NCBI GenBank assembly: GCA_027622595.1 | Contig: JAQBZZ010000001.1 | Coordinates: 72,181 to 107,221 of the forward strand | From: Chloroflexota bacterium | GTDB lineage: Bacteria > Chloroflexota > Dehalococcoidia > Lucifugimonadales > UBA2985 | DNA: 35,041 bases | Direction: 5' to 3' | Part shown: positions 1 through 35,041 of the stretch, one piece after another | How the letters are laid out: each line of letters begins with the position of its first letter | Numbering within the stretch: position 1 is the stretch's first letter | Made by a program: the position numbers and the translations under genes | The notes under the pieces: generated by a model | The model's database searches: none | Told to the model about the DNA's origin: nothing | The model's input: only the letters and a program-made list of their open reading frames with translations

Positions 1-130
1 CTACAATCCCCCTTCCGTAAGGGGAATTACAACTAAGGGACTATATAAGGACGGCTGATAAAAGTCAAGCTAATTCGCCATGCTGAGCACAGAGAAAATT
101 GCTCAACCACATCTACGACGCGGACAGGGG

Positions 131-1717
131 TTACTGACTAACCTTGCGACTGAGAAGTCGGTAGAGATCGCCCTCTGCACTTCCATCGAAGTAGTTCAGC
201 AGAAAATCAGCCTCAGAGGTGATGTACACAGGACGCGTTTCCAGGTTGAACTCTACAATCTGGATCAGGCGATCGTCGTAAGTGCCCGCTATCTCCGCAG
301 GGACGACCTCGGGATACCGCTCATGTTGACCTCGCAGGTACCAATCGAACTGGGTCAAACGCGTCGAGATCACTGTGGGACCGCGGCCTCCCTCTTCCAC
401 CAAGCTGTAGTACCACAGTGGAAACAACTCCTGGTCAGAGACGGCCAGAATCACCGAATTGGACTCCACCTCTTGAAAAATCTCACGGGCATGAACGAGG
501 CTTTCATTATCATTCCTCAGGCTGATGTCTCCGTAGTTCAGCAGGAGGCTCAGTCCGGGTATCGCCAGGAGCACCACCGAGAAAAGAGCAGGGAACAGTG
601 TCACCGAATGCTTCAACCCCGGAGGAACAGTGTTATCGGTTATGTCCACAAGCCAGTAGAAACCAACACCTATCCAAAGAGCCAGCATCATAAAGGCAGG
701 TATCAGATACACCGTAGCACTGCTTGAATCGTACATGACGGAAAAGACCATAGATGGTAGAAATAGGAGCGCAGAAAATATCAGCAGGGGAGACCTGTTC
801 ACCCTCAGCTGCCACACTCCCAGGATTCCCAGTAGCAGCCCTGGGACATTGAACTGCCTTACCAGAACGTCCGACCACTCCACCAATCGTCCTGGCAGGT
901 CTGACCAGGGATAACCAAAGGCCAGTCCCCTGTATGGCACTGCCGATACCGTCCACAAGAATCCATTCAGGTTTGCGGCATCGCCCCAGTTTATCGCTGG
1001 ATTTGCAGATGCACGGAGCGGTAGGTAGATATACACGGACAGCCCAAGGATAAATGCCCCCAGGAATTTGGCCATAGTCCCACGGGTAAGCTCTCTTAGA
1101 TGCACCACCATTACAAATGCAAGTGGAAGACCCACAAAGACCAGTGTCACGTGATTTCCCAGTCCTAGGCCCAGGAGCAGGGCTGCTGAGAACAGGGGCC
1201 ACGCACTCGCTCCAGGATTCTTGGACCAATGCATTGCCAGAAAAAGAATACCCGCTGTGAAAAGGGCATTCAGCGAGTATACCTCTGCCATCACAGACTG
1301 AGACCAGAGAAGTGGAGAGAACGCGAAGGATGCGGCAGCAATGATGGCCGCTGCCGAGGCTCTGTGGCGGGTAGCTCGGGCATTGTTGAAGGCCATTTCG
1401 ATGAGCAGATCGCATATGAGATACACAAGGGCAACCGTCACTGCGCCACTGATGGCCGAGAACATGTTGATGCTATAAGCCACGTCACCCCAGGGGATCA
1501 CCAGAGAAAAGCCTTTTGCCAGAAGAAGGTAAGTTGGATACCCGGTTGGATGGGCTACGCCCAGCGTATAGGCGGTTGCTGTTAGCTCAGCGCTGTCGCT
1601 GCCAAAATGACGGTGAGTTATGGAGGGTGCCAGGGTGAAGAGGTACAGAGCCAGGGCCCCAAAGAAAACAGACAGGACAATAAGAGGTTTTTGGGGGTCT
1701 CCCCGGATTAAAGTCAT
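131..1717 (-). CDS. DUF2723 polytopic membrane protein, glycosyltransferase-like
   Basis: Protein of 528 residues with a single N-terminal membrane segment (about 12-30), then the conserved luminal/extracytoplasmic motif of the DUF2723 family: acidic residues D41 and E44 followed by HPTGYP at 56-61. About ten further hydrophobic segments follow, up to about residue 390, and then a soluble C-terminal domain. DUF2723 is the family of TMEM260-like protein O-mannosyltransferases and resembles GT-C enzymes that use lipid-linked sugars at the membrane; a sugar-transfer role here is inference. Many family members are longer. It lies downstream of an anchored surface protein on the same strand, which would suit glycosylation of exported proteins. 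The ATG at 1717 sits 13 nt after a long hairpin, and no Shine-Dalgarno lies at normal distance. Confidence 0.82.
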   Translation of the reverse strand: MTLIRGDPQKPLIVLSVFFGALALYLFTLAPSITHRHFGSDSAELTATAYTLGVAHPTGYPTYLLLAKGFSLVIPWGDVAYSINMFSAISGAVTVALVYLICDLLIEMAFNNARATRHRASAAAIIAAASFAFSPLLWSQSVMAEVYSLNALFTAGILFLAMHWSKNPGASAWPLFSAALLLGLGLGNHVTLVFVGLPLAFVMVVHLRELTRGTMAKFLGAFILGLSVYIYLPLRASANPAINWGDAANLNGFLWTVSAVPYRGLAFGYPWSDLPGRLVEWSDVLVRQFNVPGLLLGILGVWQLRVNRSPLLIFSALLFLPSMVFSVMYDSSSATVYLIPAFMMLALWIGVGFYWLVDITDNTVPPGLKHSVTLFPALFSVVLLAIPGLSLLLNYGDISLRNDNESLVHAREIFQEVESNSVILAVSDQELFPLWYYSLVEEGGRGPTVISTRLTQFDWYLRGQHERYPEVVPAEIAGTYDDRLIQIVEFNLETRPVYITSEADFLLNYFDGSAEGDLYRLLSRKVSQ

Positions 1718-1730
1718 GGCCTGTAAATGG

Positions 1731-1770
1731 TAGCGCCAAAGAAGGTTTGGGGAAACCCTCCTTGGCGCTA
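1731..1770 (-). promoter_or_regulatory. 18-bp hairpin before the DUF2723 start codon
   Basis: Arms at 1731-1748 and 1753-1770 with a 4-nt loop. Read on the minus strand the stem pairs at all 18 positions, two of them G-U; on the plus strand those two become A-C mismatches, so the RNA structure favours minus-strand transcription. The 5' arm contains AAGGAGG, a strong Shine-Dalgarno sequence buried in the stem. There is no U-run after it, so it is not a standard terminator. It lies in the 76-nt gap between two co-directional genes and may control translation of the downstream gene. Confidence 0.6.
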
Positions 1771-1793
1771 CACCGATATTCCTATTTTAGGAC

Positions 1794-2621
1794 TTAGCTC
1801 TGTCTGCTCTGCCTCAGGTAGTAGCTCCCAGCAGCTATCATAATGAAGGCAGAAATCAATAGGCCCATCAGCAAGCCGGAACCCGGTGCTATGTCTCCAG
1901 GCGTCGGTGGCAGCAGGGTGGCTGTCGGCGTGACGGCGGAAGTGGGTGTAGCCTGCCCTGGCCGCAACGTGGCAGTCGGTGTGGGAGTAGGGGTTGGAGG
2001 CTGTGGTTGGCCCAACAGCGCAAAGAAACTCACCCTGGTCACGTTGGCTTGAACCGTCTTGTTAGCCAGGTTAACCGATGTGGTAAGTGGTGTCCAGACT
2101 TCGAACACCGGATCGTACTTGTAAAGGACCAGCCTGCTGGGGTTGCCCTGGGCTGCCGGAAGGTCAGCATCGGTGTACCTCACCGATACTTTGATGGGTG
2201 TGTGGAAGCTGGTACTTGCAGCCGCCGAGCCGCTCGCATCTATCCCTGTCAACTCAAAAATGGCGGTGCTAAAGGCCAACCCCGCGGGCAGTGCTGCCGG
2301 CGCGTTTGCACTGGTCTTGGGAGTGTACAATAGCCAGCCTGTACCCATAGGGGCGTCAGAAGAAATGGTAACAGTAACTTTACTATCGGGAGAGGTTAGC
2401 GTGGTAATGGCCCCTGGAGTGAAGGCCTTGATGGCTCCTCCGGGAGGCACGGCAACGGGCGGCGCAGCATCTAGGGCTATCAGGGCAGGGACGGTGGTCT
2501 GTGCGTACACTCCCTGAGAAGGTGCTGCCCATACTGTAGAGTAAAGGGAAGCGATTACTATTAGGGTTCCAATGATAAGAAGACTGTAGAAGAATCCCCT
2601 GGCTTCTTTTATTCCCGGCAT
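1794..2621 (-). CDS. secreted, C-terminally membrane-anchored PT-rich surface protein
   Basis: Protein of 275 residues with a signal peptide or N-terminal anchor (hydrophobic about 11-32, ending near AAPSQG). A beta-rich body of about 170 residues follows, then a proline/threonine linker (PTPTPTPTATLRPG and similar, about 208-240), a C-terminal membrane segment (about 249-269) and a basic tail (YYLRQSRQS). The architecture is signal, extracellular domain, wall-spanning linker, anchor. The body has no enzyme motif that I recognise. The start is supported by AGGAGGG shortly upstream of ATG 2621. It is the first gene of a possible two-gene unit with the DUF2723 protein downstream. Its function is unknown; surface display is inferred from the topology. 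Confidence 0.75.
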   Translation of the reverse strand: MPGIKEARGFFYSLLIIGTLIVIASLYSTVWAAPSQGVYAQTTVPALIALDAAPPVAVPPGGAIKAFTPGAITTLTSPDSKVTVTISSDAPMGTGWLLYTPKTSANAPAALPAGLAFSTAIFELTGIDASGSAAASTSFHTPIKVSVRYTDADLPAAQGNPSRLVLYKYDPVFEVWTPLTTSVNLANKTVQANVTRVSFFALLGQPQPPTPTPTPTATLRPGQATPTSAVTPTATLLPPTPGDIAPGSGLLMGLLISAFIMIAAGSYYLRQSRQS

Positions 2622-2948
2622 GCTGCCCTCCTGGTGCCCATATCTACTACTATTACCAACTAGCCTCTAATGACCCCAAGTCGCCCGCCGATGGTAATCT
2701 CACGGACGCGTGCTACAACATCCCTGCGGTCATACAGGTGAAATTCGAAGCTAGACTACTACAAGATAATGTCTTCGTCAAGACGTCGGAGAAACAAATC
2801 GGATCGGGACCCCGTTTCTCCTTTGCCCGTTTCTCCTTTGCCCGTTTCTCTTTTGCCGGTTCTCCTTTGGAAGAGCGGCTGAAGGAGACCCTGCCGTGGT
2901 TCCGCGATGCGGCCTGGGAATAAGTCCATAGCAAATTGGAAATCTCTA
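2622..2948. other. 327-nt gap without a supported gene
   Basis: This gap lies between the surface-protein gene and the sugar dehydratase, both on the minus strand. It contains a 15-bp tandem repeat (listed separately). Short open frames cross it on both strands, but they are low-complexity translations of the repeat and have no convincing ribosome binding site. I see no RNA gene or strong promoter. Confidence 0.5.
2813..2857. repeat. three tandem copies of a 15-bp unit
   Basis: Unit CGTTTCTCCTTTGCC is repeated at 2813-2827, 2828-2842 and 2843-2857. The third copy has one C-to-T change, and a decayed partial copy (GGTTCTCCTTTGG) follows. One minus-strand frame reads the units as repeated AKEKR and one plus-strand frame as repeated RFSFA. 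The 15-nt period preserves any reading frame. Confidence 0.85.
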
Positions 2949-4457
2949 TCACTCTCTGCCCAGCAGTTTGCCCGCCAACTCCTCTTCCCGTTCCGATTCC
3001 GCCAGCAAGATTAACTCTCTGGTGTGTTCCAGCAGAGCTTCTCTACTCATCCCATTCCGACTCATGAGGCGGAATATAAAAGGGTGTGGAGTGGGTACCA
3101 CCTCTTCCCCGGGAGCTACCAAACTCTCTGTGAGCTTCTCACCGAGTCTTGTCCCTGTGAATACAATAGCGATGTCTTCATCTATACGCAAGCCCTTCAG
3201 CCTGATTAGCTTGCTGGCCAGATCGGAGATCTTAATGGGCTGGCCCATATTTAGCATGAACACATCCCCTCCCTGGGTGTAAGCGGCTGCCTGGATGATC
3301 AGGCTTACCGCCTCGGAAAGGCCCATGAGAAAACGGGTCATATCTTTATCGGTGACTGTTACAGGCCCGCCCTGGTCTATCTGCTTGAGAAAGAGGGGCA
3401 CCACGCTGCCTCGACTGTTGAGGACGTTACCAAATCGCACAGCAGTGAAGAATGACGTCTGATTGGACGGCGTGGATAATGTCAGTCTCTCCGCGAGGCT
3501 TTTGGTGGCTCCCATAACCCCTGTCGGCTCTACTGCTTTGTCGGTGGATATGAATACGAAACGCTCCACCTCGTACTTTCGCGCAAGCTCGGAAAGAATC
3601 TGTGTCCCCTTCAGGTTTACCAGTACCGCCTCGCACGGGGCTTCCTCCATCAGGGGGACATGTTTGTATGCGGCGCAGTGAAACACAATCTGGGGTCTAT
3701 GAGCAGCCCAGAGCGTCTCCATACGTTGTGTTCTCAGGATATCACCGACAAGTATCTTATGGGCTGTGTCGTTGCCCTGGGAAAACAGGTCTATTTGCAG
3801 ATCGTTAAGCCCGGTTTCATTGTTGTCCAGCATGAGCAGCATGGCGGGTTGAAAATTAACGACCTGGCGACAGAGCTCGCTGCCGATTGACCCCGCTGCT
3901 CCCGTCACAAGCACCACTTTACCAGCCAGGAGACCGTGGCACACGTCGATATCCAGAGGGATACTCTCTCTGGCCAGGAGGTCCTCCACAGACAAATCTC
4001 TAACCAGCGGTTGACCCCCATCACCCTCCATGAAAGAGAAGAGGTCTGGAGCTATCTTAATCTTCGCAGCGGTCTTCTCGCACAGTCCAAGTATCTCTTG
4101 GATATCCTCTCCATCTATCTTGCTGATGGCTACTATAATGGTGTCCACCTGGTGCTTCGATGCCAGAGCTTCCACGTCTTGTCTGGTCCCCAGCACCTTT
4201 GCCCCGTGGATGTTCATGCCCTGTTTGAGAGGGTCGTCATCAAGAAAACCCACCACGTGATAGTCGTCTGCCTGTATCTTCAAACGCCATGCAAGAAGCT
4301 GTCCTTCTTCACCTGCGCCGATGATCAATACCCGGTTTCCATATCCCCGGGTAGTTGCTTTCCACCGCCATAGGAGCCCGGTGATGAGACGCTGCCGGTA
4401 TCGCACCCCTGCGAAGGCGGCCAGGGTGAATATGCCGCCGGAAATAGGGATGCTCAT
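2949..4457 (-). CDS. CapD/PglF-type NDP-sugar dehydratase/epimerase, main part
   Basis: This is the catalytic part of a membrane-bound nucleotide-sugar 4,6-dehydratase of the WbpM/PglF/CapD family, used in capsule, O-antigen or glycoprotein sugar synthesis. Two Rossmann units are visible. The first is a CoA-binding-like domain starting VLIIGAGEEGQ. The second is an extended SDR domain starting VLVTGAAGSIGSE (GxxGxxG), later with ISTDKAVEP and VMGATK. In this family the usual catalytic Tyr of YxxxK is Met, as seen here. The N-terminal membrane domain is encoded upstream in another frame (4551-4791): the whole locus is 1843 nt, that is 614 codons plus one base. The present frame stays open upstream of 4457 to about 4551 and encodes expected family sequence, so 4457 is only an internal Met. 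It is either a frameshift mutation or a sequence error. Confidence 0.85.
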   Translation of the reverse strand: MSIPISGGIFTLAAFAGVRYRQRLITGLLWRWKATTRGYGNRVLIIGAGEEGQLLAWRLKIQADDYHVVGFLDDDPLKQGMNIHGAKVLGTRQDVEALASKHQVDTIIVAISKIDGEDIQEILGLCEKTAAKIKIAPDLFSFMEGDGGQPLVRDLSVEDLLARESIPLDIDVCHGLLAGKVVLVTGAAGSIGSELCRQVVNFQPAMLLMLDNNETGLNDLQIDLFSQGNDTAHKILVGDILRTQRMETLWAAHRPQIVFHCAAYKHVPLMEEAPCEAVLVNLKGTQILSELARKYEVERFVFISTDKAVEPTGVMGATKSLAERLTLSTPSNQTSFFTAVRFGNVLNSRGSVVPLFLKQIDQGGPVTVTDKDMTRFLMGLSEAVSLIIQAAAYTQGGDVFMLNMGQPIKISDLASKLIRLKGLRIDEDIAIVFTGTRLGEKLTESLVAPGEEVVPTPHPFIFRLMSRNGMSREALLEHTRELILLAESEREEELAGKLLGRE

Positions 4458-4791
4458 GGGAAGAGGGCGCTCTCCTATCCAGAGGAGATTGACTGCTGTG
4501 AGCAGTGCAGTGGTAAATCCAACCGCGCCAATGATAGACGTAACCTCGTAGGGAACTGGCGTAACGCCACACGCGCTGGTAAAGGCCGAAGAAGTAGTTG
4601 GCTGTTACATACGCGGCAGCGATTGGCAGGATGGTTACGTAATAGTCCTGAAGATGGTTCGATGGAACCTGTCCTTCGAACCGCAGCAGAAGAGCGGCGA
4701 AGTAGACCACCGCCACGACTGCGACATCGATGCCCATCGGAACGAGGTATCGCTCAAGTATCGAAGATGAGGCGAAGGAATTTCTGTCCAT
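4309..4791 (-). pseudogene. N-terminal membrane part of the frameshifted CapD/PglF homologue
   Basis: The first 80 or so residues, from ATG 4791, match the N-terminus of the CapD/PglF family: a cytoplasmic start, two or more membrane segments (VAVVAVVYFAALLLRF and ILPIAAAYVTANYFFGLY), then YQRVWRYAS. The frame then becomes nonsense (below about 4551) and runs on out of frame to a stop at 4309. Removing one C from the CCC run at 4551-4553 (GGG on the plus strand) joins WRYASS directly to YEVTSIIGAV, which is the expected continuation encoded by the main part. This is therefore one gene broken by a single +1 insertion, not two genes. Confidence 0.8.
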
Positions 4792-4964
4792 GAAGTCCGC
4801 GGAGTAGTCCTTTCAGATCGGGGCAGGTCAGAATTTCAAGCGCATTATATATCATGGAAGGGACTGTGAATACGACCAAGCGTATAGTATCATTGACCCA
4901 AATTCAGCCAGGTACATTAGGGCCAGTCACAACGAGCGCCAGCATTAGCGGAGGCTTCCTCATC

Positions 4965-6995
4965 ATGGCAATGAACGTATATAGATACTCCGAGTGGGAC
5001 GGAACCCAGCAGGTATTTGAGCCTTCTGAAGAAGACATCATGGGAGAGATGGCCGATGACCTCATGAACCACGGAGACTTGATGAGGTCGCTACGCAACC
5101 TCCTTCAACGTGGAATGCAAGACCAGTCGGGCGAGCGCATGCAGGGGCTGCGGGATATGCTGGAACAGCTCAGGAAACGCCGTCAGGAGCAGCTTCAGCA
5201 GTACAATCTGGACTCCGTGGTGGACGATTTCAAGGAACGCCTGAAGCAGATTACTGACACCGAGCGCCAGGGCATCGACCGTCGCCTGGAAGAGGCACGA
5301 CAGCAGCAAGCCCAATCCTCTCCGGAGGACGCCGCCGACCAGGAACGGCTGATGAAGCTTCTGGAGGAGCGTGCCTCTCGAAACAAGGAACGCCTGGACA
5401 ATCTGCCCCCAAATCTCGGTGGAGCGGTCAAAGAGCTTAACGATTACGACTTCATGGACCCGGAGGCACAGCGCCAGTTCCAGGAGTTGATGGATATGCT
5501 CAAACAGAGGGTGCTGGATAACACCTTCCAGAACCTCCGCCAGCAGATACAGAGCATGAGCCCTGAGGATATGGCCGCCACGCGTGAGATGCTCCACGAC
5601 CTCAACCAGATGCTGCAAGACCAGATGCAGGGACTGGAGCCGGACTTCCAGGGGTTCATGGACCGCTATGGCGACCTCTTTGGCCCCGACCAGCCCCAGA
5701 ACCTGGAAGAGCTTATGGAGAGTCTCCAGCGGCAGATGGGCCAGGCGCAGTCCCTGATGGACAGCATGTCGCCTGAGATGCGTCGGGAACTTCAGGAGCT
5801 TATGGAGGGCGCGCTTGACCCCGAGACCATGAACGAGATGGCCCAGCTTGCCGCGGCCATGAACCAGCTCTATCCCCCGGACGACATGGCAAACCAGTAC
5901 CCCTTCATGGGCGAGGACTCGCTAACCTATGATGAGGCCATGGAACTCATGGGAGAGCTTCAGAGCATGGACGAACTGGAACGTCAGATACAGGAAGTGG
6001 CACGTCGTGGCAACGTACAGGACCTTGACCTCAATGAGGTCGAGGAGCTTGTGGGCGAGGACGCCCGCCGCAACCTTGAGCAGCTTCAGCGCATCACCAA
6101 GAAGTTGGAGGAAGCCGGATACGTGACCCGGAAGGGAGAACGCCTGGAGCTAACGCCTAAGGGCATCAGGAAGATAGGCCAGAAGGCGATGAAGGACATC
6201 TTTTCCCAACTTAAGAAGGACCGTCTGGGCCAGCATCAACTCTATTTGAGAGGGGCCGGAGGAGAGCACTCAGGAGAAACCAAGATATACGAGTTCGGCG
6301 ACCCCTTCGATATTCACCTGGAGCGGACTGTCAGGAACGCCCTGCTTCGAGACGGCAGCGGAGTACCGGTGAAGATAACGCCTCCGGACTTCGAGATACA
6401 CCGCACGGAGCACATGAGCCAGGCATCCACGGTCCTTCTCCTTGACCAGAGCCGCTCGATGGGCATGTACGGGAGTTTCCTGGCGGCGAAGAAGGCGGCG
6501 ATGGCCCTTTCGACTCTCATTCGAAGCCAGTTCCCACGTGACAAGTTCTACATCGTGGGGTTCTCGGACTATGCCATAGAGCTTAAGGAAGACGAGCTCC
6601 CACAGGTCTCGTGGAACGACTGGGTTTCCGGCACCAACATGCAACATGCCTTCATGCTTGCCCGAAAGCTCATGGCCAGGGACAAGGGCGGGACACGGCA
6701 GATTCTCATGGTCACCGACGGTGAGCCGACGACGCACCTGGAGGGCGACAACGCCTATTTCAGCTATCCGCCCAGCTACAAGACCATCCAAGAGACACTG
6801 AAAGAGGTACGACGGTGTACCCAGGAGGGGATAACCATCAACACCTTCATGCTGGAGAGCAGCGCATACCTTGTGGACTTCGTTGACAGGATGATGCGCA
6901 TCAACAAGGGGCGAGCCTTCTACTCCAACTCCAGCAACCTTGGCGAGTACGTCCTTGTGGATTATTTGTCGAATCGCAAGCGCAGGATTGCGTAG
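4965..6995 (+). CDS. large VWA-domain protein with intact MIDAS
   Basis: Protein of about 676 residues. The first 350 residues are Met-, Gln- and Glu-rich helices (many DMLEQL- and MQ-type repeats), probably coiled coil. The C-terminal 190 residues form a von Willebrand A domain with a complete metal-ion-dependent adhesion site: DQSRS from residue 494, T557 in SGTNM, and D585 in TDGEP. There is no signal peptide, so it should be cytosolic. Such VWA proteins commonly work with a MoxR or Mg-chelatase-like AAA+ ATPase as a metal-insertion or assembly chaperone pair, but no such ATPase gene is in this window. I chose ATG 4965 because GGAGG lies 10 nt before it and the conserved MNVYRYSEWDG begins there; the open frame extends back to 4854 without support. 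It is transcribed away from the sugar dehydratase. Confidence 0.85.
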   Translation: MAMNVYRYSEWDGTQQVFEPSEEDIMGEMADDLMNHGDLMRSLRNLLQRGMQDQSGERMQGLRDMLEQLRKRRQEQLQQYNLDSVVDDFKERLKQITDTERQGIDRRLEEARQQQAQSSPEDAADQERLMKLLEERASRNKERLDNLPPNLGGAVKELNDYDFMDPEAQRQFQELMDMLKQRVLDNTFQNLRQQIQSMSPEDMAATREMLHDLNQMLQDQMQGLEPDFQGFMDRYGDLFGPDQPQNLEELMESLQRQMGQAQSLMDSMSPEMRRELQELMEGALDPETMNEMAQLAAAMNQLYPPDDMANQYPFMGEDSLTYDEAMELMGELQSMDELERQIQEVARRGNVQDLDLNEVEELVGEDARRNLEQLQRITKKLEEAGYVTRKGERLELTPKGIRKIGQKAMKDIFSQLKKDRLGQHQLYLRGAGGEHSGETKIYEFGDPFDIHLERTVRNALLRDGSGVPVKITPPDFEIHRTEHMSQASTVLLLDQSRSMGMYGSFLAAKKAAMALSTLIRSQFPRDKFYIVGFSDYAIELKEDELPQVSWNDWVSGTNMQHAFMLARKLMARDKGGTRQILMVTDGEPTTHLEGDNAYFSYPPSYKTIQETLKEVRRCTQEGITINTFMLESSAYLVDFVDRMMRINKGRAFYSNSSNLGEYVLVDYLSNRKRRIA

Positions 6996-7135
6996 CCCTT
7001 CCGAGAGTAGCCCCCCCCTTTGGTCGGCACTCTGATCTAGCGTCTTGCTTTTATTCCTCTTTTTCTCCATATTCCACCTTAATCAACTAGCCTGTTGCGT
7101 TATCGTCCAGGGGCCAACCAGATGTGGAGGTATCA

Positions 7136-7984
7136 ATGAGTCTCCGTGACATTCCCATGAGACATATGTTTGGAGTTAAGATCGACAAAGACTCAAATTT
7201 ACGTAGGAATTATCGAAACCTACTTCGGGGCTCAGATACTCTTATGGAATCTACCCTAGACAGACTTCGCCGAGTGCTGGTGGCAATACTAGACATGCCG
7301 AGTTACGAAGATTTTGACAGAGTGGCTGTGCAGTTAACCTCTCGTTTGATAGTCAACTGCCGTGCAGGGTATCACTCATTGAAGTCGGGCCACCTGATTA
7401 GTGCGACCTCAATGGCTAGGGATGCAGTCGAAGTTTATGCTGCCTGTCATTTTCTTCACGAGAATAAACTGCTGGTAGAGCAATGGATCAGCGCCTCGAC
7501 ATTTCAAGAACGTCGCAGATTTTGGTTTTCGAAACTTCTTAACAGCTTCGAAGAAGGAGAAAGGGAAGCGCTAAAGGGAATCCATGACACTCTCTCAAAT
7601 GAAGTCCATGCCAACCATTTAGCCGTGACATATGTAAGGTCTCGGGTGCCCGTGGGAATTAACTACTACCAAAATGGCTGTTACTTACCAGGCATCGCAT
7701 CTACACTTCTAGGTAGTCTTCTCGCGGTATCTCTCCAACACCTCGATTGGATGAGGTATTCGTACTATGAAATCATTGATCTCACGGACATTTGTAGCGG
7801 TGAGATCCTTCTAAATCTACGTCGAGAACGGACCATTCTAGATGAACGTCTTAGAAGATTTGTGAAGCGAGCGGACCGTAGCATCGCTGCACGTGAGAAG
7901 GCCGGCAACCTTTCAAATGAAGAATTGGAACTTATGGAAGACTTGGTAGAATTCGTCGAGAGCCGGAATAGCGACTCGGATTGA
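7136..7984 (+). CDS. unrecognised protein, helical, possibly DUF5677/HEPN-like
   Basis: Protein of 282 residues with no signal peptide or membrane segment. It is mostly helical with many charged residues. A stretch around residues 85-110 (GHLISATSMARDAVEVYAAC) followed by a W, and then SNEVHAN near 155, resembles the spaced pattern of DUF5677 or HEPN-like proteins; this is only a hint. Codon use looks more AT-rich than in neighbouring genes, which suggests a different origin. Start choice: TGGAGG is 5 nt before ATG 7136; a GTG at 7124 is in frame but overlaps that ribosome site. It stands alone between the VWA gene and a convergent hydrolase gene. Confidence 0.6.
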   Translation: MSLRDIPMRHMFGVKIDKDSNLRRNYRNLLRGSDTLMESTLDRLRRVLVAILDMPSYEDFDRVAVQLTSRLIVNCRAGYHSLKSGHLISATSMARDAVEVYAACHFLHENKLLVEQWISASTFQERRRFWFSKLLNSFEEGEREALKGIHDTLSNEVHANHLAVTYVRSRVPVGINYYQNGCYLPGIASTLLGSLLAVSLQHLDWMRYSYYEIIDLTDICSGEILLNLRRERTILDERLRRFVKRADRSIAAREKAGNLSNEELELMEDLVEFVESRNSDSD

Positions 7985-8020
7985 TAGCACATTAACCTAT
8001 GAAACGTATGAGAATTATTC

Positions 8021-8671
8021 TCAAGTATTCCTGACATCCTTGGGGTGATCAATCTCTCCCCCCACTCTCCCCAAGAACTCCAGCATGGCCCTGTTGAACT
8101 CTTCTGGCCGCTCGTTGTTTATGGTGTGGCCACCATCGAGCACCACAAGCTCGGCGTTTGGCATTCGTTGAACCATCTCGTCGCCGTGCTCCGGCGGAAA
8201 TACGTTGTCGTTGTTGGCCTGGACAACAAGGGCTGGTACTTCGATGGTGGACAGTTGATCCAGCCGATTTGGAAAATAAACCGACCCAGGCCTGTTGCCG
8301 TCACGACCCCTGGCCGTCGCACTGACGATTACCGCGGCCTTGCACATGCTCTGGTATTTGAGAAGAAACTCGATTAGCAGCATACCACCGTAGGACACGC
8401 CTCCCAGGTGGGCCTGCTCCAACCCGAGGCTGTCCATGAGCTGCTTCATGTCCTCGACCCAAAGCTCGGACAACTGAGGGACATCTCTGGGAATGGAACG
8501 TCCACAGCCGCGGCGGTCGTACCGTATCACTCTATAATCTTGCGCCAGCGCCTCCAGCTGCGGGTCCCACTCGGTGACATCGCTGAAGCCACCGTGGCCA
8601 AGCAGAATGGGATAGCCTTCGCCAGCCTCCTCGTAGTAGAGTTCGACATCGTTCAGCTTCGCATATGGCAT
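8021..8671 (-). CDS. alpha/beta-fold hydrolase
   Basis: Protein of 216 residues with a complete alpha/beta-hydrolase triad: the nucleophile elbow GVSYGG (S93), acid D155 in NNDNVF, and H182 in GGHTIN. The oxyanion-hole segment GHGG lies at 25-28 and the DRRGCGRS turn at 52-59. It is shorter than the typical 260-280 residues, because the lid between about residues 120 and 140 is very small. There is no export signal. The substrate cannot be told; lactonases, esterases and C-C hydrolases share this outline. It is on the same strand as pilD upstream, with a 48-nt gap. Confidence 0.85.
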   Translation of the reverse strand: MPYAKLNDVELYYEEAGEGYPILLGHGGFSDVTEWDPQLEALAQDYRVIRYDRRGCGRSIPRDVPQLSELWVEDMKQLMDSLGLEQAHLGGVSYGGMLLIEFLLKYQSMCKAAVIVSATARGRDGNRPGSVYFPNRLDQLSTIEVPALVVQANNDNVFPPEHGDEMVQRMPNAELVVLDGGHTINNERPEEFNRAMLEFLGRVGGEIDHPKDVRNT

Positions 8672-8719
8672 TTCTTTTTTCCCTACACTTACGCCTATTA
8701 CGGCTAGACTATAGCGTTG

Positions 8720-9469
8720 TTACAGTGTCGGAGGATACCAGTCCAGGATGGCCTGCCCCCAGAGCATGGTGACGAAGGCTCCGGCAGCCATGAAGGGGCC
8801 GAAGGGGATGGCGTCCTTTCGTCCCTTGATGCGGAGTATCAGCAGCAGGCTGGCTATCAATCCACCGCTGACAACCGCCAGCAGCAGGGCCACCAGCACG
8901 TGAGGATAGCCGACCATGAGACCGATGAGTCCTCCCAGCTTCACGTCGCCCATACCCATTCCCTGGCGGTAGATCAGGAACGGAAGGCTGACGGCGGCAA
9001 CTCCTACCACAAACCCAAGGGCGGCACTCGCGATGGTGGGATCGGGCGAGAGAAATGCCAAAGCGAACGCGAAGGGCAAGCTGGAGTATACCACCACGTT
9101 GAGGATTAACTCGTGTTCCAAGTCTATGACGGCGATGGCCAGAAGGATGCTGGCATAGACAAGGGCGATTCCGAGTTCCACACCAAGGCCGAACTTCCAG
9201 AAGAGGAACCCGAACAGGACGCCTGTGGCCGTCTCCACCAGGGGAACCCTCACCGGGATGGATGCCCCGCAATAGCGACACCGCCCCCTCAACCATAAGT
9301 AGCTGAACACAGGCACCAGGTCAATGGGTGCCAGGATATGCTGACAGTTGGGGCAGTGGGACGCGCCGCGAACGATGGACTCTCCCGCCGGTAATCTGTC
9401 GATTCAGACATTGAGGAAGCTGCCCACGGCCAGGCCGAGCAATACAAATGTCACCAGCAAAGGGATCAT
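8720..9469 (-). pseudogene. pilD: prepilin peptidase (PilD/ComC-type) with in-frame TGA at codon 22
   Basis: Type IV prepilin leader peptidase and N-methylase, an integral membrane aspartate protease (A24). From ATG 9469 the reading gives a normal start with AVGSFLNV, then TGA at 9406-9404, then IDRLPAGES, the zinc-binding CPNCQ and CRYCG pairs, and the catalytic D in VIDLEHE and in GMGMGDVKLG. The total of 249 codons matches the usual family length, so only the stop is abnormal. Homologues commonly carry Cys, Val or Ile where the TGA stands. Without readthrough, an internal start (for example 9316) would lose the first zinc pair. It would process pilin-like proteins of the competence system encoded nearby (comEA and comEC). 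TGA ends other genes here, so it is a true stop codon in this genome. Confidence 0.85.
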
Positions 9470-9507
9470 CGTCTACAAGTGGTCGATAGAAGCTCCCGAA
9501 GAGCGTT

Positions 9508-9798
9508 CTAGCAGTGTCCTCTTTTCACCACTGCTTCGCAGGCATTGGCGGGCCATATCTCAACGGTGCCCATTTGAGCAAAGGGGGACATGAACTCATC
9601 CACCTTGTCTGTGCCGGCCGCTTCCAAAATCAGGTAGAAGGTGTGCTGCCCATCCACCACGGCGTCGCCCCTCATGCTGATGCCGAACTTGGCCGCGTTA
9701 TCCGGGGCTATGTGCTGCAGAAGCATGGGACCCATCTCAGGATGGCCTGCCGGGCAGGTCTCGGCATTGTGCTTGTGCTGGACTACATATAGAGACAT
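9508..9798 (-). CDS. small conserved protein, ferredoxin-like dimer type
   Basis: Protein of 96 residues beginning MSLYVVQHKH. Features are HNAETCPAG near the N-terminus, a GISMRGDAVVDGQHT core, and a C-terminal PANACEAVVKRG with Cys. The pattern of short strands and helices is that of small alpha/beta ferredoxin-like proteins (DUF3303 or DUF4242-like); homologues are sometimes labelled sulfite oxidase without basis. Three conserved-looking Cys and several His could bind a ligand or metal, which is inference. The start is firm: AAGGAGG is 5 nt before ATG 9798. It is a single gene; its function is not known to me. Confidence 0.65.
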   Translation of the reverse strand: MSLYVVQHKHNAETCPAGHPEMGPMLLQHIAPDNAAKFGISMRGDAVVDGQHTFYLILEAAGTDKVDEFMSPFAQMGTVEIWPANACEAVVKRGHC

Positions 9799-9934
9799 GG
9801 TTCCTCCTTGATTGCTTTACTCCACTCTAGACTATCTTATTACAGATTCCTGTACCATTACAAATGTTAATCGAGCTTTGTCCTATATTGCGATGGACTA
9901 TAGCGTTGATGAAGCCAACCGATGGTGATAATTT

Positions 9935-10657
9935 CTATAGACCCTGGATTACCTGGTCCTGAATCTCCATGTGATGCTGAATGCCCTTCTCCGCAAGGGA
10001 TAGCATCTCATTCATGGCTGTCCTTGAGAACGGACTTCCTTCGGCGGTGCCCTGGACTTCGATGAAGTCGCCCTCCCGAGTCATCACCACGTTGAAGTCC
10101 ACATCTGCTCGAAAGTCTTCATCGTAGCAGAGGTCGAGGATAACCTCTCCGTCCACCACCCCCACGCTGATAGCAGCCACCGCACTTTTGAGAGGGATGG
10201 CGGTAAGGGCTCCCATTTTCACCATGTGATGCAGTGCCTGATACAGTGCTATGTAAGCGCCTGTGATAGCAGCCGTGCGTGTCCCACCGTCGGCTTGCAG
10301 CACATCGCAGTCGATGACCAATGTGCGTTCTCCAAGGGCCTTCATATCCACAACCGACCTGAGGGATCGGCCGATGAGGCGCTGAATCTCCTGGGTGCGG
10401 CCCGCCACTTTGCCAGTCTCGCTCTCCCGTGCCCTCCGGGTCAGCGTGGAGCGGGGCAGCATGCCGTACTCCGCGGTCACCCATCCCTTTCCCTGTCCAC
10501 GCAGGAAAGCCGGCACCCGCTCCTCCATGGATGCGGTGCAGATGACCTTGGTCTCTCCAACCTCTATCAGCGCGGAGCCTTCGGGGAACACCAGGTATGA
10601 GGGTGTTATCTTCACCTCGCGGGGTTGGTCGTCTGCTCTGCCGTCAACTCTGAACAA
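9935..10657 (-). CDS. rph: ribonuclease PH
   Basis: Phosphate-dependent 3'-5' exonuclease that trims tRNA 3' ends in the cytosol and acts as a hexamer. Its 240 residues match the usual length. Visible family marks are the [11 protein letters not shown] opening, [16 protein letters not shown], the [14 protein letters not shown] helix, and [17 protein letters not shown]. The catalytic Asp is in [15 protein letters not shown], and EVQGTAEG lies near the end. The start is TTG 10657 with AGGAGG about 4 nt upstream. It follows comEC on the same strand after 64 nt. Confidence 0.96.
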
Positions 10658-10721
10658 GGTTCCTCCTGACTAGTAATGAGCGTTCAGTATAGCATACGCA
10701 TGTGTGTGCACGGCCTGGCCG

Positions 10722-13187
10722 TTACCTCTCGGTCTTCATCCTCAACCGCGATCCATCGGACACGAGCTTCACGTTTCCGTGTATAGATGTAATGAGGATG
10801 CGGTCTTCGTCCAGCAACCCGGCCAGCGTGTCCAGGGTCTCCTGGTGCGGATGTCCAAAGCGGTTGTCCTCCCCGACGGGTATGACCGCCACTTGAGGCG
10901 ATACCTCCCGCACAAATGCCAGCGATGTGGAGGTGCGGCTCCCCTGGTGCGCCACCTTGAGCACAGTACTCTGTAGGGGCACCGAGCTATGCAGTAGATA
11001 GCTCTCTCCGTCCCAGTGAAGGTCGCCGGTGAAGAGAAAAGATGTCTCCCCGTAAACAAGACGTGTCACCACCGAGGCGTTGTTAACGTCCGAAGAGGTG
11101 CCGGTTAACAGCCTATCCGGCGGATACATCACGTCGAGTACAAGGCATTCTTCCAGCTTGATTTGTTGACCCGCAATCGCCTGCATGACAGGGACACCAC
11201 GCTCCGCCAGGATGGCCCTCCATGAAGCATACTCAGGGGCCGGGTAATCGAACTCGCGCTCCAGCACCAAATCCACCCGGTATCTCTGGAGCACCTCCAA
11301 CAGACCGGCTACATGGTCCTCGTGGGGGTGGGTGAGGACTAACAGGTCAAGGCTGTGGTCCCAGAAGGGAACGCGTTCTCCCAGAAGAGATAGAATCCGT
11401 TGCGGATCAGGTCCGCCGTCGATGAGGACCTGCCGACCTTCCGGGGTGACTATGAAGATGGCATCCCCCTGGCCGACATCAAGGAAGGTGACGTGGAGTT
11501 GACCATCGGGCCTTGAGGAAGCGGCGGCCCATACACTCGCCGACGCTAGGAGGGCCAGTGCCACCATTGCCCAGAAGATACGGCCTCCAAGCAAGCCAGG
11601 CCCCACCTTGCCCAATTTTTTGATTGTTCCGCTCGCGGATTCTGGCAGCATGGGCAAAATCACCTGTAATTTGGGCCGTTTCACCAAAAAACCAATCAGC
11701 ACCGCGTAGTAGGCGACTACCAAGGGCGCTCCTATTCGCCCAACCTGCACCGTGCCTCCGGGGATGGCGTCGAAGAACTCTATCACCAGTTTGAGGTAGG
11801 ACAATTGAATCCAGGTGCCCCAGCCTGCTACCTGAGCCGCGCCTGTGTTCACCAGTCCAAGGACAGCAGTCATGAACCCCATGCCGAGGACAGGAGCCAA
11901 AATAGGCAGGGCAAGGAGCGTGGCTGGCAGGCCAACCAGAGAGACCTGTTGGAAGTAGAAGGCGACCAGCGGGAGGGTAGCCAACGTAGCCGCCACGGTC
12001 GCCGACACCGGGTAGGCCAATGCCCTGCTCCACCTACCTTCTCCTTCACCCTCCGGACCTTCTGAGTCTTCTGAAAAAATTCGGCGGATGCCTCTTTCGA
12101 TGGGAGGAGCCAGGAGCACAAGCCCGGCCATCGCAGTGAAGCTCAACTGAAAAGATACGCTGGCGAGGATTTTGGGTTCAAGCCCCACCATGATGGCGGC
12201 CGCAGCGGCAAGGGCGGGCATGATGCTGTTCTGCCTGCCCAGATACAGCCCCACCAGATAGATACTGCCCATGATGGCAGCCCTCTGTACCGAAGGCGAC
12301 ATACCAGCGAGGCCGGCATAGCCCCAGATGGAAAGGAGTGGGATGAGGATGTAAAGCTGTCGTCTTGCTCCGACGAGCCACCGGCTCATGGCAAGGGAAA
12401 AGGCAAGCAGCACGCCTACATGCAGGCCGGATATAGCCAGTATGTGGGAAGTGCCCGTGTCTCTGAATGCCTGGGTCAACTCCGGTGGCATGGTGCTCCG
12501 CCGTCCCAACAGAAGGGCCTGGGCCAGCGAGTTTTGGGGTTCGGCAACGGCCTGCGACAGGCCGCGGGACAGCCGATATCGCAGCGAGTATATTGCTTCC
12601 AACACCATGTTCCCCTCGCCCTCTCCCGTCAGTTCCACTCCGGGGTAAATCATAGTGGAGAAAATACCCTGCCTTGCAAGGTAATCCCGGTAGTCGAAGT
12701 CCTGGAACACAGGAGGCTCCGCGGGGTCTCCCACGACAATCAGCCGGTCCCCGTAGCGAAAGAGAGGCTCCTGCCTGGTTGCTATCAGAGAGGTGGATGG
12801 TTTGGACGTGACCAGCAGGTCTCCACGAGAGTCTATCCAGTCTCCATTCACCTTTACCCGCTCCACCGATATGGGAAATTGCCACCCGGAGGTACGTCGC
12901 TCCGGGTCGGCGGATATGACCCCCTCTACGGATATTCCCCTCGTGCCGTTGTACCCGTCTATGGGCACCGGCGTCCCGAGTTCCGACGGAACAGCGGCTC
13001 TCAACGCTCCCAGCGACAGCAGCGCGAACGCTAAGGCCGGCAGCAGAGATAGACCTCTACCACGCAGGAGAAGGGCCAGGAGAGCCGACGCCGCAAGAAA
13101 GAAGAGCCCACTTGGCCAGGAAAACGCCACCAGCGTTGCCAGGTATATCCCAGCAATCCAGGCCCCAGCCATTACGATGAGCAACAT
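10722..13187 (-). CDS. comEC: ComEC/Rec2 DNA-uptake channel
   Basis: About 821 residues with three parts. An N-terminal DUF4131 region has membrane segments and a soluble OB-like stretch (about 1-200). The Competence domain is polytopic, with HILAISGLHVGVLLAF around residue 270. The C-terminal metallo-beta-lactamase domain carries THPHEDH (H620, H622, D624, H625). ComEC carries single-stranded DNA across the inner membrane during transformation, and the lactamase domain is thought to degrade one strand. I chose ATG 13187 (MLLIVMAG) because the longer frame to 13262 is encoded by the MITE-like repeat; AGGGGA lies upstream at loose spacing. comEA lies just upstream on the same strand. Confidence 0.93.
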   Translation of the reverse strand: MLLIVMAGAWIAGIYLATLVAFSWPSGLFFLAASALLALLLRGRGLSLLPALAFALLSLGALRAAVPSELGTPVPIDGYNGTRGISVEGVISADPERRTSGWQFPISVERVKVNGDWIDSRGDLLVTSKPSTSLIATRQEPLFRYGDRLIVVGDPAEPPVFQDFDYRDYLARQGIFSTMIYPGVELTGEGEGNMVLEAIYSLRYRLSRGLSQAVAEPQNSLAQALLLGRRSTMPPELTQAFRDTGTSHILAISGLHVGVLLAFSLAMSRWLVGARRQLYILIPLLSIWGYAGLAGMSPSVQRAAIMGSIYLVGLYLGRQNSIMPALAAAAAIMVGLEPKILASVSFQLSFTAMAGLVLLAPPIERGIRRIFSEDSEGPEGEGEGRWSRALAYPVSATVAATLATLPLVAFYFQQVSLVGLPATLLALPILAPVLGMGFMTAVLGLVNTGAAQVAGWGTWIQLSYLKLVIEFFDAIPGGTVQVGRIGAPLVVAYYAVLIGFLVKRPKLQVILPMLPESASGTIKKLGKVGPGLLGGRIFWAMVALALLASASVWAAASSRPDGQLHVTFLDVGQGDAIFIVTPEGRQVLIDGGPDPQRILSLLGERVPFWDHSLDLLVLTHPHEDHVAGLLEVLQRYRVDLVLEREFDYPAPEYASWRAILAERGVPVMQAIAGQQIKLEECLVLDVMYPPDRLLTGTSSDVNNASVVTRLVYGETSFLFTGDLHWDGESYLLHSSVPLQSTVLKVAHQGSRTSTSLAFVREVSPQVAVIPVGEDNRFGHPHQETLDTLAGLLDEDRILITSIHGNVKLVSDGSRLRMKTER

Positions 13188-13222
13188 TGCTAACGAACTT
13201 CCCCTGAAATACACCCATGCAT

Positions 13223-13329
13223 TGTCATTGCGAGGACGCCGACATGTCGAGCGACGAAGCAATCTGGAGGAGGGGCGTACCCCACAGCCAGATTGCCACG
13301 GCCCTCCTCGGTAGGGCCTCGCAATGACA
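13223..13329. repeat. 107-bp MITE-like palindromic repeat between comEA and comEC
   Basis: Perfect 13-bp terminal inverted repeats, TGTCATTGCGAGG at 13223-13235 and its complement at 13317-13329, enclose a second inverted pair, GCAATCTGG at 13259-13267 and CCAGATTGC at 13288-13296. A related element sits at 20633-20745. The design is that of small non-coding repeats scattered between genes. Its inner end supplies a false upstream start and reading frame for comEC. Confidence 0.85.
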
Positions 13330-13356
13330 TTAAGGCAAGCTTCGGGAGGAACATTC

Positions 13357-13896
13357 TTAGTAAACCGTTATGAACTCCCGCAGGTCTTCCAGTGTCTTAG
13401 GGCCTATTCCAGGTTTCAATAGCAGGTCTTCTTCCCTGGCGAACAGGCCGTTCTGCTCCCGGTATTCCACGATTGTATTTGCCGTTACTTCGCCGATGCC
13501 TGGGAGGGTTTCTAGTTCGTCGACGGAGGCGGTGTTGATGTTGATTTTGCCCGGTACTGGGAGTTCAGTTGGAATCACATCGCCAATCCTGGGTATGAAG
13601 AAGTGTGCTTCGTCCGTTACTCGAAGGGCGAGGTTGACTCGCATCGGGTCGGCGTCTTCTGTGAGGCCTCCTGCCGTTACCAGAACGTCTTCCAGCCTAT
13701 CGTCAGCGTAGGCCAGATATACGCCCGGGTTGTTCACGGCCCCGTTGACGTAGACCTTGATCTCGGGTTGAGGCGTCGAAGTGGGCAGCACGACCTCTAC
13801 GAAACCCGGCGATGACTGCCGTACCAGCGTGAATACCCCTCCGCCCAGAGCAGCTATTATCAGGAACAGGATGGTCAACTGCACCAGTACTCTCAT
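13357..13896 (-). CDS. comEA: ComEA, competence DNA receptor
   Basis: About 179 residues: one N-terminal membrane segment (LVQLTILFLIIAALGGGVFTL is the region), an extracellular SLBB domain (VYVNGAVNNPGVY onward), a linker, then a C-terminal helix-hairpin-helix pair, ININTASVDELETLPGIGE followed by LLLKPGIGPKTLEDL. This is the standard ComEA layout; it binds double-stranded DNA outside the membrane and hands it to ComEC. ATG 13896 gives MRVLVQ directly before the membrane segment. A TTG at 13929 would add 11 residues, and neither start has a strong ribosome site. It lies upstream of comEC on the same strand and is divergent from the adenosyltransferase gene. Confidence 0.92.
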   Translation of the reverse strand: MRVLVQLTILFLIIAALGGGVFTLVRQSSPGFVEVVLPTSTPQPEIKVYVNGAVNNPGVYLAYADDRLEDVLVTAGGLTEDADPMRVNLALRVTDEAHFFIPRIGDVIPTELPVPGKININTASVDELETLPGIGEVTANTIVEYREQNGLFAREEDLLLKPGIGPKTLEDLREFITVY

Positions 13897-13980
13897 AAAA
13901 CGTGCTTCTCGAAGGGAACTCGCTGCCAATATAAGTGGCCTTTATAGACCTGTCAAATAAAGCCCTCGTGACTAACCATG

Positions 13981-13989
13981 TGCTATAAT
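13981..13989 (+). promoter_or_regulatory. extended -10 promoter for the adenosyltransferase gene
   Basis: TGCTATAAT is a consensus extended -10 (TGnTATAAT). No good -35 lies 17 nt upstream, which the extended element can compensate for. The predicted transcription start is near 13996, so the 5' leader would be only about 13 nt and begin right at the GGAGG ribosome site (13998-14002). Confidence 0.6.
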
Positions 13990-14008
13990 CCGGACGTGGA
14001 GGTCTAGC

Positions 14009-14569
14009 TTGCCGAAGATATATACCAGGTACGGCGATGAAGGCGAGACGGGGCTGCTCTACGGGGGACGGGTCTCCAAGACCGACCCTCGCTGCGAGGC
14101 CTATGGGACGGTGGACGAAGCCGTCTCCGCCCTCGGTCTGGCTCGCTCCCTGGTAAAGACGGAGAGCCTGAAGGGCACCATCAAGACCATACAGCGAGAC
14201 CTCTTCACCGTAGGAGCAGAACTGGCAACAGACCCCAAGGAGTACGCGAAACTACAGAAGCACTTCAGTGTTGTTACCCAGGAGATGGTCGACCACCTGG
14301 AACACCTCATAGATGGGTTGAACCAGGAGATAACCCTGCCAAGGGCCTTCATCATTCCCGGCGCTTCTATGGCTTCCGGCGCTTTGGACTTGAGCCGCAG
14401 CATATTGAGGCGGGCAGAACGGCAGGTGGTGGCACTCAAGGAGCAGGAACTGCTGGCCAACCCACAGGTTCTAAAATACATCAACCGGCTGGCCGACCTG
14501 ATATTCGTTATGGCCCGCTATGAGGACAGAGACCTTCCTTTTGAATCTCTTACCAGTGAAACTCCTTAG
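14009..14569 (+). CDS. pduO: cob(I)alamin adenosyltransferase, PduO type
   Basis: ATP:cob(I)alamin adenosyltransferase that makes adenosylcobalamin from ATP and reduced cobalamin in the cytosol, usually as a trimer. Its 186 residues match the PduO/ATR family. Visible marks are the N-terminal ATP loop YTRYGDEGETGLLYGGRVSK, AYGTVDEAVSALGLAR, RAERQVVAL and the terminal RLADLIFVMARYED. The start is TTG 14009 with GGAGG 6 nt upstream. It is transcribed divergently from comEA and followed by a 143-nt gap before hisH. No cobalamin riboswitch is visible in the very short leader. Confidence 0.93.
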   Translation: MPKIYTRYGDEGETGLLYGGRVSKTDPRCEAYGTVDEAVSALGLARSLVKTESLKGTIKTIQRDLFTVGAELATDPKEYAKLQKHFSVVTQEMVDHLEHLIDGLNQEITLPRAFIIPGASMASGALDLSRSILRRAERQVVALKEQELLANPQVLKYINRLADLIFVMARYEDRDLPFESLTSETP

Positions 14570-14712
14570 CTTATTGCCTAGCTTATTGGTCGTAGCTCTG
14601 GCAAGGAACGACAGATTGTCGATGGAAGCGCACGCGGCACGGACATGCTCTCCGGGGACTCCGGCCCCCGTGTCCAGGGACTGATTGTGGATTTCTTGAG
14701 AAGGTATTCTGA

Positions 14713-15345
14713 ATGACGGAAGCAACGATAACCATTGTGGACTACGGCGCGGGCAACCTGCGCAGCGTTGCCAAAGCCATGGAGAAGCTGGGCCGCTCCG
14801 CCCTGATCACCGACGACCCTGAAGAGATTCTCAAGGCCAGCGCGGTAATCCTACCTGGGCAGGGCGCTTCAGAGTCTGCCATGAGGGCGCTTCATCAAAG
14901 AGACCTGGTCGAACCCATAAAAGACGTTATCGAGAAGGGTGTGCCTTTCTTTGGGGTCTGCCTGGGGCTGCAACTGTTGTTGGACTCCTCGGAGGAAGGC
15001 CCATCGCCCTGTTTGGGTGTGGCTCGCGGCCAGGTACGCCTGTTGCCCCCTGAGGTCAAACGGCCCCACATGGGATGGAACCAGGTCACGCTCCACGGTA
15101 CGCACCCGGTGTTTGAGGGAGTCGAAAGCGGCTCCTACTTCTACTTTGTCCATAGCTATTACGCCGCTCCTGACTACCAGAGCCTTGTGCTGGGCACTAC
15201 GGAATACGGCGTTCAATTTTGCAGCGTCATCGCCATGAATAATCTAGTAGCAACCCAGTTTCACCCTGAAAAGAGCGGCGCTCTTGGCCTGCGCCTGTAC
15301 GAAAACTTTTTGAAATCCATGGTAGATGGCAACGGTGGAGGGTAG
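14713..15345 (+). CDS. hisH: imidazole glycerol phosphate synthase, glutaminase subunit HisH
   Basis: Class I glutamine amidotransferase subunit that feeds ammonia to HisF in histidine synthesis. Its 210 residues show the DYGAGNLRSV start, the LPGQGA loop, the nucleophile C83 in FFGVCLGLQLLL, and the H184/E186 pair in QFHPEKSG, so the Cys-His-Glu triad is intact. The family usually has LPGVGA where Q50 stands here. hisA follows with one base between stop and start. hisF, its obligate partner, is not in this window. Confidence 0.96.
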   Translation: MTEATITIVDYGAGNLRSVAKAMEKLGRSALITDDPEEILKASAVILPGQGASESAMRALHQRDLVEPIKDVIEKGVPFFGVCLGLQLLLDSSEEGPSPCLGVARGQVRLLPPEVKRPHMGWNQVTLHGTHPVFEGVESGSYFYFVHSYYAAPDYQSLVLGTTEYGVQFCSVIAMNNLVATQFHPEKSGALGLRLYENFLKSMVDGNGGG

Positions 15346-15346
15346 C

Positions 15347-16060
15347 ATGGAGGTCATCCCGTCCATAGACCTCCGAGGCGGCAGGTGTGTTCGTCTCTAT
15401 CAGGGAGACTACGATAAGGAGACGGTGTACTCCGATGACCCCCTGTCGGTGGCCCTTCGGTGGCAGGAGATGGGCGCTGCCCGCATACACATCGTTGACC
15501 TGGATGGTGCAGCATCCGGAATCCAGGCCAACTTGGATGTGCTCAGGCGGATGGGTAGTTCAATAAATGTGCCCCTTCAAGTTGGCGGAGGAATCCGTGA
15601 CATGAGTTCTGCGGAAAATATCGTGGACATGGGAGTGGAGCGCATCGTTTTGGGTACCAGCGCGGTGGAAAACCCGTCGCTGGTCGAGCAGATGTGCAGC
15701 CGTTTCGGGACGGATGCCGTTGTAGTTGGGGTGGATGCAAAGGATGGCCTGGTTGCCACAAGAGGGTGGCGGGAGACATCTTCCATCACCGCTCTGAGTC
15801 TCATACGTCAGATGACGGCACTGGGAGTGAAACGGTTCCTATATACCGATATCTCCCGTGACGGGACACTGTCGGAGCCGAACTTCCAGGCTTACGAGGA
15901 GATTATCAAGGAGTGTGACGTTGCCCTGATAGCCTCTGGAGGGGTATCTTCCATAGAGCACCTCGAAAAATTGGCCGACCTGGGTGTGGAGGGGGCCATC
16001 ATAGGCAAGGCTCTGTACACAGGCGACATTGACCTGAGAGAAGCGATTTCCAGGGTGTAA
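15347..16060 (+). CDS. hisA: phosphoribosyl-formimino-AICAR ribotide isomerase HisA
   Basis: Opens the ribose ring of ProFAR to PRFAR in histidine synthesis (Amadori rearrangement). It is a 237-residue TIM barrel with the two catalytic Asp in place: D8 in IPSIDLRGG and D130 in GVDAKDG. The phosphate-binding loops are VGGGIR and the late IASGGVSS. ATG 15347 is chosen because GGAGGG ends about 5 nt before it; the in-frame ATG upstream at 15326 lies within hisH. It is translationally linked to hisH. Confidence 0.96.
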   Translation: MEVIPSIDLRGGRCVRLYQGDYDKETVYSDDPLSVALRWQEMGAARIHIVDLDGAASGIQANLDVLRRMGSSINVPLQVGGGIRDMSSAENIVDMGVERIVLGTSAVENPSLVEQMCSRFGTDAVVVGVDAKDGLVATRGWRETSSITALSLIRQMTALGVKRFLYTDISRDGTLSEPNFQAYEEIIKECDVALIASGGVSSIEHLEKLADLGVEGAIIGKALYTGDIDLREAISRV

Positions 16061-16100
16061 GCCAGTCACTTTTATTCTTTTTTACTAAGGGGATGTGACA

Positions 16101-16964
16101 ATGAAGGTTAGAAAAGCCGTTATCCCTGCTGCAGGCCTGGGAACCCGCTTTCTCCCCATCACCAAGGCGGTACCCAAGGAGCTATTGCCCCTGATGGACA
16201 GGGCCGCCATCCAGTACGTGGTCGAGGAGGCCGCCGCCGCAGGCATCGAGCAGGTCATCATCGTCACATCTCGCGGCAAGGAGGCCATCGCCGACTACTT
16301 CGACCGCCACCTGGAACTGGAGGGACTGCTGGCAGCGAAGGGGGACACCGAACGCCTCTCTCAAGTGAAGCATCTTTCGGAGATGGTCGAGTTGACCTAC
16401 GTACGCCAGCCAGAGCAGCTGGGGCTTGGGCACGCTATCCTGTGCGCCTCTGCGGCTGTGGGAGATGAGCCGTTCGCTGTGATGCTCCCAGACGACATCA
16501 TAATGGCAGAGAAGGGGGCCATTGCCCAGCTTCTGGAAGTGTTCGACCGGTACGAAGCCAGCATCATAGCCGTACAGGAAGTGCACGGCCCTGAGATACA
16601 GAGTTACGGGGTCATAGTGCCGGAGCCTGTTTCAGAAGGGATTTTCAGGGTCCTCGGCACCGTGGAAAAGCCCGCGCTGGCGGATGCGCCATCCAACCTT
16701 GGCATCGTGGGGCGGTACGTCCTCACCCCGGAGATATTCGACACTCTGACCAGGGTGACGCCGGGTGCAATAGGCGAAATCCAACTCACCGACGGCCTTG
16801 CCCTTCTCCTCCAGAGCCAGCTGATGTATGCTCTGCGCCTCCAGGGGGTTCGCTACGACGTTGGCAATCCCCTTGGCCTGCTCAAGGCTTCCGTTGAACT
16901 GGCCCTACAACGGGAGGGCATCGGGCCTGCATTCATGGAGTTCCTTGAACAATTGGTGGAGTAA
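16101..16964 (+). CDS. galU: UTP-glucose-1-phosphate uridylyltransferase
   Basis: Makes UDP-glucose from UTP and glucose-1-phosphate for envelope sugars. Its 287 residues carry the nucleotide-binding signature GLGTRFLPITKAVPKELLPL, VTSRGKEAI, QPEQLGLGHAILCA, the metal site LPDDII, VEKP and the GEIQLTD segment. The start is ATG 16101 with AAGGGG 8 nt upstream; the GTG at 16095 is too close to that site. It lies 40 nt after hisA and is probably co-transcribed, although the function is unrelated. Confidence 0.95.
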   Translation: MKVRKAVIPAAGLGTRFLPITKAVPKELLPLMDRAAIQYVVEEAAAAGIEQVIIVTSRGKEAIADYFDRHLELEGLLAAKGDTERLSQVKHLSEMVELTYVRQPEQLGLGHAILCASAAVGDEPFAVMLPDDIIMAEKGAIAQLLEVFDRYEASIIAVQEVHGPEIQSYGVIVPEPVSEGIFRVLGTVEKPALADAPSNLGIVGRYVLTPEIFDTLTRVTPGAIGEIQLTDGLALLLQSQLMYALRLQGVRYDVGNPLGLLKASVELALQREGIGPAFMEFLEQLVE

Positions 16965-17315
16965 CCCCTGGGCGCGTAAACCAGCGTACAGAAGGGCACA
17001 ACCCGAGTTCCCGCTCACCCTGAGCATGTCGAAGGGCGTGAGGGAGGCTTTTTCCCCGCTCGTATGGTTCGACGACCTTGCTTGTTATTATACGTACCTA
17101 CCAAGCAGGCTGCCAGTCGGATGGGCTCATCGAGGACATCGGACTTAAACATGTAGATGTTGTTGACCCATTCCACTCCTCTCCCTACAACCACTTTTCT
17201 ATGCTAACAGCCATCCAGCTTGCATTCCCCACATTGATGTCAGAAACTTGATTGTGACGCTTTTTGTGGCAAGCCCCTCGCCAATCACGAAAACAGGTGT
17301 CCCTTTGTTTCTGAT
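16965..17315. other. 351-nt gap, with one repeat-like segment and otherwise nothing recognised
   Basis: Between galU and a convergent lipoprotein gene. About 17010-17085 contains the pairing-prone words CTCACCCTGAGCATGTCGAA and TATGGTTCGACGA, typical of dispersed intergenic repeats, but I cannot define clear ends. No terminator (stem plus U-run), RNA gene or promoter is convincing in the rest. Confidence 0.4.
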
Positions 17316-17831
17316 TCATTTCCTATAGACCAAGACCGTAAGGTTGGAGGATGGTGTGTTGTTCATGGATGCGTTAGTGTGAACTTCAAGGCTAACCTCT
17401 CCGGTTGTGTCCGCCGTAAAAGCAAACTTCCAAGGATATTGCTGCATACTCCTCTCAGATTTCCGAAACCACTCTCCTGTCGTGTGCCTTGCAGACGCGG
17501 CTATTATGTTGCCATAGGGGTCTTTCACAGAGCTCAAGACGTATTTGCTCATGTCGGTCGAAACTTCTCCTTCGACTCGATCCCCTGTGGCAAGCTGGAA
17601 TCTGAGCGTCTGAGGTTCATGCGTTTCAGGAGGGAGGCCAACAATACTAAGTACCTTCTCGACGTACAGTTGATGCAACTTAGGCGGCTGTACTACCAAC
17701 TCGCGAGTTGGTGGCAAGTCGGCTGTTGCAGATTGCGGGATCCGCTCCTGAGTGTCTGTAGAACAGCCACCAAGCAATCCCAGCAAAGCGGCCAGAATTA
17801 TCACAAATACCGATGGATATCTATTAAACAT
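17316..17831 (-). CDS. lipoprotein with a possible GOLD-like beta domain
   Basis: About 171 residues. A hydrophobic signal (VFVIILAALLGLLGGC) ends in the lipobox LLGGC, so the Cys is likely lipidated and the protein held at the outer face of the membrane. After a polar linker, the segment from about residue 65 runs as beta strands: VEGEVSTDMSKYVLSSVKDP, then GNIIAAS, PWKFAFTADTTGEVSLEVHTN and LTVLVYRK. This order (G..v.G, DP.G, F.F...G.Y/V.l...N) resembles GOLD/emp24-like domains, which is inference. The ATG at 17831 places the signal correctly; ATG 17846 is also possible. It is monocistronic. Confidence 0.65.
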   Translation of the reverse strand: MFNRYPSVFVIILAALLGLLGGCSTDTQERIPQSATADLPPTRELVVQPPKLHQLYVEKVLSIVGLPPETHEPQTLRFQLATGDRVEGEVSTDMSKYVLSSVKDPYGNIIAASARHTTGEWFRKSERSMQQYPWKFAFTADTTGEVSLEVHTNASMNNTPSSNLTVLVYRK

Positions 17832-18029
17832 GTGCTCATAGCCCATAACTAAGCTAAATATAGCATTTCTGTTCGCATCTGTCCCGCTACGCGGAGGACT
17901 TGTTGCAACAGCTCGCCAGGCCACGAAACCCGGTCACGCCGCCGTCCTGACTTGACGCCGGGAATCCCCGCATAGTCTAATAAGTAGAGATAGCGTGGAC
18001 AGAGACACTGTTGGCAACAGGTACACACT

Positions 18030-18449
18030 ATGAACGCAGTCGCCAGGTTTCGTACTCAGTTAGGGAACGCATTAGAATATCATGGGTTGTCAGTTCGGCC
18101 ATGGTCTTCCGGCGGCCGCCAGCGCAATGTAGTTGAACTCTCGCCATCTCCGAAGCCGACCCTTTTATACGTCAAGGAGTTCAATACACAAGGGCGACCA
18201 GGCTTCTGGGGACTGACGCGAAACGTGGTATGCCGCCTTCAGAAAACGGACGCGACATGGTTCGCCGTACTGCTCCTGAGGAGTGAGACTTCTGGATACG
18301 TCCTTACCATGGGCGAAGTCCGGCATGGCATTCATGATCGCTCATTCGAACTGAGCACCGACGGGGACTTCAAAGTGAACGAAGACTCTGACCTAGAGCC
18401 CATCCAGAGATTCCAATCGCTTGGAGACCTTCTGCATCACATTCTCTGA
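18030..18449 (+). CDS. hypothetical protein of 139 residues
   Basis: Soluble protein, no membrane segment or signal. It contains LLYVKEFNTQGRPGFWGLTR, then WFAVLLLRSETSGYVLT, and ends FKVNEDSDLEPIQRFQSLG. The spacing of a KEF strand, a WFAVLLL strand and the terminal KVNE helix looks like a small alpha/beta nuclease-like fold, but I do not recognise a family and see no sure catalytic set. The ATG at 18030 has only a weak AGG upstream. It is isolated: an unrelated lipoprotein gene diverges on the left and the thiamine unit begins on the right. Confidence 0.55.
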   Translation: MNAVARFRTQLGNALEYHGLSVRPWSSGGRQRNVVELSPSPKPTLLYVKEFNTQGRPGFWGLTRNVVCRLQKTDATWFAVLLLRSETSGYVLTMGEVRHGIHDRSFELSTDGDFKVNEDSDLEPIQRFQSLGDLLHHIL

Positions 18450-18642
18450 TATCGCCGCTCCTGTTGCAACCGACAGAACACACGTTATCATCTGCCGAGA
18501 TGGCAGGGGAGCCCGCTTACAGCGGCGCTCAGAGTTGACGCGAGAAACTCCGGTTAGACCTTCCGGTCGCTCGTTTTGCGTCAGGGACTGAACCTCCCTG
18601 TCCGACAAACAAGCCGACCACTCGTAGAGAACCACCACCACA

Positions 18643-18671
18643 TTGACTAGCCTAAATAGCAACATTACACT
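18643..18671 (+). promoter_or_regulatory. sigma-70 promoter of the thiamine unit
   Basis: TTGACT at 18643-18648 and TACACT at 18666-18671 with 17-bp spacing. The predicted start is near 18678, about 20 nt before the TPP riboswitch. Both boxes are close to consensus and the spacing is ideal. Confidence 0.6.
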
Positions 18672-18699
18672 CTATGCAAAGAAACACATAGCAGAGTAG

Positions 18700-18795
18700 G
18701 GCCAAAGGGGAGCTTGGTGAGCCAGGCTGAGAGGCTCCGACGTATCGGGGCGACCCTGAGCACCTGACCTGGGTAATGCCGGCGGAGGGAGAGAG
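18700..18795 (+). promoter_or_regulatory. TPP riboswitch (THI element)
   Basis: The conserved THI-box words are present in order: GGGGAGC, GGCTGAGAGG, a variable hairpin (GCTCCGA paired with TCGGGGC), GACCCT, ACCTGA, then CTGGGTAATGCCGGCGGAGG. These are the pyrimidine- and pyrophosphate-binding parts of the thiamine pyrophosphate aptamer. The downstream ABC genes and thiD fit. Between the aptamer and the first gene lies a short hairpin (CGGCCA with TGGCCG, about 18839-18859) close to the start codon, which suggests control of translation; there is no U-run for termination. Confidence 0.95.
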
Positions 18796-18872
18796 CCATA
18801 TCCAAGATAAGCAATGAATGGTCGTCGGCTACTGCCTGGCGGCCATTTGCTTTGTGGCCGGTGACCGTCGGG

Positions 18873-19745
18873 ATGACCTCTAATGCGGAGCACACACCAG
18901 GCGAAGGTCCCAGGATAGAGTTGGCCAAGCCCAAGATAGAGTTGGACGGCATAGGTAAGGACTTCGTCGTCGACAGAAACGCTCTCCCTGTGCTGCGTGA
19001 CGTGGACCTGAGCGTCCATGAGGGGGAGTTCGTGAGCATCATCGGGCCGAGCGGCTGCGGCAAGAGCACCATACTCAACATCATCGCCGGGCTGGACGAG
19101 CCGACAAGGGGCGAAGTCCGCACCGACGGACGGCCGTCTGCTCGACGACTGGGGGCCATCGGGTACATGCACCAGAAGGACCTCCTTCTTCCGTGGCGCA
19201 CCGTGCTGGACAACGCAATCCTGGGCCTTGAGCTTCAGGGAAAACCCAAATCACAGAGCAGAAGCCGTGCCCTGGAACTGATGGACTCCTTTGGCCTCAA
19301 GGGCTTCGAGAAAAATTATCCCGCCCTGCTCTCCGGGGGGATGAGACAGAGGGTCGCATTTCTGCGAACGGTGCTGGCAGACCACCAAGTCATCCTCCTG
19401 GATGAGCCTTTCGGGGCACTGGACGCTATGACAAGGGCCAATATGCAGGAGTGGCTCCTTCAGCTATGGGAGTCCTGGGGAAAGACCGTGATCCTTGTGA
19501 CCCATGACGTGGAGGAAGCGGTGCTTTTATCCGATAGGGTGTACGTGCTCACCGCCAGGCCAGGCAGGGTGAAGATGGAACTATCGGTCGACCTGCCACG
19601 TCCCAGACGGTATGAGATGGTGACGGAAGAGTCTTTTGTGAAGATGAAGGCCGGGATAATAGCAGCCCTGCGGGATGGCAATACGCGGAATTGGGTTGTG
19701 GATGATGGGAATGGCATCCCCACCGTGGCGGAGGGTCAGCCATGA
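18873..19745 (+). CDS. ABC transporter ATP-binding protein, thiamine precursor uptake
   Basis: Nitrate/sulfonate/taurine-type ABC ATPase, about 290 residues. Walker A is GPSGCGKST, the Q-loop is in YMHQKDLLLPW, the signature is LLSGGMRQRV, Walker B is VILLDEPFGALD and the switch His is in VTHDVEEAV. By sequence alone it could serve many substrates. The TPP riboswitch upstream, the THI5/NMT1-like binding protein and thiD in the same unit make it a ThiZ-type ATPase for a thiamine pyrimidine. The start is uncertain: TTG 18852, GTG 18861 and ATG 18873 are all in frame, and the leading 20 residues are poorly conserved. It overlaps the permease by 4 nt (ATGA). Confidence 0.88.
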   Translation: MTSNAEHTPGEGPRIELAKPKIELDGIGKDFVVDRNALPVLRDVDLSVHEGEFVSIIGPSGCGKSTILNIIAGLDEPTRGEVRTDGRPSARRLGAIGYMHQKDLLLPWRTVLDNAILGLELQGKPKSQSRSRALELMDSFGLKGFEKNYPALLSGGMRQRVAFLRTVLADHQVILLDEPFGALDAMTRANMQEWLLQLWESWGKTVILVTHDVEEAVLLSDRVYVLTARPGRVKMELSVDLPRPRRYEMVTEESFVKMKAGIIAALRDGNTRNWVVDDGNGIPTVAEGQP

Positions 19746-20605
19746 GAGAAGGGCCAAACACGGTCTACATGGAAGCTGAGGAGCCGTCGCAGAGGGTTAC
19801 GTCAGGCGTTCTCTCAAAGAACTATGCCTCGATGGTGCTTCAGTGGGCACCTCCACTGGCGCTGATTCTGGTGGCACTGGGAGCCTGGGAGGGTGCCGTG
19901 CGCCTGTTTCACGTCGCGCGTTGGCTCCTGCCGCCGCCCTCCTCCATTGGAATGGAGCTATGGGAGAGTAGAAGCCTCCTGCTGAGACACACCTGGGTTA
20001 CGCTGGAAGAGGTGTTTTTGGGGTTTGCACTGGCCCTAGTGGTCGGGATAGCCCTGGCCGCCGCCATCGCATATTCCAGGATTGTCGAGCGTGCCGCCTA
20101 CCCCTTCGTCATCGCCTCACAGACGGTTCCAATCATAGCCATAGCGCCGCTGCTCCTGATATGGATTGGCTATGGCATCTGGCCCAAGATAATCGTCGTG
20201 ACGTTGATCTCATTTTTCCCAATAGTGGTCAATACCGTGGACGGCCTCAAGTCGGCCGACCCTGACATGCTCAACATGATGCGCACCCTGGGGGCCAGGA
20301 GGTGGCAGCTTTTCACAAAGGTTCAAGTGCCGTCCTCGGTCCCGTTCCTTTTTTCAGGGATCAGGGTAGGCGTTGCATTGAGCGTCATAGGGGCCGTCAT
20401 CGGCGAATGGGTTGGAGCCAGTGCCGGCCTTGGATATCTGATGACACGCTCCGCCCCTCAGTTCCTCACCGACCGGGTATTTGCCTCTATATTCATCCTG
20501 TCCGCTATGGGCATAACCCTTTTCGCACTGGCTGTCCTGGCGGAGCGTTACGCCATACCCTGGTATCGTCGAGAGAAACAGGACAAAGCTATCAAGGGCC
20601 GCTAA
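19742..20605 (+). CDS. ABC transporter permease, thiamine precursor uptake
   Basis: Inner-membrane permease of the BPD_transp_1 family, 287 residues with about six membrane segments (the first near residues 36-56). The cytoplasmic coupling loop that contacts the ATPase is recognisable around MMRTLGARRWQLFTKVQVPS, with the EAA-like motif. ATG 19742 overlaps the stop of the ATPase gene. It corresponds to ThiX in the ThiXYZ system; the substrate assignment rests on the riboswitch and neighbours. A 113-bp repeat separates it from the binding-protein gene. Confidence 0.88.
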   Translation: MREGPNTVYMEAEEPSQRVTSGVLSKNYASMVLQWAPPLALILVALGAWEGAVRLFHVARWLLPPPSSIGMELWESRSLLLRHTWVTLEEVFLGFALALVVGIALAAAIAYSRIVERAAYPFVIASQTVPIIAIAPLLLIWIGYGIWPKIIVVTLISFFPIVVNTVDGLKSADPDMLNMMRTLGARRWQLFTKVQVPSSVPFLFSGIRVGVALSVIGAVIGEWVGASAGLGYLMTRSAPQFLTDRVFASIFILSAMGITLFALAVLAERYAIPWYRREKQDKAIKGR

Positions 20606-20632
20606 TGTGGTGAATCGGAAAAACGCTATAAA

Positions 20633-20745
20633 TGTCATTCCGAGTCCTTCCCAAAGAAGGGCGAGGAATCTGGTGGTGGGGCCACCTACCCGCCAGATGC
20701 TTCACGGAGTTTATCCTGAGCAAAGCCGAAGGGTTAAGCATGACA
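20633..20745. repeat. 113-bp MITE-like repeat inside the thiamine unit
   Basis: TGTCATT at the left end and CATGACA at the right end form imperfect termini. The inner words GAGGAATCTGG and CCAGATGCTTC correspond to the inner inverted pair of the element at 13223-13329, so both belong to one family. It lies between the permease and binding-protein genes of one functional unit, and ribosomes must restart after it. Confidence 0.7.
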
Positions 20746-20809
20746 ATGTAAGCCTGCATTATGCAGAGAATCTTTGACCTAGGCCGCTAAATTCGGAGGA
20801 AAATAATAG

Positions 20810-21826
20810 ATGAGCATTTTTTCGAAAAGACGAATAGTATTTATGACCCTGACGCTTCTTGTTGGCGTGTTCCTGTCGGCCTGTGCAGCGGAGGAACCCA
20901 TTACTGCCCCTACCGGAACACCCGTCGTGACGAAGGTGAGCCTGGCACTGGACTGGTTCCCAAACTCCAACCACGCCGGCTTCTACGTGGCCCAGGAAAA
21001 GGGGTACTACCGCGATGAGGGGCTGGAGGTGGAGATATTCGTTCCCGCCAACCCGGAGGATGTCCTCAAGACCGTGGGGGCCGGACGGGACGATTTCGGC
21101 ATCAGTTACCAGGCCGAGGTACTTCTGGCCCGGGGTGAGGGTGTCCCCGTGATTTCCATTGCCGCCTTGGTGCAGCACCCCCTCAACTCCGTCATGACGC
21201 TGAAGGAGTCCGGCATCACACGCCCAGGCGGCCTCGCGGGGAAGAAGGTTGGTATCACCGGCATCCCCTTCGAGGAGGCCCTGTTCTCCGCCATGCTTGA
21301 GTACGACGGCATCAGCCTCGACGATGTGACACTGGTGAATGTTGGCTTCGACCTTGTTCCAGCGCTCATAGGGAAGAAGGTGGACGCCATCGTTGGAGCC
21401 TACTGGACACATGAGTCCATCGTGATGGAGCTTCAGGGCTTCGCTCTGAACGTCCTGCGCATGGAGGAGTGGGGCGTCCCCGACTTCTACGAACTGGTGC
21501 TGGTGGCGAGCGAAGATACCATAGCCAATAAGCCAGAGGTCGTGGAACGGTTTCTGCGGGCCACTGCGAAAGGCTTTGCCGATGCAATCGCCGATCCTCA
21601 GGCAGCAGTGGATATCCTGGTAGACGCCAACCCGGAGACGGACAGGGCCCTTGAGACCCGTGGCATCGACCTGCTGGCTCCCATGTGGGAGGCGGACGGC
21701 CAGGTCTTTGGCTGGCAGACCGGGGAGCGTTGGGAGAGCCTGGCCGGGTGGATGAAGGAGCAGGGGCTTCTGAAGGAAGAGGTCGACGCCAGCGAGGCCT
21801 TCATCTCCAGGACCATGGCGGAGTGA
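20810..21826 (+). CDS. ABC substrate-binding lipoprotein, THI5/NMT1-like (ThiY type)
   Basis: Protein of 338 residues with a lipoprotein signal ([16 protein letters not shown], lipobox LSAC). The mature part begins a periplasmic-binding fold with [20 protein letters not shown], the hallmark of the NMT1/THI5-like family that binds hydroxymethyl- or formylaminopyrimidine. Further family segments are [31 protein letters not shown] and [13 protein letters not shown]. The start is ATG 20810 with GGAGG about 10 nt upstream. It supplies the permease and ATPase encoded upstream, and thiD begins 8 nt after its stop. Confidence 0.9.
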
Positions 21827-21834
21827 GGAGTGCC

Positions 21835-22626
21835 ATGTCGAGTGTAAAGAGGGCAATGACAATCGCCGGCTCCGATTCGGGTGGTGGCGCGGGCGTCCAG
21901 GCTGACCTGAAGACCTTCGCCGCGCTGGGTGTATACGGGACGTCGGCGCTGACGGCCATCACTGCACAGAACACGCTGGGAGTTACCGCGGTGCTGGAAC
22001 TGCCCCCTGACCTGGTGGCCGCCCAGATCGATGCTGTCCTCTCAGACATTGGCGCCGACGCGGTGAAGACGGGGATGCTGGCCAACTCCGGCATCATCCA
22101 AGTGGTGGCCGATAAGGCTAGAGAGTACAGCTTCTCCAACCTGGTGGTCGATCCTGTGATGGTGGCAAAGGGGGGAGACCGTCTCCTTCAGGAAGAGGCC
22201 GTGGAGGCACTGAGGAACCTCCTGATTCCCCTTGCCACGGTGGTAACTCCAAACCTTCCAGAGGCGGCTGTGCTTCTGGGTCGCGGCGTGGAATTCCTGG
22301 AGGATGCAAGGCAGGCGGCCAGAGATATTGTTGCGATGGGTGCTAAGAACGCGGTGGTGAAGGGCGGACACCTTCAGGGCGATGCGGTGGACGTCTTCTA
22401 TGACGGCAGGGAGCTTCGAGAGTTCACCGCGCCCAGGATAGACACCACAAGCACCCACGGCACGGGCTGCACATTCGCCTCCGCCATCGCCGCGGGGCTG
22501 GCACAGGGCATGTCTGTGGAGGACGCTGTGGCGCGGGCCAAGGAGTACGTCACCCAGGCCATCCGCAAAGCCTTCCCAATAGGCGGAGGCCACGGGCCTC
22601 TGAACCATTTCTACAAGCTGTGGTGA
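21835..22626 (+). CDS. thiD: hydroxymethylpyrimidine/phosphomethylpyrimidine kinase ThiD
   Basis: Phosphorylates HMP and then HMP-P to HMP-PP, the pyrimidine half of thiamine. It has 263 residues of the ribokinase-like fold: [20 protein letters not shown] near the start, [32 protein letters not shown], and the anion hole and catalytic Asp region [22 protein letters not shown] 21835 is supported by GAGGAG just upstream, overlapping the preceding stop. It is the last gene of the riboswitch-controlled unit, so imported pyrimidine can be used at once. A 39-bp stretch at 22061-22099 recurs with one mismatch inside the hicB gene downstream. Confidence 0.96.
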
Positions 22627-22743
22627 GAACTGGGCGCGGAGCAAAGCCTGGAGGCTAGTACCTTGCTACCCCACTCTTTGCACAAGTTGTCAAAGGCAAG
22701 AGGAGTCCCTGTTCCACTTGTTCTTTCTTTGCTGAGCGATCTG

Positions 22744-22773
22744 TTGACACCAGACTGTTTTCCGGCGTACGAT
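22744..22773 (+). promoter_or_regulatory. promoter of the hicBA pair
   Basis: A perfect -35 TTGACA at 22744-22749 and TACGAT at 22768-22773 (four of six consensus bases) are spaced by 18 bp. AGGAGG follows before ATG 22808. No clear operator palindrome is visible, although HicB proteins often repress their own promoter. Confidence 0.5.
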
Positions 22774-22807
22774 GATAGTAGTAGGAGTAATAATAGGAGG
22801 ATAAGAC

Positions 22808-23326
22808 ATGAGGTTTACAATTGGTGGACAGGATTATGAGCTAGATAGGGATCAGGTTCTAAAAGCCGCCACGGGCATTGTTCCTACTTCCCCCGACGCG
22901 CGTTATAAATACTTTGTAGTAATCAACGGCCGGCGGTATCCTATCAAACAACTGGTTCGCTCGGCGCTGACGCGTCCTCACATGCACTTCACAGCAGGAT
23001 ATGCTTACCACATCCTTGAAAAATTGGGATTTGAAATTCACAGTTTCGGTGAAGACGGGGATGCTGGCCAACTCCCGCATCATCCGGCAGGCGATGCCGG
23101 TGCCCAAGATTCTCTGAAATTCGTAATCACTCTTGAACGAGACGGAGACGGCTTTGTAATAGCCAGTTGTCCTGCCTTGCCGGGATGTCACTCTCAGGGT
23201 AGAACCAGCGATGAAGCCGTCTCAAATATCAGAGAGGCAATACGCGGCTATATTGCCAGCATGCTCACGCATGGAGAGCCAATACCTGCAATCACAGAGG
23301 TACAAGAGATAGAGGTTGCAGTCTAG
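22808..23326 (+). CDS. hicB: HicB-family antitoxin fused to an N-terminal domain
   Basis: 172 residues in two parts. The C-terminal 70 (from about 102) are a HicB domain: LKFVITLERDGDGFVIASCP, then ALPGCHSQGRTSDEAVSNI and REAIRGYIA. It should neutralise the HicA RNase encoded next to it. The N-terminal 80 residues (YKYFVVINGRRYPIKQLV, then AYHILEKLGFEI) form a small domain of the kind seen at the start of some HNH or restriction-type nucleases; a nucleic-acid role is inference. The linker (about 81-95) is encoded by a 39-bp copy of thiD sequence at 23047-23085, read in a different frame. AGGAGG precedes ATG 22808. A normal HicB has only the C-terminal part. The stop overlaps the hicA start (TAGTG). 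Confidence 0.8.
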   Translation: MRFTIGGQDYELDRDQVLKAATGIVPTSPDARYKYFVVINGRRYPIKQLVRSALTRPHMHFTAGYAYHILEKLGFEIHSFGEDGDAGQLPHHPAGDAGAQDSLKFVITLERDGDGFVIASCPALPGCHSQGRTSDEAVSNIREAIRGYIASMLTHGEPIPAITEVQEIEVAV

Positions 23327-23550
23327 TGGCTCGCCTTCCTGTAATCTCAGGAGACGATTTTGTTAGGGCAATGCTAAAAGCAGGGTACATTTGGGACTAT
23401 ACTGAAGGAAGCCATATGATTTTGCTTCACCCATCAAAGGGGAGGCTCTCAGTGCCCAGGCATCAAGAGCTGGGCCGGGGGTTATTGAGGACTTTGATTA
23501 GGGATGCTGGCTTGACAAGAGACCAGTTTACGGCTTTACTGCGAGAATAA
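23326..23550 (+). CDS. hicA: HicA-family mRNA interferase toxin
   Basis: 74-residue double-stranded-RNA-binding-like toxin that cleaves mRNA in the ribosome-free or translated pool. It carries the catalytic GSH motif with H30 in TEGSHMIL, and the family C-terminal signature VPRHQELGRGLLRTLIRDAG. The length is typical. It starts at GTG 23326, overlapping the antitoxin stop by one base, so synthesis depends on antitoxin translation. The gene order is antitoxin first, the reverse of the classic hicAB order. All key residues look intact. Confidence 0.92.
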   Translation: MARLPVISGDDFVRAMLKAGYIWDYTEGSHMILLHPSKGRLSVPRHQELGRGLLRTLIRDAGLTRDQFTALLRE

Positions 23551-23587
23551 GCTAAATACCAGGGTGAAGGTATGTAATAACGCCCCC

Positions 23588-24376
23588 TCACTCCACCTTC
23601 GGCGCCGCTATTGTCACTGGCTGGTTGAAGTTTGACAGCTTGATTGTGCGTCTGATGTCATCGGCGTCGTCAGGGGTGATGATGCCTTTGAAAACTACCT
23701 GGTACAGGTACATGTCCTCCACGCCTATCCACGCCTCGGTATCCACCATCAGGTCCGGGGCCACGGTGCCAAGGAGCGGGGACAGGGAAAAGGATGGCAG
23801 CCTACCACTAACGTGGTAGGTGCGGACGCCGTCCGCGGTTTCCAGTCCCAGCAGCGATACCTCCGTAATGTCGCTCATTATGGAGGCGATGCCAACGGCC
23901 GGGTCGAAGAATCCAAGGGGGTTCACATCCCCGGACAGCGGCCCCCAGCGTCCGCTGATGGGGTCGGTCATGTAGGTCTCTCCCGCCACTGTGACCACGT
24001 CCGCACGGACGAAGAACCCACTAAAAGTGCCCTCCCATGACAGTCTCAGCCTGTCCGGCTTCACAACGCTGCCAACCACCTCCTTCACCACCAGCCCATT
24101 GGCTATTGGCGTTCCGCCGTTTCTGTGGCTCAACTCGAATTGGAAGCTGTCAAGGAGCGCCATCGCCTCTCCTGAACGCTCCAAGATAGGCCGAGCATCG
24201 GGCAGCGGCGTAGGCGTGGGAACGGGAGTGGGAGTGCGCGATTCTACATCACAGGCCAGCGTGACAACTAGAGTGAAGAGTACAAACAACGCGGCGGCTG
24301 GTCTGAGTATTTGCCATATTCGCCGCAGGAGAGGCGCTCGCCTTCCAGAAAGAGGGGTTCTTTCATACACCAGCAT
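23588..24376 (-). CDS. LppX/LprAFG-like lipoprotein
   Basis: About 262 residues. The signal hydrophobic stretch LRPAAALFVLFTLVVTLAC ends in the lipobox TLAC, followed by a Pro/Thr spacer (TPTPVPTPTPLP). The rest is a beta-rich domain with AMALLDSFQFELSH and TYHVSGR, the layout of the LppX_LprAFG family, whose members carry lipids in a hydrophobic cavity. Lipid binding here is inference from the family. A start at GTG 24388 is possible and would add four residues; AGGAAAGG lies next to it. It lies downstream of the anti-sigma gene and may belong to its regulon or operon (62-74 nt gap). Confidence 0.8.
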   Translation of the reverse strand: MLVYERTPLSGRRAPLLRRIWQILRPAAALFVLFTLVVTLACDVESRTPTPVPTPTPLPDARPILERSGEAMALLDSFQFELSHRNGGTPIANGLVVKEVVGSVVKPDRLRLSWEGTFSGFFVRADVVTVAGETYMTDPISGRWGPLSGDVNPLGFFDPAVGIASIMSDITEVSLLGLETADGVRTYHVSGRLPSFSLSPLLGTVAPDLMVDTEAWIGVEDMYLYQVVFKGIITPDDADDIRRTIKLSNFNQPVTIAAPKVE

Positions 24377-24450
24377 GCACCGGTTCACCCTTTCCTGTGG
24401 GGCGGACTTTTATGCCCCCTGATTTGAGATAGAGGACATCCCGGCCCAGT

Positions 24451-25311
24451 TCACGGGAAGGCGGCAGTTGTTATGACACCACCCATAACCTTGACTCCGG
24501 TGGGCCACGGGCTTCCCTGGGCTGGCTCTATGGATACACCCATAGTCTGGAAATCCGTAATGTGACCGATGTCCTGTACCATCAACTGGCCATAGCCCGT
24601 TTCGTTCACTGTGAAGATGCCGCCACTCGCCCTGATACCATCTGCGATGAGCCATAGCTGGTATGCCTTATCCTTCGGCAGCGGTTGAAGATTCAGCGCT
24701 TCCAGGATGGCCCCGGTGGCGTGGGGACTGATCATGAGCATGCCCCTGGATTTTGGAGCGGCCTCTGCTCCCTCCAGCATGATGGTGGAGACCCCCGGCA
24801 TGGATGCGACGTAGGCCAGGTCCAGTTGATCGAAGAGCAGTTGGGATAGTCTCTGGTTTTCATCCTGCATCTGGTCAAGCTGCTCCTGTAGAGTCGCCGA
24901 AATCCGGGAGTCTTGGTTCTTCAGGTCCCTTACATCCAACCACAACAGCAGAGAGCCAACGCTCAAGCCAAGCAGGGATATGGTCATGAGGGCCATTGCT
25001 GTGGCAGCCAGGGGTTGCCTCAAGCTGTTCCTGATGAAACGGAATCTAAATATTCCATTTGCCGCACCTCGTCGCATGTTGGGACTGGCACTGGTACCAA
25101 CCATTTCCAGCACGCGCTGTTTGAGTGCAGGCGGGGCCTGCAACGAATCGCCAACTGTCGATAGAAATGCGGTGGACGGACTCTGCTCATGGAACAGGGC
25201 GAGGCAGGTGGGGCACTCCCGGATGTGGGCCTCCACCAGGGCCTGCTCCCTCTCATCGAGGGCTCCAAGAAGGTATGCGGGTACCAGCTCTTCCACTTCT
25301 AGACAGTTCAT
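24451..25311 (-). CDS. anti-sigma factor, zinc-finger plus RskA domain
   Basis: 286 residues. The N-terminal cytoplasmic zinc-binding anti-sigma domain has C3, H29, C33 and C36 (HIRECPTC). A membrane segment lies at about 101-125. A coiled coil follows (DLKNQDSRISATLQEQLDQM and on), and then an extracytoplasmic RskA domain from about residue 165 to the end (AYQLWLIADGIRASGG, PWPTGVKVMGGV). It holds its ECF sigma factor at the membrane until regulated proteolysis; that mechanism is known for RskA and inferred here. ATG 25311 overlaps the sigma-gene stop (ATGA), so the two are co-translated. Confidence 0.92.
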   Translation of the reverse strand: MNCLEVEELVPAYLLGALDEREQALVEAHIRECPTCLALFHEQSPSTAFLSTVGDSLQAPPALKQRVLEMVGTSASPNMRRGAANGIFRFRFIRNSLRQPLAATAMALMTISLLGLSVGSLLLWLDVRDLKNQDSRISATLQEQLDQMQDENQRLSQLLFDQLDLAYVASMPGVSTIMLEGAEAAPKSRGMLMISPHATGAILEALNLQPLPKDKAYQLWLIADGIRASGGIFTVNETGYGQLMVQDIGHITDFQTMGVSIEPAQGSPWPTGVKVMGGVITTAAFP

Positions 25312-25538
25312 AACGTCTCTCCAGCGGAAGCGCCAACACCTTCTCGCAATTTCTTCAAAGCCGATCTCATGTGCGTCTTCACCGTGCCCAGGGGTTTGTT
25401 CAATATCTCGGAGATTTCCTTATGGGTGTAACCCTGGAAATAGCTCAAGAAGATCACCCTCTGGTACTCTGCGGACAGGCCATTCAGGGCGTTCTGTATC
25501 CTGTGAAACTCCACACCCGTTTCCAGCCTGGGACTCAA
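25308..25538 (-). CDS. ECF sigma factor, C-terminal half (region 4)
   Basis: Encodes sigma region 4: IQNALNGLSAEYQRVIFLSYF, then the helix-turn-helix HKEISEILNKPLGTVKTHMR and SALKKLRE. It binds -35 elements. It is in a different frame from the N-terminal half; deleting one C of the CCC at the junction (about 25531) gives LEQLESRLETGVEF, a normal sigma sequence. The full locus, 25308-25872, is 565 nt, or 188 codons plus one base. On its own this half has no ribosome site. It overlaps the anti-sigma start. Confidence 0.85.
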   Translation of the reverse strand: MSPRLETGVEFHRIQNALNGLSAEYQRVIFLSYFQGYTHKEISEILNKPLGTVKTHMRSALKKLREGVGASAGETL

Positions 25539-25872
25539 GCTGTTCCAGCACCGACTCGTTTTCCAGTTCCAGAGGGGTTTCCTTTGACCTCTTGCGTCGC
25601 TTCCTGAGTTCGTCCACAGCGCGGTTGTGGGCGATGTGAGTTATCCAGGTCGAAAATCGGGCTTTCAGGGGGTCAAATGTCCCGCTGTTACGCCACACGG
25701 ATAGGATTACGTCCTGGGTCACCTCTTCTGCGTCGTGGCGGTCTCCGAGAAGAGTCATGGCCAGGGAGAACACCTTGGAGGAATACCGGTCATACAAAGC
25801 CGCGAGGGCTTGTTGATCCCCGGTAGAGACCAAGGTGGTCAGTTCGCCATCCTCCAAGAGGTTGTAGTCCAC
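25420..25872 (-). pseudogene. ECF sigma factor, N-terminal half (region 2), frameshifted
   Basis: From GTG 25872 (AAGGGGA 6 nt upstream) to about codon 113 the frame encodes sigma region 2: ALAALYDRYSSKVFSLAM, GDRHDAEEVTQDVILSVWRN and FSTWITHIAHNRAVDELRKR, the core-binding and -10-recognition part. After ESVLEQLES it slips out of frame into an unrelated tail ending at 25420. The RskA partner confirms the family. If the extra base is real, the sigma factor is inactive and the anti-sigma gene has no target here. If it is an error, the pair is intact. Confidence 0.85.
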
Positions 25873-26116
25873 GGGCGTCCCCTTGCACAGGAGTACTGCC
25901 GTGTTAATCTAATATACGCAGCGGCAGTGCATCTGGATGTTGATTGATACTGGGAAGTATAAATCAAATGGCTGAAATTCTCTAATCGTGCTTCTGGTTG
26001 ATGAGAAACCTAGCTGCAAGCCACACGATTTGAATTGCGCTACCAGGGAGAGACTGCTAGAATTCTCAGAGAATCGCGTGTGTAAATCCGTTTTGGCCGT
26101 TTTGGGGGAGGATTAC

Positions 26117-26686
26117 ATGGTCCTTAGCGACCGCACCATCAAAGAGGAGTTGGACAAGGGCAGAATCGTCATCGAACCTCTGGACCTCTCATGCATACAG
26201 CCGGCCAGTGTGGACCTTCATCTGGACCGCAGGTTACTGGTATTCCGCAATACCCGTCAGCCTTTTATAGATGTCCGCAAAGAGATGCCTGACCTGACAG
26301 AGATCGAGGACATACCCGATGACGTCCCCTTCATCCTGCACCCGGGAGAGTTCGTCCTTGGCAGCACTCAGGAAGCGGTCACCCTCCCGGTGGACATTGT
26401 GGCTCGATTGGAGGGAAAAAGCTCCCTGGGTAGGCTGGGCCTCCTCATCCACTCCACCGCGGGCTATGTCGACCCGGGTTGGAGCGGACACCTGACGCTG
26501 GAGTTGAGCAACGTCGCTAATCTGCCCATTACCCTCTACTTTGGAATGAAGATCGGACAGATCTCTTTTCTACGTTTGACCACGCCAGCTGAGAACCCGT
26601 ACGGCTCCCCTGCACTCGGCAGCAAATACCAGGGACAGACGCAGCCCACCGCCAGCAGGATCCACCAGGACTTCACGAAGAACTGA
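26117..26686 (+). CDS. dcd: dCTP deaminase
   Basis: Deaminates dCTP to dUTP for thymidylate synthesis; trimeric cytosolic enzyme. It has 189 residues with [14 protein letters not shown], the active-site block [20 protein letters not shown], then [14 protein letters not shown] with the catalytic Glu, and MKIGQISF. Some relatives also hydrolyse dUTP, which cannot be decided here. The start is ATG 26117 with GGAGG 5 nt upstream; the frame is open back to 25988, but that part shows no conservation. It is 8 nt ahead of ribD and probably heads the riboflavin operon. Confidence 0.94.
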
Positions 26687-26694
26687 TAACACCC

Positions 26695-27777
26695 ATGGGC
26701 TACATGAAACGCGCTCTGGAGTTGTCCCGGGAGGCTTTGGGCCTTTCCAGTCCTAACCCGCCCGTTGGAGCGGTGGTTGTGAAGGACGGCAAGATAGTGG
26801 GCGAGGGACATACGTCCCCAGCGGGTCAGGCCCACGCAGAGGTCATTGCCCTGAGCCAGGCGGGGGAATTGGCGAGGGGCGCAACCCTCTACACTACATT
26901 GGAACCCTGCTGCCATTTTGGAAAGACACCTCCGTGCACCAGAGACATAATCCAGGCGGGCATCGCACAGGTCCATATAGCAATCATCGATCCGAATCCC
27001 CTGGTGAACGGCAAGGGCATGGCTGAGCTAGAGCGTGCAGGACTCGACATCCACCTGGACGAGCATGGCGAAGAGGCCGGGGAGGTGGCAGAGGCGTACA
27101 TCAAATTCGTGACCCTGGGCATCCCTTTTGTGGTGGCTAAATTTGCCATGAGCCTTGACGGGAAGATAGCCGCCTCATCGGGTGACTCCAGGTGGATCAG
27201 TTCGGAGGACTCCCGGTGCTATGCAGGGGAGCTGCGGCGGCAGGCCGATGCGGTAATCGTCGGGATCGGCACCGTCCTCAGCGATGACCCGAGGTTGACC
27301 GCCCGTGATGGGGCGGGCAATCCCAGAGAAAAACAGCCCCTGCGTATCGTGGTGGACAGCTCTGCCCGCCTGCCTCTGAGTTCGCAGCTCTTCAAGGAGC
27401 CAGCCCCACTACTGGTGGTGACGGCAGATGCAACTGCAGATAGAACAGAGGCACTGAGTGCTTCTGGAGCCGAGGTACTGTCCCTGCCGGCTAAGGATGG
27501 GTCAGTCGACCTGGGTGCCCTCTTAAAGGCGCTGGGAGAGCGGGAAATAACCAGTCTACTCGTAGAGGGCGGAGGCACGCTGCTTGGCTCCTTCTTTGAC
27601 CTTGGTCTGGTGGACAAGGTGGTGGCTTTCATATCACCGGTTATTCTGGGAGGCAGAGACTCCCCATCGCCCGTGGCAGGGGCAGGTGCCACCGTCATGG
27701 CCGACTCCGTGCGTCTGAAGCGGACACGGGTGGACGTAATCGGAGAGGATGTCATGATGACCGGGTACGTGAGGTAA
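26695..27777 (+). CDS. ribD: bifunctional riboflavin biosynthesis deaminase/reductase RibD
   Basis: Second and third steps of riboflavin synthesis: deaminates the diaminopyrimidine from GTP cyclohydrolase II and reduces its ribose. 360 residues. The deaminase domain (1-145) has SSPNPPVGAVVV, zinc ligands in AHAEV and EPCCHFGKTPPC. The reductase domain (146-360) starts VVAKFAMSLDGKIA with WISSEDSR and ends with LLVEGGGTLLGSF. Both domains look complete. It follows dcd after 8 nt, with ribE six nt downstream. Confidence 0.96.
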   Translation: MGYMKRALELSREALGLSSPNPPVGAVVVKDGKIVGEGHTSPAGQAHAEVIALSQAGELARGATLYTTLEPCCHFGKTPPCTRDIIQAGIAQVHIAIIDPNPLVNGKGMAELERAGLDIHLDEHGEEAGEVAEAYIKFVTLGIPFVVAKFAMSLDGKIAASSGDSRWISSEDSRCYAGELRRQADAVIVGIGTVLSDDPRLTARDGAGNPREKQPLRIVVDSSARLPLSSQLFKEPAPLLVVTADATADRTEALSASGAEVLSLPAKDGSVDLGALLKALGEREITSLLVEGGGTLLGSFFDLGLVDKVVAFISPVILGGRDSPSPVAGAGATVMADSVRLKRTRVDVIGEDVMMTGYVR

Positions 27778-27783
27778 GGGCGA

Positions 27784-28395
27784 GTGTTTACCGGCATAAT
27801 ACAGGAGTTGGGCAAGCTGAAAGACATCGACGATTCCTCCATCAGTGTCGAGGCTGTGACTTCGATGGAGGCGCTCCGGGAAGGTGACAGCCTCGCCGTC
27901 AACGGGGTATGTCTCACCGTGAAGGACTTCAGTGAGGGGTACTTCTCCGTGGATACGATGCCGGAGACCCTCAAGCGCACCAACCTTGGCTCCCTGAAGC
28001 CGGGTAGCCCTGTGAACCTGGAGAAAGCCCTCACGCTCAGCACCCCCCTGGGGGGCCATCTGATGCAGGGACACGTGGATGCTACAGGAACTCTCGCCTC
28101 GATAGTACAGGATGGCGACGCCCGCTTGATGAGGTTCCAGGCACCTCCTCAGGTAATGAAGTATGTGGTTGAGAAGGGGTTCATAGCTGTGGACGGCATC
28201 AGCCTCACCGTGGTGGAGTGGGATGACTCTACCTTCGTTGTTTCTGTGGTAACATATACTTTAGAACATACCAACCTGGGCCAGCGTGAGCCTGGTGACG
28301 TGGTTAACATGGAAGTGGACATCCTGGCTAAATACGTGGAGAAGTTCCTGTCATCCCGTGAGCAGCCGGGACAACTCCAGGGGCATTCCACCTGA
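27784..28395 (+). CDS. ribE: riboflavin synthase alpha chain
   Basis: Dismutates two 6,7-dimethyl-8-ribityllumazines to riboflavin plus pyrimidine. 203 residues form two tandem lumazine-binding barrels. The first opens MFTGIIQELG with SLAVNGVCLTVKDF and MPETLKRTNLG. The second opens GHVDATGTL with IAVDGISLTVVEW and TLEHTNLG. The start is GTG 27784 with TAAGGG just upstream. It lies within the ribD-ribE-ribBA-ribH series. Confidence 0.95.
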   Translation: MFTGIIQELGKLKDIDDSSISVEAVTSMEALREGDSLAVNGVCLTVKDFSEGYFSVDTMPETLKRTNLGSLKPGSPVNLEKALTLSTPLGGHLMQGHVDATGTLASIVQDGDARLMRFQAPPQVMKYVVEKGFIAVDGISLTVVEWDDSTFVVSVVTYTLEHTNLGQREPGDVVNMEVDILAKYVEKFLSSREQPGQLQGHST

Positions 28396-28431
28396 CGATC
28401 CAATTATCTCTCGCGCCATTGGAGGGCGATT

Positions 28432-29646
28432 ATGGCTCTAGCCACCATAGAAGAAGCGATTAAGGACTACCAGGATGGTAAACTTGTCATTCTGGTAGAC
28501 GACGAAGACCGGGAGAACGAGGGTGATCTGATCATCGCCGCGGAGAAGGTCACGCCGGAGGCCATCAATTTCATGGCCACACATGGCCGTGGCCTGATAT
28601 GCATGCCGGTTACCGGCGAACGCTTGGAGCAGCTCAAGCTGCCTATGATGGTGCAGGATAACACCGCCCGCCACAGCACCGGTTTCACCGTCTCGATAGA
28701 TGTGACGCGTGGTGCCACCACCGGCATCTCAGCGTTCGACAGGGCCGCCACTATCAAGGCCGTGCTTGACCCGGCCACCGAGCCAGAGGACCTGGCCCGG
28801 CCCGGCCACATCTTCCCTCTGCGGTATCAGGAGGGTGGCGTCCTTGTCAGGGCGGGCCAGACGGAAGGCTCGGTTGACCTGGCGAAGCTGGCTGGCTTGA
28901 ATCCTGCGGCCGTCCTCTGCGAGATCATGAATGAAGACGGCACCATGTCCCGTATGCCCCAGTTGGAGGTATTTTCTAAACTACATGGTATCAAGATCAT
29001 CAGCGTGGCCCAGATCATCGCCCATCGTCGTCTCCATGAGGTCATGGTACAGCGCGTGGCAGATGCCAGACTCCCCACCAGCTACGGAGGGTTTACGGCG
29101 GTGGCGTTCAAGAGTGACGTGGATACCGCAGAGCACCTGGCGCTGGTCATGGGTGACGTGGAGACTGAGGACCCCATACTGGTCAGAGTCCACAGTGAGT
29201 GCCTCACGGGAGATGTATTCGGCAGCCGGCGCTGTGACTGCGGCCCTCAGATAGACCTGGCCCTGAAACTCATCGCCGAAGAGGGCAGAGGCGTTTTCCT
29301 CTACATGCGCCAGGAAGGGCGGGGCATTGGACTGCACAACAAGATAAAGGCGTATGCCCTCCAGGATACGGGTCTGGATACCGTGGAGGCCAATGCCAAG
29401 CTGGGCTTCGCACCTGACCTGCGTCACTATGGCATCGGGGCTCAGATCCTGGCCGATCTGGGAGTCAGGAACATGCGCCTCCTCACCAATAACCCCAAGA
29501 AGGTCATAGGGCTTGAATCCTATGGCCTCAAGCTGGTGGAGCGAGTGCCTATCATAGTGGCGCCCAACCCAGAAAACGAGAGGTACATGGAGACCAAGCA
29601 CCTGAAACTTGGCCATCTGTTGGAAGCGGAAGAGGTCAAGGGTTGA
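28432..29646 (+). CDS. ribBA: DHBP synthase / GTP cyclohydrolase II fusion RibBA
   Basis: Supplies both precursors of riboflavin. 404 residues. The RibB domain (1-200) has DDEDRENEGDLIIAAE, THGRGLICMPV and RHSTGFTVSIDV, and makes dihydroxybutanone phosphate from ribulose 5-phosphate. The RibA domain (about 205-404) has HSECLTGDVFGSRRCDCG with the three zinc Cys, YMRQEGRGIGLHNKIKAY and LLTNNPKKV, and opens GTP. Both active sites look intact. The start is ATG 28432 with GGAGGG upstream. Its stop overlaps the ribH start (TTGA). Confidence 0.96.
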   Translation: MALATIEEAIKDYQDGKLVILVDDEDRENEGDLIIAAEKVTPEAINFMATHGRGLICMPVTGERLEQLKLPMMVQDNTARHSTGFTVSIDVTRGATTGISAFDRAATIKAVLDPATEPEDLARPGHIFPLRYQEGGVLVRAGQTEGSVDLAKLAGLNPAAVLCEIMNEDGTMSRMPQLEVFSKLHGIKIISVAQIIAHRRLHEVMVQRVADARLPTSYGGFTAVAFKSDVDTAEHLALVMGDVETEDPILVRVHSECLTGDVFGSRRCDCGPQIDLALKLIAEEGRGVFLYMRQEGRGIGLHNKIKAYALQDTGLDTVEANAKLGFAPDLRHYGIGAQILADLGVRNMRLLTNNPKKVIGLESYGLKLVERVPIIVAPNPENERYMETKHLKLGHLLEAEEVKG

Positions 29647-30161
29647 AGGGACCTTCCTTTGAGGAAGTAGGCGAAGGCAGCCCGGGACTCCATCTCACGG
29701 GCGATCTGAACGGCCACGGTCTCAAGATAGCCGTGGTCGTCGCAAAGTACAACCGCTTCGTTACGTCCAAGCTGGTAGAGGGGGCCTGTGACGCGCTCAT
29801 CTCCCACGGGCTTGATGAGAAAGACCTCACAGTTTCCTGGGTGTCCGGCTCATTTGAAGTGCCCCTTGTGGCCCTTGAGATGGCCAGGACCGGGAAGTGG
29901 GATGCCATAGTCTGCCTGGGGGCTGTCATTCGGGGCGAGACTGCCCACTTCGATTATGTGGCCAGAGAAGCGGCCAGGGGTGTTGCAGCCGCATCGATGG
30001 AAACGGGAGTCCCGTTGGCCTTCGGAATCCTCACAACCTACACCGAAGAACAAGCCCTTGAGAGAGCGGGTGGCAAGTTTGGAAACAGGGGTTACGACTC
30101 CGCCCTAGCCGCCCTGGAATCAGCCAACCTACTGCGCCTTCTGAGAGGCATGGCTCAGTAG
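29643..30161 (+). CDS. ribH: 6,7-dimethyl-8-ribityllumazine synthase
   Basis: Joins the ribitylaminopyrimidine and dihydroxybutanone phosphate to lumazine; often forms 60-mers or pentamers. 172 residues with VVVAKYNRFVTSKLVEGA, WVSGSFEVPL, the phosphate and substrate loop GAVIRGETAHFDYV, and FGILTTYTEEQALERAG. The TTG start at 29643 overlaps the ribBA stop by four bases, which indicates translational coupling. The first 25 residues are an extension before the core. It is the last gene of the riboflavin series. Confidence 0.95.
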   Translation: MKGPSFEEVGEGSPGLHLTGDLNGHGLKIAVVVAKYNRFVTSKLVEGACDALISHGLDEKDLTVSWVSGSFEVPLVALEMARTGKWDAIVCLGAVIRGETAHFDYVAREAARGVAAASMETGVPLAFGILTTYTEEQALERAGGKFGNRGYDSALAALESANLLRLLRGMAQ

Positions 30162-30345
30162 CATCAAGGAGTAGCAATACTTCCAGCGTGGGTCTGTTCT
30201 TCCTCACCACAATTGGCTAAAGCTGTAGCTGTTTCAGCAGACTGTGCTTCTATCTACGTTGCCCCCCATAAGTCGGGTTCAACACTCGAGTGCGAATGCG
30301 ACGGACATCTTCTGATTGACACGCTCTCTGGAGCAGCCGGTGATA

Positions 30346-30357
30346 GAACAAGGGTTC
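30346..30357 (+). promoter_or_regulatory. LexA-type (SOS) operator before the dinB remnant
   Basis: GAACAAGGGTTC is a perfect GAAC-N4-GTTC palindrome, the core of the Gram-positive-type LexA box (consensus CGAACN4GTTCG), with G at the next 3' position. It lies about 14 nt before the first recognisable dinB codon. Y-family polymerase genes are classic LexA targets, so position and sequence agree. Confidence 0.65.
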
Positions 30358-30361
30358 GATA

Positions 30362-30693
30362 TTCGCCAAACGGATATTTCATGTAGACCTGGACGCTTTC
30401 TTTGTGGCGGTGGAGCGCACCCTCGACCCGACGCTTGAAGGCAAGCCTGTGGTGGTGGGTGGTGGCCTGCGCTTCCTATGAAGCCCGGGTGAAGCCCGGG
30501 CCTACGGACTTCGCTCCGGTATGCCCATATCTCGTGCACAGCGCCTGTGTCCCAACGCCGTCTACCTTAGGGGCAGCTCTTTGCCCGTTACCACGAGGCA
30601 TCTCAGCGGTTCATGACCATCCTGAAGAGCTACACTCTTTTCTTTGAGCCTATGGGAATAGACGAAGCATACATGGACATGTTGGAGTCCTGA
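30362..30693 (+). pseudogene. dinB: dinB (DNA polymerase IV) pseudogene, N-terminal fragment
   Basis: Broken remnant of about the first 110 codons of a Y-family polymerase, with the original start codon gone. Pieces are readable in three frames: [20 protein letters not shown] with EGKPVVVGG, then SYEARAYGLRSGMPISRAQR, then RYHEASQRFMTILKSYT and IDEAYMDM, ending in TGA. Two metal-binding acids (D in VDLD, D-E in GIDEAY) remain. Damage includes loss of several codons after VVVGG and an 11-bp tandem duplication (TGAAGCCCGGG twice, about 30478-30499) that shifts the frame. The rest of the gene is replaced by recombinase debris at about 30694. Not functional. Confidence 0.85.
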
Positions 30694-31234
30694 CGTATAG
30701 AGCGGACGGCTATCGACGCCTTGATGGCAGCTTTATCGGTTTCTCCCTCCGGCTCCTGGGCGGCCTCAGAGGTAAGGGCCTTGATTCTGTCCATCATGAA
30801 ATCGGGGTCGCTCACGGCCTTGGAGACGGCGGCCCACACCCTATCGTCTATGCTCTCAGCGCGATTCCGCTTGCCTCACATACGCGCTCTCGGGCAGGCG
30901 TTGCCCCAGTGCCGCGGCAGAGATAGTACTTCCACCAGCCGCCCCCCATCGTGGAGCCGCAGTTGCTACATGAGAGCATTCCGCTGAGAAGATAACTGTA
31001 AAGGGCACGACTAGATCGCCGAGGCCATCCCGTACATACGGTGCACTATGCTAGCTTCGTACTCGTTTATAGACCTGTACTGTAACTGCTCCTCTACTCC
31101 CTCCATCTTGTCAGCCTTGACGTGGCGATGGTAGTCGTACCCGAAGAGGCCCTTGCCAGCCCCCACAGGCATTACCATTCGCTGCTTTGCGGTTTCAACC
31201 TTGCCCGCCATGGTGCGCTCGCGGATGTATCCCA
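30694..31234 (-). pseudogene. large serine recombinase remnant
   Basis: Middle and C-terminal pieces of a resolvase/invertase-type large serine recombinase. In order on the minus strand: IRERTMAGKVETAKQRM, GLFGYDYH, then INEYEASIVHRMYGMA; a zinc-ribbon stretch in another frame, SGMLSCSNCGST with KYYLCRG and ERVCEAS (four Cys); and in a third frame AESIDDRVWAAVSKAVSDPD, the usual segment after the ribbon. Stops and at least two frame changes separate these parts, and the N-terminal catalytic domain is missing. Such enzymes mobilise phages and integrative elements. The right end abuts an IS110 fragment and the left end a dinB fragment. Confidence 0.75.
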
Positions 31235-31453
31235 CTCCAGGCCCGCCGAAAGGCCCTCCAGAGCGTCGTAGACGTAGCTCCACCCTCTAGTGGCCTCCAG
31301 AGCTACCCAGGCCTCATCGCCAGAGGGAGCCACGATCCCCCTTATAGCCTCGGGCGTGGTATCGACGCGACCACGCCGAAGTATCTTTCCTTGCTCGTTC
31401 ATACAAGTGTAAGTGATGGACAGTTTGTGGATATCCAGGCCATAATACTCCAT
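31235..31453 (-). pseudogene. IS110-family transposase, N-terminal fragment
   Basis: About 73 codons from ATG 31453, with AAGGAGGAA upstream. It begins MEYYGLDIHKLSITYTCMN with D7 of the DEDD catalytic set and has EAWVALEATRGWSYVYDALE, which carries the family's second acidic residue. A full transposase is 330-400 residues. Coding similarity stops near 31240, where recombinase sequence begins in another frame; the ORF itself runs on as nonsense to 31172. The C-terminal serine-containing part is absent, so it is inactive. Confidence 0.85.
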
Positions 31454-31627
31454 GGCTGTGTTCCTCCTTTTGTACAGTGAGAGTTCTGATAACCCTATTC
31501 TGTACTGAGGGCACAGCCTTTTTCCATAACATCAGATTCGGAAAGCTCATGACTTAGGTCTCACTGCCGAGTTACTCGGGTATGCTGGAGCTACTCTAGC
31601 AAAGCACTTCCCACTGAAACCCACTGA

Positions 31628-32044
31628 ATGTATACTTTGAGTATGGTCGCACGTGAGTTTTGTGGTAAAGAAGCGAAGAGCACTCAGGGGTTGAGTGGTC
31701 ACTATAGGTTTGTTCACCAACTGGAGCGCTCAGCAACTCAGAGTGCGCTGAGTATTACTGAGCAGGGCTCAGCTGCTGGCGAGCAGGTGGAGCAACTGGA
31801 GTATGCTCTATCAGGGGTTATTGCACACCTCAGTGAGCTGGCACACTCCAGTATGTCACTAGCTGAGCTTGCTGAGTTTCGAGCGATGGAAGCTTTCGCC
31901 GCAGTTGAAGCCTTAGTCGCTGGATACTTGACAAAAGAGGCTCGGGGGAGGTTTGAGGAGCTCAGTGATGAGAGTAACCTCCGGAGTAATTCCGCCTTGG
32001 TCAGAGAGTACTGGCTGTCAGGTGAGGCGGACCCTGACGGGTAG
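31628..32044 (+). CDS. hypothetical protein with degenerate C2H2 zinc-finger-like start
   Basis: 138 residues. The first 35 include FCGKEAKSTQGLSGHYRFVH, the shape of a C2H2 finger (C-x2-C ... H-x4-H), but only one of the two Cys is present. The rest is a helical, Glu/Ala-rich stretch (EQVEQLEYALSGVIAHLSEL and following), probably coiled coil. The start could be 31628 or 31643. Proteins of this shape occur in mobile elements, which fits its place between the IS110 fragment and the truncated tRNA. No strong ribosome site is present. Role unknown. Confidence 0.45.
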   Translation: MYTLSMVAREFCGKEAKSTQGLSGHYRFVHQLERSATQSALSITEQGSAAGEQVEQLEYALSGVIAHLSELAHSSMSLAELAEFRAMEAFAAVEALVAGYLTKEARGRFEELSDESNLRSNSALVREYWLSGEADPDG

Positions 32045-32273
32045 TCCAAGCGTACCCCGTTCGATTTCGGAGATGGCTGCTAGTTGCTCGACCAGCCGAG
32101 ATGACCCCCCCCTGTTCGTGTGTGAGTCGGACGTGCGATCCTGCTACCATTTTGCTACCGCACTTAATGCAATGACGGCGGACAGGATAACACTCCACGC
32201 ACGAACCCGAGTACCCTCACTCGACAGCATGATACAGAATCGTATCTGACAGAACACGACAACACCAACCGCT
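32045..32273. other. gap without recognisable genes before the tRNA fragment
   Basis: No ORF with support. The sequence expected for the 5' half of tRNA-Glu (acceptor strand GCCCTCA and D-arm) is absent here; foreign sequence runs directly up to the anticodon stem. This is the right end of the island. Confidence 0.5.
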
Positions 32274-32323
32274 CCGCCCTTTCAAGGTGGAGATCAGGGG
32301 TTCGAATCCCCTTGAGGGCACCA
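32274..32323 (+). tRNA. 3' half of tRNA-Glu(TTC), truncated; probable att site
   Basis: Only the 3' part of a tRNA gene is present. The anticodon arm CCGCC-CTTTCAA-GGTGG (anticodon TTC at 32281-32283) is followed by variable loop AGATC, T-arm AGGGG-TTCGAAT-CCCCT, acceptor 3' strand TGAGGGC, discriminator A and encoded CCA at 32321-32323. No matching 5' acceptor strand or D-arm lies upstream. Integrases commonly target this tRNA 3' part as the att core, so it most likely marks the end of an integrated element whose intact tRNA lies at the other end or elsewhere. Confidence 0.8.
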
Positions 32324-32371
32324 AAGTACGATCTGACGAACCTACACTTCATAGAAACATCCAGCCGTCGC

Positions 32372-33580
32372 ATGACAAGTGCAGAGATATCATTAAGCGA
32401 AGCACGCCAGATGGTCCTGGCTGCGCAGGGCTTTGGGAACCGATCGCCGACCGGACAGCCGGGGTCGGTCCCCCTCGGTGAAACCGCAACCCGATTGGGC
32501 GCGATCCAGATTGACTCGGTCAACGTCGTCGTTCGTTCCCACTATATGCCCCTGTTTTCGAGGCTTGGACCATATCCGATGGGTTCGCTGGACGACCTTG
32601 CCCACCGGCAGCGGTCACTCTTTGAGTACTGGGGTCACGAGGCGTCTCTGATTCCCACATCCCTCTACCCTCTGTTTAGGCATCGAATGGAGGACGCCAA
32701 GCCCCACAGCAGCGTTGCCGACTTTCTGAACTCGGCTCCCCAGTATATCGAGTCAGTCTTCAAAGAAATCCAGGAGCGCGGTCCACTGATTGTGTCCGAA
32801 CTGAGTGACCCTGGTCAGAGAACCGGGCCCTGGTGGGGATATAACAATGGGAAGATCGCACTTGAATGGCTGTTTGCCACGGGTCGGTTGGCAACGGCAG
32901 ACCGCAGGAACTTTGCCCGTGTGTATGATCTGGCAGAACGGGTTATACCTTCCGAGCACCTGAATGCCCCCGCCATCCCGGCCAAAGACGCCATACGTGA
33001 ACTGCTACAGGTCTCTGCCAAAGCTTTGGGCATTGGGACTGCCAGGGACATTGCCGATTACTATCGGATTAGACCACAGGCGGCCAGGGAGCCATTGAGG
33101 GAACTCGAAGAGGATGGCCTGCTTGCTAGGGTCTTGGTCGAAGGATGGAACGAACCAGCCTACGTACATTCCTCCATGCATTCTGGGACGACGGTAACCG
33201 ACAAACTGGAGGCATCGGCAATACTGTCCCCCTTCGACTCATTGATCTGGAACCGCGACCGCGTGGAGCGATTGTTTGGGTTCAGATATCGTATCGAGAT
33301 ATATGTGCCCGAAGCCGCGCGTCAGTTCGGCTACTACGTAATGCCCTTCCTGATGGGTGATCAACTGGTCGCCAGAGTAGACCTCAAGGCAGATCGACGG
33401 GTAGCTACCCTGATGGTCAAGAGTGCCCATTTGGAGGCAGGCCAGGACTCAGGTCTGGTTGCTGGGGAGCTTGCCCCACGGTTGAATACAATGTCGCAAT
33501 GGTTGGGGCTTGAGCGAGTCGAGGTTGGCAGAGTGGGGAACCTGAATACGGCCCTGCGGGCGGCTATGCGCAATCGCTAG
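32372..33580 (+). CDS. YcaQ/AlkX-like DNA glycosylase (winged-helix, HTH_42)
   Basis: About 402 residues of the HTH_42 family, the YcaQ/AlkZ-type glycosylases that unhook alkylated bases or interstrand crosslinks. Visible family marks are SLSEARQMVLAAQGF at the start; LGAIQIDSVNVVVRSHYMPL carrying the QxD catalytic motif; then HRQRSLFEYWGHEASLIP; TGPWWGYNNGKIALEWLF; and late ILSPFDSLIWNRDRVERLFGF with RIEIYVP. ATG 32372 is the better start; the frame extends to TTG 32312, but that lies inside the tRNA remnant. It is convergent with a GNAT gene and shares the four bases CTAG with it at the stop. Confidence 0.9.
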   Translation: MTSAEISLSEARQMVLAAQGFGNRSPTGQPGSVPLGETATRLGAIQIDSVNVVVRSHYMPLFSRLGPYPMGSLDDLAHRQRSLFEYWGHEASLIPTSLYPLFRHRMEDAKPHSSVADFLNSAPQYIESVFKEIQERGPLIVSELSDPGQRTGPWWGYNNGKIALEWLFATGRLATADRRNFARVYDLAERVIPSEHLNAPAIPAKDAIRELLQVSAKALGIGTARDIADYYRIRPQAAREPLRELEEDGLLARVLVEGWNEPAYVHSSMHSGTTVTDKLEASAILSPFDSLIWNRDRVERLFGFRYRIEIYVPEAARQFGYYVMPFLMGDQLVARVDLKADRRVATLMVKSAHLEAGQDSGLVAGELAPRLNTMSQWLGLERVEVGRVGNLNTALRAAMRNR

Positions 33581-34179
33581 CGGGCAAAGGTTTTGCGGTA
33601 AACGGGGTCAGAGAACACCAACTCAAAGCCGCACGACTCATACAGACGAATGGACGGCAGGTTGAATGGGTTGGTCCTCACGACTGCAGTCTTGACTCCC
33701 ATGGCCTTCAGTCTGCGCAATCCCTCGTTCATCACGGCCCGCATGATGCCCCTGCGCCGAAATGACGGGAGGCTCCCAACGGGCTCAAACTCGGCCACAT
33801 TATTCTCGGAATCGAGCCAGCATGTGCAGCAGGCGGCAAACTCTCCATCGTCGGTGACTGCCACGATATCCAGGTCCTGCCGATAAATGGGCAGCTTCAT
33901 GACGTTCCTGTATATCCTGGTCCTGTGATCTATCTCGGCTTGATCCGGCATGACCACCGCGAGACGGTCTGCCTGGTCAGGCAACCCCGGCATCTCAAAG
34001 TCCAGAGTGGCAAATGCCGCACGCTGTACCAGGGTGCGGGGCGTGGCCTCATGTTCGCCGGCGACGCTGCGTATTTCTATCTCTGCCACTGGAGTCTCTT
34101 GCTCTACGTCATCAAGCAGCCTCCAGAAATGAGGCTCACCCTTGATGCGGTCGTCACGGACATATCCATGCTCCGTCAA
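33577..34179 (-). CDS. GNAT acetyltransferase, C-terminal domain of a split two-domain protein
   Basis: 200 residues. After an opening stretch, a full GNAT fold is visible: strand FAACCTCWLDSENNVAEFEP, acetyl-CoA loop SFRRRGIMRAVMNEGLRRLK (R-x-x-G type), then VRTNPFNLPSIRLYESCGFE. It follows the 34189-34569 domain in the same frame, separated only by TGA, so both were probably one two-GNAT protein of about 330 residues. Here translation could restart at TTG 34179, but no strong ribosome site is seen. Substrate unknown. Confidence 0.8.
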   Translation of the reverse strand: MTEHGYVRDDRIKGEPHFWRLLDDVEQETPVAEIEIRSVAGEHEATPRTLVQRAAFATLDFEMPGLPDQADRLAVVMPDQAEIDHRTRIYRNVMKLPIYRQDLDIVAVTDDGEFAACCTCWLDSENNVAEFEPVGSLPSFRRRGIMRAVMNEGLRRLKAMGVKTAVVRTNPFNLPSIRLYESCGFELVFSDPVYRKTFAR

Positions 34180-34188
34180 CAGCTGCTG

Positions 34189-34569
34189 TCACCGCGAGTC
34201 CTCGTATCCGCCGATTTGCACACTGGTCTCGCCCTCAGACTGCTGACCACTCGCACGGTGGCGTTCCTCGATCCAGTCGAGCATCTCCTCCTCAATCCCA
34301 AGGTGACGATAGTCGGGATGGACAAGCACATCGCCTGCTTCAGCATCCTCAAGCCACGCGAACCCGATGGTCTCGCCATTCTGGGCGCTCCATAGACGTA
34401 TGTCGGAGCAAGGCTGGTCGGGTGTCTCCTCCCGCTGTGTGCCGAGAAACCAGTACACGTCGCCGATATGAAAGCGGTTGTGCGGCCCGTCGCGCCGCCA
34501 CGATTCGGACACCAGTCCAAGCATCGCGGCCATGTCGTCCAGACCTGCGTATTTGTGTGTGTAGTACAT
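34189..34569 (-). pseudogene. GNAT acetyltransferase, N-terminal domain cut by in-frame TGA
   Basis: From ATG 34569 (MYYTHKYAGLDDMAAMLGL) about 126 codons encode the first, more degenerate GNAT domain: GETIGFAWLEDAEAGDVLVH then PDYRHLGIEEEMLDWIEERH. The frame ends GYEDSR-TGA at 34189 and continues without shift as QQLLTEHGYVRDDR, which is the normal helix joining the halves (family members have a hydrophobic helix followed by HGY or GF). A CGA-to-TGA change would explain the stop. ATG 34608 is an alternative start. Confidence 0.75.
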
Positions 34570-34687
34570 ACTGGCACGAATCTTACAGCGTATGAAGACC
34601 AGTCTCAATATAGCCCTGCTGTTTCAGCCAGTGATCAACAATTCTGGGCATACCTGGTCTTGAATGGTGTTGACGTTCAGGGAGTAA

Positions 34688-34950
34688 GGCGTATACCTGG
34701 GTGTACGTCTGCATGGGTTCAGGTATGCAGGCAACCCCATTCCACTCCGAAAGCGAGAACGTCCCATTAGTTCCAACGGTAGTTCCAACGGCGCTCAGGC
34801 ATCTCCCGGTTATACTCCGGCCTCTTCCGGCAGAAGTCCGCTACGAGCCTTGTCCTATGCCCAGTTCCGCATATTCTGGGCCGCATCGCTGATGTCCATC
34901 ATCGGCTTCTTCATGACCAACATAGCCAGGGGATGGCTCATACTAGCAGG
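34688..34950 (+). pseudogene. MFS transporter, N-terminal fragment interrupted by an IS
   Basis: A frame open from 34688 reads SSNGSSNGAQASPGYTPASS, then LRALSYAQFRIFWAASLMSI, then IGFFMTNIARGWLIL, the opening of an EntS-type major-facilitator exporter (YRNFRLFW then first membrane helix and GWLVL). It stops at the IS boundary near 34950 with AGC-TGA. No ATG, GTG or TTG lies near its start in this frame, so the start is unknown; an in-frame 12-bp tandem duplication (34769-34792) is in the hydrophilic leader. The rest of the transporter should lie beyond the IS. Confidence 0.65.
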
Positions 34951-35041
34951 GTGCTGAAAAACTCGCGAAATCGTGTCCTATGAAATATAATGGGGTAAAC
35001 CTCTTGGAGGCATCCCCCATGCGCGGACGACGAGACCCTCA
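34951..35041 (+). mobile_element. left end of an IS1182/IS5-like element
   Basis: Begins with GTGCTGAAAAACTCGCGAAA, the kind of terminus seen in IS1182-type elements, right where the MFS reading frame breaks. It has its own signals: TATAAT at 34986-34991 and GGAGG at 35006-35010 before ATG 35019. The right end lies beyond the window, so terminal inverted repeats and target duplication cannot be checked. Confidence 0.6.
35019..35041 (+). CDS. transposase start, partial at window end
   Basis: ATG 35019 opens MRGRRDP, matching the usual N-terminus of IS1182-type transposases (MRGR.DPQ). GGAGG lies 8 nt upstream. Only seven codons are in the window, so the assignment relies on this short match and the adjacent terminus-like sequence. 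Confidence 0.5.

Follow-up and report, generated by a model that had tools for sequence, protein, structure and literature searches.

An in-frame TGA at codon 22 interrupts a pilD-like prepilin peptidase gene in a Chloroflexota MAG; we put at about 0.6 the probability that this TGA is a real stop which arose recently, by a one-base nonsense change, in an orphan pilD. This reading is favoured because the TGA is followed by no SECIS signal above chance, the site tolerates other residues, the listed relatives have no TGA there and the gene is probably an orphan. An earlier note on this DNA had preferred mutation or sequence error, and these four lines of evidence bear that preference out. The figure of 0.6, like the rank given to each of the three other readings, is a judgement rather than a computed posterior. 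The gene lies in a stretch of 35,041 nucleotides (the window); the MAG to which it belongs has 1.67 Mb in 86 contigs, with 91.3% completeness and 4.88% contamination.

According to this reading, the one-base change would cut pilD at codon 22, leaving the cell with no full-length prepilin peptidase. The gene may already have been dispensable because neither an assembly ATPase for type IV pili/type II secretion nor prepilins are visible in the lineage; loss of the pilus would have relaxed selection on pilD. The rest of the frame would still be clean because the break is young. We infer that the change is recent, and that it is biological rather than an assembly error. What counts against this reading is a Sec-decoding host with a TGA where 23 of the 29 class relatives have Cys, together with a pilD frame that is otherwise clean and keeps its presumed catalytic and zinc residues.

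Read on the minus strand (window:8717-9472:-), pilD has 249 codons and a single internal stop, at the place where an in-frame TGA had been noted; its bases are 9406, 9405 and 9404, and the plus strand shows TCA. The translation runs TMIPLLVTFVLLGLAVGSFLNV, stop, IDRLPAGESIVRGASHCPNCQ...YPPTL, stop. An in-frame TAG sits one codon before the ATG at 9469, so a start further upstream is impossible. When the TGA is read through, Pfam finds A24_N_bact (PF06750, 121.8 bits, residues 10-93) running across the site, in agreement with the earlier description of the flanking sequence as normal for PilD; Peptidase_A24 (PF01478, 55.6 bits) follows at residues 103-206 of the full frame. The read-through product has the N-terminal CxxC domain and the A24 domain with two conserved Asp of an A24 prepilin peptidase. 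It shares with PilD/ComC (MEROPS A24, PF06750 + PF01478) the two domains, each scoring over cut-off, and the residues Asp116, Asp175 and the four CxxC cysteines; it differs in the TGA at codon 22, in the lack of an ATPase over cut-off and in the lack of a prepilin in the half of the MAG that was scanned. Feature coordinates are collected in Table 1.

Table 1. Location of pilD features, other interrupted genes and probable selenoprotein genes (window positions unless a locus is named)
Feature	Location	Strand	Remark
pilD-like prepilin peptidase gene (A24 family)	8720..9469	-	ATG 9469, TAA 8722-8720; broken at codon 22
In-frame TGA, codon 22	9404..9406	-	Near end of predicted helix 1
First CxxC pair, C39 and C42	9344..9355	-	Intact; presumed zinc site
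Second CxxC pair, C64 and C67	9269..9280	-	Intact; presumed zinc site
Asp116 codon	9122..9124	-	Invariant in pilD homologue alignment; presumed catalytic
Asp175 codon, GxGD motif (MGMGDVK)	8945..8947	-	Nearly invariant; presumed catalytic
198-aa open frame from GTG, 3' of TGA	8720..9316	-	Candidate frame, ORF list
Best SECIS-like hairpin after TGA, CCGGCGGGAGAGUCCAUCGUUCGCGG	9366..9391	-	Fails 4-bp upper stem rule
capD-like polysaccharide synthesis gene	2949-4791	-	Frameshift in region 4457-4600
ECF sigma factor gene	25250-25880	-	Frameshifted
treT (TreT_GT1)	L158 1600, contig C44, about 8.4 kb before window	-	One in-frame TGA, no SECIS
MscS-type channel gene (mscS)	L196 about 7294-7790, elsewhere in MAG	+	In-frame TAG and frame change
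selD	L214 10720	-	TGA, SECIS hairpin
AhpC-TSA/redoxin, WASW-U-GCR	L202 1967	-	TGA at CxxC-type Cys, SECIS hairpin
AhpC-TSA/redoxin, WASW-U-ACR	L237 1940	+	TGA at CxxC-type Cys, SECIS hairpin
Thioredoxin-like protein, FYSDY-U-ALC	L210 3708	-	N-terminal hydrophobic stretch, SECIS hairpin

The residues that presumably matter for activity are well conserved. Of 30 order loci, 28 have Cys at C39, 27 at C42, 26 at C64 and 28 at C67; in the class, all four are Cys in 29/29 loci. We take these cysteines to have a zinc role, and Asp116 and Asp175 to be catalytic. An AlphaFold2 model (mean pLDDT 88.7) predicts a helix over residues 2-25 and places residue 22 near its end; no useful PDB relatives of PilD were found by sequence. 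The best named relatives are Dehalococcoidia/Dehalococcoidales MAGs, and identity to Dehalococcoidia homologues reaches about 63%.

At codon 22 itself, Cys is common and not needed. The class loci (n = 29) have C 23, I 3, V 2 and L 1; the order loci, 29 of 30 of which cover the site, have V 11, C 7, A 4, I 2, S 2, L 2 and T 1, so that 22 of 29 carry V, A, I, S, L or T instead of Cys. Both sets consist of best matches from pilD searches of the relatives' genomes. The expectation that homologues often have Cys here is right for the class and less so for the order (7/29). As judged from these alignments, codon 22 does not appear to be a redox Cys, in contrast to the nearly invariant zinc cysteines. 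In 80 pilD loci collected with a search pattern that held SFLNVCID, Cys is found in all (80/80); because of this bias, Cys conservation in those loci and in the homologue alignment is set aside.

Matches to pilD occur in 38 of 98 genomes (the own genome included), in 228 of 393 genomes of the class and in 85 of 250 of the order; the three sets overlap. Among the matches listed from these sets, whose relatives include no other species of the own genus, TGA at the codon-22 site is seen in the own gene only. TGC stands at the site (L015) in G002, which belongs to the same family and is the nearest genome that has pilD. In G271 a TGA falls at the very end of the alignment, as do the stops in G435 and G131, and the G464 match has one TAG. 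Broken pilD genes are present in two other genomes of the order: in G047 (L022) there is a frameshift and a stop near residue 149, and in G045 (L029) the gene is garbled in the middle. One-base nonsense routes in pilD reach a Cys codon in 5 of 64 cases (5 of 23 among those giving TGA); a TGA on Cys is therefore mildly, not strongly, unusual.

pilD is probably an orphan here, within the limits set by MAG incompleteness. Neither the assembly ATPase nor the prepilin substrates that go with a PilD were seen in the MAG, which is 91% complete and was half scanned for prepilins: over the whole MAG, the T2SSE ATPase (PF00437) reaches 19.3 bits, below the cut-off of 24.9, and no prepilin motif occurs in 834 kb of the 1.67 Mb. 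Applied to 80 pilD loci of relatives, the same scan finds a prepilin motif next to the gene in 28; it also finds one at one of two T2SSE loci. A strong pilD (E <= 1e-30) is found in 26 relatives; T2SSE exceeds its cut-off in 21 of them but not in the other five (G093, G027, G011, G008 and G017), so an orphan pilD does not by itself mean decay. Among the four other genomes of the family, pilD is present in G002 only, which also has T2SSE; G001, G003 and G004 lack both a pilD match and a T2SSE above cut-off. A search for a second pilD copy, which the earlier note had proposed as a check, finds none in the MAG, where pilD is the sole PF01478 match.

The neighbourhood of pilD is uninformative, since eight window neighbours (comEC, comEA, rph, DUF3303, a hydrolase and others) show one weak match to the relatives' pilD loci. 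comEA, comEC and rph adjoin pilD (9935-13929, minus strand); these competence genes are kept, and no pilus ATPase is seen.

The best surviving alternative, which we still consider unlikely, is a sequence or assembly error: the cell's pilD would be intact, and the TGA would be a miscalled or minority-strain base in the consensus. A MAG of 86 contigs with 4.88% contamination is open to such errors, and other genes in it are interrupted. The frameshifted capD-like and ECF sigma genes and treT with its TGA are on the same contig as pilD; mscS, with its TAG, is elsewhere. The ECF sigma gene has region 2 in one frame and a region 4-like part in another. These faults include indels, whereas the pilD TGA is a substitution in a gene that is otherwise clean, and several of the interrupted genes may be genuine pseudogenes. 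The stops in treT and mscS are like that of pilD in being single-base stops inside a conserved frame; they differ in falling at non-Cys positions (the treT TGA takes the position of a non-Cys residue in solved TreT), and mscS additionally changes frame. Whether biological or technical in origin, lesions that break genes are not rare in this MAG; mutation and sequence error draw equal support from them, and they do not tell the two apart. At a contig end, an amylase/trehalohydrolase-like C-terminal part (L235 2-763, plus strand) seems out of frame with its start.

Selenocysteine needs serious weighing as a reading of the pilD TGA, because Sec machinery and Sec genes are present in the MAG. SelA (556.7 bits) and SelB (387.1 bits) were found over cut-off by profile search of the MAG; SelD (377.5 bits) and tRNA-Sec (75.8 bits) also exceed their cut-offs. 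The tRNA has the anticodon tca (ARAGORN), and selD has one in-frame TGA at its own Sec site, RCAG-U-ASK. The four components of a host for selenoprotein genes are thus all present. The selA/selB/selC search suggested earlier is positive, and since these genes are present the Sec option rises above what the earlier note had assumed. By all signs, the organism decodes TGA as selenocysteine elsewhere.

Besides selD, a scan for in-frame stops that covered 614 kb, later 834 kb, of the MAG brings out three thioredoxin-fold genes in which TGA takes the place of a CxxC-type Cys. Many entries from such coding-potential scans are ordinary gene junctions. We chose the genes named here by eye and checked some of them with Pfam. 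selD and the three thioredoxin-fold genes are probable selenoprotein genes, and the TGA positions of the latter presumably correspond to the redox Cys of their families. One of the two AhpC-TSA/redoxin proteins carries a TPR. Genome-wide reassignment of TGA, or a suppressor tRNA, was rejected: ARAGORN typed 39 of 41 RF00005 matches (leaving out C30:26362 and the cut C54:1-54), and among these the sole TCA anticodon is that of tRNA-Sec; tRNA-Trp has CCA and tRNA-Cys has GCA. Ordinary genes in the window also end with TGA (ORF list).

The review PMC13188914 (Fig. 2 legend) describes a bacterial SECIS as having an apical loop of 3-9 nt with a G among its first two positions, an upper stem of 4-16 bp, a distance of 16-37 nt from the UGA and an energy of <= -7.5 kcal/mol; it adds that some bacterial SECIS elements lie outside this model. 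selD and the three thioredoxin-fold genes (4/4) fall within all of these constraints, with contiguous upper stems of 9 (selD), 7, 5 and 8 bp and loops GUU, GUC, UGUAU and GUA. The best hairpin after the pilD TGA agrees in loop (GUCCA), spacing (23 nt) and energy (-7.8 kcal/mol) and fails in the upper stem, which has 2 bp against the 4 bp required. If the stem rule is dropped pilD passes, and so do 96 of 500 Cys codons sampled from the own genome and, among the homologous pilD sites, 12 of 137. With the stem rule in force, 53/500 and 5/137 pass, so the full rule is not strongly selective either; a GU/GG loop was asked for in both counts. The treT TGA, a non-Cys stop, resembles the pilD TGA in this test.

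A simple stem score gives a similar picture: pilD scores 10, a value reached by 18% of 1464 own Cys codons and 20 of 107 homologous sites, and the four Sec genes score 14-23, reached by 0.1-4.4% of Cys codons. This comparison leans towards the Sec genes because its demand for GU in the loop was first taken from them; the PMC13188914 constraints have no such lean. The pilD TGA has no SECIS signal above chance, and the earlier statement that no convincing SECIS lies downstream stands.

Selenocysteine in PilD itself is accordingly rated as improbable. It would require SelB to recode the UGA through the hairpin at 9391-9366, or through a non-canonical SECIS, to give a Sec prepilin peptidase. The complete machinery (selA, selB, tRNA-Sec and selD with TGA at its Sec site) and the three further thioredoxin-fold genes argue for it, as do the Cys found in most class relatives and the loop, spacing and energy of the hairpin; the low share of random nonsense routes that meet a Cys codon adds a modest factor. 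Set against this are a hairpin with a 2-bp upper stem that does no better than ordinary Cys codons or homologous sites, a position that tolerates V/A/I/S/L/T and for which no redox role is known, relatives without TGA at the site among the matches listed, and the probable orphan state of the gene. The own-genome Sec genes (SelD and the redoxin/thioredoxin-like genes) are like pilD in having TGA where many homologues have Cys, and unlike it in having SECIS hairpins of 5-9 bp with GU loops. We take their sites to be redox or catalytic Cys, which the pilD site does not appear to be. These genes serve as a yardstick for SECIS strength and for the redox role of the site; in both respects pilD does not come up to them.

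The literature gives no precedent that we could find. Judged by titles, no paper on Sec in prepilin peptidases was found; the parts of PMC13188914, PMC12013277, PMC1794560 and PMC1088965 available to us name no such selenoprotein family, and the word 'peptidase' is absent from the main texts of PMC13188914, PMC12013277 and PMC1088965. A first Sec-containing prepilin peptidase, with Sec at a non-redox membrane-helix position and a minimal, non-canonical SECIS, would be a long shot. That reading includes, at the same low odds, a near-neutral replacement of Cys by Sec in a host that has several thioredoxin-fold selenoproteins. Were the Sec reading correct, Sec could be placed at non-redox positions with hardly any SECIS, contrary to the rule, expressed in the title of PMC1794560, that Sec usually replaces redox-active Cys. 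The gene is a clean example of a Cys-aligned TGA in a Sec-decoding genome that resembles a new selenoprotein, although most likely it does not mark one.

Least probable of all, and highly doubtful, is a shortened working enzyme restarted at the GTG at 9316, or a low-level near-cognate UGA leak: A24 enzymes without the N-terminal domain do exist (e.g. the TadV/CpaA type), and the two conserved Asp codons and the whole Peptidase_A24 domain, with its full PF01478 match, lie within the 198-aa frame, but the product would be without two parts that relatives conserve, helix 1 and the first CxxC pair, it would have no ATPase above cut-off (MAG) or prepilin (half of the MAG) to serve, and the 39 of 41 typed tRNA matches include no second UCA-anticodon tRNA to support a leak.

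Two loci stand apart from these readings. L231 has, at 19568 on the minus strand, a coding-like frame with one TGA, a hairpin of -13.4 kcal/mol after the TGA and no Pfam match. In the window, at 22808-23326 (plus strand), an uncharacterised N-terminal part is fused to a HicB-like antitoxin domain.

Follow-up and report, generated by a model that had tools for sequence, protein, structure and literature searches.

The window, i.e., the whole stretch of 35,041 nucleotides that was analyzed, encodes a HicB-type antitoxin in which the HicB domain follows an additional domain of 80 residues, and the DNA at the join of these two domains resembles a piece of the upstream thiD gene. This raises the question of how this antitoxin obtained its architecture, what the thiD-like piece has to do with it and what the additional domain might do. 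A first, sequence-only reading had proposed that an inserted thiD fragment joined two separate open reading frames into a new antitoxin, and that the added domain may bind DNA or another target.

The hicBA operon and its thiD-like segment

Judged by the encoded domains, positions 22808-23550 are a hicBA toxin-antitoxin operon, and its HicB begins with a SCO5918-like domain, here termed N-domain (Table 1). The two-domain protein is real: downstream of the N-domain, residues 106-168 of the 172 match the Pfam family HicB_lk_antitox (PF15919) above its cutoff, which provides the partial RNase H-type antitoxin domain of a type II HicBA system, and the adjacent gene of the same operon, the start of which overlaps the hicB stop by one base, encodes a HicA toxin of the dsRBD type (PF07927). 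No C-terminal DNA-binding domain follows the HicB domain. The ribosome-binding site AGGAGG of hicB is located at 22795-22800, and the promoter region including the -35 word is conserved in the locus L034 of a related genome (G002); a search for an operator palindrome in the region upstream of hicBA gave no convincing inverted repeat.

Table 1. Position of the features of the thiD-hicBA locus in the window
Feature	Position	Strand	Evidence
thiD, directly upstream of hicBA	21835..22626	+	Pfam Phos_pyr_kin, E 1e-101; sole genomic copy
thiD segment homologous to the patch (donor homologue)	22061..22099	+	sequence match
Probable hicBA promoter: TTGACA 22744-22749, TACGAT 22768-22773, 18-base spacing	22744..22773	+	consensus match only
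hicB-type antitoxin gene, 172 aa: N-domain, linker, HicB domain	22808..23326	+	ORF; Pfam HicB_lk_antitox, E 6e-11; orthologues
N-domain, residues 1-80, SCO5918-like, probable DNA-binding module	22808..23047	+	NCBIfam NF038312, E 4e-6 (below cutoff); homologues
Linker region, variable in length and sequence among relatives	23042..23113	+	alignments, linker list
thiD-derived patch	23047..23087	+	41/41 to G002 thiD; 38/39 to the window's own thiD
HicB domain (partial RNase H-type antitoxin domain)	23114..23323	+	PF15919; PHROG 497; PDB HicB 6g1c/6g1n by phmmer
hicA toxin gene, 74 aa, GTG start	23326..23550	+	Pfam PF07927 (HicA_toxin), E 5e-15

The similarity to thiD is exactly as it had been described: positions 23047-23085 and 22061-22099 agree in 38 of 39 bases with a single G/C difference, and the reading frame of the segment in hicB differs from that in thiD. 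Both copies lie on the same strand, 986 bp apart, and the match has an E value of 5.5e-12 across the whole 1.67-Mb genome, an incomplete draft in 86 contigs. As the 107-kb contig used as baseline contains no more than two dispersed, non-palindromic matches with a higher score, the match is not due to chance. A genome-wide search allowing 3 mismatches found no further copies beyond hicB and the single-copy thiD. Moreover, hicB 23047-23087 is identical at 41 of 41 positions to the thiD gene of G002, whereas three of these 41 bases are different in the window's own thiD, and in the 250 genomes of the order that were searched the exact hicB 39-mer occurs only in the G002 thiD and in this hicB. Overall, identity between the thiD genes of the window and of G002 is only about 80%. 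The segment, in the following termed patch, shares microhomology with the unpatched linker at both ends (TCCGG at the right, a GGAGAA-like word at the left).

The word TGAAATTC is found on both sides of the region, at 23032-23039 and 23115-23122, as had been noticed before, and has 5 copies in the window compared to 0.88 expected. The left copy spans F75-E76-I77-H78 at the end of the N-domain and the right copy L103-K104-F105 at the start of the HicB domain. Since the reading frame is not the same for the two copies and the corresponding places in L034 read TGACATTC and TGAAATTT, the copies represent conserved codons and not a duplicated target site; a transposon target-site duplication was rejected on these grounds, so that the flanking words stand but do not mark an insertion.

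Age of the fusion in Chloroflexota

A fusion made by the thiD fragment predicts that no fusion exists where the insert is absent, and this prediction fails. G002 belongs to the Dehalococcoidia, to the same family as the window genome but to a different genus, and its locus L034 (contig C78; JACVQK010000028.1) encodes the same fusion (75% identity) directly before hicA; it has no thiD segment, and its linker is 18 bases shorter. Beyond this family, the fusion is present in the same order (L006, from a different family, 45% identity), in the same class (L038 and L039, from two more families) and, at the level of the phylum, in additional families (L077-L084), and hicA comes next in every fusion checked for neighbors. 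The linkers of the fusions comprise approximately 20-45 residues; those of close relatives are alike, while distant fusions share no evident linker sequence, and at least 11 fusions beyond the sister genus have unrelated linkers. Because the sister genus has the fusion without the thiD segment and fusions throughout the phylum have unrelated linkers, the fusion is, by these sequence comparisons, old in Chloroflexota, and the thiD piece came later, as a patch in a linker that varies.

The idea that a thiD fragment inserted between two ORFs created the antitoxin drew on the position of the segment exactly at the join and on its reading frame, which is unlike that of thiD. The segment-free fusions (L034, L006, L038, L039, L077-L084) refute it, leaving it with virtually no probability. 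The sequence-only reading had itself named relatives with the same fusion but an unrelated linker as a refuting case, and this case is found in the sister genus (L034) and in at least 11 further fusions. What is retained is that the segment was copied from a thiD gene and that the join is a linker, whereas it did not create the protein.

In the tree of HicB and HicA, the window groups with L034 at full support, and the neighbors closest to this pair, L008-L010, have no N-domain. HicBs without N-domain sit among fused ones in the HicBA trees, and the N-domain was therefore gained or lost as a unit. In the N-domain tree the fused N-domains cluster, except for one long-branch row, and they have in common an insertion of three residues (DGR or DAR) that is mostly missing from the stand-alone ones. 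The simplest history on these alignments would be a single fusion followed by losses of the N-domain, or an exchange of the domain as a unit. In another genome (L007, G091) the N-domain of the same fusion is split over two frames by an 8-base insertion with HicB and HicA intact; this N-domain is pseudogenised or reflects a sequencing error.

The divergence break at the linker and the source of the patch

The surroundings of the operon differ between members of the family. In G004 (L054) the site is empty, with thiD directly followed by a homologue of the gene 23588-24388 and no hicBA. In G002, thiD and hicBA are located at the ends of two contigs, and both ends carry the 13-bp terminal repeat GGTTCTGTTTGCT beside the 8-bp word CTGCTGAG (G002:C61:84-98, G002:C78:15726-15740). 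The 13-bp terminal inverted repeat GGTTCTGTTTGCT occurs near the ends of many G002 contigs, and the repeated element looks like an insertion sequence with CTGCTGAG as its 8-bp target duplication, which entered between thiD and hicBA and broke the assembly. As the contig ends fit such an element, the order thiD-hicBA is probably common to both genera, the two G002 contigs being unjoined. In L034, hicA is followed by what is left of the 3' part of the gene 23588-24388 (L034:900-1012) and then by an MFS transporter-like gene; the G002 locus is a rearranged copy.

The comparison of the window with G002 revealed that divergence changes sharply beside the patch. DNA identity is 76% in the N-domain and 94% in HicB-HicA (Fisher p 1e-11), and the dS values are 0.66 for the N-domain, 0.19 for HicB-HicA and 0.78 for thiD. 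The promoter is approximately 75% identical, and identity drops again just after hicA. Synonymous constraint is not a likely cause of the low dS, since the same HicB-HicA block has a dS of about 1.5 against L008. This sharp change, together with the improbable role of constraint, suggests that HicB-HicA was probably exchanged between the lineages of the window and of G002 after their separation, with the left edge of the exchange at the linker, and the position of the patch at the break suggests that it is a leftover of recombination. In two of the other pairs of fusions that were tested, divergence likewise changes at the linker, in one direction or the other, with p values uncorrected for the number of pairs tried (L083/L084, p 1e-4; L077/L079, p 0.003). 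It is conceivable, if tentative, that lineages recombine at the linker of this HicB subfamily and in this way swap DNA-binding N-domains and HicB-HicA cassettes, the thiD patch being the scar of one such import from a sister genus.

Two sources of the patch fit the data about equally, and the possible thiD donors are set apart by three diagnostic bases only. It may well have been copied by template switching from the cell's neighboring thiD, about 1 kb away, which has since changed at three bases; the microhomologies CGGTGAAGA at the left and TCCGG at the right, the location of the source on the same strand at a distance of 986 bp, and the TCCGGG and the GGAGAA-like word which the relative's unpatched linker keeps at the patch ends are in line with such a copying. 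The adjacency of thiD and hicBA fits G002 too, its contig break being accounted for by the insertion sequence. Against it speaks that the own thiD differs at one base (C/G, an Arg/Gly codon) where the G002 thiD agrees with the patch; as the thiD genes of G004 and G001 carry the window's G at this base, the C looks derived in the G002 thiD. An origin from G002-like DNA deserves similarly serious consideration: homology-facilitated or short-patch illegitimate recombination would have brought in the patch, 41/41 identical to the G002 thiD, together with the replacement of HicB-HicA, in one event, and the patch lies at the left edge of the block of approximately 480 bp that shows the low dS. The reliance on three bases, a HicB-HicA exchange that may have run in either direction, and the lack of the patch in G002's own hicB weaken this explanation. 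A chimeric contig would be thinkable in a draft of 86 contigs, but such an assembly artefact is very improbable, as a piece of 41 bp would have to be wrongly joined at both of its ends with the frame kept and would have to reproduce a base missing from the genome's own thiD, while both flanks of the patch are homologous to the hicB of L034.

The N-domain and its relation to known systems

The N-domain matches the NCBIfam model NF038312 (SCO5918 family) with an E value of 4e-6 and 26.9-30.2 bits, which is below the curated cutoff of 60 bits. The alignment pairs residues 1-83 with positions 1-80 of the 98 in the model, and 13 of the 14 N-domains collected match the model. In terms of sequence, the N-domain is a SCO5918-related domain and by the NCBI rule not a family member. 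Pfam scans assigned it to no Pfam family, and Pfam and NCBIfam scans of all 14 N-domains, at sequence level only, yielded zero Phd/YefM matches at E values up to 1. A search of PDB sequences with the N-domain profile gave nothing significant, the best hit being SiAga1 (8znj, E 0.36). A link to the ScoMcrA head domain received no sequence support in the PDB-profile and Pfam searches. An AlphaFold2 prediction with two input sequences reached a pLDDT of 44, which is too low to inform on the fold of the N-domain.

The N-domain is also encoded by lone genes directly preceding PIN-domain (VapC-like) toxin genes (PF01850) at L046:56-400, at L047:1471-1830 and, on the reverse strand, in L050, which suggests an unannotated antitoxin family. 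Since it stands alone directly before PIN-toxin genes, the N-domain is probably a DNA-binding module common to antitoxins of different toxins. This occurrence lends some support to the earlier suggestion of a DNA-binding function for the added domain, which is plausible. Further relatives were observed in other contexts. L040:1501-1863 probably also precedes a PIN gene, the PIN-like frame being broken by a stop and having no Pfam match; three related genomes (L042, L044, L045) have a lone N-domain gene immediately before one that is ftsA-like; in L041 and L049 the N-domain lies behind a zinc-ribbon-like segment; and a similar segment was recognized by eye inside a McrB-like AAA protein (L087:742-2973, reverse strand). 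Fused relatives of N-domain and HicB were not found in viral contigs, phages gave no matches, and plasmids gave weak matches only, nearly all to the HicB domain alone.

It has to be considered whether the N-domain is a second sensor or target-binding domain, e.g., for phage components, and not a DNA-binding domain. Its occurrence in the McrB-like and the zinc-ribbon protein with no toxin nearby, and its evolution, which is faster than that of the HicB and HicA parts when the window is compared to L034, would agree with such a role. A sensor role nevertheless appears unlikely given that the N-domain gene is found repeatedly right before PIN toxins, which is the usual place of a DNA-binding antitoxin, and that many of its relatives are too small for more than one domain.

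We consider it likely that this is a hicBA system with an old fusion to a SCO5918-like N-domain, a free linker and a later, near-neutral thiD patch. From its architecture, the HicB domain would bind and block the HicA RNase, while the N-domain, connected by a flexible linker, may dimerise the antitoxin and bind an operator at the upstream promoter, thereby replacing the C-terminal HTH or RHH domain of ordinary HicBs. The sequences show the domain architecture, the overlap of the genes and the repeated occurrence of the N-domain, while DNA binding, dimerisation and autoregulation are inferred. A DNA-binding domain is not strictly needed in HicB, as small HicBs without any are common (Classes 1-2; PMC10865869). 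The thiD piece of 39-41 bp would have been added later at the linker as a short templated patch, either from the neighboring thiD before this changed or from a sister-lineage thiD in the recombination that brought the recent HicB-HicA block, and its about six additional linker residues are probably close to neutral.

Among described systems, the operon shares with HicA Class 5/6 the order of hicB before hicA, the overlapping genes, the extra N-terminal HicB domain and the lack of a C-terminal HTH/RHH domain (PMC10865869). In Class 5/6 the N-terminal domain is Phd/YefM, through which HicB dimerises and presumably contacts the operator (PMC10865869), whereas the N-domain here is SCO5918-like and, by sequence, has no Phd/YefM match in the Pfam and NCBIfam scans, which places the operon outside these classes. 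With Class 2 (PMC10865869) it has the gene order and the HicB core in common, and its close relatives L008-L010 have no N-domain. However, Class 2 HicBs comprise 63-103 codons and no further domain, unlike the 172-residue HicB of the window. From the SCO5918 family it differs in its score (27 bits, cutoff 60) and in the fusion to HicB. The combination of a SCO5918-like N-domain and HicB appears to be a HicB architecture not found described in the literature searched, and its occurrence in HicB and beside PIN toxins makes the N-domain a case of a probable DNA-binding module common to two unrelated toxin families.

For the patch, Acinetobacter baylyi offers the closest parallel. In this species double or homology-facilitated illegitimate recombination reportedly results in short patches. 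The patch in hicB resembles them in its foreign or ectopic origin, in the microhomology at its ends and in the adjoining homologous tract; unlike them, it is deduced from comparison and was not seen as an event. For such recombination, PMC8116780 cites de Vries and Wackernagel (2002) and Hulter and Wackernagel (2008). The claim of an antitoxin invented by an insertion should be dropped, and what remains is a HicB variant and, on a small scale, a clear instance of patch recombination, in which the thiD patch illustrates that a protein linker can tolerate a short templated insertion in nature.
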